A model generated the notes under the pieces. The model did no database searches. It was not told the origin of the DNA and was given only the letters and a program-made list of their open reading frames with translations. 64,000 nt of DNA. Source: Rhizobium rhizogenes. GTDB taxonomy: Bacteria; Pseudomonadota; Alphaproteobacteria; Rhizobiales; Rhizobiaceae. The stretch lies in assembly GCF_002005205.3 (NCBI RefSeq), contig NZ_CP019701.2, forward strand, positions 2,787,001 through 2,851,000, written 5' to 3'. Made by a program: the position numbers and the translations under genes. Shown piece after piece: positions 1 through 64,000 of this stretch (position 1 is its first letter; every line of letters starts with the position of its first letter).

Positions 1-92
1 TTTCCGCGGCCATCACGGTCTTTTCCGTCGCTGTTTTCAATTACGGTCTCGGCCTGCCATTCCAGCGCTTCGGCCCCTGGCTTAAATTTTGA
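1..92 (+). CDS. tctB: TctB family protein, C-terminal end only (cut by window edge)
   Basis: An open frame entering from the left edge ends at the TGA at 90-92. Its last residues include a hydrophobic stretch followed by ...LPFQRFGPWLKF, typical of the end of the small membrane subunit TctB of tripartite tricarboxylate transporters. The tctA start lies 9 bases downstream, which is the usual tctB-tctA order. Identification rests mainly on this context because only about 29 residues are visible. Confidence 0.75.
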   Translation, partial: SAAITVFSVAVFNYGLGLPFQRFGPWLKF

Positions 93-101
93 GGTGCTGC
101 G

Positions 102-1607
102 ATGGATTTGCTCGATAATCTCGCTCTCGGTTTCGTCACGGCATCTTCGCTGGCAAACCTGTTCTTCTGCCTGATCGGCGTGCTGCTCGGCACCCTGATC
201 GGTGTGCTGCCCGGTATCGGCGCCACCGCGACCATCGCCATGCTGCTGCCGATCACCTTTCAGCTCGAGCCCGTCTCGTCGCTGATCATGCTCGCCGGCA
301 TTTATTACGGCGCGCAATATGGCGGCTCGACCACGGCTATCCTGATCAATATGCCGGGGGAATCGTCCTCCGCCGTCACCGCCATCGATGGGTATCAGAT
401 GGCACGCAAGGGCAAGGCGGGCGCCGCACTCGCCATTGCCGCCATCGGCTCGTTTTTTGCGGGTACGGTGTCCACCTTCCTCGTGGCAATCTTCGCCCCG
501 CCTCTCACGGCAATTGCGCTGGAATTCGGCGCGGCGGAATATTTCTCGCTGATGGTCGTCGGCCTTGTTTCGTCGATCGCGCTTGCCCATGGCTCCATCG
601 TCAAGGCGCTCGCCATGGTCGTGCTCGGTCTGCTGCTGGGCTTGGTCGGCACCGACATCTATAGCGGCACACCACGCTTCACCCTCGGCATCCGTGAATA
701 TGCCGATGGTCTGAATTTCGTGGCGGTGGCGGTGGGTGTCTTCGGTATCGCCGAAATCCTGCGCAACCTCGAAAACGAGCGCACCCGCTCGGTGTTGATT
801 GCCAAGGTCAGCGGCCTGATGCCCACCCGCGAGGATTTCAGGAAAATGATCGCTCCGGTGCTGCGCGGCACGGCCATAGGTTCGGCCCTTGGCATCCTGC
901 CGGGCGGTGGCGCCATTCTCGCGGCCTTTGCCTCCTACACCGTGGAAAAACGCGTCTCCAAGAACCCGGAAGAGTTCGGGCATGGCGCGGTGGCCGGTGT
1001 GGCCGGTCCGGAATCGGCCAACAATGCCGGCGCCCAGACCTCGTTCATCCCGCTGCTCACGCTCGGCATCCCCGCCAATCCGGTAATGGCGCTGATGATC
1101 GGCGCGATGATCATTCAGGGCATCGTGCCGGGTCCGAACGTCGCGACCGAACAGCCGGCGTTGTTCTGGGGCATCATCGCCTCCATGTGGATCGGCAACC
1201 TGATGCTCGTCATCCTCAACCTGCCTTTGATCGGGCTTTGGGTTAAGCTCCTGACGGTGCCTTATTACGTGCTGTTCCCCATCATCATGGCTTTCTGCGC
1301 CATCGGGGTCTACAGCGTCAATTCCAACGTCTTTGACCTCTATGCCGTCGCCTTCTTCGGCTTCATCGGTTACGTGCTGGTGAAGCTGCGCTGCGAGCCC
1401 GCCCCGTTGCTCCTGGGCTTCGTGCTCGGGCCGCTGCTGGAGGAGAACCTGCGTCGCGCCATGATCCTGTCGCGTGGCGATCCGTCCACTTTTGTCACCC
1501 GGCCGATCAGCGCCACCCTGCTTTTTATTGCGCTTGCGGTGTTGATCGTCGTTTTCCTGCCCAGCGTGAAGAAAAAACGCGAAGAGGTTTTCGTAGAAGA
1601 AGACTGA
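102..1607 (+). CDS. tctA: Tripartite tricarboxylate transporter permease TctA
   Basis: This 501-aa polytopic membrane protein is the large transport subunit of a TTT-family transporter, which works with TctB and a periplasmic TctC binding protein to import carboxylates with a cation gradient. The first conserved block ([15 protein letters not shown], about residues 36-50) and the second glycine-rich block ([16 protein letters not shown], about 264-279) are the paired family signatures, followed by [11 protein letters not shown]. About ten hydrophobic segments are visible. Length is normal for TctA. The ATG at 102 follows the partial tctB closely, so the two are cotranscribed. The substrate cannot be read from the sequence. 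Confidence 0.95.
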
Positions 1608-1626
1608 GCAATATCAGACTCCGGAT

Positions 1627-1655
1627 GCCGGCGATGGAAACATCGCCGGCTTTTT
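1627..1655 (+). terminator. Rho-independent terminator after tctA
   Basis: A perfect 10-bp stem (GCCGGCGATG / CATCGCCGGC) with a GAAA loop is followed directly by five T residues. It lies 20 bases after the tctA stop. Confidence 0.9.
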
Positions 1656-1755
1656 CCGTTTCGGGGTCAGCCATGACGAATTCGCTTCACGAAAGCGGCA
1701 TATGGTTGACTTGTGCGCTTTTAGGCCCAAGGAAGGGCTGGAAAGAGAGGTCGAT

Positions 1756-1968
1756 ATGACGTCGGAAACCGAAAAACGGATCATCGCGCTCGAGGAGACG
1801 GTCGCGCACCAGGTGAAGGTGATAGAAGAACTGTCCGACCAGCTGGCGGAGCAGTGGAAGGTCGTGGAGCAGACTCGCGCCAAGCTCGACCGCTTGACCG
1901 AGAGGTTCCTGAGCCTTGAGGAGCAATCGCTGGAAGCGCCGTCCATCACCCGGCCGCCGCATTATTGA
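1756..1968 (+). CDS. slyX: SlyX family protein
   Basis: This is a 70-aa, charged, fully helical protein of the SlyX family. The frame runs as a coiled coil rich in E, Q and L (RIIALEETVAHQVKVIEEL, then SDQLAEQWKVVEQTRAKL) and ends in the family hallmark PPHY. The start at 1756 is preferred over the in-frame ATG at 1702 because GAGAGG sits 5 bases upstream and the family begins with a short polar N-terminus. Its function is unknown; the family is named from an E. coli gene next to slyD. It is probably cotranscribed with the DUF924 gene 13 bases downstream. Confidence 0.85.
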   Translation: MTSETEKRIIALEETVAHQVKVIEELSDQLAEQWKVVEQTRAKLDRLTERFLSLEEQSLEAPSITRPPHY

Positions 1969-1981
1969 CAGGGAAGCCACG

Positions 1982-2533
1982 ATGAAAAACGACACAGCCG
2001 AACTTGCCGCCGACATCGTCAACTTCTGGAAGAAGGCCGGGCCGGACAAATGGTTCGACAAGGATGCCGCCTTCGACAATCACTTTCACGACCGCTTTCG
2101 GGATGCCCATTTTGCCGCCGCGAGGCGTGAACTGGATGGCTGGCTGGACGGAGCGGAAAGCAGTCTGGCGTTGCTGCTTCTTCTCGATCAATTCCCGCGC
2201 AACTGCTTTCGCGGCACTGCCCATATGTATGCCACCGATCCGCTGGCACGGCTTTTCGCCGATGACGCCATCCGCCGTGGCCATGATCAGGCTGTGAGCG
2301 AGGATCTGCGCGTTTTCTTCTACCTGCCTTTTTCCCATGCGGAGGATATGGTGGCACAGCAGCGGGCCTGCGAGTTGAACCAGCCGCTTGGCGGGCTTTA
2401 TCTCCACCATGCCGAAGAACATCGCGATATCGTCGAGCGTTTCGGCCGCTTTCCGCATCGCAACCACATATTGCTGCGGGAAACGACGCCTGAGGAAAAG
2501 CAATATCTTGATGAAGGCGGCTTTTCCGGCTGA
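1982..2533 (+). CDS. DUF924 family protein
   Basis: This 183-aa soluble protein belongs to the DUF924 family (all-helical, TPR-like fold). The core motif LLLLDQFPRNCFRGTAHMYATD (near residues 60-81) and the later FYLPFSHAED segment, followed by an H-rich HHAEEHRDIVERFGRFPHRN stretch, are diagnostic. The start at 1982 follows an AGGGAAG ribosome-binding site. It lies 13 bases behind slyX and ends just before a terminator shared with dnaJ. No biochemical role is established for the family. Confidence 0.85.
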   Translation: MKNDTAELAADIVNFWKKAGPDKWFDKDAAFDNHFHDRFRDAHFAAARRELDGWLDGAESSLALLLLLDQFPRNCFRGTAHMYATDPLARLFADDAIRRGHDQAVSEDLRVFFYLPFSHAEDMVAQQRACELNQPLGGLYLHHAEEHRDIVERFGRFPHRNHILLRETTPEEKQYLDEGGFSG

Positions 2534-2542
2534 GCCCGAAAT

Positions 2543-2579
2543 AAAAACGCCGCCAGTCCCGGAGGATGGCGGCGTTTTT
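2543..2579. terminator. Bidirectional terminator between DUF924 gene and dnaJ
   Basis: The 13-base arms AAAAACGCCGCCA and TGGCGGCGTTTTT pair perfectly around an 11-base loop. T-runs are present on both strands, so the structure can serve both convergent genes. Confidence 0.9.
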
Positions 2580-2600
2580 GATGTGCAAGACCGACGGTAA

Positions 2601-3737
2601 TCAGCCGTCGAAGAACTCCTTCATCCGGGCAAAGAAGCCCGTCGACTCCGGGTTGTTCTCCTTCGAGGACAGCTGCTCGAACTCCTGCAGCAGCTCGCGC
2701 TGGCGCTTGCTGAGCTTCTGCGGCGTTTCGATCTGGATCTGGATATAAAGATCGCCCGTCTGCGCCGAACGCAAGACCGGCATGCCCTTACCCTTCAGGC
2801 GGAACTGCTTGCCCGGCTGGGTGCCTTCCGGAACCGTGACGCGCGACTTGGTGCCGTCGAGCGTCGTGACATCGAAAGTGCCGCCGAGCGCTGCCGTCGT
2901 CATGGAGATCGGCACGGTGCAATAGAGATCGGCGCCGTCGCGCTGGAAGAATTCATGCGGACGCACGGACAGGAAGATATAGAGATCGCCCGCCGGGCCG
3001 CCGCGCATACCGGCTTCGCCTTCGCCCTGCAGGCGAATGCGGGTGCCGTCTTCGATACCAGAGGGAATGTTGACCGAGAGCGAACGCTCTTCCGTCACAC
3101 GGCCCTGACCATGGCACTTGCTGCACGGATCGGAAATCGTCTGCCCGCGGCCGTGGCAGGTGGGGCAGGTGCGCTCCACCGAGAAGAAGCCCTGTGCTGC
3201 ACGCACGCGACCGGAACCCTGGCAGGTGGCGCAGGTCTTGGGTTGCGTGCCGGGTTTCGCGCCCGAGCCGGAACAGACGTCGCAGGTGATCGAGGTCGGA
3301 ACCCTGATCTGCGCCGTCTTGCCGGTGAAGGCTTCTTCCAGCGTGATTTCCATATTGTAGCGAAGGTCGGCGCCGCGCTCGCGTCCGCCGGAAGACCGGC
3401 GCGCACGGCCACCGCCCATCATCTCTCCGAAGATGTCTTCGAAGATATCGGAGAAGCCGCCATTGGCGAAACCGCCGCCGCCAAAGCCGCCGCCACCGCC
3501 CATGCCGCCATTTTCAAATGCGGCGTGGCCGAAACGGTCATAGGCCGCGCGCTTCTGCGGATCCTTCAGCGTTTCGTAGGCTTCGTTGATTTCCTTGAAT
3601 TTCTGCTCGGATTCGGCGTTATCCGGGTTCTTGTCCGGATGGTATTTCATCGCGAGTTTGCGGAAGGCGCTTTTCAGCTCTTTTTCGTCCGCGGTCTTGC
3701 TGACGCCGAGTGTTTCGTAAAAGTCTGCTTTCGCCAT
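2601..3737 (-). CDS. dnaJ: Chaperone protein DnaJ
   Basis: This 378-aa type I J-protein stimulates the DnaK ATPase and delivers unfolded clients. The N-terminal J-domain ([11 protein letters not shown] onward) contains the HPD triad in KYHPDKNP. It is followed by a Gly/Phe linker with [11 protein letters not shown] and by four zinc-binding CxxCxGxG repeats ([32 protein letters not shown]), then the substrate-binding C-terminal domains. The start [11 protein letters not shown] at 3737 is preferred over an upstream TTG-type start that would add 20 residues. It lies 89 bases downstream of dnaK, in the same operon. Confidence 0.97.
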
Positions 3738-3765
3738 TAAGTTAACAAGCCCCGCAAATGGATTT

Positions 3766-3786
3766 CCGGCTGCACTCGGCAGCCGG
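3766..3786 (-). terminator. Hairpin in the dnaK-dnaJ spacer
   Basis: The arms CCGGCTGC and GCAGCCGG form a perfect 8-bp stem around a 5-base loop. No T-run follows on the minus strand, so it more likely acts as an mRNA processing or stability element, or as a partial attenuator that keeps dnaJ below dnaK, than as a full terminator. Confidence 0.55.
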
Positions 3787-3826
3787 ATCTCTTGCATATG
3801 TTGTCAGGAGACGGAAAGTCACGCGA

Positions 3827-5731
3827 TTATGCGGACTTCTTGTCGTCCTTGATTTCTTCATAGTCCGCGTCGACGACGTCGTCCTTGCCGCCCTCTGCGG
3901 AAGCATCACCGGCCTCGGCCTGCTGTGCTTCGTAGATGGCCTGACCGAGCTTCATGGATACTTCCATGAGGGTCTGGGTCTTGGCCTGAATGTCGTCTGC
4001 ATCCGGCTCGGAAGCTTCGACGGCGGTCTTCAGGCTGGCAATGGCGTCCTCGATAGCCTTGCGGTCGGTCTCGGAGACCTTGTCACCATATTCCTTCACC
4101 GACTTCTCGGTGGAGTGAATGAGGCTTTCGGCCTGGTTCTTGGCTTCGACACCGGCGCGACGCTTCTTGTCGGCCTCGGCATTGGCTTCGGCGTCCTTCA
4201 CCATCTTTTCGATGTCGGCGTCGGAGAGACCACCGGAGGCCTGGATGCGGATCTGCTGTTCCTTGCCTGTGCCCTTGTCCTTGGCCGAAACCTGCACGAT
4301 ACCGTTGGCGTCGATATCGAAGGTCACTTCGATCTGCGGTACGCCACGCGGTGCCGGCGGCAGGCCAACGAGGTCGAACTGGCCGAGCAGCTTGTTGTCC
4401 TGGGCCATTTCGCGCTCACCCTGCGAGACGCGGATGGTCACGGCCGACTGGTTGTCTTCTGCGGTCGAGAAGGTCTGGCTCTTCTTGGTCGGGATCGTCG
4501 TGTTGCGATCGATCAGACGGGTGAAGACGCCGCCCAGCGTTTCGATGCCGAGCGACAGCGGGGTCACGTCGAGCAGCAGAACGTCCTTGACGTCGCCCTG
4601 CAGAACGCCGGCCTGGATGGCGGCGCCCATGGCGACCACTTCATCCGGGTTCACACCCTTGTGCGGCTCCTTGCCGAACAGCTGCTTGACGACTTCCTGC
4701 ACCTTCGGCATGCGGCTCATGCCACCGACGAGAACGACTTCATCGATCTCGGAAGCGGAAACGCCGGCATCCTTGAGCGCTGCCTTGCACGGCGCGACGG
4801 TGCGCTGCACCAGATCGTCGACCAGGCTTTCGAACTTGGCGCGGGTCAGCTTCAGCGTCAGGTGCTTCGGACCGGAAGCATCGGCCGTGATGAACGGCAG
4901 GTTGATTTCGGTCTGCTGCGAGGACGAAAGCTCGATCTTCGCCTTTTCCGCAGCTTCCTTGAGGCGCTGCAGGGCGAGCTTGTCGTTCTTCAGGTCGATG
5001 CCCTGGTCCTTCTTGAACTCGCCGGCCAGATATTCGACCAGACGCATATCGAAGTCTTCACCGCCAAGGAAGGTATCGCCATTGGTGGATTTCACTTCGA
5101 AGACGCCATCGCCGATTTCGAGGATCGAAATATCGAACGTGCCGCCGCCAAGGTCGTAGACGGCGATGGTCTTGCCGTCCTTCTTGTCGAGACCATAGGC
5201 GAGCGCTGCCGCGGTCGGCTCGTTGATGATGCGCAGAACTTCAAGACCGGCGATGCGGCCGGCATCCTTGGTTGCCTGGCGCTGTGCGTCGTTGAAGTAG
5301 GCCGGAACGGTGATGACGGCCTTCTCGACCTTCTCGCCGAGATAGGATTCAGCCGTTTCCTTCATCTTCTGAAGGATCATGGCGGAAATCTGCGAAGGGG
5401 AATAATTATTGTCCTGCGCCTTCACCCATGCGTCGCCATTGTCGCCCTTGACGATTTCAAAGGGAACGAGGGCCTTGTCCTTTTCGACGGTCGGATCTTC
5501 ATAACGACGACCGATCAGACGCTTGACCGCAAACAGGGTGTTGGTCGGGTTGGTGACCGCCTGGCGCTTGGCCGGCTGGCCGACAAGACGTTCGCCGTCG
5601 TCGGAAAATGCCACCATGGACGGCGTGGTGCGTGCGCCTTCCGCGTTTTCAATTACTTTCGTGTCCTTGCCGTCCATCACTGCGACGCAGGAATTGGTCG
5701 TGCCAAGGTCGATACCGATTACTTTTGCCAT
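3827..5731 (-). CDS. dnaK: Molecular chaperone DnaK (Hsp70)
   Basis: This 634-aa Hsp70 has the normal length for the family. The ATPase domain opens with [16 protein letters not shown] (phosphate 1) and contains the [15 protein letters not shown] and [14 protein letters not shown] motifs and the [13 protein letters not shown] motif. The substrate-binding domain begins after the [14 protein letters not shown] linker, and the acidic tail ends [10 protein letters not shown]. The start at 5731 is preceded by GGAGAG and matches the family N-terminus; an upstream extension in the longer frame runs through the promoter region and is not coding. A near-perfect RpoH promoter lies about 97 bases upstream. 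It refolds proteins together with DnaJ and GrpE. Confidence 0.98.
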
Positions 5732-5827
5732 GCTCTTCTCTCCTTGAAGCGAGCTGCCGGAACCCCGTGAGGCATTCTTGTAGCAGCTCCTTGACTTGGA
5801 TTTGCAGTATTCGCTGCAGTTCTGCGG

Positions 5828-5859
5828 CGTATATAAGGAGCGATTTTTCCTGCTGCAAG
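5828..5859 (-). promoter_or_regulatory. RpoH (sigma-32) heat-shock promoter of dnaKJ
   Basis: Read on the minus strand, CTTG (5859-5856), an 18-base spacer and CTTATATACG (5837-5828) match the alphaproteobacterial heat-shock consensus CTTG-N17/18-CYTATNTNNG at every fixed position. The site is about 97 bases upstream of the dnaK start. The rest of the dnaK-hydrolase spacer (5732-6051) shows no gene; a second CTTG lies 8 bases further upstream. Confidence 0.8.
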
Positions 5860-6051
5860 GCGCAAGAGAGGGGTAAGCGCAGCAAAAAGCGCACGAAACC
5901 CCTGTCCGTGCAGAAGCATAGCCATTCACGCTTGCGGAAACGGAAAAACGTGACTTTGACGTTACGCTGCGCCATCACCCGGTGTGACCGCCGGCGGGAA
6001 CGGCGAAGTTCGATTTGGGTCGCTATTGCGCACTACAGGTACCATGGCGGA

Positions 6052-6969
6052 CTACGCAGGGGACTGCGCTCCCGCAAGGATTTTCTTTCCGGTCACGTTG
6101 CAAATGGCTTCTATCACCGTCCGGTCGAGTTCGCGTGGCAGGTCGTGCCCCATCCCTTCGATCGGCAGATAAATCGCATTCGGGATCGAAAACGCCGTAT
6201 CATGACCGCAGGCTGGCGGGATCAATGGATCGTCGGTTCCGTGAATGACGAGCGTCGGTGCTGTGATCGTCGCCAGACGCGAGCGTCGGTCCCCTGCCAC
6301 CGCCATGCCTGCGATCTGCCGTGCCACGCCGTCGGGATCATGGTTGCGATACATCTCTTCCAGCAGAAGGGCACGATGGGCCTCTTCGTTGAGGGGATAA
6401 CCCGCCCCCGCAATCCGGCGCGCGAAAGCGAGGCGCACAGCCAGAAACCCCTCCTGATCGACGGCGGGATCAGGTGCGGGACGCATCATCATTGCCATGA
6501 CATCGGGGGCCGCCTGCGGCAGGGCGGGATTACCGGTGCTGGACATGATCGAGGTCAGGGAAAGGATGCGGTCAGCGTGATCACTCGCAAGAATCTGTGC
6601 GATCATTCCCCCCATCGAGCGCCCAACGACATGCGCCCGCGCGATGCCGAGCGCGTCGAGGAGGCCGATGGCGTCGACCGCCATATCGCCAAGAGTATAG
6701 GGCACCTGGGGCCGGCGTCCTGCCATCAATGCGGAGGCAAGCGCGCCGAAATCCGGTGAGGGCGAACTGCTGAAATGGGTGGAGCAGCCGGTATCGCGAT
6801 TGTCGAAGCGAATCACGTGATAACCCGCTGCGGCCAGCTGCTCGCAAAAAGGTATCGTCCAGCGGATCATCTGCGTTCCCAGCCCGGAAATCAGCAGGAT
6901 CGCCTCATTCGTGGCATCGCCGAAACTGTCCCAGGCGAGTTCGATGCCATTGGATATTGCAATATTCAC
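6052..6969 (-). CDS. Alpha/beta-fold hydrolase
   Basis: This 305-aa serine hydrolase-fold protein has the nucleophile elbow GRSMGG (about residues 120-125), an oxyanion-region LLISGLGTQ near residue 27, a possible acid in HGTDDPLIP, and a catalytic His candidate in EGMGHDLP near the end. The order Ser-Asp-His fits the family. The start is a GTG at 6969 with GGAGG a few bases upstream. It resembles esterases and haloperoxidase-like enzymes, but the substrate cannot be predicted. It stands alone between the divergent dnaK promoter region and the DUF2239 gene. Confidence 0.85.
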   Translation of the reverse strand: MNIAISNGIELAWDSFGDATNEAILLISGLGTQMIRWTIPFCEQLAAAGYHVIRFDNRDTGCSTHFSSSPSPDFGALASALMAGRRPQVPYTLGDMAVDAIGLLDALGIARAHVVGRSMGGMIAQILASDHADRILSLTSIMSSTGNPALPQAAPDVMAMMMRPAPDPAVDQEGFLAVRLAFARRIAGAGYPLNEEAHRALLLEEMYRNHDPDGVARQIAGMAVAGDRRSRLATITAPTLVIHGTDDPLIPPACGHDTAFSIPNAIYLPIEGMGHDLPRELDRTVIEAICNVTGKKILAGAQSPA

Positions 6970-7056
6970 GGCGGCCCTCCGGCGAAAATTAGGGAAAACA
7001 GGGGGTATGGGTCGGCTCTGTTCTGCTCTGCTCGTGGTGTTCGGTTTCCCGGCACG

Positions 7057-7698
7057 TCACGAATGCTGGTGATTGCCCGGCCTGAATGCGAGACGCAGGG
7101 CATAGGCCCTGATATCCGCGGGCCACGAAATGGTCCGTTCTTCCAGTGCGGGGCGATCGTCCGCAAAGAGGGTTCGTATCGCCTCCTCATAACCGGGGAG
7201 GTTTCCAGCGATCACTTGCATGAATCGATAGGCGGCCTCCTGTGCCGCCCGCTTTTCCTGATGTGGATGCGCAGCCTTTCTGGCCCCGTCCACCAGGCGC
7301 CTCAGTGCCGCTGAAGCGCCGCCGGGCTGGGTTGCGAGCCATTCCCATTGTCGTGGCAGCAGGGTCACTTCCCGGGCGACGACTCCCAGTTTCGGCCGTC
7401 CGCGGCTCTTCTGATCCTGTCCTTCCTCCAAAGCCGCCAGGCCGGAGGTTGCGCCGGTCTTCGGGCGATCGCTTCCCACAGCCGCCTTGGGAGGGTGGGA
7501 CAGCCGTTCAACGATGTCCGTGTCGGTGCCACGCAGATCGAGATCGACGACACGACCTGTCGCATCATCGAATACGAGGATTGTTTCGTCCGTCTCGCCC
7601 GATCGGCGGATTGCGATGGCTACTTCGGCCAGCGGACCGCTGAGCAGTAATCTATCGCCGGAAAATGCGGTGCAGGGTCTGCTGGGGGGATTCGACAT
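7057..7698 (-). CDS. DUF2239 family protein
   Basis: This 213-aa protein is assigned to DUF2239 from the ordered blocks TAFSGDRLLLSGPLAEVA, ILVFDDATGRVVDLDLRG, GRPKLGVVAREVTLLPRQWEWLA and GGASAALRRLVDGAR. The middle blocks suggest a compact DNA-binding-like or adaptor fold, but no function is established. The ATG at 7696-7698 starts the frame. Two copies of a TAYCCGGGTA palindrome lie 32-70 bases upstream and may be its operator. The downstream hydrolase gene is on the same strand, 87 bases away. Confidence 0.8.
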   Translation of the reverse strand: MSNPPSRPCTAFSGDRLLLSGPLAEVAIAIRRSGETDETILVFDDATGRVVDLDLRGTDTDIVERLSHPPKAAVGSDRPKTGATSGLAALEEGQDQKSRGRPKLGVVAREVTLLPRQWEWLATQPGGASAALRRLVDGARKAAHPHQEKRAAQEAAYRFMQVIAGNLPGYEEAIRTLFADDRPALEERTISWPADIRAYALRLAFRPGNHQHS

Positions 7699-7730
7699 GT
7701 CGCGCTCGCCAAAATGGATACGCGATTAAT

Positions 7731-7768
7731 ATCCGGGTAAAACAATTCCGTCAATTATACCCGGGTAA
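7731..7768. promoter_or_regulatory. Two TAYCCGGGTA sites upstream of the DUF2239 gene
   Basis: TATCCGGGTA at 7731-7740 and the perfect 10-bp palindrome TACCCGGGTA at 7759-7768 are both followed by AAA, with 28 bases between equivalent positions. Paired palindromes just upstream of a start codon suggest a repressor operator. The protein that binds is unknown. Confidence 0.45.
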
Positions 7769-7939
7769 AATGAGCGAGATATGGTGAAAGCGAGATTCGC
7801 CCACCACGCGAGCGCTGCCGGACGCGGCCACCATGGGGTCCGCGAACCCGTCCGTCTTGCGGGACAGAAAAGGCGTATCGGGGAAAACAGGCGGCAATCG
7901 ACGCTAAGTCGCGGGCTTGGCTGAGTATTCCGGGAAATA

Positions 7940-8029
7940 TGGCGGACAGGGTGGGATTCGAACCCACGGTACGCTTTCACGCACACACGCGTTCCAGGCG
8001 TGCGCCTTAAACCACTCGGCCACCTGTCC
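7940..8029 (-). tRNA. tRNA-Ser (GGA anticodon)
   Basis: The minus strand folds as a class II tRNA: acceptor GGACAGG / CCTGTCC, discriminator G, encoded CCA, a T-loop with GGTTCGAATCC, a long variable arm as in serine tRNAs, and the anticodon loop CTGGAAC giving anticodon GGA. It reads UCC and UCU codons. Confidence 0.97.
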
Positions 8030-8079
8030 TTTTTCAAGTCTGCATGTCATGAAGAATGCAAATCACTGGAACGGCGCGA

Positions 8080-8107
8080 TATATACCGATGAATTCGCAG
8101 GGATCAA
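8080..8107 (-). promoter_or_regulatory. Likely sigma-70 promoter of tRNA-Ser
   Basis: On the minus strand TTGATC (8107-8102), a 16-base spacer and TATATA (8085-8080) lie about 50 bases upstream of the mature tRNA. The remainder of the 8030-8249 spacer shows no gene. Confidence 0.5.
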
Positions 8108-8249
8108 CACGAATCTGACAGTTTTTTGAAATGTCGGCAATTTCCTGCCTTCCGACGTGATTGCAAACCGGTTTTCCCGCCTTTATCGATGCATTATATG
8201 TTTCAGAATGTGGTTGCCTGACTGGCAGGCCGTAAGCGAGGTGTCCCGG

Positions 8250-8567
8250 ATGAAGGCTTTTCTGCGGTTTTTGAGCTTTCTTTTCCTCGTGGCCGCGATT
8301 TTTCTGGGTGTGCTCGATTCGATCCGCTCCGTTTCCACATCCTCGGTGAGCATTACCGGCATCCTGTCCGTGTGGAACTATCTTCTTCCCGCCTCGCGCA
8401 CCATGGTGGAAGCGGGTATGGCTCACTATATTCACCCTGAAGCGTGGCGCTTCATTGAAAATGGGCTGTCGGCGCTGCCGGCATCTGCCTTTTTCCTCAC
8501 GCTGTCCCTGCTTTGCTGGATGGCGGGTTACAGGAAGCACAAGGCGATGAGGCGTCTGTCAGTCTGA
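8250..8567 (+). CDS. Small two-span membrane protein, function unknown
   Basis: This 105-aa protein has two clear hydrophobic helices, one at residues 4-24 (FLRFLSFLFLVAAIFLGVLD) and one near the end (ASAFFLTLSLLCWMAGY), joined by a soluble loop with aromatic residues. It ends in a basic tail (RKHKAMRRLSV). The ATG at 8250 is preferred because GAGG sits 8 bases upstream and an upstream in-frame start would place charged residues before the first helix. It lies 77 bases before msrA on the same strand. I do not recognise the family. Confidence 0.7.
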   Translation: MKAFLRFLSFLFLVAAIFLGVLDSIRSVSTSSVSITGILSVWNYLLPASRTMVEAGMAHYIHPEAWRFIENGLSALPASAFFLTLSLLCWMAGYRKHKAMRRLSV

Positions 8568-8644
8568 TCTTTCAGCATGACGACGGTGACGCTGCGCAGA
8601 TGTGAACCGTGAAAAGCGGCGGAACTGGCCGCATGGAGGACCGA

Positions 8645-9295
8645 ATGTTCCTGTTCGATACGCTTTCGAAAAAGACGACGATGCCGACCGAAGAAACGGC
8701 CTTGCCCGGCCGTGAAGAGGCGCTTGCCGTGCCGGAACTTCATTTCGTGAACGGCCGGCCCCTGAAGGGTCCTTATCCCGATGGTCTTGAAATCATCTAT
8801 CTCGGCATGGGCTGCTTCTGGGGTGCGGAGCGGCTGTTCTGGCAAACGCCGGGCGTATGGGTGACGGCGGTGGGTTATACCGGCGGCTTTACCCGCAATC
8901 CGACCTATCAGGAAACGACGACGGGCCAGACGGGTCACGCCGAAGTGGTGAAGGTCGTTTACGATCCGGCCGTGATCTCGCTGTCGGGCCTGCTCAGGAT
9001 ATTCTTCGAGGAGCATGATCCGACTCAGGGAATGCGGCAGGGCAACGATGTTGGCACCACCTATCGTTCCGCCATTTATGCGACGACGGAAGGTCAGCTG
9101 CAGCAGGCCCAGAAGGCGCGGGACGTTTTTCAGCAGGCTCTGGAAGATGCGGGCCATGGCCGGGCGATCACCACTGAGATCGGGCCGCTTGAAACATTTT
9201 ATTATGCTGAGGACTATCATCAGCAATATCTTGCCAAGAACCCGGGTGGCTACTGCGGCTTGAGGGGAACCGGCGTAAGCTGCAATATCGACTAG
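8645..9295 (+). CDS. msrA: Peptide-methionine (S)-S-oxide reductase MsrA
   Basis: This 216-aa enzyme reduces the S-epimer of methionine sulfoxide in proteins, using thioredoxin as donor. The catalytic motif [11 protein letters not shown] holds the nucleophile Cys57. [23 protein letters not shown] and the C-terminal [11 protein letters not shown], with resolving cysteines, complete the family pattern. The ATG at 8645 has GGAGG 5 bases upstream; an in-frame ATG at 8633 lacks such a site. About 40 residues precede the core, as in longer MsrA forms. A large inverted repeat follows the stop codon immediately. Confidence 0.95.
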
Positions 9296-9368
9296 TTTTT
9301 TTGCAAGTCACCCCGGTGGAAAGACTAAAAAAGCGCCAGATCAAAGTTTTTCCACCGGGTCAAAAAAA
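9296..9368. repeat. Imperfect 73-base inverted repeat after msrA
   Basis: The outer arms TTTTTTTG (9296-9303) and CAAAAAAA (9361-9368) and the inner arms CCCGGTGGAAA (9312-9322) and TTTCCACCGGG (9349-9359) are complementary, with a 26-base apical loop and a bulge on the left side. It probably ends msrA transcription or protects the transcript. The pattern is not a classical hairpin plus U-tract on either strand. Confidence 0.6.
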
Positions 9369-9413
9369 CCGGATGAATTTTTCATTGAGCCATGCAAGGA
9401 TATGAGGCAAGCA

Positions 9414-9476
9414 CAGCCGGTATAACGGCTGGCGGTTCCGCAGACATTCCCGGTCCACGGGTTTGCGGGAGGACCC
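9414..9476 (+). ncRNA. Structured 5' leader of the nucleoside transporter operon
   Basis: Two successive stems are visible. CAGCCG / CGGCTG (9414-9419, 9426-9431) has loop GTATAA. A compound stem pairs CCGCAGAC (9438-9445) with GTTTGCGG (9461-9468) and encloses CCCG / CGGG with loop GTCCA. The loop bases GTCC (9453-9456) can pair with GGAC (9471-9474), which would form a pseudoknot. The operon start is 34 bases further on. It does not match the purine riboswitch core I know, so calling it a regulatory RNA is inference. Confidence 0.4.
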
Positions 9477-9509
9477 TTATAATATCAATTGCAACAACAG
9501 GGCTGCACA

Positions 9510-10502
9510 ATGAAAAAATCCCTTCTGACGCTTTTTGCGCTTGCCGCAATGTCGGCTTCCGCGCTCGCCGCGGATATCAAGCCGGCGCTGGTCTATGGCA
9601 CGGGCGGCAAGTTCGACAAGTCGTTCAACGAAGCCGCTGCGGCCGGCGCTGAAAAGTTCAAGGCGGAAACGGGCATCGAGTACCGTGACTTCGAGCCGAC
9701 CAGCGACACGCAGGGCGAACAGGCCATCCGCAACTTTGCCAGCAAGGGCTTCAACCCCGTCGTTGCCGTGTCCTTCGCCTGGACGTCGGCCATGGAAAAG
9801 GTTGCAGCCGAATTCCCGGACACCAAATTCGTGATCGTCGATTCCGTCGTCGAACTGCCGAATGTCCGCTCGGTCGTCTACAAGGAACATGAAGGTTCCT
9901 ACCTCGTCGGTCTGCTGGCCGGTATGGCTTCCAAGACCGGCAAGGTCGGCTTCATCGGCGGCATGGATATTCCGCTGATCCGCAAGTTCGCCTGTGGTTA
10001 TGCACAGGGCGCCAAGGCTGCCAACGACAAGATCGAAGTCTTCCAGAACATGACCGGCACAACAGGTGCTGCCTGGAACGATCCGGTGCGCGGTGGCGAG
10101 CTCACCAAGAACCAGATCGACCAGGGTGCGGACGTCATTTATGCGGCGGCCGGTGCGACCGGTATCGGCGTGCTGCAGACCGCTGCCGACAACAAGAAGT
10201 TCTCGATCGGCGTCGATTCCAACCAGAACCACCTGCATCCGGGTTCGGTTCTGACCTCCATGGTCAAGCGCGTCGATCTGGCCGTCTACAACGCCTATAA
10301 GGACGCCCAGGACGACAAGTTCACCTCCGGCATCGTGGCGCTCGGCGTCAAGGAAGACGGCGTGGCTTACGCGCTCGATGACAACAACAAGGCCCTGATC
10401 ACGCCTGAGATGATTGCCGCCGTGGACAAGGCGAAGGCCGACATCATTGCCGGCACCGTCAAGGTCCATGACTACATGGCGGACAATTCCTGCCCGAAAT
10501 GA
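9510..10502 (+). CDS. BMP family substrate-binding protein (nucleoside uptake)
   Basis: This 330-aa periplasmic binding protein of the Bmp/PnrA/Med family binds purine and other nucleosides for an ABC importer. A signal peptide (MKKSLLTLFALAAMSASALA, cleavage before ADIKPALVYG) is evident and has no lipobox cysteine, so it should be soluble periplasmic. Family blocks include GGKFDKSFNEAA, FIGGMDIPLIRKF, YAQGAK and IGVDSNQNHLHPGSVLTSM. The ATG at 9510 is favoured over an upstream TTG because the signal peptide begins there. It heads an operon with an ATPase, two permeases and four nucleoside catabolic genes, which supports the substrate assignment. Confidence 0.92.
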   Translation: MKKSLLTLFALAAMSASALAADIKPALVYGTGGKFDKSFNEAAAAGAEKFKAETGIEYRDFEPTSDTQGEQAIRNFASKGFNPVVAVSFAWTSAMEKVAAEFPDTKFVIVDSVVELPNVRSVVYKEHEGSYLVGLLAGMASKTGKVGFIGGMDIPLIRKFACGYAQGAKAANDKIEVFQNMTGTTGAAWNDPVRGGELTKNQIDQGADVIYAAAGATGIGVLQTAADNKKFSIGVDSNQNHLHPGSVLTSMVKRVDLAVYNAYKDAQDDKFTSGIVALGVKEDGVAYALDDNNKALITPEMIAAVDKAKADIIAGTVKVHDYMADNSCPK

Positions 10503-10579
10503 TATGATATGTGACTGGGGCGCATGGTGATTTTTCATCTTGCGCCCTTTTCATATCCAGCCTTCGGAGAGGTTTCGGT

Positions 10580-12091
10580 TTGAGTATGGACCCTGCAATC
10601 GAGCTCGTGGGCATCGACAAGAAATTCGGTGCCGTTCACGCCAACAAGAATATCAATCTGACCGTTGCCAAGGGTACCATCCACGGCATCATCGGGGAAA
10701 ATGGTGCCGGAAAATCGACATTGATGTCGATCCTCTACGGTTTTTACCAGGCCGATACAGGCGAAATCCGGGTCAACGGTTCTCCTGTCGCGATCCGTGA
10801 CAGCCAGACGGCCATCAGCGCCGGCATCGGCATGGTGCACCAGCACTTCATGCTGGTCGAAAATTTCACCGTGCTCGAAAACGTCATGCTGGGCGCCGAG
10901 GGCGGCGCATTGCTGACCAAGGGCCGGGCCGGAGCGCGCAAGGAGCTGAAGCGTCTGGAGGATGATTACGGGCTGGAAGTCGATCCGGATGCCGTGATCG
11001 AAGAATTGCCTGTTGGCCTGCAGCAGCGCGTCGAAATCCTCAAAGCCATGTATCGTGGTGCCGAAATCCTGATCCTCGACGAGCCGACCGGCGTTCTGAC
11101 GCCGGCTGAGGCCGATCACCTTTTCAAGATCCTCGGTGTCCTGCGCGAACAGGGCAAGACCATCATCCTCATCACCCATAAGCTGCGCGAAATCATGGCG
11201 ATCACGGATTCCGTCTCCGTCATGCGCCGCGGCGAAATGGTCGCGACCCGCAAGACCTCCGAAACCAGCGTCGAGGAACTGGCCGAGCTGATGGTCGGCC
11301 GCCGTGTGCTGCTGCGGGTGGAAAAGGGCGAGACGACGCCGGGCGAGGTTCTTCTCTCCATCCGTAATCTCACCGTCAAGGACAGCCGTGGCGTCACCAT
11401 GGTCGACGATGTCTCGCTGGATGTCCGCGCCGGTGAAATCGTCGGCATCGCCGGGGTCGCCGGCAATGGTCAATCGGAACTGCTGGAAGCCATCGCCGGC
11501 ATACGCAAGCCCTCTTCGGGCGAGATATGGGTGGATGGCCAGAAGGTGGATCGTCCCGATCCGGCGATCCTGCGCAAACTTGGTCTGGCGCATATCCCGG
11601 AAGACCGCCATCATATGGGGCTGGTGCTGAAATTCGAGGAATATGAAAACTCCATCCTCGGTTATCACCATGACGAGCGTTACGGAAAGGGGCCTTTCCT
11701 GAACCCCGAGGCCATCCGCAGGGATGCCGTCGAAAAGATCGAGAAATACGACATCCGCCCGCCGAACCCGCATTTGAAGACCGCCAATTTTTCCGGCGGC
11801 AATCAGCAGAAGATCGTTGTCGCCCGCGAAATCGAACGCGACCCGAAGATGCTGATCATCGGCCAGCCGACACGTGGCGTGGATATCGGCGCCATCGAGT
11901 TCATCCATCGCCGCATCATCGAAATGCGTGATGCCGGAAAGGCGATTTTGCTGGTTTCGGTCGAACTCGATGAAATCCGCTCCCTTTCGGACCGGATCAT
12001 GGTCATGTTCGCCGGCCGTGTCGTTGGAGAAAAAACGGCGGAAGCCGAAGAACAGACGCTGGGCCTGATGATGGCCGGCATCGCCGCATGA
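10580..12091 (+). CDS. Nucleoside ABC transporter ATP-binding protein (two ATPase domains)
   Basis: This protein of about 503 aa contains two fused ABC ATPase domains, as in sugar- and nucleoside-type importers. Domain one has Walker A GENGAGKST, an LPVGLQQRVEILKAMYRG signature region and Walker B ILILDEPTGVL. Domain two has a degenerate Walker A (GVAGNGQSE), a FSGGNQQKIVVAREI signature and a Walker B-like LIIGQPTRGVDIG. The TTG at 10580 is chosen because GGAGAGG lies 7 bases upstream; the ATG two codons later at 10586 is the alternative. The fusion with asymmetric sites is normal for this family. It powers the permeases encoded next. Confidence 0.93.
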   Translation: MSMDPAIELVGIDKKFGAVHANKNINLTVAKGTIHGIIGENGAGKSTLMSILYGFYQADTGEIRVNGSPVAIRDSQTAISAGIGMVHQHFMLVENFTVLENVMLGAEGGALLTKGRAGARKELKRLEDDYGLEVDPDAVIEELPVGLQQRVEILKAMYRGAEILILDEPTGVLTPAEADHLFKILGVLREQGKTIILITHKLREIMAITDSVSVMRRGEMVATRKTSETSVEELAELMVGRRVLLRVEKGETTPGEVLLSIRNLTVKDSRGVTMVDDVSLDVRAGEIVGIAGVAGNGQSELLEAIAGIRKPSSGEIWVDGQKVDRPDPAILRKLGLAHIPEDRHHMGLVLKFEEYENSILGYHHDERYGKGPFLNPEAIRRDAVEKIEKYDIRPPNPHLKTANFSGGNQQKIVVAREIERDPKMLIIGQPTRGVDIGAIEFIHRRIIEMRDAGKAILLVSVELDEIRSLSDRIMVMFAGRVVGEKTAEAEEQTLGLMMAGIAA

Positions 12092-12098
12092 GGCATGA

Positions 12099-13202
12099 AT
12101 GAGCACCGCTTCCGTTCCCTTACCAAACTGGATCAGCTACGGCCTGCTGCCATTGCTGAACGTCGTCACCGCCTTTCTGATTTCGGGCCTCGTCGTCTGG
12201 TCGATTGGTGAAAACCCGCTGGCGGCGCTCCGCCTGTTGATCGAAGGCGCCCTCGGTCGTGGCGATGCCATCGGCTTCACGCTGTTTTACACGACGAGCT
12301 TCATTTTCACCGGCCTCTCCGTCGCCGTGGCCTTTCATGCCGGGCTGTTCAATATCGGTTCCGAAGGCCAGGCCTATATTGGCGGCCTGGGTGCTGCGCT
12401 GGTGGCGCTGGCGCTCGACCGTTACGTGCCCTGGTATGTGACGATGCCCTTCGCCGTCGTCGGGGCTGCACTTTTCGGCGCGGCCTGGGCCTTCATTCCG
12501 GCCTGGTTGCAGGCCAAGCGCGGCAGCCACGTCGTCATCACCACCATCATGTTCAATTTCATCGCCGCGGCCCTGATGGTCTATCTGCTGGTGAATGTAT
12601 TGATCGTGCCCGGCAAGATGGCGCCGGAAACGCGCACCTTCCTGGCCGGCGGCCAATTGCCGAAGCTCGACTGGCTGATGGCGCTGTTCGGCCTCAAGCT
12701 CGGACCCGCGCCGTTCAACGTGTCCTTCCTCATCGCGCTGGTCATGTGTTTTCTTGTCTGGGTGCTGATCTGGCGCACCAAGCTCGGTTACGAAATGCGT
12801 ACGCTCGGCATCAGCCCGTCGGCCGCCATTTATGCCGGTATTCCCTATGCTCGCACCGTCATCATCGCCATGCTCATTTCCGGCGGTCTGGCGGGCATGA
12901 TGGCGCTGAACCCGGTCATGGGCGCGTCCGCCCGCCTGCAGGTGGAATTTGTCGGTGGTGCAGGTTTTGTCGGCATCGCCGTCTCGCTGATGGGGCGAAG
13001 TCATCCGCTCGGCATCATCTTCTCGGCATTGCTGTTCGGTATCCTCTATCAGGGCGGCGCTGATCTTTCCTTCGAGATGCCCAACATTACCCGCGAGATG
13101 ATTGTGGTCATCCAGGGTCTGGTGATCCTCTTCGCCGGCGCGCTGGAATATATGTACCGGCCGGCGGTCGTCCGCATCTACCAGCGTTTGGCAAAGGGGT
13201 GA
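12099..13202 (+). CDS. Nucleoside ABC transporter permease 1
   Basis: This 367-aa inner-membrane permease of the BPD_transp_2 (branched-chain/sugar-type) family has about ten hydrophobic spans. Family features include AFHAGLFNIGSEGQ (about residues 75-88), HVVITTIMFNFIAA, and the coupling region GISPSAAIYAGIPYART, followed by VGGAGFVGIAVSLMGRSHPLG. It forms the channel with the second permease. The ATG lies 7 bases after the ATPase stop and the next gene starts 6 bases after its own stop. Confidence 0.92.
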   Translation: MSTASVPLPNWISYGLLPLLNVVTAFLISGLVVWSIGENPLAALRLLIEGALGRGDAIGFTLFYTTSFIFTGLSVAVAFHAGLFNIGSEGQAYIGGLGAALVALALDRYVPWYVTMPFAVVGAALFGAAWAFIPAWLQAKRGSHVVITTIMFNFIAAALMVYLLVNVLIVPGKMAPETRTFLAGGQLPKLDWLMALFGLKLGPAPFNVSFLIALVMCFLVWVLIWRTKLGYEMRTLGISPSAAIYAGIPYARTVIIAMLISGGLAGMMALNPVMGASARLQVEFVGGAGFVGIAVSLMGRSHPLGIIFSALLFGILYQGGADLSFEMPNITREMIVVIQGLVILFAGALEYMYRPAVVRIYQRLAKG

Positions 13203-13208
13203 GCTGAT

Positions 13209-14180
13209 ATGGATTTTTTCGATATGCTGGTCAGCATCCTCGGCTCGACCGTCCGCCTCACCATACCGCTTCTGTTCACCGCTCTTGCCGGGCTGTTTTC
13301 CGAACGCGCGGGCGTGTTCGATATCGGGCTCGAAGGCAAGATGCTGGCGGCGGCCTTTGCTTCCGCCTGTGTTGCCTATCTTACCGCAAACCCGTGGGCC
13401 GGTCTGCTGGCCGGTATTGCCGTCTCCATCCTGTTCTCGCTGATCCATGGCTTTGCCGTCATCACCAATCGCGGCAACCAGATCGTTTCAGGGGTAGCGC
13501 TCAACTTCATCGCCGCCGGTCTGACGGTGGTTCTGGGCCAGGCCTGGTTCGGGCAGGGCGGCCGCACACCGCAATTGCCGGGGGAGGGCCGTTTTGCACC
13601 GATCATCCTGCCCGGCGCGGATGCGATGCGCGAAGTGCCCTTCATCGGCCCGCTCTACGCCAATGTCATTTCCGGCAACAATATCCTCACCTACCTTGCC
13701 TTTCTGGCGGTGCCGCTTTCCTGGTGGGTGCTTTACCGCACCCGTTTCGGCCTGCGCCTGCGCGCTGTCGGTGAAAATCCGGGTGCTGTCGATACGGCCG
13801 GCATATCGGTGACATGGATGCGCTTCCGCGCCGTTATCGTCGCCGGTTTCCTCTGCGGCTTCTCAGGCGCCTATCTCGCCGTTGCGCAGTCGGCGGCCTT
13901 CATCGCCAACATGTCTGCCGGCAAGGGTTATATCGCGCTTGCCGCCTTGATCTTTGCGAAATGGAAGCCGGTGCCGGTCATGTTCGCCTGCCTGCTTTTC
14001 GGTTTTCTGGATGCCTTCGCCAATTTCATGCAGGGCAAATCCGTGCCTGGCATCGGGGAGGTGCCGGTGCAGATTTTCCAGGCCATGCCCTATATCCTGA
14101 CCTGCATCCTGCTTGCCGGTTTCATCGGCGTCGCCAAGCCCCCCAAGGCCGGTGGCGTTGCCTATGCGAAGGAGCGTTAA
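13209..14180 (+). CDS. Nucleoside ABC transporter permease 2
   Basis: This 323-aa second permease of the same importer is paralogous to the preceding one but shorter. It shows LFSERAGVFDIGLEGKMLAAAFA near residue 30, GNQIVSGVALNFIAAGL, the coupling helix LRAVGENPGAVDTAGISV, and SAGKGYIALAALIFAKWKP. The paired-permease layout matches Bmp-type nucleoside importers such as the YufP/YufQ kind. Its stop is followed 4 bases later by cdd, so uptake and salvage are cotranscribed. Confidence 0.92.
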   Translation: MDFFDMLVSILGSTVRLTIPLLFTALAGLFSERAGVFDIGLEGKMLAAAFASACVAYLTANPWAGLLAGIAVSILFSLIHGFAVITNRGNQIVSGVALNFIAAGLTVVLGQAWFGQGGRTPQLPGEGRFAPIILPGADAMREVPFIGPLYANVISGNNILTYLAFLAVPLSWWVLYRTRFGLRLRAVGENPGAVDTAGISVTWMRFRAVIVAGFLCGFSGAYLAVAQSAAFIANMSAGKGYIALAALIFAKWKPVPVMFACLLFGFLDAFANFMQGKSVPGIGEVPVQIFQAMPYILTCILLAGFIGVAKPPKAGGVAYAKER

Positions 14181-14184
14181 ACCC

Positions 14185-14604
14185 ATGTCCTCCGACCCGA
14201 CATCCCCCGACCCGACATCCCATGCCCTGTTCGAGGCGGCGGTGGAGGCCATGGCCTTCGCTTATGCGCCCTATTCGAAATTTCCGGTCGGCGCGGCGAT
14301 CCGCGCTGATGACGGCAAAATCTACAAGGGCGCCAATATAGAGAACATCTCCTTCCCCCAGGGCTGGTGCGCGGAACCTTCAGCCATCAGCGCCATGATC
14401 ATGGGCGGGGCGAAGAAGATCAGCGAAGTCGCCGTCTTTGCCGAAAAGCTGCCGCTCTGCACGCCCTGCGGTGGTTGCCGCCAGAAGATTGCCGAATTCG
14501 CCACGCCGCAGACGAAGATCTATCTTTGCGACGAAACCGGCGTCCAGAAGGTCATGACCATGGAAGAGCTTCTGCCCTCCGTCTTCAAGACCGAGCTACC
14601 CTGA
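14185..14604 (+). CDS. cdd: Cytidine deaminase
   Basis: This 139-aa zinc enzyme deaminates cytidine and deoxycytidine to uridine and deoxyuridine. The active-site motif WCAEPSAI holds the zinc Cys and catalytic Glu, and PCGGCRQ supplies the other two zinc cysteines; GANIENISFPQGW is the substrate strand. Length is typical of the homotetrameric form. The ATG at 14185 follows GGAG and gives a short leader with a tandem PTSPDPTS caused by a repeated CCCGACATCC. Its stop overlaps the next start (TGATG). Confidence 0.95.
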   Translation: MSSDPTSPDPTSHALFEAAVEAMAFAYAPYSKFPVGAAIRADDGKIYKGANIENISFPQGWCAEPSAISAMIMGGAKKISEVAVFAEKLPLCTPCGGCRQKIAEFATPQTKIYLCDETGVQKVMTMEELLPSVFKTELP

Positions 14605-15404
14605 TGACGGATGGCTTGATCGATATTCTGGTGGAGCGCCTGAACGGCCTGATGCCGCGCGTCGCCATCGTCCTCGGCTCCGGCCTTGGATCGCTGGTGG
14701 AGGAAATCAGCGACCCGATCCGTGTGCCCTATGCCGATCTTCCCGGGTTTCCCGCCGGTGGCGTTTCCGGCCATGCGGGCGAGCTGGTGGCCGGTTATCT
14801 CGGCGGCGAGCCCGTCATGATGTTGTCCGGCCGGGTGCATTTCTACGAAAAGGGCGATCCGGCGGCGATGCGCCCGGTCATCGAGGCGCTGGCCGGTCTT
14901 GGTGTGCAATCGCTCATCCTCACCAATTCGGCTGGTTCGGTGAGGCAGGATATGCCACCCGGCTCCGTCATGCAGATCACCGATCACATCAATTATTCCG
15001 GCATGAACCCGCTGATCGGCGAGGAAAGCGATCGCCGCTTCGTCGGCATGACCACGGCTTATGATCCGGACCTGATGCTGGCAATGCGCAATGCCGCGAT
15101 CCGCGCGACGGTGCCTTTGTTCGGCGGCGTCTATATGTGGTTTTCCGGGCCGAGCTTCGAAACGCCGGCGGAAATTCGCATGGCGCGGCTTCTCGGCGCG
15201 GATGCCGTCGGCATGTCCACCGTGCCGGAAGTCATCCTCGCGCGCTTTTTCGGGATGCGCGTCGCCGCCGCATCGGTTATTACCAATTACGGTGCCGGCA
15301 TGACCGGCGCGGAACTGAGCCATGAGGAAACCAAGGACATGGCTCCCGTGGGCGGCAAACGACTTGCCGCCATTCTGAAGGAAATGATCTCAGGAGGAGC
15401 GTGA
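14604..15404 (+). CDS. punA: Purine-nucleoside phosphorylase (trimeric type)
   Basis: This 266-aa enzyme cleaves purine nucleosides with phosphate to base and (deoxy)ribose-1-phosphate. The phosphate-binding block VAIVLGSGLGSL near residue 18, FPAGGVSGHAGELV, SGRVHFYEKG, LILTNSAGSVRQD and YMWFSGPSFETPAEIRMARLLGADAVGMST match the trimeric PNP family. The adjacent SVITNYGAGM carries the Asn that reads the 6-oxo group of the purine. It overlaps cdd by one base, indicating translational coupling. Product pentose-1-phosphates feed DeoB, which is encoded nearby on the other strand. Confidence 0.93.
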   Translation: MTDGLIDILVERLNGLMPRVAIVLGSGLGSLVEEISDPIRVPYADLPGFPAGGVSGHAGELVAGYLGGEPVMMLSGRVHFYEKGDPAAMRPVIEALAGLGVQSLILTNSAGSVRQDMPPGSVMQITDHINYSGMNPLIGEESDRRFVGMTTAYDPDLMLAMRNAAIRATVPLFGGVYMWFSGPSFETPAEIRMARLLGADAVGMSTVPEVILARFFGMRVAAASVITNYGAGMTGAELSHEETKDMAPVGGKRLAAILKEMISGGA

Positions 15405-15406
15405 CC

Positions 15407-16180
15407 ATGGAACTCCAGCGTCCGCGTGAAGCGGCTGCCCTCACTCTGTCCTTGCTGGACCTGACCAATCTTAGGGAAGACTGCACGCCGCAGCAGATCG
15501 CCGCTTTGTGCCAGCGGGCGCATACGGATTATGGCAACACCGCCGCCATCTGCATCTGGCCGCGTTTCGTGGCGCAGGCACGCGCTGCTTTTGGAAAAGA
15601 ACACGCGATCCGCATCGCCACCGTCGTCAATTTCCCCTCGGGCGATCTTGATGTCGCGACTGTCGTAGCGGAAACGGAAGCCGCGATCCGTGATGGTGCC
15701 GATGAAATCGACCTCGTCATCCCCTATCGTAAATTCATAGCAGGCGATGAAGCGGCGGTTAGCGAAATGGTAGCGGCCGTGCGCAAGGCTTGCGTTGCAC
15801 CCGTGCTGCTCAAGGTCATTCTCGAAACCGGCGAGTTGAAGGACAAGGCTCTGATCCGCCGCGCCTCCGAACTCGCCATCGCTGAAGGCGCTGACTTCAT
15901 CAAGACCTCGACCGGCAAGGTCGCTGTCAATGCCACGCTGGAGGCGGCAGACATCATGCTGCAGGCGATCCGCGACAGCCGGCAGAAAGTTGGTTTTAAA
16001 CCTGCCGGCGGTATCGGCACAGTTGAGGATGCGACGCTTTATCTGCGGCTGGCGGAAACCATCATGGCACCCAACTGGGCCATGCCGTCCACTTTCCGCT
16101 TCGGTGCTTCGGGCGTTCTCGACGATGTGCTGAACGTGCTGGCCGGCGGCGAACCGGCCAAGGCCGCCAGCGGGTATTGA
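15407..16180 (+). CDS. deoC: Deoxyribose-phosphate aldolase
   Basis: This 257-aa class I aldolase splits 2-deoxyribose-5-phosphate into glyceraldehyde-3-phosphate and acetaldehyde. The Schiff-base lysine is Lys166 in DFIKTSTGKV. LLKVILETGEL carries the second conserved Lys region, and IDLVIPYRKF and VGFKPAGGIGT are further family blocks. The ATG at 15407 has AGGAGG 9 bases upstream; a GTG at 15401 is in frame but too close to that site. It ends the deoxyribose branch of the operon and overlaps deoA. Confidence 0.95.
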   Translation: MELQRPREAAALTLSLLDLTNLREDCTPQQIAALCQRAHTDYGNTAAICIWPRFVAQARAAFGKEHAIRIATVVNFPSGDLDVATVVAETEAAIRDGADEIDLVIPYRKFIAGDEAAVSEMVAAVRKACVAPVLLKVILETGELKDKALIRRASELAIAEGADFIKTSTGKVAVNATLEAADIMLQAIRDSRQKVGFKPAGGIGTVEDATLYLRLAETIMAPNWAMPSTFRFGASGVLDDVLNVLAGGEPAKAASGY

Positions 16181-17493
16181 GCTTGATCCCGCAGGAGATC
16201 ATCCGCCGCAAACGCGATGGCCTGTCTCTTGAGCCGCAGGAGATTGCCGCTTTCATCGAGGCGCTGTCGAAAGACGGCATATCGGAAGGGCAGGCTGCTG
16301 CCTTTGCCATGGCGGTGTTTTTTCGCGGCATGAACCGCGCTGAGATGGTGGCGTTGACGCTTGCCATGCGCGACAGCGGCGATGTCCTCTCATGGCGCGA
16401 TATTGGCAGGCCGGTGGCGGATAAGCACTCGACCGGTGGTGTCGGTGACAATGTCTCCCTGATGCTCGCACCGATCGTCGCCGCCTGTGGTCTTGCCGTG
16501 CCGATGATTTCCGGCAGGGGCCTTGGCCACACCGGCGGCACGCTCGACAAGCTGGAAGCCATTCCCGGTTACAATGTGATGCCGGATGAAGCCCTGTTTC
16601 GTCGGACGGTGCAGTCGGTCGGCTGCGCTATCATCGGCCAGACGGGTAATCTGGCGCCTGCCGACAAACGCCTCTATGCCATTCGCGACGTAACCGCGAC
16701 GGTCGATTCCATTCCGCTGATCACGGCTTCCATTCTCTCGAAGAAGCTCGCGGCCGGTCTTGAAACGCTGGTTCTCGATGTGAAGGTCGGCAACGGTGCT
16801 TTCATGCAAAGTGTTGACGATGCCCGCACTCTGGCGCGTGCACTGGTCGATGTGGCGAATGGCGCGGGCCTGCCGACAACGGCGCTGATAACCGACATGA
16901 ACCAGCCGCTTGGCGATGCCGCGGGCAATGCGGTCGAAATCGTCAACTGCCTGGAGTTTCTGGCCGGTCGCAAGGCCGGTACCCGTCTGGAAAAGGTGGT
17001 ATTGTCCTTTGTGGCGGAGATGCTGGTGCAGGCTGGCCGTGCCGCTACGCTGCCTGCGGGTGAGGCACTGGCTGCGGCTGCGCTGTCCTCCGGCCGCGCG
17101 GTAGAAATCTTTGCGCGAATGGTTTCAGCCCTTGGCGGGCCTTCGGATTTCGTTGAGAACCCGGCCCGTTATCTGCCGTCCGCGCCGGTCACTCTTCCGG
17201 TTCCGGCCGGGCGAAGCGGCTGGCTCGCATCCTGCGAAACGCGCGATCTCGGCATGGTCGTCGTCGAACTCGGCGGTGGCAGAAAAAAGCCTTCGGATAT
17301 CATCGATCCGGCGGTCGGTATTTCGGCTATCCTGCCGCTTGGCACGAGAGTGGAAAAGGGCGAGCCGATCGCCACCGTCCATGCGGCTTCGAAAGAAGAA
17401 GCGGAGCGCGCCGTGAAAAGGATAGAGGGTTGTTACGGTATCGCCGACAGCGCGCCGGGTACCGGTGCGCCCATTCTCGAGCGGATCACCTGA
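16177..17493 (+). CDS. deoA: Thymidine phosphorylase
   Basis: This 438-aa pyrimidine-nucleoside phosphorylase converts thymidine and deoxyuridine plus phosphate to base and deoxyribose-1-phosphate. The N-terminal IPQEIIRRKRDG is the family start, DKHSTGGVGDNVSLML is the phosphate-binding signature, and VLDVKVGNGAFM and TALITDMNQPLG are conserved core blocks. The start is a TTG at 16177 that overlaps the deoC stop (ATTGA); a second TTG two codons on is possible. It is the last gene of the plus-strand operon and converges on a retropepsin gene with an 8-base overlap. Confidence 0.95.
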   Translation: MSLIPQEIIRRKRDGLSLEPQEIAAFIEALSKDGISEGQAAAFAMAVFFRGMNRAEMVALTLAMRDSGDVLSWRDIGRPVADKHSTGGVGDNVSLMLAPIVAACGLAVPMISGRGLGHTGGTLDKLEAIPGYNVMPDEALFRRTVQSVGCAIIGQTGNLAPADKRLYAIRDVTATVDSIPLITASILSKKLAAGLETLVLDVKVGNGAFMQSVDDARTLARALVDVANGAGLPTTALITDMNQPLGDAAGNAVEIVNCLEFLAGRKAGTRLEKVVLSFVAEMLVQAGRAATLPAGEALAAAALSSGRAVEIFARMVSALGGPSDFVENPARYLPSAPVTLPVPAGRSGWLASCETRDLGMVVVELGGGRKKPSDIIDPAVGISAILPLGTRVEKGEPIATVHAASKEEAERAVKRIEGCYGIADSAPGTGAPILERIT

Positions 17494-18007
17494 CCAGCCG
17501 CATCTCGCCGCCCGAGACTTTGAAGGACGACAATTGTTTCAGAAAGCTCATGCCGATCAGCATGTTGCTCAGCGCATTGTCCTTCAGCACCAGGGCATCG
17601 ACATTCTGAACGCGGATCGCGCCAATCTCCACCCGGTCGAGTTTCACATGCGCCGCCATTGTCTGGCCATTGGCGGTTGAGATCGCATATTTGAAATCAA
17701 GACTGTTGACGCCGTAACCCAGCCGGCGCGCAATCGTCTCGTTGATGGCCACCATGGAAGCGCCGGTGTCGACAAGCCCTTCGAAGGATTTGCCGTTGAT
17801 GCGGAAGGTAGCGTTGAAATGGCCGCGCGCATCTGCTTTCAGATTGACGCCGCCCAGTGAAACCGGTTGCGGTCTGACAGCTTCGGGTGTGGCGTCGGAT
17901 TTTTCCACGCCGGTTTCAGGACGCGGCTGAAATTTTTCGACCAGCGCCGGAATTTGCGTGGCGCCGAGTGAAAGACCGACAAGCAGAAAAATTGCGCGCG
18001 CCAGCAA
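17486..18007 (-). CDS. Retropepsin-like aspartic protease, TIGR02281 type
   Basis: This protein of about 173 aa has one N-terminal membrane anchor (ARAIFLLVGLSLGA) and a single-domain clan AA aspartic protease. The catalytic motif is VDTGASMVAI, and the flap region and ANGQTMAAHVKLDRVEIG follow, ending MLIGMSFLKQLSSFKVSGGEMRLVR. Such proteins work as homodimers because each chain gives one Asp. No ATG is near. A TTG at 18007 has GAGGAG 7 bases upstream, while a TTG at 18022 overlaps that site, so 18007 is preferred. The target proteins are unknown. Confidence 0.82.
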   Translation of the reverse strand: MLARAIFLLVGLSLGATQIPALVEKFQPRPETGVEKSDATPEAVRPQPVSLGGVNLKADARGHFNATFRINGKSFEGLVDTGASMVAINETIARRLGYGVNSLDFKYAISTANGQTMAAHVKLDRVEIGAIRVQNVDALVLKDNALSNMLIGMSFLKQLSSFKVSGGEMRLVR

Positions 18008-18071
18008 GCCGTTGCTCCTCAAAGATGGCGGTTATCCTTGAACAGAATAGGCGTAAAACATGCTGAAATCT

Positions 18072-18113
18072 TAAAAGAAAAAGCCATTCGCCGCTTATCG
18101 GGCGGCGAATGGC
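18072..18113 (-). terminator. Rho-independent terminator of upp
   Basis: On the minus strand GCCATTCGCCGC, a 7-base loop and GCGGCGAATGGC form a perfect 12-bp stem followed by TTTTTC and further T residues. It begins 29 bases after the upp stop. Confidence 0.92.
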
Positions 18114-18141
18114 GCAAACGGTTAAGCGAAGATGAACGACC

Positions 18142-18771
18142 TTATTTGGTGCCGTACATGCGGTCGCCGGCATCGCCGAGGCCGGGAACGATATAGCCTT
18201 TTTCGTTCAGGTGGCTGTCGATCGCGGCCGTGTAGATCGGCACGTCGGGATGGGCTTCACGGAAATTCCTGATGCCTTCCGGTGCTGCCAGCAGACACAG
18301 GAAGCGGATGTTCTTTGCGCCACGCTCCTTCAGCTTTTCGACAGCAGCGATGGAGGAATTGCCGGTCGCCAGCATCGGGTCGACAACGATGACCAGACGG
18401 GCATCGAGGCTTTCGGGAGCCTTGAAATAATATTCGACGGCCTCAAGTGTGTCGTGGTCACGATAGACGCCGACATGGGCAACGCGCGCCGAAGGCACCA
18501 GTTCGAGCATGCCTTCCAGAAGACCGTTGCCGGCGCGCAGGATGGAGGCGAAAACCAGCTTCTTGCCTTCCAGAACCGGAGCCTGAATGGTTTCGAGAGG
18601 CGTGTCGATGGTTTCCATCGTCATTTCAAGGTCGCGCGTCACCTCATAGCAGAGCAGCGTCGAAATTTCCCTGAGCAGACGGCGGAAGCCGGCCGTGGAG
18701 GTTTCCTTCTTGCGCATGATGGTAAGTTTGTGCCGCACCAGCGGATGTTCGATGACTGTGACGCCGTCCAT
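18142..18771 (-). CDS. upp: Uracil phosphoribosyltransferase
   Basis: This 209-aa enzyme makes UMP from uracil and PRPP, completing pyrimidine salvage after DeoA and Cdd. The start [20 protein letters not shown] is typical. The PRPP-binding loop [14 protein letters not shown] and the uracil-contacting C-terminal [17 protein letters not shown] are intact, and [17 protein letters not shown] precedes them. The length equals the family norm. It has its own AGGAAGG ribosome-binding site and a strong terminator. It follows add by 96 bases on the same strand. Confidence 0.96.
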
Positions 18772-18867
18772 GAACCTGGCCTTCCTTTTTATCTTATGCC
18801 CCTGTAATTCACCGAAAGCGCGCTTTTCGCAAGCCTTCTTCGCGGTTTTACCCCGCCAACAACCGTC

Positions 18868-19845
18868 TCAGGCGTGATCGAGTCTCGCAAGCAGCCGGCC
18901 GCGCGTTGCCTCGTCCACAAAGGCACATTCCAGTGCGGTGCGGGTCATGCGGTTGATGTCGGCATCGCTGAAACCGAATGCATCCGCGGCCAGCGCATAT
19001 TCCCGGGCAAGCGAGGTGAAGAAGAAGGGCGGATCGTCGGAACTGATGCAGACGCGTATCCCGGCATCGCTGAGAGCTTTTAGCGGATGGCTGGCGAAAT
19101 CGGGATAGACGTTGAGCGCGATATTCGAGCCCGGGCAGACTTCGAGAACCGTTCCCGTCTCGACCAGCCGGGAGACGAGACCGGCATCTTCAATGGCGCG
19201 CACGCCGTGGCCGATACGCGACGGCTTGACGAGATCGAGCGCGTCGGCAACGCTTTCCGGTCCGCAGACCTCACCGGCATGGATGGTCAATCCGAGACCC
19301 GCATCACGGGCGATATCGAAGGCGCGGGCGTAATCGGCAACCCGGCCCATGCGCTCTTCGCCCGCCATGTTGAAGCCGGTCACCAGCGGATGCCGGGCAC
19401 GTGCCGCATATTCGGCCGCCGCGATGACCCGTTCCGGGCCGAAATGCCGTTCACCGGTGACGATGATGCGGGTTTCTATACCGGTCTTTTCCTTCGCGAT
19501 GCGGATGCCCTCGGCAATTCCGGCAAGATAGGCGTCCGCGCCGAGGCCGATGCGGTCACCATGGTCGGGCGAGATGATCAATTCGCTGTAGATCGTGTTG
19601 GCGTCGGCAAGTTCGGTCAGATAGGTCTCGGTCAGGACGGCATAGTCCTCATCCGTCTTGAATACCTGCGCCACCGCATCGTAGCACTGGATGAACTCCG
19701 CGAAATCCGACCAGACATATCGGCCGTCGCGCAGGAAGCTGCTGGTGTCTATGCCGTATTTCTCCGCCTGCCTGACGACGAGGGCGGGCGGTGCCGCACC
19801 TTCGATGTGGCAGTGAATTTCCGCTTTCAGCAAATGCGATGTCAA
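18868..19845 (-). CDS. add: Adenosine deaminase
   Basis: This 325-aa zinc enzyme converts adenosine and deoxyadenosine to inosine and deoxyinosine. The zinc motif HCHIEGA lies near residue 10, the catalytic HAGE block appears in [15 protein letters not shown], and [11 protein letters not shown] and [12 protein letters not shown] supply the remaining His and Asp ligands. The start is a TTG at 19845 with AGGAG 6 bases upstream; it overlaps the deoB stop by 4 bases, indicating coupling. Longer readings of the frame have no family resemblance in the extra residues. Confidence 0.93.
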
Positions 19846-21062
19846 ATGAAGCTCCTGCCGTGTGAACCGGCCTCTATGCCAAGATGGTGGGCGATGCTTT
19901 CGCCGATATCGGCGTAGCTTGAACGAATGCCGACATCGCGCGAGCGGATGCCCGGTCCGAATGCCATGATCGGTACCCGTTCGCGCGTATGGTCCGTCCC
20001 GCGCCAGGTGGGATCGCAACCATGATCGGCGGTGAGAATGGCAATGTCTCCCGGCTTCATCCTGCGATGGATTTCCGGAATACGCGCATCGAAAGCCTCA
20101 AGGGCGGCGGCATAACCGGCAACGTCACGGCGGTGGCCATAAAGCATGTCGAAATCGACGAAATTGGTGAAGACCATGTCCCCATTCTCGGCCTCGTCGA
20201 TGGCGTGCAGCGTCGCATCCATCAAGGCGGCGTTGCCGTTTGCCTTGATGACGCGTGACACGCCCTGATGCGCATAGATATCGCCAATCTTGCCGATCGC
20301 ATGCACCTTGCGGCCCGCTTCCACCAGCCGGTCGAGCAGCGTCGGTTCGGGTGGCAGAACGGAGAAATCGCGGCGGTTGCCGGTCCGTTCGAAGGTCGCG
20401 ACCGTCTCGCCGATGAAGGGACGGGCAATGACACGGCCGATATTCAGCGGATCGAGCAGTTTGCGCACCGTCTCGCACAACGAAATGAGGCGCTGTAGCC
20501 CGAAATGCGTTTCATGAGCGGCGATCTGGAACACGGAATCAGACGATGTGTAGCAGATCGGCTTGCCGCTCCGGATATGTTCTTCGCCGAATTGCGCAAT
20601 GATCTCCGTGCCGGACGCGTGGCAATTGCCGAGAATGCCAGGAATACCCGCCTCTTTGCAGATGGCTTCCACCAGTTCCGGAGAAAAGGCGTCGCCCTCC
20701 GTCGGGAAATATCCCCAGTCGAAGGTGACAGGTGTGCCGGCGATCTCCCAGTGACCGGAAGGCGTGTCCTTGCCTTTCGAAACTTCGCTGGCGCAGCCAT
20801 GCAGGCCGAAAATACGCTCCGGTGGTTCCATGCCGGCAGGGATCTCGCCGCTCGCCTGACGTGCGATCTCCAGCAGGCCGAGGGAACTCATGTTCGGCAG
20901 CCTTAGTGGCCCGGATCGAAGTCCCGCCCTGTCGGCTGCACCTGCAGCGCAGAATTCAGCGATGTGGCCGAGGGTATTGGCGCCAAGATCGCCATAATGC
21001 TCTGCATCAGGCGCACCACCGACGCCGAAGGAATCCAGAACCAGAAGAAGTGCTCTTGCCAT
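19842..21062 (-). CDS. deoB: Phosphopentomutase
   Basis: This 406-aa manganese enzyme of the alkaline phosphatase superfamily interconverts (deoxy)ribose 1- and 5-phosphate, linking the phosphorylases to DeoC and the pentose phosphate pathway. The N-terminal metal site [16 protein letters not shown], the [11 protein letters not shown] region, [15 protein letters not shown], and [23 protein letters not shown] with metal ligands are intact. The length is normal. It is the first gene of the deoB-add pair and lies 114 bases downstream of the SURF1 gene. Confidence 0.96.
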
Positions 21063-21176
21063 AACTCACCGAAACGAAAATGCGCCGACGGGCAATGTCA
21101 GGCCGAACTGTCGTTATAGATCAGCAAAACGTGAAGAAGGAAGTGCTTTTGTGAACCATCCGGTAAAACCGGTCGC

Positions 21177-21947
21177 TCAATCGGGCTCCCGCCTGGATTT
21201 CGGTGCGTTGAGATTGCGCAGGACATACCAGCCGGCAGCCATCACCATGGCCGCCAGAATATACCATGTGACCGCATAGGAGAGATGGTTGTTGGGAAAG
21301 ATCAGCATGGTCTTGCCGCCCACAGGCAGGCCGCCCGGATTGGGCGTCGCATCCGCATCGACGTAAAAGGGCGCGACGTCTGAAAGCCCGGATGCCTTGG
21401 CGATCTGAGGAATGTTGCGGGAATACCAGCGTCCGTTCGCCGGATCGTTGGTACGGAGGAAAAGCCCGCCGGTTTCGGGCGCACGCATCAACCCGACGAT
21501 CTCGACGCGCCCGGTCGGTTCGCCGTCCCGGCGCGAGGACGGATCGCGCCGGTCGGACGGCACGAAACCGCGATTGACGATGACGCTTGAGCCATCGTCT
21601 CGCCGCAGCGGGGTCATGACCCAGTAACCGGGACCGAGATCGGTAACCGTGTAGACTTGAACCTGCTTGTCGTTGAGGAAGGTGCCGGACAGTTTCACGC
21701 GGCGATATTCGTAACCTGCGGGATCGGCGAGCGCGGGCCATTCGCCGGCGGCAGGTGCGTCGACAGGTTCTGCATGGGCGCGGGCCTCGACGCGCTCGAT
21801 CAGGTCGAGCTTCCAGGACAGGCGTTTGACCTGCCATGTTCCGAGCGCCAGCAGGCAGCCTGTCAGGATCATGGTCAGAAACAGGACAAGGATTGCAGCG
21901 GGGCGGATGCGCTGGTTGCGTGGTGAGGTTCTTGACGGATCGGTCAT
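21177..21947 (-). CDS. SURF1 family oxidase assembly protein
   Basis: This 256-aa inner-membrane protein of the SURF1 family assists heme-copper oxidase assembly, often in heme a delivery. Two transmembrane helices bracket a periplasmic domain: PAAILVLFLTMILTGCLLALGTWQ near the N-terminus and a second (YAVTWYILAAMVMAAGWYVL) near the C-terminus. LGTWQVKRLSWK, YEYRRVKLSGTF and VIVNRGFVPSDRR are family blocks. The ATG at 21947 is preferred over a more upstream in-frame start. It follows cyoD by 153 bases on the same strand, so it probably serves the quinol oxidase encoded there. Confidence 0.9.
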   Translation of the reverse strand: MTDPSRTSPRNQRIRPAAILVLFLTMILTGCLLALGTWQVKRLSWKLDLIERVEARAHAEPVDAPAAGEWPALADPAGYEYRRVKLSGTFLNDKQVQVYTVTDLGPGYWVMTPLRRDDGSSVIVNRGFVPSDRRDPSSRRDGEPTGRVEIVGLMRAPETGGLFLRTNDPANGRWYSRNIPQIAKASGLSDVAPFYVDADATPNPGGLPVGGKTMLIFPNNHLSYAVTWYILAAMVMAAGWYVLRNLNAPKSRREPD

Positions 21948-22100
21948 GGTTGCACAGTCCTTGCGAGGCGGCACGCGGTTTGCCGCCGGCATCCGGTTCT
22001 TCCAGCAAATAACCCCATAAATCGCACCACGATTCATGGGGTTATGTGTTGGCGCGGAAGGCGGCCCGCCGGGGTCCGGCAGGCCGTTGATCTATGCTGC

Positions 22101-22496
22101 TCAGGGCAGGTTCTTCACATCCTCGATGTGCAGCGGCATCATGTTCTTGTTCATGTTGTACATGACCCAGAGCGAGCCGGAGAGCGTGATCAGGAGCACC
22201 ACAACGGTGAAGATCAGCGCCATGAAGGTCCAGCCGCCTTCCGACTTGGTATCCATGTGCAGGAAGTAGATCATGTGCACGAAGATCTGGATGACGCCGA
22301 GGCCCATGATGGCGATGACGAGCAGGGTCTTGTTTTCAAGAACGTCGCCCATGACCAGCCAGAAGGGGATCGCCGTCAGAATGACCGACAGGACGAAGCC
22401 GATCATATAGCTTTTGAACGTGCCATGGCTGGCGGCATCATGGTGATGATGGTCGTCGCCATGCGCGTCGTGATGTGCGTGTGCTTCGGAACTCAT
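22101..22496 (-). CDS. cyoD: Cytochrome o ubiquinol oxidase subunit IV
   Basis: This 131-aa small subunit of the bo3 oxidase has a His/Asp-rich N-terminus (HAHHDAHGDDHHHH) followed by three membrane helices. The conserved sequence SYMIGFVLSVILTAIPFWLV and the helix IQIFVHMIYFLHMD identify it. The His-rich head could bind metal but is common in this family. The start at 22496 overlaps the cyoC stop by one base (TGATG). It supports assembly of subunit I. Confidence 0.93.
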   Translation of the reverse strand: MSSEAHAHHDAHGDDHHHHDAASHGTFKSYMIGFVLSVILTAIPFWLVMGDVLENKTLLVIAIMGLGVIQIFVHMIYFLHMDTKSEGGWTFMALIFTVVVLLITLSGSLWVMYNMNKNMMPLHIEDVKNLP

Positions 22497-23122
22497 CAAA
22501 GGACTCCCATGAGGTAGACGAAGGAGAAGACGCCGATCCAGATGACGTCGAGGAAGTGCCAGAACATCGACAGACACATCAGGCGGCGCTTGTTGGCCGC
22601 GATCAGGCCATGCTTGGCCACCTGGAACATCAGCGTGACAAGCCAGATGATGCCGAAGGTGACGTGCAGGCCGTGGGTGCCGACCAGCGCGAAGAAGGCG
22701 GACAGGAACGCCGAACGCTGCGGACCGGCGCCTTCCGCGATCAGATGATGGAATTCGTAAAGCTCCACGGCGAGGAAGGCGAGGCCGAAGAGACCGGTGA
22801 CGCCGAGCCAGACCAGCGTGGCCTTTACCTTCTGCTTTTCCATTTCCAGCATGGCGAAGCCATAGGTGATGGAGGAGAAAAGCAGGAAGCCGGTGTTGAT
22901 CGCCACGAGCTTCAGATCGAACAGGTCCGCGCCCGAAGGGCCGGCCGCATAGTTGCGACCGACAACGGCATAGGTGGCGAACAGCGTCGCGAAGATCAGG
23001 CAGTCGCTCATCAGATAGAGCCAGAAGCCAAGCGACGTGCCGTTTTCCGGATGGTGGTCTTCCTTCAGGTAGAAGACCGGTGGTTCAGCGCCGTCGACGC
23101 TTTGTGCAGGTGCATGAGCCAT
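22496..23122 (-). CDS. cyoC: Cytochrome o ubiquinol oxidase subunit III
   Basis: This 208-aa five-helix membrane subunit belongs to the COX3-like family. LGFWLYLMSDCLIFATLFATY opens the first helix, and FFALVGTHGLHVTFGIIW is the conserved GTHGLHV block with its His. The final helix is FWHFLDVIWIGVFSFVYLMG. The length is typical of CyoC. It lies 5 bases after cyoB. Confidence 0.95.
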   Translation of the reverse strand: MAHAPAQSVDGAEPPVFYLKEDHHPENGTSLGFWLYLMSDCLIFATLFATYAVVGRNYAAGPSGADLFDLKLVAINTGFLLFSSITYGFAMLEMEKQKVKATLVWLGVTGLFGLAFLAVELYEFHHLIAEGAGPQRSAFLSAFFALVGTHGLHVTFGIIWLVTLMFQVAKHGLIAANKRRLMCLSMFWHFLDVIWIGVFSFVYLMGVL

Positions 23123-23127
23123 ATTCG

Positions 23128-25131
23128 TTACGCCTGTTCAGCAAGCAGCTTCGTACGTTCCGCCTCGACCGTCGAAACGTCGGAAGCCGGAATGTAGTAA
23201 TCGCGATTGTAGTTGAAGGTATGAGCGATCGAGACCGCGATGATGGCGAGCATGGAGAGAGCTGCCAGCCACCAGATGTGCCATACCAGCGCAAAACCGA
23301 GCACCACGCTGATGGCGCTGATGATGACGCCCGCGCCGGTATTCTTCGGCATATGGATCGGGATGAAACCTTCCCTGGGACGGTTGTAGCCGCGCTTCTT
23401 CATATCCGCCCAGGCGTCGACATCATGGATGACGGGCGTGAAGGCGAAGTTGTAGGCCGGCGGCGGCGACGAGGTCGACCATTCCAGCGTGCGACCGTTA
23501 TAGGGGTCGCCGGTTACATCGCGCAGCTGATCGCGCTTCAGGAAGCTGACGATGAGCTGGATGACGAAGGAGGCGATGCCAAGCGCGATCAGGAAGGCGC
23601 CGAAGGCGGCAATCACGAACCAAATCTGCAGCGAATTGTCCTCGAACTGGCTGATACGGCGGGTAATCCCCATCAGGCCGAGAATATAGAGCGGCATGAA
23701 GGCGAAGTAGAAGCCGATGAACCAGAACCAGAAGGACAGCTTGCCCCAGAACGGATCGAGACGGTAACCGAAGGCCTTGGGGAACCAGTAGACGATGCCT
23801 GCAAGCACACCGAACACCACGCCACCGATGATGGTGTTGTGGAAGTGGGCGATCAGGAACAGCGAGTTGTGCAGCACGAAATCCGCAGGCGGAACGGCGA
23901 GAAGAACGCCGGTCATGCCGCCGATGACGAAGGTGATCATGAAGCCGATCGTCCAGAGCATCGGAACGTCGAACTTGATGCGACCCTTATACATGGTGAA
24001 GAGCCAGTTGAAGATCTTCGCGCCTGTCGGGATCGAGATGATCATCGTGGTGATGCCGAAGAAGGCATTCACGCTTGCACCGGAACCCATGGTGAAGAAG
24101 TGGTGCAGCCACACGATATAGGCGAGGATGGTGATGACGCCCGTGGCGTAGACCATCGAGGCATAACCGAAAAGGCGCTTGTTCGAGAAGGTCGAGACGA
24201 TTTCCGAGAACACGCCGAATGCCGGCAGCACCAGAATGTAAACTTCGGGATGGCCCCAGATCCAGATGAGGTTGACGTACATCATCGGATTGCCGCCGAG
24301 ATCGTTGGTGAAGAAATTGGTGCCAACGTAACGGTCGAGGGTGAGAAGCGCGAGCGTGCCGGTCAGGATCGGGAAAGAGGCCACGATCAGGATGTTCGAA
24401 CACAGCGACGTCCAGACGAAGATCGGCAGGCGCATCATGGTCATGCCGGGCGCACGCATCTTGATGATGGTCGCGATCAGGTTGATGCCTGACAGTGTCG
24501 TTCCCACACCGGCGATCTGCAGACCCCAGATGTAATAATCGACCCCGACCCCCGGGCTTCCATCGATGCCGGAAAGCGGCGGATAGGCCAGCCAGCCGGT
24601 CTGCGCATATTCACCGATGAACAGCGAGATCATGGTGATGACGGCGCCGGCCGTGGTCATCCAGAAGGAGAAGTTGTTGAGGAAGGGGAACGAAACGTCG
24701 CGGGCGCCGATCTGCAGCGGCACGACGAAGTTCATGAGACCGGTGATCATCGGCATGGCCATGAAGAAGATCATGATGACGCCATGGGCCGTGAAGATCT
24801 GGTCATAATGGTGCGGCGGAAGATAACCCTCCGAGCCGCCGGAGGCGATCGCCTGCTGGACACGCATCATGATCGCGTCGGCGAAGCCGCGCAGAAGCAT
24901 GACCAGCGCCAGAATGATGTACATGATACCGATCTTCTTGTGATCGATGCTCGTGAACCATTCGTTCCAGAGATAGCCCCACAGCCGGAAATAGGTGAGG
25001 GCGCCAACGACGGCGATGCCGCCCAGCGCCACGGCCGCGAAGGTGGCGACAAGAATGGGCTCGTGAAGCGGGATGGACTCCCATGTCAGCTTCCCGAACA
25101 GGAACGACGTTTGATCGGAATTGACGATCAT
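23128..25131 (-). CDS. cyoB: Cytochrome o ubiquinol oxidase subunit I
   Basis: This 667-aa catalytic subunit reduces O2 to water with ubiquinol electrons and pumps protons. The heme-copper core is complete: [12 protein letters not shown] with the low-spin heme ligand His, [15 protein letters not shown] with the CuB His and cross-linked Tyr, and [11 protein letters not shown] with two further CuB His residues. [14 protein letters not shown] carries the heme ligands. Length and the extra N- and C-terminal helices fit CyoB rather than CtaD. The ATG starts at 25131, 73 bases after cyoA. Confidence 0.97.
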
Positions 25132-25164
25132 TTTCAGCCTCTTGCGATTCTAAGACGTAAGGTC

Positions 25165-25183
25165 GGCGCGGACAGGCCGCGCC
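25165..25183 (-). other. GC-rich hairpin between cyoA and cyoB
   Basis: GGCGCGG and CCGCGCC form a perfect 7-bp stem with a 5-base loop inside the 73-base spacer. No T-run follows, so it is more likely an mRNA stability or processing element than a terminator. Confidence 0.5.
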
Positions 25184-25204
25184 GCAGAATGCCGGGACGT
25201 ATCG

Positions 25205-26278
25205 TCAGCCAGCGACTTGTTTGGTTTCCGGCAGCGCCGCAGGTTCGAAAGTCTGACCTTCGATCACGGCCGGAGTGGATTGGGGGCCGCTGGCGACGCC
25301 ATAAGGCGCAAGCGGCGTGCAGACGACGGAGTTCAGCGCCTTGGCGATGTCGATGCCTTCCTTGCCGCCGCCGCCATTGGCGTCGATATGCATCATGTCG
25401 CGCATGCAGAGCTTGTTGGGCTCCACGCAGCGGTTGAGGATGGCGCTGTAGAGTTCCGGATCGACCGAGGCGAAATATTGCACCGGCTCGCGCTCGGATG
25501 GCTTGGCGAATTCCAGATATTCCTGACGGCCGAAGCCCTTGCCGCCTTCTTTCGCCTTGGTAACCCACTGGTCGAAGCCCTGCTGGCTGAGACCGTGGAA
25601 CTTGAAGCGCATATGGGAGAAGCCGGGGCCGGAGAAGTTGGCCGAGAAGCCGTCATAGACGCCTTCCTTGTTGATGACGGCGTGCAGCTTTGTCTGCATG
25701 CCGCCCATGGCGTAGATCTGGCCGGCGAGCGCGGGAACGAAGAAGGAGTTCATCGCGGTCGTGCCGGTGATCTTGAAATTGATCGGAACATCGACCGGAG
25801 CGGCGAATTCATTGACGCTGCCAATGCCGAGTTCGGGATAGAAGAACAGCCACTTCCAGTCCATGGCGACGACTTCGACCGTGAGCGGCTTGATATCGGC
25901 GGTGACCTGGCGGCTCTCGTCGATGCGCTCCAGCGGGCGATAGGGGTCGAGACGGTGGGTGGAAATCCAGGTCACGGTTCCGAGCATCAGGATGATGGCG
26001 ACCGGAGCCGACCAGATCACCATTTCAAGGCGCGTGGAGTGGTGCCACTCGGGATCGTAATCCTCGGCTTTGGCCGATTCACGATATTTCCATGCGAAGA
26101 AAAGCGTGAGGACGATGACCGGAACGATGATCAGCAGCATCAGAACCGTAGACGTGATGATGAGATCGCGCTGCTGGATGGCGACGTCGCCCGATGGATT
26201 CATGACCACGAGGTTACAGCCGCTAAGCAGCAGCAGTACCGGAATAGCCAGAAGGGCGGATGGGATTTTTTTGATCAT
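25205..26278 (-). CDS. cyoA: Cytochrome o ubiquinol oxidase subunit II
   Basis: This 357-aa lipoprotein subunit has a signal peptide with a lipobox LLSGC, giving lipidated Cys21, followed by two membrane helices and a periplasmic cupredoxin-like domain. No CuA ligand set is seen, as expected for a quinol oxidase. FAWKYRESAKAEDYDPEWHHSTRLE, MDWKWLFFYPELGIGSVNEFA, and FKITGTTAMNSFFVPALAGQIYAMGGM match CyoA. The ATG at 26278 is preferred over a GTG two codons upstream. It heads the cyoABCD operon. Confidence 0.95.
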   Translation of the reverse strand: MIKKIPSALLAIPVLLLLSGCNLVVMNPSGDVAIQQRDLIITSTVLMLLIIVPVIVLTLFFAWKYRESAKAEDYDPEWHHSTRLEMVIWSAPVAIILMLGTVTWISTHRLDPYRPLERIDESRQVTADIKPLTVEVVAMDWKWLFFYPELGIGSVNEFAAPVDVPINFKITGTTAMNSFFVPALAGQIYAMGGMQTKLHAVINKEGVYDGFSANFSGPGFSHMRFKFHGLSQQGFDQWVTKAKEGGKGFGRQEYLEFAKPSEREPVQYFASVDPELYSAILNRCVEPNKLCMRDMMHIDANGGGGKEGIDIAKALNSVVCTPLAPYGVASGPQSTPAVIEGQTFEPAALPETKQVAG

Positions 26279-26482
26279 GCGCACGTTCTCTGAACTCGTA
26301 CAGTTTGGATTATGCCGCGATTAATTGCCGAACATCATTTTTCAAATGAGGTATATTGTCGCGGTGCAGCGAAACCTTCGCGATGCACCATGTGCCTGGC
26401 AGAGCTGCCTTTGAAGGCGGAGCGGCTGCATTATCGCATAGCGGGCTTGTGGGGCAAGCCTTTCTTATCAAACTTCAATTGA

Positions 26483-26549
26483 CGTTACGGAGGGTGCGTG
26501 TGACAATCCGTCGCATCGTAACGCAACGGAAGAGGAGCCTGCGCGTTAC
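26483..26549. promoter_or_regulatory. Three CGTTAC-type repeats in the cyoA/MFS divergent spacer
   Basis: The 306-base spacer between divergent cyoA and the MFS gene contains CGTTACG (26483-26489), its inverse CGTAACG (26517-26523) and CGTTAC (26544-26549), all within 105 bases of the MFS start. Their clustering suggests a regulator site. No gene is visible in the spacer. Confidence 0.35.
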
Positions 26550-26584
26550 AGGAAATGGTTCGTCCATGACGCAGGAGGGATATT

Positions 26585-27913
26585 ATGAGTTATAGCAATG
26601 CTGCTCCATCATTTGGGCAGGCGCCGGAAGCCAATGGTCATGGAACAGATCCGGTCAAGGTCGATCCGGATCGCATCACGATTGCGGTCATTCTTGCGAG
26701 AATGACGGAGTTTTTCGACTTTTTCATCTACGCCATCGCCTCCGCTCTCGTTTTTCCGCATGTCTTCTTTTCCTTCGTCGATCCGCTGACGGCCACGCTT
26801 TATTCCTTCGCGGTGTTCTCTCTGGCCTTTATCGCAAGGCCGATCGGCTCGCTGATCTTCCTCCAGATCGACCGCAAGTTCGGTCGTGCCGTCAAGCTGA
26901 TGGCGGCGCTCTTCACACTCTGTGGCTCCACCATGGCGATCAGCTTCCTTCCCTCCTATGCGGAAGCCGGCATGCTCGCCCCCGTTCTCCTGGCGGTGTT
27001 TCGCATCGGCCAGGGCCTTGGTCTGGGCGGCGCCTGGGATGGTCTGGTTTCGCTGCTTGCCATGAATGCACCGCAGAAACAGCGCGGCTGGTACGCGATG
27101 ATGCCGCAGATCGGCGCGGCCATGGGCTTCGGCCTCGCCAGCGCCTTTTTCATCGTTTTCGTCACGCAGCTTTCCAATGCGGAATTCCTCGCCTGGGGCT
27201 GGCGTTTCCCCTTCTTCGTGGCGCTGGCGCTCAATGTTCTCGCGCTCTTTGCCCGCCTGCGCATGATCGTCACGCCGGAATTCCAGGCCATGCTGGAGCA
27301 GCATGAGCTGGAACCGCGCCCGATGTTCAAGATGTTGCGCTCGCAGTTCCCGGTCGTCGTCACCGGTGCCTTCGTGCCTTTGGCAAGCTTTGCGCTCTTC
27401 CATCTCGTCACGGTGTTTCCGCTGAGCTGGGTCTCCCTCAACACCACCCAGCGTGTGTCGGACTTCCTGTTCGTGCAATTTGTCAGCGCCATTATCGCCG
27501 GCGGCATGATCGTGGTGTCCGGCATTCTGGCCGACAGGATCGGCAGGCGGAAGCTTCTGGCCATTGCGGCTGTGCTCATTGGTCTATTCAGCCTTGTTGC
27601 GCCGGTCCTTCTCGGTTCGGGCGATATCGGCCGCTATCTCTTCGTTCTGATCGGCTTCTCGCTGCTTGGCCTGTCTTTCGGCCAGGCGGGCGGCGCGCTC
27701 GCCTCCCGCTTCAGCCGCGAATATCGCTATACTGGCGCATCGCTCACCTCGGATATTTCCTGGTTGATCGGCGCCGGTTTCGCACCGCTCGTCGCGCTTG
27801 GATTTTCGTCCAAATTCGGACTGTTCGCCGTCGGCATTTACCTGATGTCGGGTGCCGTCTGTACGCTGGTTGCCCTGTGGTTCAGCCGAACGCTGGAAAT
27901 GCCTTCGGATTGA
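26585..27913 (+). CDS. MFS transporter, metabolite:H+ symporter (MHS) type
   Basis: This 442-aa protein with about 12 membrane helices resembles the MHS group that takes up organic acids and osmolytes with protons. Family marks are ARMTEFFDFFIYAIASALVFPHVFF near residue 37, SLAFIARPIGSLIFLQIDRKFGRAVKL (the loop 2-3 motif), FRIGQGLGLGGAWDGLVSLL, and SGILADRIGRRKLL in the second half. A strong AGGAGG precedes the start by 6 bases. It is divergent from cyoA and ends in a terminator. The substrate is not evident. Confidence 0.9.
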   Translation: MSYSNAAPSFGQAPEANGHGTDPVKVDPDRITIAVILARMTEFFDFFIYAIASALVFPHVFFSFVDPLTATLYSFAVFSLAFIARPIGSLIFLQIDRKFGRAVKLMAALFTLCGSTMAISFLPSYAEAGMLAPVLLAVFRIGQGLGLGGAWDGLVSLLAMNAPQKQRGWYAMMPQIGAAMGFGLASAFFIVFVTQLSNAEFLAWGWRFPFFVALALNVLALFARLRMIVTPEFQAMLEQHELEPRPMFKMLRSQFPVVVTGAFVPLASFALFHLVTVFPLSWVSLNTTQRVSDFLFVQFVSAIIAGGMIVVSGILADRIGRRKLLAIAAVLIGLFSLVAPVLLGSGDIGRYLFVLIGFSLLGLSFGQAGGALASRFSREYRYTGASLTSDISWLIGAGFAPLVALGFSSKFGLFAVGIYLMSGAVCTLVALWFSRTLEMPSD

Positions 27914-27945
27914 TCTGGGCAATTTAACAATCCCTGCAGCCATCG

Positions 27946-27988
27946 CGCCGCGGAATCCTGTCGGATTTCGCGGCGTTTTTGTTTTTTT
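27946..27988 (+). terminator. Rho-independent terminator after the MFS gene
   Basis: The CGCCGCG / CGCGGCG stem is extended by a mismatched AATCC / GGATT pairing around a TGTC loop and is followed by TTTTTG and a second T-run. Confidence 0.9.
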
Positions 27989-28011
27989 ATTGCGCGAGGC
28001 CGATTTTAATC

Positions 28012-28040
28012 TTGACTCGGCCCATCATGAAATATTATGT
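28012..28040 (+). promoter_or_regulatory. Candidate sigma-70 promoter for the gltB-like operon
   Basis: TTGACT (28012-28017), a 17-base spacer and TTATGT (28035-28040) lie about 63 bases before the leader ORF and about 280 bases before the gltB-like start. The -10 element is weak. Confidence 0.4.
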
Positions 28041-28102
28041 AAGTAATACTGACGTAATTCAGTGTGTCTCATTGCCGGAAATACCGGCCACCAGGGAACG
28101 CG

Positions 28103-28201
28103 ATGCGAACGACGACGATCATTATTTGCGAGAAAGCGGCCATTGCCGCCACGCCGTTTGCCGGCCGCAAAACGACCGTTCGCGCCATTAAACGCCGATA
28201 G
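28103..28201 (+). CDS. Possible leader peptide upstream of the gltB-like gene (32 aa)
   Basis: An ATG with AGGGA 5 bases upstream opens a 32-aa frame beginning MRTTTIIICEK, that is three Thr codons followed by three Ile codons, and ending VRAIKRR before TAG. A CTGCGG / CCGCAG hairpin follows at 28230-28247, and the large gene starts 121 bases after the stop. The tandem codons resemble attenuator peptides of threonine or branched-chain operons, yet the downstream gene is a glutamate synthase homologue. Nothing else occupies the 27914-28321 spacer. Translation is inferred only from the start context. Confidence 0.35.
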   Translation: MRTTTIIICEKAAIAATPFAGRKTTVRAIKRR

Positions 28202-28321
28202 CCAAAAAAAAGAGGAGCAGCCAGGTCGCCTGCGGCTCCGCCCGCAGAGTGCCGGCTGACGCGCCGGGTTTCGGGAAAAGAGGGTGATGCCGCGCGAAAT
28301 GCGCAACGAGAGGAGAGTGCC

Positions 28322-31300
28322 TTGAGTGTGACGGAGCAAAAATTCGGCCTTTACGATGCGGCTTTTGAAAAAAGCAGCTGTGGCGTCGGTTTCATCACCC
28401 GCAAGGATGGCATGCAGACGCATGATGTGCTGAAGCGCGGTCATGAGGCGCTCTGTGCCGTGCCGCATCGCGGCGGCATGTCGGCGGAAGGCGTTGGTGA
28501 TGGCGCGGGCGTGTCGCTGGACCTGTCGCTCTCCTTTTTCCGTGAGCTGACGGGACAAGGTTCCCTCAAGGCCGGCCGGTTCGGCGTCGGCAATTTTTTC
28601 CTGCCGCAGAACCCGGCTTTCCACGGTGAGGCCGTCGGTATCATCGGCAGCGCTCTGAAAGAGCAGGGATTTTCGGTCCTGCTGGTGCGCGATGTGCCGG
28701 TGAATGATGCGGCCATCCGTCCCGCCGCAATCCCTTACCAGTTACCGATCCGCCAATGGGTCTTTTCGGCACCCATGGAATGCGCGACCCTCGCCGAATT
28801 CGACTGGCGCATCCATAAGGCTCTGCTCGCCATCGAAGCGCTCGCTTACACCGTGCCGGAGCTTGCCGGTTTTTATCCGCTGTCGCTCAGCGCGCGCACG
28901 CAGGTGCTCAAGGGGCGTCTGAACTCCCAGGAGGTCATGCCCTATTTCCGCGATCTGACAGATCCGCGCCATGAAGTGCATACGATGTATTTCCACACGC
29001 GGTTCTCCACCAATACCGATCCGCACCCCTCCATGGCGCAGCCCTTCCGCCTGATGGCGCATAATGGCGAACTCAACACCGACAAGAAAAACCGGCTATC
29101 GGAAGCGGCCGTGGCGCTGGCGAAGAATGCCAGCATCGTCAGGCCCAAGGGCCAGTCGGATAGCTGCCGTCTGGACCAGACATTGCAGGCGCGGGTGATG
29201 GAGGATGGTCTCGACCTCGTCACCGCCGTGGTCTCGATGATGCCGCCGGCCTGGGAGAACGACGACACGCTCTCGCCCGGTGTGAAGGCGATGCTGGAAT
29301 ATTTCTCGCTCTATGAGGAAAAGAACGACGGCCCGGCCGCGCTGATCTTCGGCGATGGCACTATCATCGGCGCGCGTCTCGATCGCCTTGGCCTGCGTCC
29401 CCTGCGCACCGTGGAAACGGAAGACTATCTCTGCGTCATGTCAGAGGCCGGTCAGATCGCCTTTCCGGCCGAGAGCGTCATCCGTCGCGGCCGTATCGAG
29501 GCAGGGGGCATGCTTTATTACGATCACGCCGCGCGCCGCGCCTTTTCCACCGTCGAAGCGCTTGAGCTTCTGGCGGCCCGGCGGGACTATCCGTGCCTGC
29601 TATCGGAAGCGCGCATCATGCTTGAGGACCTGCCGGAAGTACCGGCGGAAAAGCAGGGCTCGCCACTGCGTTATAATGGCGATCTGGAACGGCATCAGCG
29701 TTATGTCGCCTATTCGCACAATCAGGAAAGCTTCAAGTTCCTGATGGACCCGATGCTGGCCTCCGGTGCCGAAAAGATCTCGGCCATGGGTTATGGCAAC
29801 GCCATCAACGCCCTGTCCGATCAGGAAGGTGGGGTCGCAAAGTATTTCTCGCAGCGTTTCGCACAGGTCACCAATCCGCCGCTCGACAGTATCCGCGAAG
29901 CCGATGGCATGACACTGCGGGTAGCCTTGGGCGCGAAGCCGAACAGCGGTGCGAAGAAAGCTCGCCAGATCGTCGTGCGCTCCCCGATCCTCACCCACCT
30001 CGACATGCTGCGCATTCGCGAACAGCCCGAGACACCCGTTCGCCGTTTCGAAATGCTCTATACGCCGGTCTCCGACACTGCCGATGCCAACGAAGTGGCC
30101 CTCCGGCAGGCGATCGACGGCCTCTGCGATGAGGTCGTGGCTTTCGCGGCTGACGAAGGCGGCATTGCCGTCATCACCGACCGGCATGTCTCGGCAGGCC
30201 GTGCGGCCTTGCCGATGATCATGGTCGTTTCCGCCATCAATCAGCGGCTGATCGAGGAAGGCCTGCGGCTGCGCGTTTCCCTGATCGTCGAAAGCGGACA
30301 GTTTTCCTCCTCCCATCACATTGCAGCCGGTCTCGGTTTCGGCGCTTCGGCGGTCTACCCACTCGGCGTGCAGTTCCGTGCGGAGGAGAAATTCGGGGCC
30401 GATGCCGACAAGGCGTTCAAGCGCTTCGCCAAGGCGGCTGAAAAGTCGCTGATGAAGACAATGGGCAAGGTCGGCCTGTGTACGGCGGAAAGCTACATCG
30501 GCGGCGAGTTTTTCGAGCCGAACTTCCTTGATACCGACGATCCGGTGCTGAAGCGCTATTTCCCCAATGTGAAAACCCCTGTCGGTGGCGTCAACTTCGC
30601 CGTCATCGCGCAGGCGGTGGCGGACTGGCACCGCAAGGCGCTGTCGGTGAAGGATGAGAACGACATTCCCCTGCTCGGCCTCTTCAAGGAACGTGCGGAA
30701 GGTGCCGGCCATTCCTATGGCACGACGGCGGTTCGCGGCTTCGTGGATATGACGGAGGAAAAGATCGGTTTCGACAAGGGAACCGAAAACGAGGAGGCGC
30801 TGCGCCTCCTGCCGCTCAACCGGCTTGAGGATGCCTTCGGTCTCAACGATGCGGCCTATTATCACAACAGCTTCGACCGGCTGACCCCCGAGGCCATCGA
30901 CGCGTTCGAGGTGACACCCGGTTACCGTTCCTTTGCCCGTATGATGGCGGAAGAAAGGGCGCGACGTCCGGCCGCCCTGCGCGATGTTCTGGAATTGCCG
31001 GCCGATGTGACCTTCGCCGGTTCGGCCGAAGAATTCCGCCGGGAAATGGGTCGCTTCTCCCGGCAGGGCAACAACAGCTTCATGGTGCGCGGATTGCTGT
31101 GCGAAGAGGCGGGAGACGGCGCGTTCCGGCTGCAATTGACCGGTCCGCATGGTCACGAACTTGCCCGCCTTGCCGCACTCGGCCAGTCGCTGCTCGACCG
31201 CTTCGGTGACGATATCGCCGGGCATTGGCTGGAAGGCGGCGCGCTCATGGTTCAGGCGAGGGGTGAGGCCTCCGCCTACCTCTCGCTTATCCGCACCGCG

Positions 31301-33826
31301 CCGGCGAGCGTTCCGCTCGATACGGTGCAGAAGGCGAGCGAGATCACCAAGACGCTGGCGTCGGGTGCGATGAGCCATGGCGCGCTGGTCGCGGCCGCCC
31401 ATGAGGCGGTGGCGCATGGCACAAACATGGTCGGCGGCATGTCGAATTCGGGAGAGGGCGGCGAGCATATCTCCCGTTACGGCACCATCCGTGCCTCGCG
31501 CATCAAGCAGTTCGCCTCCGGCCGCTTCGGTGTCTGGGCCGGTTATCTTGCCGATCCGATGCTGGAAGAGATCGAGATCAAGATCGGTCAGGGCGCAAAG
31601 CCGGGTGAGGGCGGGCAGCTGCCGTCTCCTAAGGTGACGGTGGAAATCGCGGCGGCACGTGGAGGCACGCCGGGCGTCGAACTCGTTTCGCCGCCGCCGC
31701 ATCACGATACCTATTCGATCGAGGATCTGGCCCAGCTTATCCACGATGCCAAGGCGGCGCGCGTGCGCGTCATCGTCAAGCTCGTCTCGTCGGAAGGCAT
31801 CGGCACCATTGCGGTCGGCGTCGCCAAGGCGGGGGCGGATGTCATCAATGTCGCCGGCAATACCGGCGGTACGGGTGCGGCGGCCGTCACCAGCCTCAAA
31901 TATACCGGCCGTGCGGCGGAAATCGGCATCGCCGAGGTGCATCAGGCGCTGTGCGCCACCGGCCTGCGCGCCAAGGTGCTGCTGCGTTGTTCCGGCGCGC
32001 ACCAGACGGCAAGCGACGTGGTGAAATCAGCCCTTCTTGGCGGCGACAGCTTCGAATTCGGCACCACGGCGCTGATGATGCTGAAATGCGTCATGGCGAA
32101 GAACTGCAACATCAAGTGCCCGGCTGGTCTCACCACCAATCAGGAAGCCTTCAACGGCGATCCGCGGGCGCTGGCGCAATATCTCATGAACATCGCCCAT
32201 GAAACGCGCGAAATCCTGGCCACTCTCGGCCTGCGTTCGTTGCGGGAGGCGCGAGGCCGCTCCGATCTCCTTCACCTCCTCGATCATCCGGCAAGCGTCG
32301 GCCAGCTTGACCTCCGGGCAATGCTTGCCGTGGTCGAAGAGGTGAAGATCGACAGCCCGGTCTATATGGAAAAGGATTTTGCGCTGGACGATGCCTTCAT
32401 CGAACTCGTGCGCTCGGCGCTGGTCGACAGCAGGCGCGAGAACATCGAGCTTGGCGGCAATCGTTTCCTCAACAATTGCAACAAGAGCGTCGGCGGCCAG
32501 CTCGCCGTCGATATCGAACGCATGCTGAACCATGAGCTTTCCGACGAAGAGGCGGATGCGCTGCCGGCGGTGAAGCGCGACAGCCGTGGCCGCCGGTTCC
32601 TGGAAGCGGGGTCGGTGCGCATCGATACGTCAGGTTCCGCCGGTCAGTCCTTCGGCGCTTTCTGCAATGACGGCATGGTCATGATCCATACCGGCACCTG
32701 CAATGACGGCGTTGGCAAAAGCGCCTGTGGCGGCACCATCGTCGTGCGCTCTCCCGGCGGCGGTTCGCAAGAGGCGGGCGGCAATGTGCTGGTCGGTAAT
32801 TTCGCGCTGTTCGGCGCCACTGGCGGCCGCACCTTTGTGGAAGGTCAGGCCGGTGACCGTTTCGCGGTGCGCAATTCCGGCGCAACCGCCGTTGTCGAAG
32901 GCGTGGGTGATTTCGCCTGCGAATACATGACCAATGGCGCGGTCTTGAACCTCGGCAGTTTCGGCAAGGGCTTCGGCAACGGCATGAGCGGCGGTTTCGT
33001 TTATCAATACGATCCCTATGGTGATCTGCCGAAGAAGGTCAGCCACGATTCGATCCTGCTCGGCTCGATCACTGGCGAAGATGAGCAGGCCGCGATCCAT
33101 AATCAGGCCGTCCACCAGCTTCTGTCCTGGCACGTCGCGGAAACCGGCTCGGCCAAGGCGGCATGGTTCCTGGAAAACTGGGAGAGCGAACAGCATAATT
33201 TCGTCTACGGCATGCCGCGCGCCCTGCTGCTTTATCAGGACAGCGACGAAATTCTCAAAGCCAAGCCCCGCAAGGAGCTGCTGGAGGAACTGGCCTCCGC
33301 GCTTGCCGCCCATCAGCTACGCAAGTTCAAGCTCGCCTACCGCGACCGCAAGTCCGTGCTGAACGGAACGGTGCCGGGTTACGGCGAGACGGATACGGAA
33401 GACATGTATGCGCTCATCAATAACTACACGGTGTTGAGCATGGCGCAGGCCATCGCCCTGCAGCGGGTGCCGATGGCATCAGGTCCTTCCGATCCCGGCA
33501 TTGAAAAAGCCGTGCGCAATCTCATCCTCACGGAAGATTATGCGCTGATGCAGCGTTTGCTGAAATATGCGCGCGAGGCGCTTTCCGATCATGGCGACGA
33601 ACAGCTTGCGGTGATGATCGCCGCCAAGCGGCTCGACGATTACAAGCAGGCGCTGGCGCGCCGCAACATCTGGTCGGTGGACAGCCCCGGCACCTATGGC
33701 TGGATCATGCAGCAGAGTTGCAAAAACATCGAGAAGATCGGCCGCCTGCCGGGCTTCGAGGAGCTTTTTGCTGCCCGCGCCATACCGGACCTCGCCACCG
33801 CATCCAGCCAGAACAGGGCAGCATGA
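28322..33826 (+). CDS. Divergent glutamate synthase large-subunit homologue with C-terminal extension
   Basis: This 1834-aa protein has the GOGAT alpha-subunit layout. The class II glutamine amidotransferase domain has nucleophile Cys20 (SSCGVGF, after a short propeptide) and MAHNGELNT. The central domain contains RFAQVTNPPLDSIREADGM. The FMN synthase domain has MVGGMSNSGEGGEHISRYG and GAKPGEGGQLPSPKVT. The C-terminal beta-helix has FAVRNSGATAVVEGVGD. The Fe-S cysteines are Cys1256, Cys1262 and Cys1266 (C-x5-C-x3-C), one residue tighter than the usual C-x5-C-x4-C. Several synthase-site blocks differ from classical GltB, such as AGNTGGTGAAAVTSLKYTG. About 185 residues (1650-1834) extend past the normal end, where typical GltB is 1500-1570 aa. 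The start is a TTG with AGGAG upstream. No gltD is adjacent; a CysJ-like gene overlaps the stop. Confidence 0.85.
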   Translation: MSVTEQKFGLYDAAFEKSSCGVGFITRKDGMQTHDVLKRGHEALCAVPHRGGMSAEGVGDGAGVSLDLSLSFFRELTGQGSLKAGRFGVGNFFLPQNPAFHGEAVGIIGSALKEQGFSVLLVRDVPVNDAAIRPAAIPYQLPIRQWVFSAPMECATLAEFDWRIHKALLAIEALAYTVPELAGFYPLSLSARTQVLKGRLNSQEVMPYFRDLTDPRHEVHTMYFHTRFSTNTDPHPSMAQPFRLMAHNGELNTDKKNRLSEAAVALAKNASIVRPKGQSDSCRLDQTLQARVMEDGLDLVTAVVSMMPPAWENDDTLSPGVKAMLEYFSLYEEKNDGPAALIFGDGTIIGARLDRLGLRPLRTVETEDYLCVMSEAGQIAFPAESVIRRGRIEAGGMLYYDHAARRAFSTVEALELLAARRDYPCLLSEARIMLEDLPEVPAEKQGSPLRYNGDLERHQRYVAYSHNQESFKFLMDPMLASGAEKISAMGYGNAINALSDQEGGVAKYFSQRFAQVTNPPLDSIREADGMTLRVALGAKPNSGAKKARQIVVRSPILTHLDMLRIREQPETPVRRFEMLYTPVSDTADANEVALRQAIDGLCDEVVAFAADEGGIAVITDRHVSAGRAALPMIMVVSAINQRLIEEGLRLRVSLIVESGQFSSSHHIAAGLGFGASAVYPLGVQFRAEEKFGADADKAFKRFAKAAEKSLMKTMGKVGLCTAESYIGGEFFEPNFLDTDDPVLKRYFPNVKTPVGGVNFAVIAQAVADWHRKALSVKDENDIPLLGLFKERAEGAGHSYGTTAVRGFVDMTEEKIGFDKGTENEEALRLLPLNRLEDAFGLNDAAYYHNSFDRLTPEAIDAFEVTPGYRSFARMMAEERARRPAALRDVLELPADVTFAGSAEEFRREMGRFSRQGNNSFMVRGLLCEEAGDGAFRLQLTGPHGHELARLAALGQSLLDRFGDDIAGHWLEGGALMVQARGEASAYLSLIRTAPASVPLDTVQKASEITKTLASGAMSHGALVAAAHEAVAHGTNMVGGMSNSGEGGEHISRYGTIRASRIKQFASGRFGVWAGYLADPMLEEIEIKIGQGAKPGEGGQLPSPKVTVEIAAARGGTPGVELVSPPPHHDTYSIEDLAQLIHDAKAARVRVIVKLVSSEGIGTIAVGVAKAGADVINVAGNTGGTGAAAVTSLKYTGRAAEIGIAEVHQALCATGLRAKVLLRCSGAHQTASDVVKSALLGGDSFEFGTTALMMLKCVMAKNCNIKCPAGLTTNQEAFNGDPRALAQYLMNIAHETREILATLGLRSLREARGRSDLLHLLDHPASVGQLDLRAMLAVVEEVKIDSPVYMEKDFALDDAFIELVRSALVDSRRENIELGGNRFLNNCNKSVGGQLAVDIERMLNHELSDEEADALPAVKRDSRGRRFLEAGSVRIDTSGSAGQSFGAFCNDGMVMIHTGTCNDGVGKSACGGTIVVRSPGGGSQEAGGNVLVGNFALFGATGGRTFVEGQAGDRFAVRNSGATAVVEGVGDFACEYMTNGAVLNLGSFGKGFGNGMSGGFVYQYDPYGDLPKKVSHDSILLGSITGEDEQAAIHNQAVHQLLSWHVAETGSAKAAWFLENWESEQHNFVYGMPRALLLYQDSDEILKAKPRKELLEELASALAAHQLRKFKLAYRDRKSVLNGTVPGYGETDTEDMYALINNYTVLSMAQAIALQRVPMASGPSDPGIEKAVRNLILTEDYALMQRLLKYAREALSDHGDEQLAVMIAAKRLDDYKQALARRNIWSVDSPGTYGWIMQQSCKNIEKIGRLPGFEELFAARAIPDLATASSQNRAA

Positions 33827-35592
33827 TGAAGATACCCTATATTCCCGAAGACGCGCCCTTCAATGGTGACCAGCGCGCCTGGCTCGCCGGCTTTCTGGCC
33901 GGACTCCATTCCCGCGCCGCCATCGGTTTGGAGACATCGGTGGCCGCTGCCGCCCCCAAAACGGCTGCCAGCGTGCTGAACATCCTTGTCGGCACCCAGA
34001 CTGGCAACGCCGAAGCTTTGGCGATGGATATCGCCGCCGCTGCGCGTACCCAGGGCATGCAGCCGGTGGTAACGGCGCTGGACGATGTATCCATGGACAG
34101 TCTCGGTTCCATGAAGCGGGTCATCGTCGTCACCTCGACCTATGGCGAAGGCGAGATGCCTGACAATGCCCAGTTGTTCTGGGAGGCGCTTGCCGCTGAC
34201 GGCGCGCCGCGACTGGACGAGATGAATTTTGCCGTGCTTGCGCTCGGCGATACCGGTTACGACGGCTTCTGCCAGGCGGGCAAGCTCATCGATACGCGCT
34301 TCGAACAGCTTGGCGGCAAGCGCATGAAGACGCGGATCGACTGCGATATCGACTTTGAGGATGCGGCCACTGCATGGATCGGCGAGACCCTGCCGCTCGC
34401 GCTCGCCCTTGGCGGTGGTGATGCGACGGCTACGGCCGCGCCTGCGGTCGCCGAACCGCCGATGCGGGCGAAGCAGGGCTGGAACCGCAAGAACCCCTAT
34501 TCGGCGCGGGTAAGCGTCAATCACCGTCTTTCCGGCCCGGGCTCGTCGAAGGAGATCCGCCACTACGAATTCGATCTTGGGGAAAGCGGGCTCGATTATG
34601 AGGCGGGTGATGCCCTTGGCGTCGTTCCCCTCAACGATCCGAAACTTGTCGGCGCGCTGCTCGCGCATTTCGGCGCGGGCGCAGAGAGTGAAGTCGCAGG
34701 ACTGGATCGCCCGGTCGGCGATGCGCTTCTCAACATGTTCGAAATCTCGACACCCTCGCGCGAGCTCGTCGCCGAAATCGGCCGGCGCGCAGGGCATGAT
34801 GAGCTCAGCCACATCCTTGCGAATGGGGACAGGGAGCAACTTGCTGCCTTTCTCTGGAGCAAGGATATTCTCGATCTGGTCAATCTCGGCGGAAAACCCG
34901 TATTCGAGCTTGCGGAATTCGTGACCTTCCTGAAGCCGCTGCAGCATCGCGCCTACTCCATCTCCTCCAGCCCGCTGGTTGCGCAAAACAGCGTGCATCT
35001 GACGATTGCCAGCGTGCGTTATCGCGCCGAGGGGCGTGAGCGTGGCGGCGTATGCTCCACCTATCTGGCGGATCGGGTGGAGGCTGGTAAGACTGCCGGA
35101 ATTTTCGTTTCGCCTAACAAGGCGTTCCGCGTGCCACAGGATAATGCCGCGCCTGTCATCATGGTCGGGCCGGGCACGGGCATTGCACCATTCCGGGCTT
35201 TTCTGCAGGAACGACAGGCGAGGGGTGCAAACGGCAGGAACTGGTTGTTCTTTGGCGACCAGCACCGGCAGTCGGATTTCATCTACGAAAACGAGCTTGG
35301 CGAAATGAGCCGCACGGGCGTGCTGACGCGCCTCGATCTCGCCTTTTCGCGCGATCAGGCGGAAAAGATCTATGTGCAGACGCGCATGCGCCAGAACGGC
35401 AAGGCGCTTTATCAATGGCTCGAAGAGGGAGGCTATTTCTACGTCTGCGGCGATGCGACCCGCATGGCGAAGGACGTCGACGATGCCCTGCATCAGATCG
35501 TCATGGATGAGGCGGGCATTTCTGCTGAAGCGGCAGGCGATTATGTGAACCGGCTGAAGCGCGAAAAACGTTATCTGCGCGACGTCTATTAG
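33823..35592 (+). CDS. CysJ-like diflavin reductase (FMN flavodoxin / FAD-NADPH domains)
   Basis: This 589-aa protein resembles the sulfite reductase flavoprotein throughout. An N-terminal helix (YIPEDAPFNGDQRAWLAGFLAGL) precedes a flavodoxin domain with the FMN loop VGTQTGNAEALA, VTSTYGEGEMPDNAQ and LGDTGYDGFCQAGK. The FAD module has HRAYSISSSPLV and GGVCSTYLADRV, and the NADPH module has VGPGTGIAPFRAFLQER, YVCGDATRMAKDV and the C-terminal KRYLRDVY. The ATG overlaps the gltB-like stop by 4 bases (ATGA); a second ATG follows directly. No cysI hemoprotein gene is near. It is inferred to pass NADPH electrons to the GltB-like protein in place of GltD. Confidence 0.9.
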   Translation: MMKIPYIPEDAPFNGDQRAWLAGFLAGLHSRAAIGLETSVAAAAPKTAASVLNILVGTQTGNAEALAMDIAAAARTQGMQPVVTALDDVSMDSLGSMKRVIVVTSTYGEGEMPDNAQLFWEALAADGAPRLDEMNFAVLALGDTGYDGFCQAGKLIDTRFEQLGGKRMKTRIDCDIDFEDAATAWIGETLPLALALGGGDATATAAPAVAEPPMRAKQGWNRKNPYSARVSVNHRLSGPGSSKEIRHYEFDLGESGLDYEAGDALGVVPLNDPKLVGALLAHFGAGAESEVAGLDRPVGDALLNMFEISTPSRELVAEIGRRAGHDELSHILANGDREQLAAFLWSKDILDLVNLGGKPVFELAEFVTFLKPLQHRAYSISSSPLVAQNSVHLTIASVRYRAEGRERGGVCSTYLADRVEAGKTAGIFVSPNKAFRVPQDNAAPVIMVGPGTGIAPFRAFLQERQARGANGRNWLFFGDQHRQSDFIYENELGEMSRTGVLTRLDLAFSRDQAEKIYVQTRMRQNGKALYQWLEEGGYFYVCGDATRMAKDVDDALHQIVMDEAGISAEAAGDYVNRLKREKRYLRDVY

Positions 35593-35634
35593 AGACAGAT
35601 TATGTGGGGGATCACCCTTGCTGCTCCCGATGGC

Positions 35635-36225
35635 TCAGCAATTGGTGCAGGTGACCTCCGCATCGCGTTGCTTGAAGAAGTAGTCGCGGCCGATGGTGAT
35701 CGATCTTACACCGGAGGATGAGACGTCGGTCATGAACATCAGCAATTCATGCGGGACGGAAAGCTCGACATGGATCAGGAAGGTTTCCGCAATCAGCAGA
35801 CGCGGCGGAACCGCCACCACCGATCCCACGGGATAAGGCTTCTGGTCTCTCTCATCCCAGGACCAGGCGATTTTCGCCTGTTTCTGCTTGTCGATTGTTA
35901 TGCCGCTGATCTTCAGCTTTAAACCCGTCGTGCTGTAAGGTGCAAAGACGGCGGCTGCAACATGCTGCATGTTTTTAAGATAGGCCTTGTCAACCGAGCC
36001 TGTCTTCGAGATCAGGTCGTTGATCGTCGCCGAAGCGCTGCTTGCCCGCTTATAGGTATTGTAGCCGATGGTGAGTTCGAAGGACGTCACATAAAGGGCG
36101 AGCAATATCGGGAAGATGATTGCAAATTCCACCGCGCCGACGCCGCGCCGATCCTTTATGAAGCGCGCGGCGAGCGCGGCAAAACGATGTCTGCCATTCG
36201 CCACGGCGTCCACCAGCCCTGCCAT
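35635..36225 (-). CDS. TadE-like pilus assembly protein
   Basis: This 196-aa protein has the TadE/TadG arrangement: a short basic head, then RRGVGAVEFAIIFPILLALYVTSFELTIGYN, in which the Gly-x-x-x-x-Glu-Phe motif resembles prepilin cleavage and the Glu at position +5 of type IV pilins. A periplasmic C-terminal region with two cysteines (CTNC end) follows. Its start overlaps the stop of the upstream TadE-like gene by one base (TAATG), so the two are one operon. Such minor pseudopilins are normally part of a tad locus, but no tad secretion genes lie in this window. Confidence 0.8.
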   Translation of the reverse strand: MAGLVDAVANGRHRFAALAARFIKDRRGVGAVEFAIIFPILLALYVTSFELTIGYNTYKRASSASATINDLISKTGSVDKAYLKNMQHVAAAVFAPYSTTGLKLKISGITIDKQKQAKIAWSWDERDQKPYPVGSVVAVPPRLLIAETFLIHVELSVPHELLMFMTDVSSSGVRSITIGRDYFFKQRDAEVTCTNC

Positions 36226-36821
36226 TATAAGCCTCCGCTTGTGGTGTATTTCTCGTTCATGAAGGCGTCGGTCGCGACGATGAGAAAATGTGAGGGCATG
36301 GACCCGTCCGCCGGGCGTATTTTTGTGAGATATGGCCGGATGATATCGGCGATGACGCGCCAGCGATAATAAACGCGCAGCATGTTGATCGTTTCCGGTC
36401 CGCCCGGTTTGAAGCCGAATTCCGCCGTATCGAGATCGTAATATTCGCCATAGGCCTTCAGCGGTATCGTGGTTGGAATATCCTTGAAGGCGGGAAAGGA
36501 GCGAAGGTCGATATAAAGTTTCTGTTCGGTTTTTATTTCATCGTCAGAGCAGGTGATCATCACCGAAACTTCGTTGCAGAAGTTCTTGCGAAAATCCTCT
36601 TTCGAAATCGAACTGCTGATCTGCCCGGTGCGCAGACGCCGCGCCATCGTGTCCGTGGCATTCACGACGACCTGTTCCGCTATCAGGGCGATGAAAGTCT
36701 CGATGATTGCAAAGACGACGAGGAAGTAGGGAATGGCGAGGATCGCGAATTCAATAGCCGCTGTCCCGTCGCGCGAGATTCCGAATTTTCTCAGCAATGG
36801 CGTCAGTCTGGCCAGTCGCAT
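36225..36821 (-). CDS. TadE-like pilus assembly protein
   Basis: This 198-aa protein starts with a basic head and a membrane helix (SRDGTAAIEFAILAIPYFLVVFAIIETFIALIAEQ), again with the Gly-x-Ala-x-x-Glu-Phe type motif of TadE proteins. The rest is a periplasmic domain with two Cys residues (FCNEVSVMITCSDDE). It is paralogous in layout to the following gene and is translated first. The spacer upstream (36822-36957) contains no gene and probably holds the promoter. Separate small tadE-type pairs occur in other rhizobia; the exact role is unknown. Confidence 0.8.
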   Translation of the reverse strand: MRLARLTPLLRKFGISRDGTAAIEFAILAIPYFLVVFAIIETFIALIAEQVVVNATDTMARRLRTGQISSSISKEDFRKNFCNEVSVMITCSDDEIKTEQKLYIDLRSFPAFKDIPTTIPLKAYGEYYDLDTAEFGFKPGGPETINMLRVYYRWRVIADIIRPYLTKIRPADGSMPSHFLIVATDAFMNEKYTTSGGL

Positions 36822-36957
36822 ATGTGTCTATCTTTGGAATATGCGGCAAGCGCAACCGTTGAAATTGTTGCGGACCATAACCAGCCGATGTTTAAATTCA
36901 GTTACCCGAACAGGTTCTACTTTAGCGATTCACAAAAATGACACAGGCTTTAAATGC

Positions 36958-36985
36958 AAAAAGCCCGGCATATTGCCGGGCTTTT
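36958..36985 (-). terminator. Rho-independent terminator after fabI
   Basis: GCCCGGCA and TGCCGGGC form an 8-bp stem around TAT, with AAAAA on one side and TTTT on the other. On the minus strand it follows the fabI stop by about 20 bases and ends in TTTTT. Confidence 0.9.
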
Positions 36986-37006
36986 GCCGAAAGACAAAAA
37001 TACGGA

Positions 37007-37813
37007 TTATTCCGCATCCGCTTTTGAAAGAACCTCGAGTGTGGGTGTCGAGGTGATGTTGTAGCCGCAATCCACATAGTGGCATTCGCCGGTCACGCCG
37101 CGCGACAGGCTGGACAGCAGATAGAGCGCCGATCCGCCGATATCGTCGATATCGGCCGTGCGTCTCAGAGGCGCGTTTTTCTGGTTCCATGCATAGATCG
37201 CCCGCGCATCCGAAATACCGGCGCCCGCCAGTGTGCGGACCGGGCCGGCCGAGATGGCGTTGACGCGGATGTCACGCGGACCGTAATCGGCGGCGAGATA
37301 ACGCACGGAGGCCTCGAGTGCCGCCTTGGCGACGCCCATGACGTTGTAGTTCGGGATCACGCGCTGCGAACCATTATAGGTCAGCGTCAGCATCGAGCCG
37401 CCATTGGTCATCAGTTCAGCGGCGCGCTTGGCGATTTCCGTGAAAGAGAAACAGGAAATGACCATGGTGCGGCTGAAATTGTCGCGCGTCGTATCCGCGT
37501 AAAGGCCTTTCAGCTCGTTCTTGTCGGAAAAGCCGATGGCGTGCACGACGAAATCCAGCGAGCCCCACTTTTCGCGGATCGTTGCAAAGAGGGCGTCGAC
37601 CGAGGCGATATCCTCGACATCGCAAGGCACGATGAAGTCGGAGCCGAGCTCGGCAGCCAGCGGCTTCACACGCTTGCCAAGCGCTTCACCCTGATAGGTG
37701 AAGGCCAGTTCCGCACCCTGTGCCGCCAGTGCCTTGGAGATACCCCAGGCGATGGAGTGATTGTTTGCGACGCCCATGATGAGGCCGCGTTTACCCTGCA
37801 TGATGCCGTTCAT
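37007..37813 (-). CDS. fabI: Enoyl-[acyl-carrier-protein] reductase (NADH) FabI
   Basis: This 268-aa short-chain dehydrogenase of the FabI type reduces trans-2-enoyl-ACP in the last step of fatty acid elongation. GLIMGVANNHSIAWGISKAL is the nucleotide-binding start, and MVISCFSFTEI follows. The catalytic Tyr and Lys fall in YNVMGVAKAALEA, with the active Lys 7 residues after the Tyr. ISAGPVRTLAGAGIS forms the substrate loop region. The ATG at 37813 is chosen; a TTG two codons upstream directly follows the fabB stop, and an ATG at 37801 is another candidate. It is last in fabA-fabB-fabI. Confidence 0.94.
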   Translation of the reverse strand: MNGIMQGKRGLIMGVANNHSIAWGISKALAAQGAELAFTYQGEALGKRVKPLAAELGSDFIVPCDVEDIASVDALFATIREKWGSLDFVVHAIGFSDKNELKGLYADTTRDNFSRTMVISCFSFTEIAKRAAELMTNGGSMLTLTYNGSQRVIPNYNVMGVAKAALEASVRYLAADYGPRDIRVNAISAGPVRTLAGAGISDARAIYAWNQKNAPLRRTADIDDIGGSALYLLSSLSRGVTGECHYVDCGYNITSTPTLEVLSKADAE

Positions 37814-37819
37814 GGGCAA

Positions 37820-39043
37820 TTATCCGTTATGACGCTGGAAGACGAGCGTGGCGTTGGTGCCGCCGAAGCCGAAGGAATTGGAAAGGATGGTGTCGATCCT
37901 GGCGTTGTCGATGCGGCTGCGAACGATCGGAACGCCTGCAAATTCCGGATCGAGCTCGGAAATATGCGCGCTTTCGCCGATGAAGCGTTCCTGCATCATC
38001 AACAGGCCGTAGATCGATTCCTGCACGCCAGCCGCACCCAGTGAATGGCCGGTGAGAGACTTGGTCGACTGGACATGCGGGATCTTGTCACCGAAGACTT
38101 CACGGATCGCGCCGATTTCCTTGCTGTCGCCAACCGGCGTCGAGGTGCCGTGGGTGTTGATGTAGTCGATGTCGCCCTTGACGGTGGAAAGCGCCTGCCG
38201 CATGCAGCGGATCGCGCCTTCGCCCGAAGGGGCCACCATGTCGTAACCGTCGGAGGTCGCACCGTAACCGACGATTTCGGCGTAGATCTTCGCGCCGCGC
38301 GCCTTCGCATGTTCCAGCTCTTCGAGAACCAGCACGCCCGCACCGCCGGCAATCACGAAACCGTCGCGGTTGACGTCATAGGCGCGCGAGGCGACGCTCG
38401 GGGTCTCGTTATATTTGGACGACATGGCGCCCATGGCGTCGAAGAGGTTGGACATCGACCAGTCGAGATCCTCATGGCCGCCCGCGAACATTATGTCCTG
38501 CTTGCCCCACTGGATCATTTCGGCGGCGTTGCCGATACAATGCGCCGAGGTGGAGCAGGCCGACGAGATGGAATAATTGACGCCATGGATCTTGAACCAG
38601 GTGGCAAGCGTCGCGGAGGCGGTGGAGGACATGGCCTTCGGCACGGCAAAGGGGCCGATGCGCTTCGGGCTGTTGTTCTTCAGCGTAATGTCTGCGGCCT
38701 CGACGATGGTGCGGGTGGAAGGACCGCCCGAACCCATGATGATGCCGGTGCGTTCGTTGCCGCTGATGTCGCTCTCTTCGAGACCGGAATCGGCGATCGC
38801 CTGCTTCATGGCGACATGGTTCCACGCGCCGCCCTGTGACAGGAAGCGCATGGCGCGGCGGTCGACCAGATCGGTCGGGTCGAGAGAGGGTTTGCCCCAG
38901 ACCTGGCACTTGAAACCGTGTTCGGCAAAATCCGGCGAAAAGGAAATGCCGGATTTCGCATCGCGCAACGATGCGGTGACTTCAGCGGCATCACCGCCGA
39001 TGGAAGAAACAATACCGAGGCCGGTGACAACAACTCGTCTCAT
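37820..39043 (-). CDS. fabB: 3-oxoacyl-[acyl-carrier-protein] synthase I
   Basis: This 407-aa condensing enzyme is needed to elongate the unsaturated acyl chains made by FabA. The active-site Cys163 lies in [12 protein letters not shown]. The two histidines of the Cys-His-His triad are in [11 protein letters not shown] and [13 protein letters not shown], and the C-terminal [14 protein letters not shown] loop is intact. The N-terminal [17 protein letters not shown] is canonical. It sits 76 bases after fabA in the same operon, a standard arrangement for unsaturated fatty acid synthesis. Confidence 0.96.
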
Positions 39044-39119
39044 GAAAGGGACCTTTTCTTAAGATTTCGGCTGGACGACCGAAGCCGCCCGGCTTTTGCC
39101 AGGACTTATTCCGTCTGCC

Positions 39120-39635
39120 TCAGGCAGTCTTTTCCTTCGACAGTCCTACACGAAGGTCCGTCGCCTGATAAATGGTTTCTCCATCCGCCTTCAGCCAGCC
39201 ATCGGCTGTTCCAAGCACCAGACGACCGCGCATCACGCGCTTGAAATCAATGCCGTACTGAAGGAGCTTGGTGTGAGGGCGGACCATGCCCTTGAATTTG
39301 ACTTCGCCGGTGGAGAGCGCCATGCCGCGGCCTTCTTCGCCCAGCCAGCCGAGGAAGAAACCCGTCAGCTGCCACATGCCGTCAAGGCCGAGGCAGCCCG
39401 GCATGATCGGGTTGCCCTGGAAATGGCAGGGGAAATACCAGTCATCGGGGCTGACATCGTATTCCGCGCGGATGAAACCCTTGTCGAAGGCGCCACCGGT
39501 TTCGGAAATTTCGGTGATGCGGTGAACCATGAGCATGGGGGGCAATGGGAGCTGGGCATTTCCCGGGCCGAACAATTCGCCGCGACCGCAGGACAGGATC
39601 TCCTCGTAATTGTAACTTGATTGCCTCGTTGCCAT
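39120..39635 (-). CDS. fabA: 3-hydroxydecanoyl-[acyl-carrier-protein] dehydratase/isomerase
   Basis: This 171-aa bifunctional enzyme dehydrates 3-hydroxydecanoyl-ACP and isomerises the product to cis-3-decenoyl-ACP, starting unsaturated fatty acid synthesis. Catalytic His71 is in [13 protein letters not shown] and Asp85 in [11 protein letters not shown]. The ATG at 39635 gives the usual family length; the longer frame adds 14 unrelated residues. It heads fabA-fabB-fabI, divergent from irr across a 316-base spacer that shows no further gene. Confidence 0.96.
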
Positions 39636-39876
39636 ACCGCTTTCACTTCCCCAGTTACTGGTGTTGATCGACTTCACTAGAGCAAGTTAGGTTCAAAATG
39701 AAGCGCTGCAAGGGCAGAGGCCGCTCCGGCGTCATTCTTTGTCTTCGAACCTTCTTTGCAGAAGTCATTACCTCAATATGCCGTCCGCATACAGGAACCA
39801 TCCGGCAGGAACCAGAGGAAATTTGCAAGAATGGCCGGTTTGCCGCCATTTGCCGCGCCTGACGGCGCTGAAACTA

Positions 39877-39905
39877 TTGAAAGCATTCGCTGCAAAAGAT
39901 ATATG
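39877..39905 (+). promoter_or_regulatory. Likely sigma-70 promoter of irr
   Basis: TTGAAA (39877-39882), a 17-base spacer and TATATG (39900-39905) lie 46 bases before the irr start. No clear iron-control-element palindrome was recognised in the fabA-irr spacer. Confidence 0.6.
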
Positions 39906-39951
39906 CTAATGCAATTGACGAGTTTCATACCTCTGTTTGGAATGGGATTGC

Positions 39952-40371
39952 ATGGCATTTGACGCCACATTGGATATCGGAACGAGGCTGCGGCGCTCGG
40001 GGCTGCGCCCCACGCGCCAGCGTGTGGCTCTGGGCGATCTTCTCTTCGCAAAGGGCGATCGCCACCTGACGGTGGAGGAACTGCACGATGAGGCGGTCAC
40101 CGCCGGCGTGCCTGTTTCCCTCGCCACCGTCTACAACACGCTGCACCAGTTCACCGAAGCCGGTCTGATCCGCGTTCTGGCCGTGGAAGGCGCGCGCACC
40201 TACTTCGACACCAATGTCTCGGATCACCACCATTTCTTCGTGGAGGGCGAGAACGAGGTTCTCGATATTCCGATCAATAATCTCCAGATCGACAATCTGC
40301 CGGAAGCGCCCGAAGGCATGGAAATCGCCCATGTGGATGTGGTCATCCGCCTTCGCCGCAAGCGCGGTTGA
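39952..40371 (+). CDS. irr: Iron response regulator Irr (Fur family)
   Basis: This 139-aa winged-helix regulator senses heme and represses or activates iron genes in rhizobia. LRPTRQRVALGDLLF and VSLATVYNTLHQFTEAGLIRV form the DNA-binding domain. The HHH run in VSDHHHFFVEGENEV is the Irr heme-binding signature that separates it from Fur. The C-terminal lacks a Cys-rich zinc site. The ATG at 39952 is preferred over a TTG five codons upstream. It is monocistronic, with a good promoter and a terminator, and divergent from fabA. Confidence 0.93.
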   Translation: MAFDATLDIGTRLRRSGLRPTRQRVALGDLLFAKGDRHLTVEELHDEAVTAGVPVSLATVYNTLHQFTEAGLIRVLAVEGARTYFDTNVSDHHHFFVEGENEVLDIPINNLQIDNLPEAPEGMEIAHVDVVIRLRRKRG

Positions 40372-40394
40372 AGCTTTGCCTGATAGTTGATGTG

Positions 40395-40419
40395 AAAAAG
40401 GCGCCCGTGGGCGCCTTTT
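40395..40419. terminator. Bidirectional terminator between irr and the UPF0126 gene
   Basis: AAAAAGGCGCC and GGCGCCTTTT pair around a CGTG loop, giving T-runs in both directions for the convergent genes. Confidence 0.9.
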
Positions 40420-40445
40420 CTGTTTTCAGCTGTCATTTCCATATG

Positions 40446-41084
40446 TCACTTCATGACATCTTCCGGTCGTCTGCCGGGCTTGGCCTTGTAGGGCGGGAAA
40501 GTCCAGCCGAAGACCAGCGCGCCGGACCGGATGCCAAAGGCCGTCAGGACCCCCGCCGCTGATGCGGCATAAAGCGGTGCGCCGAGGAAATAGACGACAA
40601 TGAAGGTGGAGGAGCCCAAAAGCGCGCAGGTGATGTAAATCTCCGGGCGCAATAGAACGGAAGGTTCCCCGGCGAGAATATCACGCAGCACGCCACCGAA
40701 CGTGGCTGTCAGAATGCCGGTGACGATGGCGACGGTTGCGGAGCCGCTTGCGGCGAGGCCCTTTGCCGCTCCCATGACGCAATAGGCGGAAAGACCGAGC
40801 GCATCGAGCCAGATCAATACGCGATAACGGGATTCGAAAAGATGCGCGGTGAAGAACAGCAGAACCGCGACCGATACGCAGACCAGAATATAGGTCGGGT
40901 TCACCACCCAGAAGACCGGCGTTCTGCCCAGCACGAGATCGCGCACCGTGCCGCCGCCAATGCCGGTCGCAGCCGCAAAGAACAGGAAGCCGATCAGGTC
41001 GAGCTGCTTGCGCGAGGCGGCCAGCGCACCGGTTGCGGCAAAGATGGCGACGCCGGCATAATCGAGAAAACCGAGAAGCGTCAT
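40446..41084 (-). CDS. UPF0126 / TRIC-like cation channel family membrane protein
   Basis: This 212-aa polytopic protein has two tandem UPF0126 repeats, each with three helices and a glycine-rich GGGTVRD/GGVLRD motif: AATGIGGGTVRDLVLGRTP near residue 38 and TATFGGVLRDILAGEPSVLL near residue 125. A seventh helix and a basic tail follow. Structural work on relatives shows trimeric potassium-permeable channels. It is monocistronic and converges on irr. Confidence 0.88.
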   Translation of the reverse strand: MTLLGFLDYAGVAIFAATGALAASRKQLDLIGFLFFAAATGIGGGTVRDLVLGRTPVFWVVNPTYILVCVSVAVLLFFTAHLFESRYRVLIWLDALGLSAYCVMGAAKGLAASGSATVAIVTGILTATFGGVLRDILAGEPSVLLRPEIYITCALLGSSTFIVVYFLGAPLYAASAAGVLTAFGIRSGALVFGWTFPPYKAKPGRRPEDVMK

Positions 41085-41206
41085 GAAAAGGTTCCCCCCG
41101 AAACACGGTCCGCGAACACGTCAGTGTCGCGCAAGCACTAAACTCTAGGCTGGCCGCCCGGATGATCGCAACATCCATAACCGAAACGGATGCAAAGGAA
41201 AATGCC

Positions 41207-41680
41207 GTGAGAATCGCTCTCGTTGCCGCTCTTCAGGTGCTGGTCTTCTTGATGTTTCCGGCGGCGCTGTCGGCGCAGCAGCAGCTGGTGAGTGATCCCG
41301 AGATTTACGAAAAGGATCATTTCCGCAGGGAGTGCAAGGTGGCGGCCTTTGGTGATGATTTCGTCACACGGCTGGATATCAACAATGACGGGCTGATGGA
41401 TGCCGTCGTCAATCACGGCGTTCTCGATTGCGACGGCGAAAAGGGCCGCAGCTGCGACGATGAGGGCTGCCCCTATAATTTCTACGTTCAGGTGAAGGAG
41501 GGCGGTTATCTGATGATCGCCACGGCCCGGATTTACGGCTATGACTTCATCAAGCGTTTCGGCAACATGGTCTTCGTGCTGAAGATGCATCCCCGTTATT
41601 GCGAGCGCACCGACAAGGAACCCTGCCTGATGACGGTGCGGGTACGCGGTACGAAATTCGTCACCATTTCGCGAAAATGA
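41207..41680 (+). CDS. Secreted protein with a DxNxDG motif, function unknown
   Basis: This protein of about 157 aa begins with a signal peptide (RIALVAALQVLVFLMFPAALSA, cleavage before QQQ). The mature part contains one EF-hand- or dockerin-like loop, RLDINNDGLMDAVVNHG, and five cysteines, two of them in CDDEGC. The GTG at 41207 follows AAGGA and starts directly at the signal peptide; an ATG at 41162 would add 15 polar residues. I recognise no family. It lies between genes on the other strand and appears monocistronic. Confidence 0.7.
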   Translation: MRIALVAALQVLVFLMFPAALSAQQQLVSDPEIYEKDHFRRECKVAAFGDDFVTRLDINNDGLMDAVVNHGVLDCDGEKGRSCDDEGCPYNFYVQVKEGGYLMIATARIYGYDFIKRFGNMVFVLKMHPRYCERTDKEPCLMTVRVRGTKFVTISRK

Positions 41681-41692
41681 CAGCGGCAGCCC

Positions 41693-42403
41693 TTACGGCG
41701 CAATCCGTCGGATTTTGACCCTCTGATTGTATCGCTGCCGAAGCGAGCGCGGAATGACGAGGGTGGCGGTGGCGACGGCGAAAACCGCGGCCGCAACGAC
41801 CCACAAAGCATCCGAATGCAGCGTGGCGCCCAGAACGGCGCCGCAGATCGCGCCGCAGAGCATGCCGAGCCAGGGTACGATCTGGATGCCCCAGTCAAGG
41901 CTCCGTTCGCCGAGAAGAAAACGGCCGATGCCGCGGCCGAAACGGGAAAGGGCGCCGGTCACATAGGTGAGGCCGATCGGCAGCCCCTCAATATGCTCCA
42001 CTGCGGCATTGACCATGCCCATGGCGAAAACGACGAGATAAAATTGCGCGAGACCTGATGTTTCGCCGCGCAGCAGCGCCGCAATCGCCACCAGCGATCC
42101 CACCACCATGAGAACGGCGAAAATGCGCCGGTCGAACTTGTGCGCCACAACGATGCCGCCGGCATTGCCCGCCACGAAGGCCACGATCGCAAAGAGCAGT
42201 TTCGCCGCATGGGAATAGATGCCCGCTTCCATCGAGACGGCGGCGCGCGTTGTGTTACCGGTCATGAAGGAGACGAAATCTCCGGAAATATAAAGACCCA
42301 CCGCGTCGGTCATGCCGGCAATGAAGGAAATGGCGGCAACCAGCGCAATACCTGTTCCGGTGCGCCTTGCCTTGATAATGTTGCGACGTCTCTGTCTGGT
42401 CAT
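41693..42403 (-). CDS. DUF1275 (YoaK) family membrane protein
   Basis: This 236-aa protein has about six membrane helices and the YoaK-family block ISFIAGMTDAVGLYISGDFVSFMTGNTTRAAV near the N-terminus, then AIVAFVAGNAGG, VFAMGMVNAAVEHIEG and YVTGALSRFGRGIG. A basic C-terminal tail follows the last helix. The ATG at 42403 is preferred over a TTG 10 codons upstream. The function of the family is unknown. It is divergent from the ABC importer operon, so the palindrome at 42513 lies in their shared spacer. Confidence 0.85.
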   Translation of the reverse strand: MTRQRRRNIIKARRTGTGIALVAAISFIAGMTDAVGLYISGDFVSFMTGNTTRAAVSMEAGIYSHAAKLLFAIVAFVAGNAGGIVVAHKFDRRIFAVLMVVGSLVAIAALLRGETSGLAQFYLVVFAMGMVNAAVEHIEGLPIGLTYVTGALSRFGRGIGRFLLGERSLDWGIQIVPWLGMLCGAICGAVLGATLHSDALWVVAAAVFAVATATLVIPRSLRQRYNQRVKIRRIAP

Positions 42404-42512
42404 GGAAAGCTCGATAGGAAAACGGCGGGCCAATACCCGGCCGCGTCACACTATGTGTAGGACGGCGGATGGCCAGTTTGCAATATTTCCGGCGGCTTTC
42501 GAATGTGTCTAT

Positions 42513-42526
42513 TTTGTCTAGACAAA
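42513..42526. promoter_or_regulatory. Perfect palindrome TTTGTCTAGACAAA, likely HutC-type operator
   Basis: The 14-base perfect palindrome is 80 bases before the binding-protein start and touches a TATAAA at 42527-42532. TTGTNTANACAA-like sites are typical of HutC-subfamily GntR repressors, and such a regulator is the last gene of this operon. Confidence 0.6.
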
Positions 42527-42605
42527 TATAAAATCCCTGCCTACGATGCCTCAAATAAAGCGATAAAAAATGTCGCACAAAAATAAATCAAAAGGGGTTC
42601 AGATC

Positions 42606-43547
42606 ATGAAAAAAACGTGGGTTCTCGCCACTATTGCAACGCTTGTCTCATCCGCTTCCGCCTATGCGGAGACGTCGGTGACCATCGGCATGTCCGGCTG
42701 GACCGGTTTTGCGCCGCTGACACTCGCCAAGGAAGCGGGTATTTTCGAAAAGAACGGCCTGAAGGTCGATATCAAGAAGATACCGCAGGCAAGCCGGCAT
42801 CTGGCCCTGGCATCGGGTGATATCCAGTGCGCTGCCACCACGGTGGAAACATGGATCGCCTGGAATGCCAACGGTGTGAAGTCCACCCAGATTTTCCAGA
42901 TGGACAAATCGCATGGCGCCGATGGCATTGCGGTGCGCAGCGACGTCTCCAAGGTCACCGACCTCAAGGGAAAGACGATTGCCGCTTCCGCGCCCGGCAC
43001 GTCGCCCTATTTCTTCCTTGCCTGGATTCTCAAGGAAAACGGACTGACGCTGAAGGATGTAAAGGTCGTCAATCTTGAGCCGGGACCGGCCGCGCAGGCA
43101 TTTGTCGCCGGCCAGAATGATGCGGCCATGACCTATGAGCCCTACCTGTCCACTGTGCGTGCCGCCCCCGACAAGGGCAAGATTCTGGCCACGACGCTGG
43201 ATTATCCCGCCGTCATGGATACGTTCGGTTGCACACCGGATTTCCTGAAGGACAATCCGCAGGCGGCGAAAGCCCTGGCGGACAGCTATTTCCAGGCGCT
43301 CGATCTCATCAAGGCAGATCCTGAGAAGTCCTATGCGACGATGGGCGCGGATGTGAAGCAGGCCGGAGAGGCCTTTGCGGCTTCGGCAAAGTTCCTGGAA
43401 TGGCAGGACAAGGCCGCCAACCAGAAATTCTTCGAGGGTGAATTCAAGACCTTCTCCGAAAAATCGGCCGATCTGCTGCTCGAAATCGGCGTGATCAAGT
43501 CGAAGCCCGATCTTTCGACCCTCGCGGATACGTCCTTCATCAAGTGA
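42606..43547 (+). CDS. ABC transporter substrate-binding protein (NMT1/SsuA-like)
   Basis: This 313-aa periplasmic protein has a signal peptide (MKKTWVLATIATLVSSASAYA, then ETSVTIG). The mature part matches the NMT1/SsuA/TauA fold used for nitrate, sulfonate, taurine and thiamine-precursor import: GWTGFAPLTLAKEAGIFEKNGL, LASGDIQCAATTVE, LKGKTIAASAPGTSPYFFL and the YEPYLSTV block. The ATG at 42606 is preferred because the signal peptide starts there. It is first in an operon with permease, ATPase and GntR regulator. The substrate is unknown. Confidence 0.9.
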   Translation: MKKTWVLATIATLVSSASAYAETSVTIGMSGWTGFAPLTLAKEAGIFEKNGLKVDIKKIPQASRHLALASGDIQCAATTVETWIAWNANGVKSTQIFQMDKSHGADGIAVRSDVSKVTDLKGKTIAASAPGTSPYFFLAWILKENGLTLKDVKVVNLEPGPAAQAFVAGQNDAAMTYEPYLSTVRAAPDKGKILATTLDYPAVMDTFGCTPDFLKDNPQAAKALADSYFQALDLIKADPEKSYATMGADVKQAGEAFAASAKFLEWQDKAANQKFFEGEFKTFSEKSADLLLEIGVIKSKPDLSTLADTSFIK

Positions 43548-43645
43548 CGGAAGCAGGCGGCTGCGTCCCCTCGCAGGGAATCTTGCCGCCAATGACACGC
43601 AGGAAAGTGTCTTCCAGGCCGGGAATGGTGTGGAGGCGCTTTGAG

Positions 43646-43667
43646 GGCGCGGCGCCGCTGCCGCGCC
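43646..43667 (+). other. GC-rich hairpin between binding-protein and permease genes
   Basis: GGCGCGG and CCGCGCC form a 7-bp stem with an 8-base loop in the 143-base spacer. Such elements often stabilise the binding-protein part of an ABC transcript; no T-run is present. Confidence 0.45.
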
Positions 43668-43690
43668 AGTTCTCCCAGACAGGCGACAGT

Positions 43691-44464
43691 ATGCAACCTC
43701 TTCAACCCATCAGGAACAGCACGAGGATTGCCCTCGGTATCCTGTTCTTCGTGCTGTTTTTCTCCGCCTGGGGCCTCGCCACGCTGGGCGGCTTCGTATC
43801 GCCGACCTTTCTGGCCGACCCCATCACCATGCTGAAGGACGGCATCTATCTCATCACCGATCAGGGCTTTGCCAGCGATATCGGCATGACCATCTGGCGC
43901 GTGGTGGGCGGTTTCGTGCTGGCATCGGTGGTTGCCGTGCCGCTCGGCATCGCCATGGGGGCGTATAAACCCATCGAAGCGCTGCTGGAGCCCTTCGTCT
44001 CTTTCGCGCGCTACCTTCCGGCGTCCGCCTTCGTGCCGTTGCTCATTCTCTGGGCCGGCATTGGCGAGATGCAGAAGCTGCTGGTGATCTTCATCGGCGC
44101 GGTGTTCCAGATCATCCTGATGGTGGCCGTAGCGGTCGCCGGTACGCGGCGCGATCTGGTGGAGGCCGCCTATACACTCGGCGCAAAAGACCGGGGCGTG
44201 GTTCGCCGTGTGCTCATTCCGGCCAATGCGCCTGACATTGCCGAAATCCTCCGCCTCGTTCTCGGCTGGGCGTGGACCTATGTCATCGTCGCCGAACTGA
44301 TCGGCGCGTCGTCGGGCATCGGGTATATGATCATCAACAGCCAGGCGCTGATGGCGACCGGGCAGATCATCTTCGGCATCATCGTCATCGGTGTTATCGG
44401 CCTCATCTCGGATTTCGCGTTCAAATCGCTGAACCGGAAGCTTTTCGCCTGGAGGCTTGCCTGA
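43691..44464 (+). CDS. ABC transporter permease (SsuC/TauC-like)
   Basis: This 257-aa inner-membrane permease has six helices, and the coupling EAA loop is EAAYTLGAKDRGVVRRVLIPANAPDI. GGFVLASVVAVPLGIAMG and ASSGIGYMIINSQ are typical of SsuC/TauC relatives. The ATG at 43691 is preceded by AGGCG. The same frame is open back to a GTG at 43544 overlapping the binding-protein stop, so an N-terminal extension of 49 residues cannot be excluded, though it has no family resemblance. Its stop overlaps the ATPase start (TGATG). Confidence 0.88.
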   Translation: MQPLQPIRNSTRIALGILFFVLFFSAWGLATLGGFVSPTFLADPITMLKDGIYLITDQGFASDIGMTIWRVVGGFVLASVVAVPLGIAMGAYKPIEALLEPFVSFARYLPASAFVPLLILWAGIGEMQKLLVIFIGAVFQIILMVAVAVAGTRRDLVEAAYTLGAKDRGVVRRVLIPANAPDIAEILRLVLGWAWTYVIVAELIGASSGIGYMIINSQALMATGQIIFGIIVIGVIGLISDFAFKSLNRKLFAWRLA

Positions 44465-45249
44465 TGAGCGAACTCGTTATCAAGGGCGTCAGCCGCACCT
44501 TTCCGGGCGTTCAGGGCGGGCAGCCGACGCTGGCCCTGCAGCCCACCAGTCTGGAAATTCCCCGCAACGATTTCGTCACGATCCTTGGTCCATCAGGATG
44601 CGGAAAATCGACGTTGCTGCGCATTATCGCCGGTCTCGACCGTCCGACGACGGGTGAGGTTCTTCTCTCCGGCCGGGCGGTGACGGGGCCGGGGGCGGAT
44701 CGCGGCATGGTATTTCAGTCCTATACGCTGTTTCCCTGGCTGACGATCCGGGAAAACGTCGCCTTCGGTCTGCGCGAACGTGGTGTGGCCGAGAAGGAAA
44801 AATGGGAGATTGTCGATAGCTATATCGACAAGGTCGGCCTGCGCGGTTTTGAAAACCATTGGCCGAAACAGCTCTCCGGCGGCATGCAGCAGAGAACGGC
44901 GATTGCCCGTGCCCTGGCGAACGGCCCGAAAATCCTGCTGCTCGATGAGCCTTTCGGCGCTCTCGATAACCAGACGCGCGGGCTGATGCAGGAATTGTTG
45001 CTCGGCATCTGGGAGCGCGAGCAGAAGACCGTCATTTTCGTCACCCATGACATTGAAGAAGCGGTCTTCATGGCGTCGCGTGTGGTGACCATGTCCGCAA
45101 GGCCGGGTCGCATCAAGTCGATCACGCCGGTCGACCTGCCGCATCCGCGTCACTACACCGTCAAGGCCAGCCCGGAATTTTCTCAGCTGCGCGCCAAACT
45201 GACGGAGGAAATCCGCAGCGAGGCGATTGCTGCCGCTGCCCATGGATAG
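44464..45249 (+). CDS. ABC transporter ATP-binding protein (SsuB/TauB-like)
   Basis: This 261-aa ATPase has Walker A GPSGCGKST near residue 43, Q-loop VFQSYTLFPWLT, signature LSGGMQQRTAIARAL, Walker B ILLLDEPFGALD and the switch His in VIFVTHDIEEAV. It is a single-domain subunit that energises the permease encoded just upstream. The 1-base overlap with the permease gene implies translational coupling. The closest functional groups are nitrate/sulfonate/taurine importers. Confidence 0.93.
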   Translation: MSELVIKGVSRTFPGVQGGQPTLALQPTSLEIPRNDFVTILGPSGCGKSTLLRIIAGLDRPTTGEVLLSGRAVTGPGADRGMVFQSYTLFPWLTIRENVAFGLRERGVAEKEKWEIVDSYIDKVGLRGFENHWPKQLSGGMQQRTAIARALANGPKILLLDEPFGALDNQTRGLMQELLLGIWEREQKTVIFVTHDIEEAVFMASRVVTMSARPGRIKSITPVDLPHPRHYTVKASPEFSQLRAKLTEEIRSEAIAAAAHG

Positions 45250-45284
45250 TTGACCGAGCGAACCGGGAGGATGAAAGCATCGGG

Positions 45285-46022
45285 ATGAGGAGCACAGGCG
45301 CCGATCTTCAGGAGAGATCACTGCACGAACGCATCCGCAACGATGTCGAGCGCCACATCATGTCGGGCGAATGGCCGCCTGGATATCGCATTCCCTTCGA
45401 ACACGAGATGACCCGGCAATATGCCTGCTCGCGCATGACGGTGAACAAGGCTTTGGGCGAGCTGGTGCAGCGGGGCCTGATTGAAAGACGCCGCCGTCTC
45501 GGTACCTTCGTCCGCCAGCCCCATGCCCAATCGGCTGTGCTGGAAATCCATGATATCGAGCGGGAGGTGCAGGCGCTCGGCCTCGTTTACGGATACCGGC
45601 TGGACAAGCGGCGTCTGCGCCCTGCCGGTGACGACGACGGTGCGGCGATGGCGCTTGCCGCCGATGCCCGGGTTCTGGAACTCACCTGCACGCATTTTGC
45701 CGGCGGCGTTCCTTTTTGTCTGGAGGAGCGCATCATAAATGTCATCGCCGTTCCAGAGGCGGAAATCACGGATTTTTCGCAGATGGGGCCGGGAACATGG
45801 TTGCTGAAGATGGTGCCCTGGAGTGCCGCCGAACATCGCATCAGCGCCGTTTCCGCCGACCGCAGGAGTGCGGCGGCGCTGGGCATCGCATCCGGTGCCG
45901 CCTGTCTGGTCATTGATCGCCGCACATGGCACGGGGCGGATTATATTACCCACGTCAGGGTCACCTATCCCGGTGACCGGCACGCGCTCGTCGCGCAATT
46001 TTCGCCTTCGCAGAACAACTGA
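45285..46022 (+). CDS. HutC-type GntR transcriptional regulator
   Basis: This 245-aa regulator has an N-terminal GntR winged helix: SLHERIRNDVERHIMSGEWPPGYRIPFEHEMTRQYACSRMTVNKALGELVQRGLIERRRRLGTFV. A UTRA ligand domain (VLEIHDIEREVQALG, RVLELTCTHFAGGVPFCLEERIIN) follows. It is closest to histidine-utilisation repressors, but no hut genes are near. It follows the ATPase by 35 bases, and the palindrome before the operon is a natural target. The ATG at 45285 has only a distant GGGAGG, so the start is slightly uncertain. Confidence 0.9.
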   Translation: MRSTGADLQERSLHERIRNDVERHIMSGEWPPGYRIPFEHEMTRQYACSRMTVNKALGELVQRGLIERRRRLGTFVRQPHAQSAVLEIHDIEREVQALGLVYGYRLDKRRLRPAGDDDGAAMALAADARVLELTCTHFAGGVPFCLEERIINVIAVPEAEITDFSQMGPGTWLLKMVPWSAAEHRISAVSADRRSAAALGIASGAACLVIDRRTWHGADYITHVRVTYPGDRHALVAQFSPSQNN

Positions 46023-46068
46023 AGGCCGCAGCGCAGTCACTTTTTTGTAAAGAAGAGTTTGCGAGTCG

Positions 46069-46098
46069 TCTTTTGACAATATAATAGTTGTCAAAAGA
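46069..46098. promoter_or_regulatory. 30-bp inverted repeat upstream of exbB
   Basis: TCTTTTGACAA (46069-46079) and TTGTCAAAAGA (46088-46098) are perfect inverted arms around the 8-base spacer TATAATAG, which holds a -10-like TATAAT. A dimeric repressor bound here would cover the likely exbB promoter. A weaker stem CCGGCT / AGCCGG follows at 46153-46170. No Fur or RirA consensus was recognised. Confidence 0.6.
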
Positions 46099-46215
46099 AC
46101 TCAGGTTTATTATCGGAACGTCAAGCTTTCACGACGGCATCCGTTTATGACCCCGGCTTTCAGGAGCCGGCCAATCTGCGGATGAGTTCATCGACGGAAA
46201 TCCGGGATTAAAATT

Positions 46216-47412
46216 ATGTCAGCTGAGACCTCCATTTCTTCCGCCTCCCTCAACAGGGCAAACAAGTTGCGGCATCTCTCCCTTGCCACGGCAGTCACCC
46301 TGCTGGCCGGGCTGAGTGCCGGCGTGGCTTTGGCTCAGACGGCATCCGACCCCCAGATTCAACCCGCGCCTCAAACGGAAACCGTCCAGCCCGCCCTGCC
46401 GCCGGCGGAAGCGCCTGTGACACCGAATGCGCCGGCGATCCAGCCAGCCCAGCCTTCCGCGACCGCACCGGAACAACCGGCCGCCGAGGTGCCTGCCCAG
46501 CCGTCTTCGAACCCGCCTGCGCCCGCTCAATCGGCAACCGATCCCGTGCCGGCACCCGAGGGCGTTGCGCCGCAGCCGACGCCGACCGAACAGCCGGGAC
46601 AGGCCAACCAGACGGTAGCGCCGAATGAGGCTTCGACGCCGATAGAGCCCGTGAGCACTGAACCCGCAAGTGCTGAACACCGCGCCGACATCCCGCACAA
46701 TCTGTCGCCCTGGGGCATGTTCATGGCGGCGGACTGGGTCGTGAAGGGCGTGATGATCGGTCTTGCCTTCGCATCGCTGGTTACCTGGACGGTCTGGGTG
46801 GCAAAATCGATCGAGCTCGCCGGTGCACGGGTGCGTGCAGGCGCGACACTGAAGGTCATTCGCCGGGCCAAAACCCTGACCGAGGCAACCGAGGCTGTTG
46901 AAAACAAGGGCGGCCCGGCCGCACTCATGCTGCGCATGGCGACCCACGAAATGCAGCTTTCCGACGCGGTGGTCGAACACACGGATGGCGGTGGTATCAA
47001 GGAACGGGTTTCCTCGGCGCTGTCGCGTATCGAAACCCATGCCGGCCGCCGCATGTCGCGCGGAACGGGTGCCCTGGCAACGATCGGTTCCACCGCACCC
47101 TTCGTTGGCCTGTTCGGCACGGTCTGGGGGATCATGAACTCCTTCATCAGCATTTCGGAAACGCAGACCACCAATCTTGCCGTTGTCGCACCCGGCATTG
47201 CCGAGGCGCTTCTGGCTACCGCCATCGGCCTCGTTGCCGCTATTCCCGCGGTGGTGATCTATAACGTTTTTGCCCGCTCCATCACCGGTTACCGCCATCT
47301 GCTGGCGGATGCCGCAGCCGGCGTGGAGCGCCTCGTCAGCCGCGACCTTGATTTCCGCCGTATTCCGCCAGGCAGTGCCAGTAAGCCCGCCGTGTCGCTG
47401 GTTGGACGGTGA
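46216..47412 (+). CDS. exbB: TonB-system energiser ExbB
   Basis: This 398-aa inner-membrane proton-channel subunit has a signal-like N-terminal helix (LATAVTLLAGLSAGVALAQ), then about 120 residues rich in Pro, Ala and Gln as a periplasmic segment. The MotA/TolQ/ExbB core follows: helix WVVKGVMIGLAFASLVTWTVWV, then LATIGSTAPFVGLFGTVWGIMNSFISI and ALLATAIGLVAAIPAVVIYNVF. E. coli ExbB is 244 aa, so the Pro-rich head is the extra part, as in other alphaproteobacteria. It forms the motor with ExbD and TonB, encoded next. Confidence 0.93.
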   Translation: MSAETSISSASLNRANKLRHLSLATAVTLLAGLSAGVALAQTASDPQIQPAPQTETVQPALPPAEAPVTPNAPAIQPAQPSATAPEQPAAEVPAQPSSNPPAPAQSATDPVPAPEGVAPQPTPTEQPGQANQTVAPNEASTPIEPVSTEPASAEHRADIPHNLSPWGMFMAADWVVKGVMIGLAFASLVTWTVWVAKSIELAGARVRAGATLKVIRRAKTLTEATEAVENKGGPAALMLRMATHEMQLSDAVVEHTDGGGIKERVSSALSRIETHAGRRMSRGTGALATIGSTAPFVGLFGTVWGIMNSFISISETQTTNLAVVAPGIAEALLATAIGLVAAIPAVVIYNVFARSITGYRHLLADAAAGVERLVSRDLDFRRIPPGSASKPAVSLVGR

Positions 47413-47418
47413 TCGATC

Positions 47419-47901
47419 ATGGCTGGCGGAATTCGCGAAAACAGCGGTGACGATCTCTCCGAAAACCATGAGATCAATGTCACGCCCTTCATCGATGTGA
47501 TGCTGGTGCTGCTCATCATCTTCATGGTGGCCGCACCGCTCGCCACTGTTGATGTGAATGTCGATCTGCCGGCATCCACCGCCAGGCCGGCGGAGCGGCC
47601 GGAAGAACCGCTTTATCTGACGGTGAAGGACGATCTTTCACTCAACCTCGGCAATGATGCGGTCGCCCGCGAAGCCCTGGCAGCAGCGATAGACCGGCAG
47701 ACGGGCGGCAAGAAGGATACGCGCATTTTCCTGCGGGCCGATAAGGCCGTCGACTATGGTCACTTCATGGAAATCATGAATCTGCTCAGGGATGCGGGTT
47801 ATCTGAAGATTGCCCTGGTGGGGCTCGAAAATGCTGCAGCAGCAGCCACACAGCCCCCGGCCGGGCCTACCGCGCCGGCGGCGCAGGGAACCGCGCCATG
47901 A
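47419..47901 (+). CDS. exbD: TonB-system transport protein ExbD
   Basis: This 160-aa protein has a short cytoplasmic head, one helix and a periplasmic domain. The membrane Asp essential for proton use lies in NVTPFIDVMLVLLIIFMVAAPL (Asp in FIDVML). Family blocks FLRADKAVDYGHFMEIMNLLRDAG and IALVG follow, ending in an Ala/Pro-rich tail. It begins 7 bases after exbB and overlaps tonB by 4 bases (ATGA). Confidence 0.95.
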   Translation: MAGGIRENSGDDLSENHEINVTPFIDVMLVLLIIFMVAAPLATVDVNVDLPASTARPAERPEEPLYLTVKDDLSLNLGNDAVAREALAAAIDRQTGGKKDTRIFLRADKAVDYGHFMEIMNLLRDAGYLKIALVGLENAAAAATQPPAGPTAPAAQGTAP

Positions 47902-48818
47902 CCGAAAACGGCTACCCGCAGGCCCGCCATTCCCGTCTCGGGGAAGTGATGCTGTGGTCCACCGCGGCGCTGCTGATGCTGAGCGTTCATGCCGGCTTTG
48001 CCTATTACCTGATGCAAGAGCCGGAGGAACTGGATGCCGGCGGACCGCCGCCTGCCGCGATCATGATCGAAATGGCGGCGATACCGGAAGCCGTCAAGAC
48101 CGAGGAAACGACGCAGGCGCAGGATGTCGAAGACGCCGAAGAGGTAAAGAGCGACAGCAGCGAACCGTTGGAAGAGGCCGCTCCGGAAGAGCCGCCACCA
48201 CCGGAACCGGTTGCGGAAACACCACCGCCAGAACCCGTTCAGCCGCCTGAACCGCCGGTCGAGGAGATTGTCGAGCCGCAGGAAATTCCCGAGCCGGTGG
48301 AGCCGATTGATCCCGTGCAGGAGCAGATGATGGCGGAACTCGAAAATGTCGAGGTTCCCTTGCCCGTCATGCGGCCTCCGCCTGTCGAAAAGAAGGTGGA
48401 AAAGAAAGAGCCGGAAGAGAAAAAGAAAGTCGAGCGCCAGCGTCCCAAACCGCAGCAGGCATCGGAATTGCGCGAAACCGCGAAGGCGGAGGCCCAGCAG
48501 TCTGACCGGACGGCGGCATCGCGCAACAATGCCGGTTTCTTCTCGTCATCATCGGCCTCGCCTGCGAAATGGGGATCGAAGGTTCGCTCGCATATCCAGC
48601 GGCGCAAGCCACGTTCGCTGCGCAGTGATGCGATGACGGCGACAGTGCGGTTCAGGGTTAATGATGCCGGCGCCATCAGCGGGGTCAGCGTTGTGCAGTC
48701 TACGGGCGACTCCTCCATCGACCAGCAGATCGCAGCCTGGATTCAGAGCGCGTCACCCGTGCCGGCGCCTCCTCCGGAAGCAAACAAGACGATCACGCTG
48801 CCGATCAGCATCCGCTAG
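47898..48818 (+). CDS. tonB: Energy transducer TonB
   Basis: This 306-aa protein links the ExbBD motor to outer-membrane receptors for iron chelates, heme or cobalamin. One N-terminal helix (EVMLWSTAALLMLSVHAGFAYYLM) precedes a long Pro/Glu spacer with many PPEP repeats and a basic KKVEKKEPEEKKKVE segment. A C-terminal TonB domain (RIQRRKPRSLRSDAMTATVRFRVND...GAISGVSVVQSTGDSSID) ends the chain. It completes exbB-exbD-tonB, with a weak hairpin after the stop. Confidence 0.92.
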   Translation: MTENGYPQARHSRLGEVMLWSTAALLMLSVHAGFAYYLMQEPEELDAGGPPPAAIMIEMAAIPEAVKTEETTQAQDVEDAEEVKSDSSEPLEEAAPEEPPPPEPVAETPPPEPVQPPEPPVEEIVEPQEIPEPVEPIDPVQEQMMAELENVEVPLPVMRPPPVEKKVEKKEPEEKKKVERQRPKPQQASELRETAKAEAQQSDRTAASRNNAGFFSSSSASPAKWGSKVRSHIQRRKPRSLRSDAMTATVRFRVNDAGAISGVSVVQSTGDSSIDQQIAAWIQSASPVPAPPPEANKTITLPISIR

Positions 48819-48851
48819 AACAGCGTTTGAACAGACGGCTATCCACTATTC

Positions 48852-48879
48852 TTCGCGCGTGAACCGGTTTGTGCGCGAA
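48852..48879 (+). terminator. Hairpin after tonB, possible terminator
   Basis: TTCGCGC and GCGCGAA pair over a 14-base loop, followed by a TAAGATTT sequence without a real T-run. This is a weak candidate. Confidence 0.35.
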
Positions 48880-48945
48880 TAAGATTTCGCGAATGTTTTC
48901 GATGGTGTAGGTCTTGTCGACTTTACCAAGCAGAGGCATTCCGGA

Positions 48946-49935
48946 ATGAAATTCTCAATCGCAGAGGCGGAGGATCTCGTATCCTCTATCTTTGAGCGCA
49001 ATGGCGTTCTGCCGCAGAACGCCCGCTCGGTGGCCAAGGCGCTCGTGGCGTCGGAAGCCGCGGGTCAGAGCGGTCACGGTTTTCGCCGTATTCCCGTTTA
49101 TGTCCGTCAGGCGCGGGTCGGAAAGGTCGATGGCAAGGCGCGGCCGGTGGCGAAGCGCGTGAAGCCGGGTGTCCTGTCAATCGATGCCAATCATGGTTAT
49201 GCCTATCCGGCGATCGACTGCGCGCTGGAGGAATTGCCTGAAATGGTCCGGCAGCAGGGCATTGCGCTTGCTGCAATCCACCGCTCCCATCATGCCGGTG
49301 TCATGGCGCTGACCGTCGAACGTTTTGCCGACATGGGTCTCGTCGCGCTCATGTTCGCCAATGCGCCGGCATCCATGGCGCCCTGGGGTGGCAGCAAACC
49401 GCTTTACGGCACCAATCCGATCGCCTTCGCCACCCCCGTCGGCAACGCCGACCCGCTGGTGATCGATCTGGCGCTCTCCAAGGTCGCGCGCGGAAAGATC
49501 ATGGCGGCGCGCCAGAAGGGTGAGACCATTCCGGGTGACTGGGCGCTCGACAGTAATGGCCGGCCGACGACCGATCCGGAAGAAGCGATAGCGGGAACCA
49601 TGGTGCCCGCAGGTGAGGCGAAAGGTGCCGCGCTGGCGCTGATGGTGGAAATCATGGCCGCTGCGCTGACCGGCGGAAATTTCGCGTTTGAGGCCTCCTC
49701 CCTTCTGGATGACAAGGGTGCGCCGCCCGCCCTTGGCCATACGATCATAGCCATAGATCCGGTATCGACAGGCAGTGCGGCCTTTGCCGAGCGGCTGGCG
49801 CTGATTGCCGGCGAGATCGAAAAACAGGAAAATGTACGCCTGCCCGGCCGGCGCAGTCAGGGTATCCGCCGTCAGGCGCTGGAAGGTGGCATCGTCATCG
49901 AAAGCGATATTCTCGCCGAAATCCGGTCGCTCTAA
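48946..49935 (+). CDS. Malate/L-lactate dehydrogenase (Ldh2) family oxidoreductase
   Basis: This 329-aa NAD(P)-dependent enzyme belongs to the Ldh2/MDH2 family. Conserved elements are EAAGQSGHGFRRIPVYVRQ, the catalytic His region AAIHRSHHAGVMA, APWGGSKPLYGTNPIAFATP, and the glycine-rich VARGKIMAARQKGETIPGDWALDSNG. Family members reduce 2-keto acids such as ureidoglycolate or sulfolactate precursors; the substrate here is unknown. It follows tonB by 127 bases on the same strand but has its own start and probably a separate promoter. Confidence 0.88.
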   Translation: MKFSIAEAEDLVSSIFERNGVLPQNARSVAKALVASEAAGQSGHGFRRIPVYVRQARVGKVDGKARPVAKRVKPGVLSIDANHGYAYPAIDCALEELPEMVRQQGIALAAIHRSHHAGVMALTVERFADMGLVALMFANAPASMAPWGGSKPLYGTNPIAFATPVGNADPLVIDLALSKVARGKIMAARQKGETIPGDWALDSNGRPTTDPEEAIAGTMVPAGEAKGAALALMVEIMAAALTGGNFAFEASSLLDDKGAPPALGHTIIAIDPVSTGSAAFAERLALIAGEIEKQENVRLPGRRSQGIRRQALEGGIVIESDILAEIRSL

Positions 49936-49953
49936 AGAGTTGCAAAATGAAAA

Positions 49954-49979
49954 CCCGGCGGATCCAGTGATCCGCCGGG
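49954..49979 (-). terminator. Rho-independent terminator of the LuxR-type gene
   Basis: CCCGGCGGATC and GATCCGCCGGG form a perfect 11-bp stem around CAGT. On the minus strand it is followed by TTTTCATTTT, so it ends transcription from the small LuxR-type gene about 175 bases upstream. The plus side has no T-run. Confidence 0.75.
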
Positions 49980-50153
49980 CAAACCGTTTATGGCCGCTTG
50001 CATTTGCGTCTATATGGGCCGGAAATCATTTCCTGCCCGCTTTTGGTCCGCCATCCCGCCACCAAAATGGGGGATTTGACGCAGAAAGCCGCTCATCCGG
50101 TTTTCAGCTTACGGAAAGGGGACGAATTCACGTAAGCCTGGAGCGAAAAATCT

Positions 50154-50399
50154 TTAGATGTCCTGTTCAATCAGGCCGCGCAGCAGGGCAATGCTGACGG
50201 CATTCAGCAGATTGGCCGCGCCGAGCCTGGTCCGCACTGCTTCCAGTACGTCCTTCACTTCCGCTTCCTTCGCGCCAGTCACAAGGGCGATGTGGGAAGG
50301 GTGTTTACCCCGCGCCACCAGTCCCAGATAGTGCCGTTCCCGGTCTGAAAGGGTGATTTCGCGCGTCTGGCGACGTTCATGCGGCGTTTTTAAAGACAT
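50154..50399 (-). CDS. Small LuxR-type HTH protein (81 aa)
   Basis: The entire protein is little more than a LuxR/FixJ-type helix-turn-helix: EITLSDRERHYLGLVARGKHPSHIALVTGAKEAEVKDVLEAVRTRLGAANLLNAVSIALLRGL. The recognition-helix pattern and AANLLNAV are typical of NarL-like domains, but there is no receiver or autoinducer domain. It may be a stand-alone regulator like GerE-type proteins. A GAAAGAACATG context gives a usable ribosome-binding site. Neighbours do not reveal a target. Confidence 0.75.
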   Translation of the reverse strand: MSLKTPHERRQTREITLSDRERHYLGLVARGKHPSHIALVTGAKEAEVKDVLEAVRTRLGAANLLNAVSIALLRGLIEQDI

Positions 50400-50869
50400 G
50401 TTCTTTCTGCCTCAAAAGAGATTGACCTTCCCGGAGTGCGATCAGGTAATAATTTCATTCCCTGAGACCCGCTCGCCAACGCTCTGTCTGCACGCGAACA
50501 GAAACGCCAATTTCGCCAATAAGTTTCATATGGCATCAGGAATTATGCGATGAGCGGCCGCTTTCGCAGCCGGCGGGCCCCGGTATTGACGGTATCCCCC
50601 GGCCATTGGAAGAACAGTCGCTCCGACATGTCCTGAACCGGTATCGGTTCTGGCCCGGAACAATGTACAAATTCAAAGCTTTGGAATGTTTCCGTCACAC
50701 TCGACGGGCCACGCGGCGCTCTAATAGGCGATATCGGACAGCGATAAAATAACATCCCACGCCAAGTTTTGCGCTTTTATTGTTATGTTTCGGCACACAT
50801 GCCGTGAAAAGCCGACATAATTTTTAAATTTAAAGTGTAATTTTGAAATATAGGTGCCGTAAATGGGTT
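50400..50869. other. 470-base spacer between luxR-type and araC genes
   Basis: No convincing gene is seen. A 70-codon minus-strand frame at 50543-50755 has no ribosome-binding site and no recognisable motif. The right half (50750-50870) is notably AT-rich. The spacer probably carries the promoter of the LuxR-type gene and the end of the araC transcript. Confidence 0.5.
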
Positions 50870-51910
50870 TTATCCGGCGGAATGATGCGCATGTTTCTTG
50901 CGAATATCCGTCGGGGTGGCCCCGAACCAGCGGGACACCGAGCGTGAAAACGCTCCGGGTGTCGAATAGCCCAGCCTGTAGCTTATGTCTGAAACCGGCA
51001 GGTCGCTTTCCACCAGAAGCTTGAAGCCGGCGTTCTTGCGTATGGCATCCTTGATCTCGTTGAGATTAGTGCCAAGTTCGGCAAGCCGCCGCTGAAAACT
51101 CCGTTCGGAGAGATTGAAATAGGGTGCGATCTCGCCGAGAGAAAGCTCCGCATCCGACAGCCGCATCTGCATGTATCGTTTCACCTGGTCGATGAAATGT
51201 GTTGCGTCGGCCGAGGTTTCCGGTCGCAGCATCCGGCACTGCAAATTCATCAGCTCGAAAAGCCGCTCATCCGCATTCGGATTGACCACATCGAGAAGCG
51301 ATACGGGAAGACGCATCGTATGGATCGGCTGGGAAAAGCTGATCCGTTTGCTCATTTTTTCTTTAAATAGCTGAATATTAATCGGTTTCTGCCGCTCCAG
51401 ACCGATTTCGATCTGGTGGATGCGCTCGCCGAGAATATCGCGAAGGCGCTGGATCAACACTGTCAGGGATAGATCCACATATTGGTCCCGCTTGGCGATA
51501 ACAGGCGCAAAGGACCAGGAAAGCGTTACATGTGTGGTGTCCGCAACCATGGTGAAATTGCTGTTGTTGGTTGCGTAATAAACGTGATCCTGAAGAAAAC
51601 GCAGAAAAGCCCGCACCGTGGGCGCGCTGATCAGGCCATAGCCGAATGCGCCGGATGCACCGGCCGGAAAGCTGGAGGCGCATTGCAGACCGAAGGCATC
51701 GTCACCCGAAATCAGGGCGCAGGTTTCAAGCAGGCGGCACAATCTGTCGAGGCTTATGCGCTCCGTCAGGCTGTCGAAAGTGGCGGGATCGATATCGAGA
51801 GCCTTGCAGATGGGGGCGATATCGATGCCCCGCGACCGCGCATAATTGCCGACGCCGGCGGCCAGACCAGCCACCACAGTTATCTCGTCACTGACCCTCT
51901 TTTCGGGCAT
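50870..51910 (-). CDS. AraC family transcriptional regulator
   Basis: This 346-aa regulator has a long N-terminal arabinose-binding-like domain of the OruR/ArgR-type (GVGNYARSRGIDIAPICKALDIDPATFD, GAFGYGLISAPTVRAFL) and a C-terminal AraC HTH pair: LSLGEIAPYFNLSERSFQRRLAELGTNLNEIKD and DLPVSDISYRLGYSTPGAFSRSVSRWFGATPTDIRKK. The target is unknown. It is on the same strand as and downstream of phnN, 86 bases away, but its function is not obviously linked to phosphonates. Confidence 0.9.
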   Translation of the reverse strand: MPEKRVSDEITVVAGLAAGVGNYARSRGIDIAPICKALDIDPATFDSLTERISLDRLCRLLETCALISGDDAFGLQCASSFPAGASGAFGYGLISAPTVRAFLRFLQDHVYYATNNSNFTMVADTTHVTLSWSFAPVIAKRDQYVDLSLTVLIQRLRDILGERIHQIEIGLERQKPINIQLFKEKMSKRISFSQPIHTMRLPVSLLDVVNPNADERLFELMNLQCRMLRPETSADATHFIDQVKRYMQMRLSDAELSLGEIAPYFNLSERSFQRRLAELGTNLNEIKDAIRKNAGFKLLVESDLPVSDISYRLGYSTPGAFSRSVSRWFGATPTDIRKKHAHHSAG

Positions 51911-51996
51911 CCCTCGCCTTGGCGTACCATGTTTGGAAATTGTCGCCTGATGGTAAGCTTTGCAAGGCTATTTGTCGAGCAGTACGGGCCGGGAAT

Positions 51997-52596
51997 TCAA
52001 GACCGGCTAAGGCCGCAGCTTTGTTCCAGCACTTGCAGAATGGTCCTGCCGGCATCTTCGATGGCGCCGCTATTATCCACCGTCGTCACGTCGAAGTCTC
52101 CGGTGACCGTAAGCGAGCTGCGTTCCAGCCGCCGCAGGATATCTTCGCGGCTTTCCCGTCCGCGTTGTTCCAGCCGCCGTGCCAGCACCTCCGGCCGGGC
52201 AACGATGTTCACGACCTTGAGACGGGAAAAGGCCGAGCCGAATTGCGGCAGGGCCGAGCGGGAACCGTTGGCGATGACCACGTCTCCCGCCTCTAGATGA
52301 CGGTGGACCATGGCCGGAATGCCATATTTCAGCCCATGCGCCTGCCAGGAGACGGCGAATGCGCCTTCATCCGCCAGCCGGTTGAACTCATGCATCGAAA
52401 CCGCATCGTGGTTTTCGCCGCCTGCATCGCCGCTGCGGGTAATGACCCGGCGGGTGAAGTGAAAACCGGGCCGTCCGGACAATTGCGTTGCCGCATAGTC
52501 CATCAGCGTGTCCTTGCCGGCCCCGCTCGGGCCGACAACCACGATCATCGTTCCCGGCATTTTTTCACGCCGGCTGTCCTCCCCGCCGTCGGTCAT
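51997..52596 (-). CDS. phnN: Ribose 1,5-bisphosphokinase PhnN
   Basis: This 199-aa nucleoside-kinase-fold enzyme phosphorylates ribose 1,5-bisphosphate to PRPP, the last salvage step of the C-P lyase route. The P-loop is VVVGPSGAGKDTLMDY near residue 20. FHFTRRVITRSGDAGGENHDAVSM and AVSWQAHGLKYGIP are family blocks similar to guanylate kinases. The ATG at 52596 overlaps the phnM stop (ATGA). It is the last gene of the phn series. Confidence 0.93.
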   Translation of the reverse strand: MTDGGEDSRREKMPGTMIVVVGPSGAGKDTLMDYAATQLSGRPGFHFTRRVITRSGDAGGENHDAVSMHEFNRLADEGAFAVSWQAHGLKYGIPAMVHRHLEAGDVVIANGSRSALPQFGSAFSRLKVVNIVARPEVLARRLEQRGRESREDILRRLERSSLTVTGDFDVTTVDNSGAIEDAGRTILQVLEQSCGLSRS

Positions 52597-53729
52597 GCCA
52601 CGCGCTTGCCTTGGCGCCAGATCGAACGGGCGACCGGAACGCCATCTTCGCGGTGAACCCGGACCAGATCGGCGCGCAATCCCGTTGCGATACGGCCGCG
52701 GTCAAAAAGGCCAACGGTGCGCGCCGGCGTGGCGGTAACCATGCGGAGCGCCTCCGGCAGGGTGATGGCTTCCACCTGATCGGCGAGCAGGAACGGTGCG
52801 AAAAGCAGGCTGAACGGCACATAGTCGGAAGAAAGGACATCCAGCACGCCGATTTCGGCAAGATCACGGGCAGCGATGTTACCCGAATGGGACTTGCCGC
52901 GAACGATGTTCGGCGCGCCCATCAGGACGCTCATGCCGGCGCTGTGCGAGGCCTTTGCCGCCTCGACGCTGGTGGGGAATTCCGCCAGCTTCACACCGTG
53001 GCCGATCGCTTCGCCCACATGCGCTTCGGTGGCGTCGTCATGGCTTGCGACCGTGATGCCGCGCTCGGCGCAGCGGGCTGCCAGATAATCGCGGTGCTTG
53101 GCGGAATATTCGGCCGATGCGGCCTGCCGCCGCCGCACGAATTCGGCAAAAGCCTCGTCGCTCAGCCCGCGCTTCTTCTGGTAATAGAAGATGTACTGAT
53201 CCATGGACTGGAACTGGCGCTGACCCGGAGAGTGGTCCATCAGCGAAATCAGCCGAACGCGCGGATCGGTTTCGAAGTCCTCGAAATGTTCGAGCACATC
53301 GGCGGAGGCAACCTCACAGCGCAGATGCAGCAGGTGATCCGCACGCAAACGGTTCTGGTCCGCTGCCGCCTCGATAGCGTCAGCCATTTCCCGCATTTCA
53401 CCCTTCTTGAAACCGCCATCCTCATCCGAGCCGAGCCGCAGGCAGTCGAACACAGTGGTGATGCCGGAGGCCGCCACCTGTGCATCATGGGCCTGAATGG
53501 CGGCAATCTTGTCCCAGATCACGCCGGGACGCGGTGAATAATGTTGCTCCAGATGGTCGGTATGCAGTTCCACCAGACCGGGGATGAGGAAATCGCCTTC
53601 GAGATCCTCTCCGGTTTTGGAGGCGCCTTCGCTGATATCGGCGATCTTGCCGTCGCGGATCAGAACAGATCCCAGAATAATATCGTCTTCCAGGACGATA
53701 CGGGCATTGGACAGGGCGTGCTCGGTCAT
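52593..53729 (-). CDS. phnM: 5-phosphoribosyl 1-diphosphate (alpha-D-ribose 1-methylphosphonate 5-triphosphate) diphosphohydrolase PhnM
   Basis: This 378-aa amidohydrolase-superfamily enzyme removes diphosphate from ribosyl methylphosphonate triphosphate, giving the substrate of PhnJ. PGLVELHTDHLEQHYSPRPGVIWD holds the metal-site histidines, VDSHD-type residues are matched by ITVASHDDATEAHVGEAIGHG, and LSSDYVPFSLLFA supplies the final Asp. The N-terminal ALSNARIVLEDDIILGSVLIRDGKI is canonical. It overlaps the DUF1045 gene and phnN by 4 bases each. Confidence 0.95.
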   Translation of the reverse strand: MTEHALSNARIVLEDDIILGSVLIRDGKIADISEGASKTGEDLEGDFLIPGLVELHTDHLEQHYSPRPGVIWDKIAAIQAHDAQVAASGITTVFDCLRLGSDEDGGFKKGEMREMADAIEAAADQNRLRADHLLHLRCEVASADVLEHFEDFETDPRVRLISLMDHSPGQRQFQSMDQYIFYYQKKRGLSDEAFAEFVRRRQAASAEYSAKHRDYLAARCAERGITVASHDDATEAHVGEAIGHGVKLAEFPTSVEAAKASHSAGMSVLMGAPNIVRGKSHSGNIAARDLAEIGVLDVLSSDYVPFSLLFAPFLLADQVEAITLPEALRMVTATPARTVGLFDRGRIATGLRADLVRVHREDGVPVARSIWRQGKRVA

Positions 53730-54415
53730 GGGTTCGCATCTTTCTTTGGCTGCTGGCCAAGCGGGTGCCAGCGATGAACGGTAAAGGGCGCGCCGCGCGT
53801 TTCTTCAATGAACAAAGCGAGGCCGGAAATGGTGAGGGGCTGGTCGACGAATTCGGCAAAACGCGCCGAAAGAACCTCTTGCATGGTGGGCTGGTCACCC
53901 TCGTCGATGCGGCCGGTGAGCGTCATGTGAAAGCGGAAGTCGTCCATGACATGCGGATAACCCCAGAGTGACAGATTCTGCCGCTGGCTTTCCGTCAGCA
54001 TTTGCGGCCGCCGCCGCGCAATATCGGTCTCCGACAGGGGCGCACGAAACCGGTCAAAATGATCGACGATCTCGGCGGCGAAATCCTGCAGCGGCTGGTA
54101 GGTCCGGTCCGGAACGAGCGCGAAAAACGGCCCGAGCGCGTCAACGACGACACGCGGAATATCGAAGGCCGACTGGCTGGCCGCGAAGTCTTCCACAGCG
54201 GTGAGCAGCTCCGCTTCATTGTATTTTTCGGCAAGCTCGAAAGGAGCCTTCAGCGTCGCGTGGAAGCCGTAACGGCGCGGTTCCTCCGTCATCTCGGCAT
54301 AGTCGACGTGGTCGTCATGCAACGCGCCGGAAAATGCATTGCGGCCAAGCCAGCGTGACGCTGCTTCAGTCAGCGGATGATCTTTAGCCGGAGAAAAATA
54401 GATGGCGTAGCGCAC
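53726..54415 (-). CDS. DUF1045 / phosphonate-cluster 2H phosphoesterase-like protein
   Basis: This 229-aa protein is found only with phn genes and has the 2H phosphodiesterase motifs: GFHATLKAP near residue 51 and FRFHMTLTG near residue 162, each with the H-x-T/S signature. It may open cyclic phosphoribosyl intermediates, the role proposed for some PhnPP-type proteins. A GTG at 54415 (RYAIYFSPAKDHPLT) with GAAGA upstream is preferred to a GTG at 54424 that touches this site. It overlaps phnM (ATGA). Confidence 0.85.
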   Translation of the reverse strand: MRYAIYFSPAKDHPLTEAASRWLGRNAFSGALHDDHVDYAEMTEEPRRYGFHATLKAPFELAEKYNEAELLTAVEDFAASQSAFDIPRVVVDALGPFFALVPDRTYQPLQDFAAEIVDHFDRFRAPLSETDIARRRPQMLTESQRQNLSLWGYPHVMDDFRFHMTLTGRIDEGDQPTMQEVLSARFAEFVDQPLTISGLALFIEETRGAPFTVHRWHPLGQQPKKDANP

Positions 54416-54490
54416 GGCAAGCACTCTTCAGTGTCATGGGAAACCAGGGATGAGAAGCTATTTGGCGTGACTCGCCCGCTTCCCGCAAGG

Positions 54491-54619
54491 TCAGGAGTGC
54501 GAGGTAATCGCTTTCCGTGACAGAATGATGATGCCCATGAAAAAACGCATTCGAAATGCGCCAACCACTCCGAGTGCAATGAGAGCGCAGACGGATATAA
54601 CGAGGGAGGTGGCCGGCAT
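54491..54619 (-). CDS. Possible 42-aa membrane peptide in the phnE2-DUF1045 gap
   Basis: A 42-codon frame in the 280-base gap encodes a peptide with a single strong helix (TSLVISVCALIALGVVGAF) and a hydrophobic second half (MRFFMGIIILS). No Shine-Dalgarno sequence is evident before the ATG, so this is a weak candidate. Nothing else in the gap looks coding. Confidence 0.2.
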   Translation of the reverse strand: MPATSLVISVCALIALGVVGAFRMRFFMGIIILSRKAITSHS

Positions 54620-54695
54620 AAATCAGGACTGCGCGAGTGTCTGGGGTGTGAGGACAAACGTCGCTGCGACTTTCGTCACCACACCCGATCATGGC

Positions 54696-56045
54696 CTAGT
54701 GCTGTGTTTTGCCGATCAGGCGGGAACGCAGCGAGTTGGAAATATGGTCGAACAGGAAAACGACGAAGAGGATAAGCAGGACCATATAGGCGACCTTGTC
54801 CCAATCGGCATTGGTACCCATCGCTTCCAGCAGTTTCAGGCCGATGCCACCCGCACCCACTGCGCCGATGATCGTGGCGGAGCGGGTGTTGCTTTCCCAG
54901 AAATAGAGCGATTGCGAAATGAAGACCGGCAGCACCTGCGGCAGCACACCGAAGCGATTGACAGCAATCGGGGAAGCGCCGACCGATTTGACGCCCTCGC
55001 GCTGCTTGTCGTCGACATTCTCCAGCGCCTCGGCATAGACCTTGCCGAGCGCGCCCGTATCGGTGAAGAAGATCGCGGCAATGCCGGGGATCGGTCCCGG
55101 GCCGAAACTGCGGGTGAAGAACAGCGCCCAGATCAACATGTCGATGGAGCGCAGGAAGTCGAACAGGCGCTTCATGCCCCAGTTCGCAGCCTTGTTGGCG
55201 GTGATATTGCGCGCCGCGATGAAGGCGAGCGGCAGGGCGACGAGCGTGCCGAACAGCGTGCCGACAAAGGCCATGACCAGCGTCTGCATCAGCTTGGATA
55301 GAATATCGGCATGCTGCCAGACGCTGTTGTCGAGGAAATCATCCGCCATATGGCTGATATTGGAGCGCTCGGGATCGAGCCTCTCGCCCCAAAGCGCGAG
55401 AGCCGCCAGTTCGCCATAACCCTTGCCCCAGAATTCCGACTTGGTGTCGAACAGGAAATTCGCCCATCCAAGGAAACGGCGTTGCACATAGACCTGGCTG
55501 GTACGGATTTCCGCCTGTCCGGCAAAACCGTAATGCACGAGGACCTTGTTGCCGTCCTGCTGGATTTCCTGCGGCCGGTTCTCGGGCGCCCGTGCCTGTT
55601 CGCCATTGATGATGACGGGATAGCTTTGACCGTCGACATAGACATCCACCCGGGTCGGCGTCACGTCAAGGCGGTTTTCCGTACCCGCATAAACGACGCT
55701 GTAGCCGCCATCCGGGAGAGGCTGCAGCCAGTCGATCTTTGCGTCGACGGGATATTGTCCGCGGCTCGACCATTGCGGCTCGACCTTGCCATCCTCGAAG
55801 CGCAGGCGCGGCTGGGCGCGCCAGGAATACCAGTCCTGAATATAGCTCGAGGCACGATCCCAGCGGCCCTGCATGAAAGCCGGCCCGACATTAAAGAAGA
55901 AAAAGCAGCTGATGAGATAAATGACGGTGGCGAGAATACCGACCAGCAGACCGTAACGCTTCATGAAGCCGCGTTTGAAAATCGCGGGATGCGCGGCCGT
56001 CAGCCTTTCGCGCTCGGCAGTGTTGAGAATGAAGCTGGAGGACAT
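54696..56045 (-). CDS. phnE: Phosphonate ABC transporter permease PhnE (second copy, with large insertion)
   Basis: This 449-aa permease has a first helix (RYGLLVGILATVIYLISCFFFFNVG), then roughly 200 residues of soluble periplasmic sequence (VDAKIDWLQPLPDGGYSVVYA...). The usual permease domain is TLVMAFVGTLFGTLVALPLAFIAARN, the EAA loop VKSVGASPIAVNRFGVLPQVLPV, and GAVGAGGIGLKLLEAM. E. coli PhnE is 276 aa, so the periplasmic insertion is the extra part. It starts with a 1-base overlap after phnE1, and both permeases probably form a heterodimer with PhnC and PhnD. Confidence 0.92.
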   Translation of the reverse strand: MSSSFILNTAERERLTAAHPAIFKRGFMKRYGLLVGILATVIYLISCFFFFNVGPAFMQGRWDRASSYIQDWYSWRAQPRLRFEDGKVEPQWSSRGQYPVDAKIDWLQPLPDGGYSVVYAGTENRLDVTPTRVDVYVDGQSYPVIINGEQARAPENRPQEIQQDGNKVLVHYGFAGQAEIRTSQVYVQRRFLGWANFLFDTKSEFWGKGYGELAALALWGERLDPERSNISHMADDFLDNSVWQHADILSKLMQTLVMAFVGTLFGTLVALPLAFIAARNITANKAANWGMKRLFDFLRSIDMLIWALFFTRSFGPGPIPGIAAIFFTDTGALGKVYAEALENVDDKQREGVKSVGASPIAVNRFGVLPQVLPVFISQSLYFWESNTRSATIIGAVGAGGIGLKLLEAMGTNADWDKVAYMVLLILFVVFLFDHISNSLRSRLIGKTQH

Positions 56046-57031
56046 CAGGCTGCTCCCCGTCCGAATTCGAAGGACTGATGGCCGATCAGTCTGCGGCGCA
56101 GCCAGCTGGAAAACTGGTCGACGGCGATGATGGTGATCAGCAGCAGGATGATGATGGCATAGGTCTTGGAAGCATGATCGTTGCCGATCGACAGCCGGAA
56201 GACCTCGCCGATGCCGCCGCCGCCGACAGCACCGATGATGGTGGAGGCGCGCACGTTGATTTCGGCGCGCAGCAGCGCATAGGACACGAAATTGGGCAGA
56301 ACCTGCGGCACGATGGCGAAGCGAACCCGCTCCAGCCAGTTGGCGCCGGCGGCGCGCAGGCCTTCATCGGGCTTCATGTCGGCATTTTCCACCACTTCGA
56401 AGAACAGCTTGCCAAGAGCGCCGATCGTGTGGACCGAAATCGCGATGATCGCCGCGATCGGACCGATCGACAGGATGGCGGTCAGCAAACCAGCGACGAC
56501 GATTTCAGGAAAGGCACGCAGCACTTCCATCACCCGGCGCACCACCCAGCGCACGAGGCCGGCGCCGACGAGGTTGGTGGAGGCGAAGAAGCAGAGCACG
56601 AAGGCGAAGCCGGTGCCGATGATTGTCGAAACCAGCGCGATGTTGAGCGTGATGATCAGCTGGTAAATGAAATGCGGGATGTAGAAGCCATCGGTGATGT
56701 AAACGCGATCCGCGACATAGTTGTATTTCAGCGAGCCGTTCGCATAGGGCGATGGCAGGTCGAACATCGCCCGGAAAATTTCCAGCGGACTGTCCGGCAC
56801 GAAGGTCTTCATGAAATCGAAGAAATAGGGCAGGCGCTCGAAGAACTTGCCCGAATTGGCCGCATTGGCGAAATTCAGTGAAGCGGCGAGAATGACGAGG
56901 AAGATCACGAGCGAAATGACGGTGTAGATCCGCCGTGTCGCAAGCTGCTGTTGATAATGGCGCATGACCGTTTGGGACGATGCGCTCAATCCCTCGGGCG
57001 AGAGGGTGCCATGGTGCAGTGTGGTCGCCAT
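56045..57031 (-). CDS. phnE: Phosphonate ABC transporter permease PhnE (first copy)
   Basis: This 328-aa permease has its first helix at RIYTVISLVIFLVILAASLNFANA, a moderate periplasmic loop (YNYVADRVYITDGFYIPHF region), and the transport core LNIALVSTIIGTGFAFVLCF. The EAA-like loop is LRAAGANWLERVRFAIVPQVLPNFVSY, and GAVGGGGIGEVFRL is typical of PhnE. The ATG at 57031 is preferred; 15 residues further upstream have no family resemblance. It follows phnD across a hairpin and overlaps phnE2 by one base. Confidence 0.94.
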   Translation of the reverse strand: MATTLHHGTLSPEGLSASSQTVMRHYQQQLATRRIYTVISLVIFLVILAASLNFANAANSGKFFERLPYFFDFMKTFVPDSPLEIFRAMFDLPSPYANGSLKYNYVADRVYITDGFYIPHFIYQLIITLNIALVSTIIGTGFAFVLCFFASTNLVGAGLVRWVVRRVMEVLRAFPEIVVAGLLTAILSIGPIAAIIAISVHTIGALGKLFFEVVENADMKPDEGLRAAGANWLERVRFAIVPQVLPNFVSYALLRAEINVRASTIIGAVGGGGIGEVFRLSIGNDHASKTYAIIILLLITIIAVDQFSSWLRRRLIGHQSFEFGRGAA

Positions 57032-57052
57032 GCCGCTTTTTCCTTTATTGGC

Positions 57053-57085
57053 AAAAGCGGCGGCGCCGCAAGGCACCGCCGCTTT
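57053..57085 (-). terminator. Hairpin between phnD and phnE1
   Basis: GCGGCGG and CCGCCGC form a 7-bp stem, with AAAG/CTTT flanks that extend it, followed by TTTTG on the minus strand. It is probably a partial terminator that gives PhnD excess over the permeases. Confidence 0.55.
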
Positions 57086-57102
57086 CGGTTATGATCTCAG
57101 GA

Positions 57103-58008
57103 TCAGCCGCCGATAACGGACTTACGGGCGTCGATGATCGTCTGGTAGAAGGACGGATCGACCTTGATGTAGGCGGTGTTCTTGCCCTGGGTGAAGCCCT
57201 GGAAGCATGCGAGGTCCTTCTTCGGCAGTTCCATGAAGAAGTCTTCGACCTTCTGCTTCATCGCGTCGCCGAGCTTGTTGGTGACCATGAGCGGGCCGTT
57301 CGGGATCAGCGGCGACTTCCAGACTTCGACGATATCGTCCATGTCGAGGTTACCCTTCTTGACCATCTGGTAGAGGTTGCCGGCCGTGTAGCCTTCTTCC
57401 CACTTGCCGACGCCCGAACCGAAGGTGGTGCCAACGTCGAACTTCTTGTCGAGAACGGCGAGAACGAGGTTCTCATGGCCGCCGCCGAAACCGGTTTCGG
57501 AGAAGTATTCCTTGACCGGAACGCCGGTTTCCTTCGGGATGGCGACGTTCGGAACGAGGAAGCCCGAGGTGGAGTCAGGGTCGGCAAAGCCGATCTTCTT
57601 GCCCTTGGCGTCTGCGAGCGTCTTGATGCCGCTGTCCTTGCGGGCAACCATGATCGTGTAATAACCGGTCGAACCGTCGGCGCCGGCCGTGGTCAGGATC
57701 GGGTCGACGGCCTTCGGATCGGCAAGGGCGATCTTGGCGTAGGAGGAAGCGCCCATGGAAGCGATGTCGATGGTGCCGCCGAGCAGGCCCTGGATGACGC
57801 CGTTATAGTCCGGCGACGGGAAAACCTGAACTTCGGAAACGCCGGTCGCAGCCTTGAGGCCATCGGCAACGCACTTGGTGTTGCGGATCTGGTCGGCTTC
57901 GTTTTCGGAGCCGTCGAGACCGATGCGCAGAACCTTGACGTCCTGAGCCATGGCGGAACCGGCCAGAACGCCAAGGGCGACTGCCGAAAGAAGGACTTTC
58001 TTCAACAT
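57103..58008 (-). CDS. phnD: Phosphonate-binding periplasmic protein PhnD
   Basis: This 301-aa binding protein has a signal peptide (MLKKVLLSAVALGVLAGSAMA, then QDVKVLRIG) and the PhnD/PtxB fold. LRIGLDGSENEADQIRNTKC opens the mature chain, VFPSPDYNGVIQGLLGGTIDIASMGASSYAKIAL contains the ligand Ser region, and GFADPDSTSGFLVPN is the conserved phosphonate-binding block. The ATG at 58008 has AGGAGA upstream. It feeds PhnE1/PhnE2 and PhnC. Confidence 0.95.
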   Translation of the reverse strand: MLKKVLLSAVALGVLAGSAMAQDVKVLRIGLDGSENEADQIRNTKCVADGLKAATGVSEVQVFPSPDYNGVIQGLLGGTIDIASMGASSYAKIALADPKAVDPILTTAGADGSTGYYTIMVARKDSGIKTLADAKGKKIGFADPDSTSGFLVPNVAIPKETGVPVKEYFSETGFGGGHENLVLAVLDKKFDVGTTFGSGVGKWEEGYTAGNLYQMVKKGNLDMDDIVEVWKSPLIPNGPLMVTNKLGDAMKQKVEDFFMELPKKDLACFQGFTQGKNTAYIKVDPSFYQTIIDARKSVIGG

Positions 58009-58093
58009 GGACTTTCTCCTGTTTCCCGGCGAGCCGGAGTTTGTTGTGAGATGTCGGCCCTTGACGCGGGCGCAAACGATGCTGAGCGGTTCC

Positions 58094-58954
58094 TCAGAGC
58101 CCGGCGAGAGCGAGCGGTTCGGGACCGGCAGATTGCTGCACCGGACGCGCGGCAAGCTGCGCGCCGGGAATATTGATGCTGGTCGAGGTCATGGTCTCGT
58201 CGATGCCGGAGCCTTGCGAATCGGTTCCGTAAATCTCCGTGACGGCCGCAGCGGTCAGCTCCGCCGGTGTTCCGTCGAAAACGACGCGGCCCTGTGACAT
58301 GCCGATGATGCGTTCGCAATAATTGCGCGCCGTATCCAGCGTGTGCAGGTTGGTGATGACGGTAATGCCTTCGCGTTCGTTGATGTCGCGCAGCGCGTCC
58401 ATCACAATCTTGGCATTGAGGGGATCGAGCGATGCGATCGGCTCATCGGCCAGAACCATCTTCGGAGACTGCATCAGGGCGCGGGCTATGGCGACGCGCT
58501 GCTGCTGGCCGCCGGAAAGCGTGCCTGCCGCCTGCATGGCCACATGCTCGATGCCGAGGCGCTCCAGCGCGGCGACCGCCATCAGGCGCTCGTCATTGGT
58601 GAAGATGTTGAACAGGCTGAGCGCCGTCGAACGGTGGTTGAGGCGGCCGAGCATGACATTGGTAAGCACGTCGAGACGCGGTACCAGATTGAACTGCTGG
58701 AAGATCATGGCGCAATCGCGCTGCCAGTTGCGCAACGCAGCGCCCTTCAGCGCCGATACTTCCGTATCGTTGAAATGAATGGAACCCGAAGACGGATCGA
58801 CGAGGCGGTTGATCATGCGCAGCAGCGTTGATTTGCCGGCGCCCGAGCGTCCGATCACGCCGACCATCTGACCCTGCGGAATCTCGACATTCACGGCATC
58901 GACCGCAGTGTGGTTGCCGAAACGGCGCGTGACTTGCTTCAGGTGAAAGCTCAT
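58094..58954 (-). CDS. phnC: Phosphonate ABC transporter ATP-binding protein PhnC
   Basis: This 286-aa ATPase has Walker [18 protein letters not shown] near residue 37, signature [15 protein letters not shown], Walker [16 protein letters not shown] and a switch-region [10 protein letters not shown]. In classical ATPases the switch is written VITxLH, and here VITNLHTLD fits PhnC. The ATG at 58954 follows GGGGA; the upstream TTG is less likely. It heads the transporter-DUF1045-phnMN transcript and is separated from the C-P lyase genes by a terminator. Confidence 0.95.
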
Positions 58955-59001
58955 TTCCCCGTCCAATCTTCTTATGACGGGGTTCGACCTAACAGCGGTC
59001 C

Positions 59002-59019
59002 ATGAACTGCGCGTGTCAG
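59002..59019 (-). promoter_or_regulatory. Weak Pho-box candidate upstream of phnC
   Basis: On the minus strand CTGACAC, 4 bases and AGTTCAT resemble a CTGTCAT-N4-CTGTCAT PhoB box (5/7 and 4/7 matches) about 48 bases upstream of phnC. The rest of the 236-base spacer holds a terminator and no gene. Confidence 0.3.
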
Positions 59020-59138
59020 TTTAATGAAGAAAATATTACAGAATTCGCAGATACGACACTCTGGCGTTCGCCGACAAACCTTTCGTCACGCATGTCATGA
59101 GCAGCAAATTCCGCCTGGCTATCAGGAGCCGACAAACA

Positions 59139-59163
59139 GAAATCCCGGGACATGGCCCCGGGA
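59139..59163 (-). terminator. Terminator after the hexapeptide acyltransferase gene
   Basis: TCCCGGG and CCCGGGA pair around a 7-base loop and are followed by TTTCTG on the minus strand. This separates the C-P lyase operon from phnC. Confidence 0.65.
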
Positions 59164-59190
59164 CTGCAATTGCTTTGGTATGAGCGGAGT

Positions 59191-59808
59191 TCACCCGCCA
59201 TATTTCGCCACGAAATCCTCGGCGGCGAGCGCGCGGAAATCATCGAGCGCGCCGCGCAGCCTTGCATGGTCCCAATCCCACCAATTCAGATCGTCCATGC
59301 GCCGGCCGAGCTCCGCTGAAAAACGCGCGCGGATCAGCCGGGCGGGCACGCCGCCGACGATGGTATAGGGCGCAACATCTTTGGAAACGACCGCCCCGGC
59401 CCCGATTACCGCACCGTTCCCCACCGTCACGCCGGGCAGGAGGGTCGCGCCATGGCCGATCCAGACATCGTGGCCGATCACCACGCGCTTGGCGCGGCGG
59501 GCGGCGAAGAAATCCGTTTCATCCTCGGCGTCGTCCCAGTAGCTGCGGGCGCGATAGGTGAAATGGTGCAATGTCGCCCGCTGCATCGGGTGATTGGTGG
59601 CATTGATGCGGACGGAAGCGGCGATATTGACGAATTTTCCGATGGTGGCGCACCAGATCGCGCCATCCTGCATGACGTAGGAGTAGTCGCCCATCTCAAC
59701 CTCCTCGAGGCGGCAGCGCTCCGAAATTTCGGTATAGCGGCCGATCGAGGAATTGGTGACGCGGGCGGTGTCGTGAATGACGGGTTCGAGACCGACCTTG
59801 ACACTCAT
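59191..59808 (-). CDS. Phosphonate-cluster hexapeptide acetyltransferase-like protein
   Basis: This 205-aa left-handed beta-helix protein is of the type found with phn genes (TIGR03308-like). Hexapeptide repeats run through [39 protein letters not shown] and [37 protein letters not shown], ending in [16 protein letters not shown]. It may acetylate aminoalkylphosphonates before cleavage, a role shown for PhnO in E. coli, but this is inference. It overlaps phnL by 4 bases and ends the operon at a terminator. Confidence 0.9.
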
Positions 59809-60512
59809 GCCGCTGCTTTCCGGGGGGAGAATTGCGAGACGTCGAGAATGCGGTCGGCAACGGCTTCGCGCACCTCCTCGTCGTGGAAGATGCCGAGCAG
59901 CGCCGTGCCCTTGTCCTTTTTCTCCCTGATCATGTCGACCACCACGCGCCGGTTGGTGGCGTCGAGCGAGGCGGTTGGCTCGTCGAGGAGCAGGATCGCG
60001 TGATCGGTGATGAAACCGCGCGCGATGTTGACGCGCTGTTGCTCACCGCCCGAAAAGGTCGCCGGCGGCAGAGACCACAATTCCCGCGGCAGGTTGAGTT
60101 TCGAAAGCAGCATGGCTGCCTGTTCGCGCGCGTCCCCAGTGGCAACCTTGCGCGCCAGAAGCGGCTCGGCAACCACGTCGATGGCCGCCACACGGGGCAC
60201 CGTGCGCAGGAACTGGCTGACATAACCGATGGTGCGGTGGCGAATATCGAGGATCGTGCGTGGCGAAGCATTGCCGATATCGATGACCTCACCCTGATGG
60301 CGGATGAGAATCTGCCCGCTGTCGATGGCGTAGTTGCCATAGAGCATTTTCAGGATCGAGCTTTTGCCGATACCTGACGGGCCGCCGAGAACGACGCATT
60401 CGCCGCCCGAAACGGAGAAATTGACATCGCGGACAACGGGCAGCTCGATGCCGTCGCGAAGATGCATGGTGAAGCTTTTGAAGACTTCCGAAACGATAAG
60501 AGGCGTCGTCAT
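59805..60512 (-). CDS. phnL: C-P lyase subunit PhnL (ABC ATPase-like)
   Basis: This 235-aa ABC-type ATPase has Walker [20 protein letters not shown] near residue 40, signature [15 protein letters not shown], Walker [13 protein letters not shown] and [14 protein letters not shown] as switch. It has no membrane partner and belongs to the core C-P lyase machine with PhnGHIJK, aiding ribosyl triphosphate formation. The ATG at 60512 begins [14 protein letters not shown]. Four bases separate it from the phnK stop, and it overlaps the acyltransferase gene. Confidence 0.94.
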
Positions 60513-60516
60513 AGCG

Positions 60517-61293
60517 TCAAACCTGCAAGATGGAGGAAACAAGCAATTGCGTGTAGGGTTCGCGCGGATCGTCCAGCACCCGGTCGGTGAGACCGTGTTC
60601 GATGACGTCGCCGCCCTTCATCACCATCATGCGATGGGACAGCAGCCGCGCTACGGCCAGATCATGGGTGACGACAACGACGGCAAGGCCGAGATCATTG
60701 ACGAGACCGCGCACGAGATCGAGCAGGCGCGCCTGCACGGAGACATCGAGGCCGCCCGTCGGTTCATCCATGAAGACGAGGCGCGGTGAGGTGACGAGAT
60801 TGCGGGCGATCTGCAGGCGCTGGCGCATGCCGCCGGAGAAGGCGCGCGGCTGGTCGTCGATACGGTCGGTGCCGATTTCCACCCGCTCCAGCCATTCGCT
60901 GGCCGATTGCCTTATATTGCCATAGTGCCGGTTGCCCACGGCCATCAGCCGCTCACCGACATTGGCGCCGGCCGAAACCGCCATACGCAGCCCGTCCGCC
61001 GGGTTCTGGTGCACGAAGCCCCAGTCGGTGCGCATCAGGAAACGCCGTTCGGCCTCGCCCATATGATAGAGGTCACGCACTGAACCGTCGCGCATGCGAT
61101 ATTCCACGCTACCCGCCGTCGGCATCAGCCGGGTGGAAATGCAGTTGAGAAGCGTGGTCTTGCCGGAACCGGATTCGCCGACAATGGCCAGAACCTCGCC
61201 CGGATAAAGCTCGAAGGAGACGTTGCGGCAACCGGCGCGGTCGCCGTAATATTTGGAAACGTCCCGGACTTTCAAAAGCGGTGCGTCGCTCAT
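60517..61293 (-). CDS. phnK: C-P lyase subunit PhnK (ABC ATPase-like)
   Basis: This 258-aa ABC ATPase has Walker A GESGSGKTTLLNCISTRL near residue 36, signature FSGGMRQRLQIARNL, Walker B LVFMDEPTGGLD and switch VVVVTHDLAVARLLSHR. It binds the PhnGHIJ complex. The N-terminal LLKVRDVSKYYGDRAGCRNVSF matches PhnK rather than a transporter ATPase. It overlaps phnJ by 4 bases. Confidence 0.95.
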   Translation of the reverse strand: MSDAPLLKVRDVSKYYGDRAGCRNVSFELYPGEVLAIVGESGSGKTTLLNCISTRLMPTAGSVEYRMRDGSVRDLYHMGEAERRFLMRTDWGFVHQNPADGLRMAVSAGANVGERLMAVGNRHYGNIRQSASEWLERVEIGTDRIDDQPRAFSGGMRQRLQIARNLVTSPRLVFMDEPTGGLDVSVQARLLDLVRGLVNDLGLAVVVVTHDLAVARLLSHRMMVMKGGDVIEHGLTDRVLDDPREPYTQLLVSSILQV

Positions 61294-62192
61294 TCTGCGG
61301 CCTCCTTCACATCCGCCAGCATATGGCCCTTATGGCCATGGGCACGGCGGTCCTCGCAATGGTCGGTATCGGAGCAGACGAACATTCGCCCGCCCTTATC
61401 ATCAAGCACCACCTCGTCCAGATAGACATTCTCCGCGCCGCACAATGCGCAGGGCTTGTCGAAGCGCTGGATTTCAAACGGATGGTCTTCGAAATCGAGG
61501 CTGACGACGTCGGTATAGGGCGGCACGGCATAGATGCGCTTTTCGCGCCCGGCGCCGAACAGTTGCAGGGCGTCCGACATATTCATTTTCGGATTGTCGA
61601 ATTTCGGGGTCGGCGAGGGGTCCATCACATAACGCCCGGCAACCTTCACCGGATAGGCATAGGTGGTGGAGATGCGGCCGTTGCGGGCAATATCTTCGTA
61701 AAGCTTGACGTGCATCAGGCCGTATTCCTCCAGCGCGTGCATGACGCGGGTTTCGGTCTCGCGTGGCTCGAGGAAACGCAAGGGCTCGGGAATGGGAACC
61801 TGATAGACCAGAACCTGACCGGAATGCAGTTCTTCTTCCGGAATGCGGTGCCGCGTCTGGATGATGGTCGCATCCCTGGTGCGGGTGGTGACGGCAACAT
61901 TCGCCACCTTCTGGAAGAAAGCGCGGATGGAGACCGCGTTGGTGGTGTCGTCGGCGCCCTGGTCGATGACCTTCAGTACATCGTCAGGGCCGACGATGGA
62001 GGCGGTCAGCTGCACGCCGCCGGTGCCCCAGCCATAGGGCATGGGCATTTCACGGGAAGCGAAGGGGACCTGATAGCCGGGAATGGCGATGGCCTTCAGG
62101 ATCGCCCGGCGGATCATCCGCTTGGTCTGTTCGTCCAGATAGGCGAAGTTGTAGGCAGCCAGCCCGTCGTCAAATGAAACTTCTTCAAGCAT
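61290..62192 (-). CDS. phnJ: Alpha-D-ribose 1-methylphosphonate 5-phosphate C-P lyase PhnJ
   Basis: This 300-aa radical SAM enzyme cleaves the C-P bond, releasing alkane and ribose cyclic phosphate. The unusual cluster motif C-x2-C-x21-C-x5-C is fully present, from CALC near residue 241 to CSDTDHC near residue 266. VPFASREMPMPYGWGTGGVQ is another conserved block. The ATG at 62192 begins MLEEVSFDDGLAAYNFAYLDE, and a CAAGG site lies upstream. The 133-base gap to phnI, in a cluster of overlapping genes, is exceptional. Confidence 0.97.
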   Translation of the reverse strand: MLEEVSFDDGLAAYNFAYLDEQTKRMIRRAILKAIAIPGYQVPFASREMPMPYGWGTGGVQLTASIVGPDDVLKVIDQGADDTTNAVSIRAFFQKVANVAVTTRTRDATIIQTRHRIPEEELHSGQVLVYQVPIPEPLRFLEPRETETRVMHALEEYGLMHVKLYEDIARNGRISTTYAYPVKVAGRYVMDPSPTPKFDNPKMNMSDALQLFGAGREKRIYAVPPYTDVVSLDFEDHPFEIQRFDKPCALCGAENVYLDEVVLDDKGGRMFVCSDTDHCEDRRAHGHKGHMLADVKEAAE

Positions 62193-62228
62193 TGCGCGTT
62201 AACCTTGCGAAAAAAGGAGTACAAGCTC

Positions 62229-62324
62229 ATGGAGATTGGAATTCTTGCAGCCGTGTTCTTTGCTGTGTTTGCAGCATCGACCGTCTTTTGCGCTTACTGG
62301 TTTGGTGAGCAGCACAGCCGCTGA
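62229..62324 (+). CDS. Possible 31-aa membrane peptide on the strand opposite to phn
   Basis: A plus-strand ATG with AAGGAG 9 bases upstream opens a 31-codon frame. The product MEIGILAAVFFAVFAASTVF continues CAYWFGEQHSR: one hydrophobic helix of about 20 residues with a short polar end, the shape of CydX-like and other single-helix regulators. It fills nearly all of the phnJ-phnI gap, ending 1 base before the end of phnI on the other strand. Too short for the usual gene finders, it is supported by the ribosome-binding site, composition and position only. Confidence 0.45.
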   Translation: MEIGILAAVFFAVFAASTVFCAYWFGEQHSR

Positions 62325-62325
62325 G

Positions 62326-63435
62326 CTATTCGGCCGCATCGCCCATCCATTCCGCGCCATCAGCGTTGATTGCCTCGAAATCGGCGCGCATTTTCCTGAC
62401 CAGGCCGAGCTCGGCCTGAAAATCCACGTAATGCGGCAGTTTCAGATGTTCGACAAAACCTGTCGCCTGCACATTGTCGGCGTGTGAGATGACGAATTCC
62501 TCATCCTGCGCCGGGGCAACGACATCTTCGCCGAATTCACCGGCCCGCAGTGCCCTGTCGACCAGCGACATGGCCATCGCCTTGCGTTCGCTCTGGCCGA
62601 AGACCAGACCGTAACCGCGGGTGAACTGCGGCGGCGCCTTGGCCGAACCCTTGAACTGGTTGACCATCTGGCATTCGGTAACCTGGATATCGCCGAGGGA
62701 AACAGAAAAACCGAGTTCCGGTACGTCCAGTTCTATTTCCACGTCGCCAATGCGGATTTCGCCGACGAAGGGGTGCGTGCGGCCGTAACCGCGCTGCGTT
62801 GAATAGGCGAGTGCGAGAAGAAAGCCCTCGTCACCGCGCGCCAGCGATTGCAGGCGCAGGTCGCGTGGCATCGGAAACTCCATCGGCTCGCGCGTCAGAT
62901 CGCCGGCAACATGATCGTCAGGCATATCGCCATCGCTTTCGATCAGCCCTTCCTCGGCGAGAATGTCGGAAACCCGCATGACATAATCCGGTTCGCCTTC
63001 ACGAATGGCAGCGGTTTCGACAGCCTCGTCTTCGAGCAGCGAGGGGTCGAGCAGGCGATGGGTATAGTCGAAGGTCGGCCCCAGCAATTGCCCGCCCGGC
63101 AAATCCTTGTAGGTTGCCGAAACGCGTCGCTGCACCGTCATGTCAGCCGTATTGACCGGCAGCGAATAGCCGAACCGCGGCAACGTGGTGCGGTAGGCGC
63201 GCAGCAGGAAGATGGCCTCGATCATGTCACCGCGTGCCTGCTTGACGGCAAGGGCTGCAAGCGACTGATCGTAGAGCGAGGCTTCCGCCATGACGCGGTC
63301 GACGGCGAGTGAAAGCTGCGAAACGATCTGCGCGACCGTCATCGCCGGCAGGTCGCGGTCTCCGCGCCGCTTGTCGGCCAGAAGCCGGTGGGCGTTGGCG
63401 ATGGCGGTTTCCCCGCCTTTGACAGCAACATACAT
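62326..63435 (-). CDS. phnI: C-P lyase subunit PhnI
   Basis: This 369-aa subunit of the PhnGHIJ core displaces the nucleobase of ATP (or GTP) by the phosphonate to give ribosyl phosphonate triphosphate. It starts MYVAVKGGETAIANAHRLL. Family blocks include ARGDMIEAIFLLRAYRTTLPRFGYS, RVSATYKDLPGGQLLGPTFDYTHRLLD, LARGDEGFLLALAYSTQRGYGRTHPFVGEIRIG and QVTECQMVNQFKGS-type sequence. Its start is 1 base after the phnH stop. Confidence 0.95.
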   Translation of the reverse strand: MYVAVKGGETAIANAHRLLADKRRGDRDLPAMTVAQIVSQLSLAVDRVMAEASLYDQSLAALAVKQARGDMIEAIFLLRAYRTTLPRFGYSLPVNTADMTVQRRVSATYKDLPGGQLLGPTFDYTHRLLDPSLLEDEAVETAAIREGEPDYVMRVSDILAEEGLIESDGDMPDDHVAGDLTREPMEFPMPRDLRLQSLARGDEGFLLALAYSTQRGYGRTHPFVGEIRIGDVEIELDVPELGFSVSLGDIQVTECQMVNQFKGSAKAPPQFTRGYGLVFGQSERKAMAMSLVDRALRAGEFGEDVVAPAQDEEFVISHADNVQATGFVEHLKLPHYVDFQAELGLVRKMRADFEAINADGAEWMGDAAE

Positions 63436-63436
63436 C

Positions 63437-64000
63437 TTATGCCTCCACGGGTTTAATGCGCGTCGTGCGCGGCAGGCAGACGAATTTATCGCCGGCCGTC
63501 AGGATGACATCGACGCCGCGCGGGAAGATGGCGTTGTTCTCCGCCCACAGCCTCGGGAATATGTCCGGCAGGCCGGTTGGGCTGATGATGTTGATGTGGC
63601 GGATGCCGGGGCCGGACAGCAGCAGTTCCTGTCCGCCATCGAGATCGGGCAGCTCGATGATGACCGTGGTGGAACGGTCGGGATATTCCTGGCTTCCCTG
63701 GGCGAAGAGGCCGAAGGAAGCTATGGCGCTGCCCGCCTCGATAACGGCGAAATGTGCAGCGCTTTTTTCTTCCGTCGCAATTGCCCCGGTGTGAAATCCG
63801 ACCCAGCCCGGCACCGCAGTCTTGCGCAGCGCGCCGCTCAGCCAGACCGGCGTGTCATGATCGCAGAGCGCCAGCAGAACCGCGCCAGTTGCAGGAGCAA
63901 GCGGTAGCGGCGGGGCGACCGCGGTTTCGATTGTCTGCGGTGTGCCCGGACGCGCCATGCCGTCCATCAGTTTCTTGAAAATCCGCTGGGAATCGAAGAC
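63437..64000 (-). CDS. phnH: C-P lyase subunit PhnH, N-terminus beyond the window
   Basis: The frame is open from the right edge (64000) down to the TAA at 63437-63439, giving at least 187 residues. The edge codons read VFDSQRIFKKLMDGMARPGT, which matches the family block before the first long helix, so the apparent ATG at 63967 is internal. LPLAPATGAVLLALCDHDTPVWLSGAL and ENNAIFPRGVDVILTAGDKFVCLPRTTRI are conserved PhnH segments. It forms part of the PhnGHIJ core. The phnG gene is expected just beyond the edge. Confidence 0.92.
   Translation of the reverse strand, partial: VFDSQRIFKKLMDGMARPGTPQTIETAVAPPLPLAPATGAVLLALCDHDTPVWLSGALRKTAVPGWVGFHTGAIATEEKSAAHFAVIEAGSAIASFGLFAQGSQEYPDRSTTVIIELPDLDGGQELLLSGPGIRHINIISPTGLPDIFPRLWAENNAIFPRGVDVILTAGDKFVCLPRTTRIKPVEA

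What the first reader, a model, noticed from the sequence alone, without database searches (positions are those of the whole stretch)
28322..35592. A GOGAT large-subunit homologue paired with a CysJ-like diflavin reductase instead of GltD
The large gene has all GltB domains but is divergent, and its stop overlaps by 4 bases a gene for a CysJ-like FMN/FAD-NADPH reductase. Ordinary GOGAT uses the iron-sulfur flavoprotein GltD; ordinary CysJ uses CysI. Neither gltD nor cysI is nearby. The coupling suggests an NADPH-diflavin reductase-GltB-like complex, perhaps a different amidotransferase or amino acid synthase. This is my best candidate for an undescribed system.
Basis: partly seen in the sequence, partly recalled or inferred. 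Interest (0 to 1): 0.8.

Follow-up and report, generated by a model that had tools for sequence, protein, structure and literature searches.

The report
Glutamate synthase driven by diflavin reductase
Two adjoining genes appear to encode a further form of the nitrogen-assimilating enzyme glutamate synthase, powered by a flavin-only reductase instead of the usual iron-rich partner, and in many bacteria it carries signs of being switched on when iron is scarce.

Summary
In detail: a 1,834-residue GltB-like gene overlaps by ATGA a CysJ-like diflavin reductase gene. The pairing is not accidental. The reductase gene lies directly downstream in 78 of 80 relatives; the other two end at contig ends. 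Of 398 Pseudomonadota genomes, 6 have this GltB type, and the same 6 alone have this reductase type, always adjacent. The product is probably glutamate. In the genus of Pantoea ananatis, 50 of 60 genomes have only this GltB, 9 only the classical one, one neither, none both, and both kinds occupy the same arcB-sspB site. A Pantoea gltB knockout is reported to be a glutamate auxotroph (PMC12364357, passages). So the reductase most likely replaces GltD as electron donor. This GltB forms a separate clade (100/100) with altered Fe-S cysteine spacing in 83 of 83. New here: iron signals. RirA-type boxes lie upstream in 20 of 24 Rhizobiaceae loci including the window, IdeR-like boxes in actinobacteria, and HemS-like genes follow in 21 of 78 loci. 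I read it as an iron-saving glutamate synthase. Complex formation, electron transfer and iron induction are inferred.

The parts
28013..28027 (+). Iron-responsive-operator-like box TGA-N9-TCA, overlapping a TTGACT -35-like hexamer (28012-28017); proposed RirA site
   Evidence: Exact match; motif from passages of PMC6386902 and PMC8822346; present upstream in 20 of 24 Rhizobiaceae loci. Binding not tested.
28322..33826 (+). Glutamate synthase large subunit of the diflavin-linked class, 1,834 aa
28379..28381 (+). Codon of Cys20, the presumed glutaminase nucleophile (N-terminal Cys after processing)
   Evidence: Invariant in the 18 sequences of A1; aligned with the CG motif of 7mfm and 6s6s; role from the known family
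30659..31312 (+). Stretch before the synthase domain, about 150 residues longer than in 7mfm (residues 780-997)
   Evidence: Unaligned part between the two matches
32087..32119 (+). Fe-S cysteines C1256-x5-C1262-x3-C1266 (classical: C-x5-C-x4-C)
   Evidence: 83 of 83 against 34 of 35 classical, the last without the region; alignments
33230..33823 (+). C-terminal extension, predicted helical; proposed docking part (inference)
   Evidence: Beyond the part aligned with 7mfm and 6s6s; AlphaFold pLDDT 86.1 for residues 1572-1834; no fold match at E <= 0.001
33823..35592 (+). Diflavin NADPH reductase (CysJ-like), proposed electron donor in place of GltD; ATGA overlap with the large subunit

Best explanation
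The pair is a two-subunit glutamate synthase of a separate class. The large subunit hydrolyses glutamine, channels ammonia to 2-oxoglutarate and reduces the imine at FMN. Electrons come from NADPH through the FAD and FMN of the diflavin subunit, probably by way of the large subunit's cysteine-bound Fe-S cluster, instead of through the FAD and two [4Fe-4S] clusters of GltD. This would cut iron per protomer from 11 to about 3. In genomes that also hold classical gltBD, such as this Agrobacterium-like one, it is probably derepressed when iron is scarce (by RirA here, by IdeR in actinobacteria); in relatives of Pantoea and Erwinia it is the only glutamate synthase. Shown by sequence: conserved pairing, mutual replacement at one locus, occurrence without anything like GltD, iron-type boxes and HemS-like neighbours. 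Reported by others: glutamate auxotrophy of a Pantoea gltB knockout. Inferred: complex formation, electron path, product in Agrobacterium, iron induction.
For: Reductase directly downstream in 78 of 80 loci; exact co-occurrence and adjacency in 6 of 398 genomes. 16 of 50 carrier genomes have no other GltB; in 14 of these 16 the best GltD-model hit is 44 bits or less, where a real gltD of the Pantoea genus scores 354-356. In the P. ananatis genus 50 have only this type, 9 only classical, 1 neither, 0 both, at the same arcB-sspB site in 3 loci of this type and 5 classical loci, with gltD read in 2 of the 5. P. ananatis gltB knockout is a glutamate auxotroph (PMC12364357 passages). Catalytic motifs kept. 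Iron: IRO box in 20 of 24 Rhizobiaceae loci, the most enriched palindromic dyad in 18 of them, RirA encoded; IdeR-like site best of its locus in 9 of 13 actinobacterial loci against 3 of 68 others; HemS-like gene next in 21 of 78 loci, and only in genomes that also have the classical type (18 of 34 against 0 of 16).
Against: No enzyme assay, no proof of contact; no natural fusion among the 120 best listed matches. The knockout paper (Hara 2012) was not held, a polar effect is not excluded, and that AJ13355 carries this type is inferred. Two of 16 genomes without classical GltB have 300-315-bit GltD-family hits, not examined further. Eight of 34 dual genomes show no iron signal; 2 of 13 actinobacterial loci have no IdeR-like site and 2 only tie; no consistent Irr box in the alphaproteobacterial loci and no convincing Fur box in the 12 loci tested. 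The IRO box overlaps a -35-like hexamer, which explains part of its conservation. The loci are related, so p values overstate. The IdeR consensus is recalled.
Confidence: 0.73

Rival explanations
1. The diflavin gene is the CysJ of a CysI encoded elsewhere and sits beside gltB only for co-regulation; the large subunit takes electrons from GltD or ferredoxin.
For: Clear homology to CysJ; the genome has a cysI-like gene and no other gene matching this reductase.
Against: All 16 same-family genomes compared lack this reductase at E <= 1e-120, yet 15 of 16 have a two-domain sulfite/nitrite reductase frame. Seven of the eight isolates without classical GltB have a separate full-length CysJ-like gene and the eighth has one in two pieces. 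Reductases linked to GltB cluster apart from CysJ.
Confidence: 0.06
2. In genomes with both types, such as this one, the pair makes a product other than glutamate or uses another 2-oxo acid.
For: A second enzyme in a genome invites a new task; the FMN-side loop is changed (CSGA[HQ]QT in 65 of 83).
Against: The proteins are 67-97% identical over the best segment among the 80 loci, dual and sole genomes alike; in Pantoea it stands in for gltBD; QGAKPGEGGQLP kept in 83 of 83.
Confidence: 0.1
3. The reductase serves HemS-type haem breakdown or another iron-uptake step, and the large subunit is a passenger.
For: HemS-like gene directly behind the reductase in 21 of 78 loci; TonB, ExbB or siderophore-interacting genes behind it in 3 loci. 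That HemS-type proteins need a reductant is recalled.
Against: The large subunit is beside the reductase in 78 of 80 loci and HemS in 21 of 78; none of the 16 genomes with only this GltB has HemS there.
Confidence: 0.04
4. The reductase reduces a separate ferredoxin or flavodoxin, which then feeds the large subunit; the two proteins do not form a complex.
For: Ferredoxin-type glutamate synthase works by reversible ferredoxin contact (PMC8097209); no fusion found.
Against: The diflavin already carries a flavodoxin domain; no ferredoxin gene was noticed beside the pair, though this was not searched for.
Confidence: 0.07

Closest known systems
NADPH-dependent glutamate synthase GltBD (alpha-beta GltS; 1ea0, 6s6s, 7mfm)
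   Same: Large-subunit domain order, CG nucleophile motif, QGAKPGEGGQLP and other active-site residues; same chromosomal site in the Pantoea genus
   Different: Partner is a diflavin reductase, not GltD; separate clade; C-x5-C-x3-C; changed FMN-side loop; about 150 extra residues inside and a longer C-terminus
Ferredoxin-dependent glutamate synthase (1llw)
   Same: Large subunit without GltD; similar synthase-domain motifs
   Different: In the tree it falls with classical enzymes, not with this type; cysteine spacing C-x5-C-x4-C; a dedicated reductase gene is linked here
CysJ, flavoprotein of NADPH sulfite reductase (6efv, 9c91)
   Same: Flavodoxin, FAD and NADP domains, about 40% identity
   Different: Below the CysJ equivalog cut-off; paired with GltB; separate clade
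Iron-sparing responses (for example the S. aureus sRNA IsrR, PMC9410917, passages only)
   Same: Glutamate synthase (gltB2) is named there as a putative target when iron is short
   Different: Here a whole alternative enzyme would be swapped in; this is inference

Membership tests
Glutamate synthase large subunit (superfamily) | GATase_2, central, FMN-synthase and GXGXG domains in order | tested here: met
Glutamate synthase large subunit (superfamily) | Nucleophile Cys in a CGxG motif; QGAKPGEGGQLP of the synthase site | tested here: met
   C20 invariant in 18; QGAKPGEGGQLP in 83 of 83
Glutamate synthase large subunit (superfamily) | Makes glutamate from glutamine, 2-oxoglutarate and reductant | not testable with these tools
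   Indirect only: replacement at one locus and reported auxotrophy
NADPH-dependent GltBD glutamate synthase | Partner GltD with two [4Fe-4S] clusters | tested here: not met
   Partner is a diflavin reductase in 78 of 80 loci; 14 of 16 genomes without classical GltB have nothing like GltD
NADPH-dependent GltBD glutamate synthase | Fe-S cysteines C-x5-C-x4-C | tested here: not met
   C-x5-C-x3-C in 83 of 83
NADPH-dependent GltBD glutamate synthase | Falls in the classical clade | tested here: not met
   20 rows of this type against 32 classical and ferredoxin-type rows, 100/100, unrooted
Ferredoxin-dependent glutamate synthase | Clusters with 1llw | tested here: not met
   only one ferredoxin-type row (1llw fragment) was included
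CysJ sulfite reductase flavoprotein | Flavodoxin, FAD and NADP domains | tested here: met
CysJ sulfite reductase flavoprotein | Score over the CysJ equivalog cut-off TIGR01931 | tested here: not met
   609.5 against 668.15; it passes the broader NF004859
CysJ sulfite reductase flavoprotein | Linked to cysI | tested here: not met
   cysI-like gene at C1:1103993, the pair near C1:2815000-2822600
RirA regulon | IRO box TGA-N9-TCA in the promoter region and a RirA gene in the genome | tested here: met
   Box at 28013-28027; RirA model 296.8 bits, cut-off 193
RirA regulon | RirA binding and iron-dependent expression | not testable with these tools
   Needs an experiment

The most novel reading that the evidence does not exclude
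A further class of glutamate synthase, NADPH-diflavin-dependent and free of GltD, spread between phyla as a two-gene cassette. Unrelated iron regulators (RirA, IdeR) recruited it independently as the low-iron replacement for gltBD, and in relatives of Pantoea and Erwinia it displaced gltBD in place and became the only glutamate synthase. Its one-residue-shorter cluster loop, changed FMN loop and C-terminal extension mark a redesigned electron path from a flavodoxin-type donor.
Probability: 0.58. Interest if true: 0.86.

Novelty: new variant of a known kind. Interest (0 to 1): 0.77.

Why it matters
Glutamate synthase is a central step of nitrogen assimilation, described as NADPH-dependent GltBD, NADH-dependent fused or ferredoxin-driven (PMC8097209). 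A widespread form with a wholly different electron donor would add a class, explain how the glutamate producer Pantoea ananatis makes glutamate without gltD, correct vague database names ('glutamate synthase-related protein', 'sulfite reductase subunit alpha'), and show iron economy acting by swapping a core enzyme. Gene deletions and simple enzyme assays can test it.

Tried and rejected
Natural fusion of the two proteins as proof of contact: none among the 120 best listed of 6,262 matches to a joined query; weaker fusions could be missed. Fold of the C-terminal extension: no match at E <= 0.001; the only related one is a 63-column match to the end of classical GltS at E 1.4. RNA element in the leader: two matches at E 0.23 and 0.28, far below gathering scores. 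Irr and Fur boxes in alphaproteobacterial loci: scattered, no consistent site. Fur box in 12 gamma/beta loci: no better than the rest of the locus. Literature: no paper describing the pair was seen in the listings of ten searches. Two M. abscessus papers searched for the gene gave no mention of glutamate synthase, and PMC10961391 gave no IdeR consensus. The tree had a wrong-frame outgroup and is superseded. In one search the GltD query was a wrong frame, so its GltD rows are void; gltD was read directly in two of the five classical loci and named. The TIGR01317 cut-off is also missed by a true gltD of the Pantoea genus (354-356 bits against 447.7), so I use bits, not the cut-off.

Rows dropped: genomes of 50 of 80 loci went into, and 28 of those 50 into; 20 of 24 chosen rows of this type and 29 of 35 classical rows passed my motif cut into the tree; one search used 18 of the 24 Rhizobiaceae loci; 143 of 150 neighbour ORFs of 30 loci went into. 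In some searches only two or three best candidates per genome were scored. The 24 Rhizobiaceae loci were classed by me from titles and identity.
Full report
What is there. Window 28322-33826 (+) encodes a 1,834-residue protein with all four glutamate synthase large-subunit domains. It just misses NCBIfam's large-subunit cut-off (1041.6 against 1047). The next gene starts at ATG 33823 inside the stop (ATGA) and ends at 35592; it is a CysJ-like diflavin NADPH reductase. The genome also has a classical gltB and gltD on another contig, a cysI-like gene far away, and no second gene matching this reductase. I take the genome for an Agrobacterium relative from 92-94% identity to named Agrobacterium proteins and up to 97% to Agrobacterium loci.

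Is the pairing accidental? No. One genome-contig scan gave the best 80 loci, in Rhizobiales, Rhodobacterales, mycobacteria, Nocardia, Rhodococcus, Pantoea, Erwinia, SAR92, one Lampropedia and one Verrucomicrobiales bin. The reductase gene follows directly on the same strand, within about 210 nt of the end of the GltB match, in 78 of 80; L078 and L086 stop at a contig end. In 398 Pseudomonadota genomes drawn evenly, this one included, 6 had the GltB type at E <= 1e-250. The same 6 held the six best reductase matches (49-100% identity), each beside GltB; the best in any other genome was 45%. In a tree of 39 reductases, the 24 linked to GltB form a group at 100/99 apart from CysJ, with two unlinked long-branch rows (L168, L176) inside it.

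Is it a glutamate synthase? Three lines say so. First, 16 of 50 carrier genomes have no other GltB; by their titles 8 are isolates and 8 are MAGs, and one is the complete P. agglomerans HJS002. In 14 of the 16 the best GltD-model hit is 44 bits or less, where a real gltD of that genus scores 354-356. The other two, both Erwinia, have 300-315 bits in frames of 651-660 codons; I take these for AegA/YgfT-type relatives but did not scan them. Second, in the genus of P. ananatis 50 of 60 genomes have only this type, 9 only the classical type, one 1.4 Mb genome neither and none both, judged by the PF04898 score (252-259 against 354-364 bits; the reductase was not checked in those 60). Both kinds sit between arcB and sspB: this type in L039, L051 and L054, classical in L159-L163, with gltD read behind the classical gene in L159 and L160. 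Third, passages of PMC12364357 say that P. ananatis AJ13355 has no close homologue of E. coli GOGAT, that its putative gltB is 64% identical to an Agrobacterium large subunit, and that a gltB knockout is a glutamate auxotroph, citing Hara 2012, which was not held. That identity fits this type: P. ananatis LMG 2665 has only this type and is 68% identical to the window protein in its best segment, whereas classical GltB proteins are 29-36% identical over the first half and 40-54% over the synthase part. That AJ13355 carries this type is therefore inferred.

How does it differ? The synthase-domain tree puts 20 rows of this type on one side and 32 classical and ferredoxin-type rows on the other at 100/100; it is unrooted. 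The Fe-S cysteines are C-x5-C-x3-C in 83 of 83, against C-x5-C-x4-C in 34 of 35 classical rows, the last lacking the region. The classical DGG[LI][KR]TG loop (22 of 35) reads CSGA[HQ]QT in 65 of 83. QGAKPGEGGQLP is kept in 83 of 83 and 35 of 35. Residues that I recall as 2-oxoglutarate or cross-talk residues of Synechocystis ferredoxin-type enzyme (Q969, K972, Q978, R992, E1013) correspond to invariant Q1090, K1093, Q1099, R1113 and E1134 (the roles are recalled). About 150 extra residues lie before the synthase domain, and 200 residues follow the aligned part at the C-terminus, against 47 in 7mfm. The extension is predicted as helices (pLDDT 86.1) without a known fold. I propose it as a docking platform, which is inference.

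Iron. Upstream of the window gene lies TGACTCGGCCCATCA (28013-28027), an exact TGA-N9-TCA box, the RirA operator according to passages of PMC6386902 and PMC8822346. Such a box occurs between -350 and +30 in 20 of 24 Rhizobiaceae loci, against 10.4% of random windows and 9.7% of 288 regions upstream of other ORFs. In 18 of the 20 it has the TTGA[CT]T form, so part of its conservation may be a -35 element; L016 and L019 have unrelated sequences. Of 1,024 palindromic 3+3 dyads scanned in 18 of these loci it is the most enriched (15 of 18). The loci are related, so the p value of 4e-17 overstates. The genome encodes RirA (296.8 bits, cut-off 193). In 13 actinobacterial loci, a site like the IdeR box (consensus recalled; 3-7 mismatches of 19) lies 133-177 nt upstream: it is better than any other place in the locus in 9, ties in 2 and is absent in 2; the control is 3 of 68 other loci. 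The core TTAGG[CT]TAGGCT occurs once per locus, there, in 8 of 13. A HemS-like gene follows the reductase within 241 nt on the same strand in 21 of 78 loci, in alphaproteobacteria and actinobacteria (a 22nd, L031, is only a fragment). The name rests on Pfam for 3 of the 4 tested and on 7 of 143 neighbour ORFs. Behind it lie TonB, ExbB or siderophore-interacting genes in L084, L046 and L067, but not in L019 or L024. HemS occurs beside the pair in 18 of 34 genomes that also have the classical type and in 0 of 16 that do not (Fisher p 1.3e-4); any of the three signals in 26 of 34 against 0 of 16, though the IRO and IdeR tests are tied to lineages. Eight dual genomes show no signal.

Mechanism. 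The classical enzyme carries FAD and two [4Fe-4S] clusters on GltD, and FMN and one [3Fe-4S] on GltB (PMC8097209, part 1 of section 10). A diflavin donor would spare eight iron atoms per protomer. The simplest account is NADPH to FAD to FMN in the diflavin, then to the large subunit's cluster and FMN, used when iron is short where gltBD is also present. Pantoea-type genomes, without iron signals, would use it all the time.

Rivals. A CysJ role is unlikely: 16 same-family genomes lack this reductase at E <= 1e-120, and 15 of them have a two-domain sulfite/nitrite reductase, while seven of the eight isolates without classical GltB have a separate full-length CysJ-like gene. A different product is possible in dual genomes but is not needed. 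No paper on the pair was seen in the listings of ten searches; many of the named database entries read 'glutamate synthase-related protein'.

Verdict. Pairing and replacement are shown; electron transfer, complex formation and iron induction are inferred.

Noticed in passing
L028 5137-6753 (-) = L168; similar in L032 and L075; L176 (G032:C56:290681-292270): Second, shorter CysJ-like diflavin genes (46-48% identical) that fall inside the GltB-linked reductase group on long branches; in the mycobacterial loci they lie about 3-5 kb upstream of the pair. Their partner is unknown.
   Followed up: partly
L060 (record titled Enterobacter ludwigii EnVs2): The genome behind this record has the same genus label as P. 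ananatis (G427 and G228), so the record name looks wrong.
   Followed up: no
G497 (1.4 Mb): The only one of 60 genomes of the P. ananatis genus with no glutamate synthase of either type; probably a reduced symbiont genome.
   Followed up: no
L164 (G116) and L165 (G254): Two more divergent pairs (reductase 49% identical), at the edge of the family.
   Followed up: partly
window 28028-28321: About 300 nt between the IRO-like box and the start codon here and in several Rhizobiaceae loci, about 60-110 nt in others; no Rfam match reached its gathering score.
   Followed up: partly
L053, L076 and others, downstream of the reductase: Beside HemS, other lineage-specific neighbours occur: an alanine dehydrogenase/transhydrogenase gene in L076 and uroporphyrinogen decarboxylase in the SAR92 locus L041.
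   Followed up: no
window 23128-25131 (-): A cytochrome/quinol oxidase subunit I gene (Pfam COX1) upstream of the pair, beyond an MFS transporter gene at 26585-27913.
   Followed up: no
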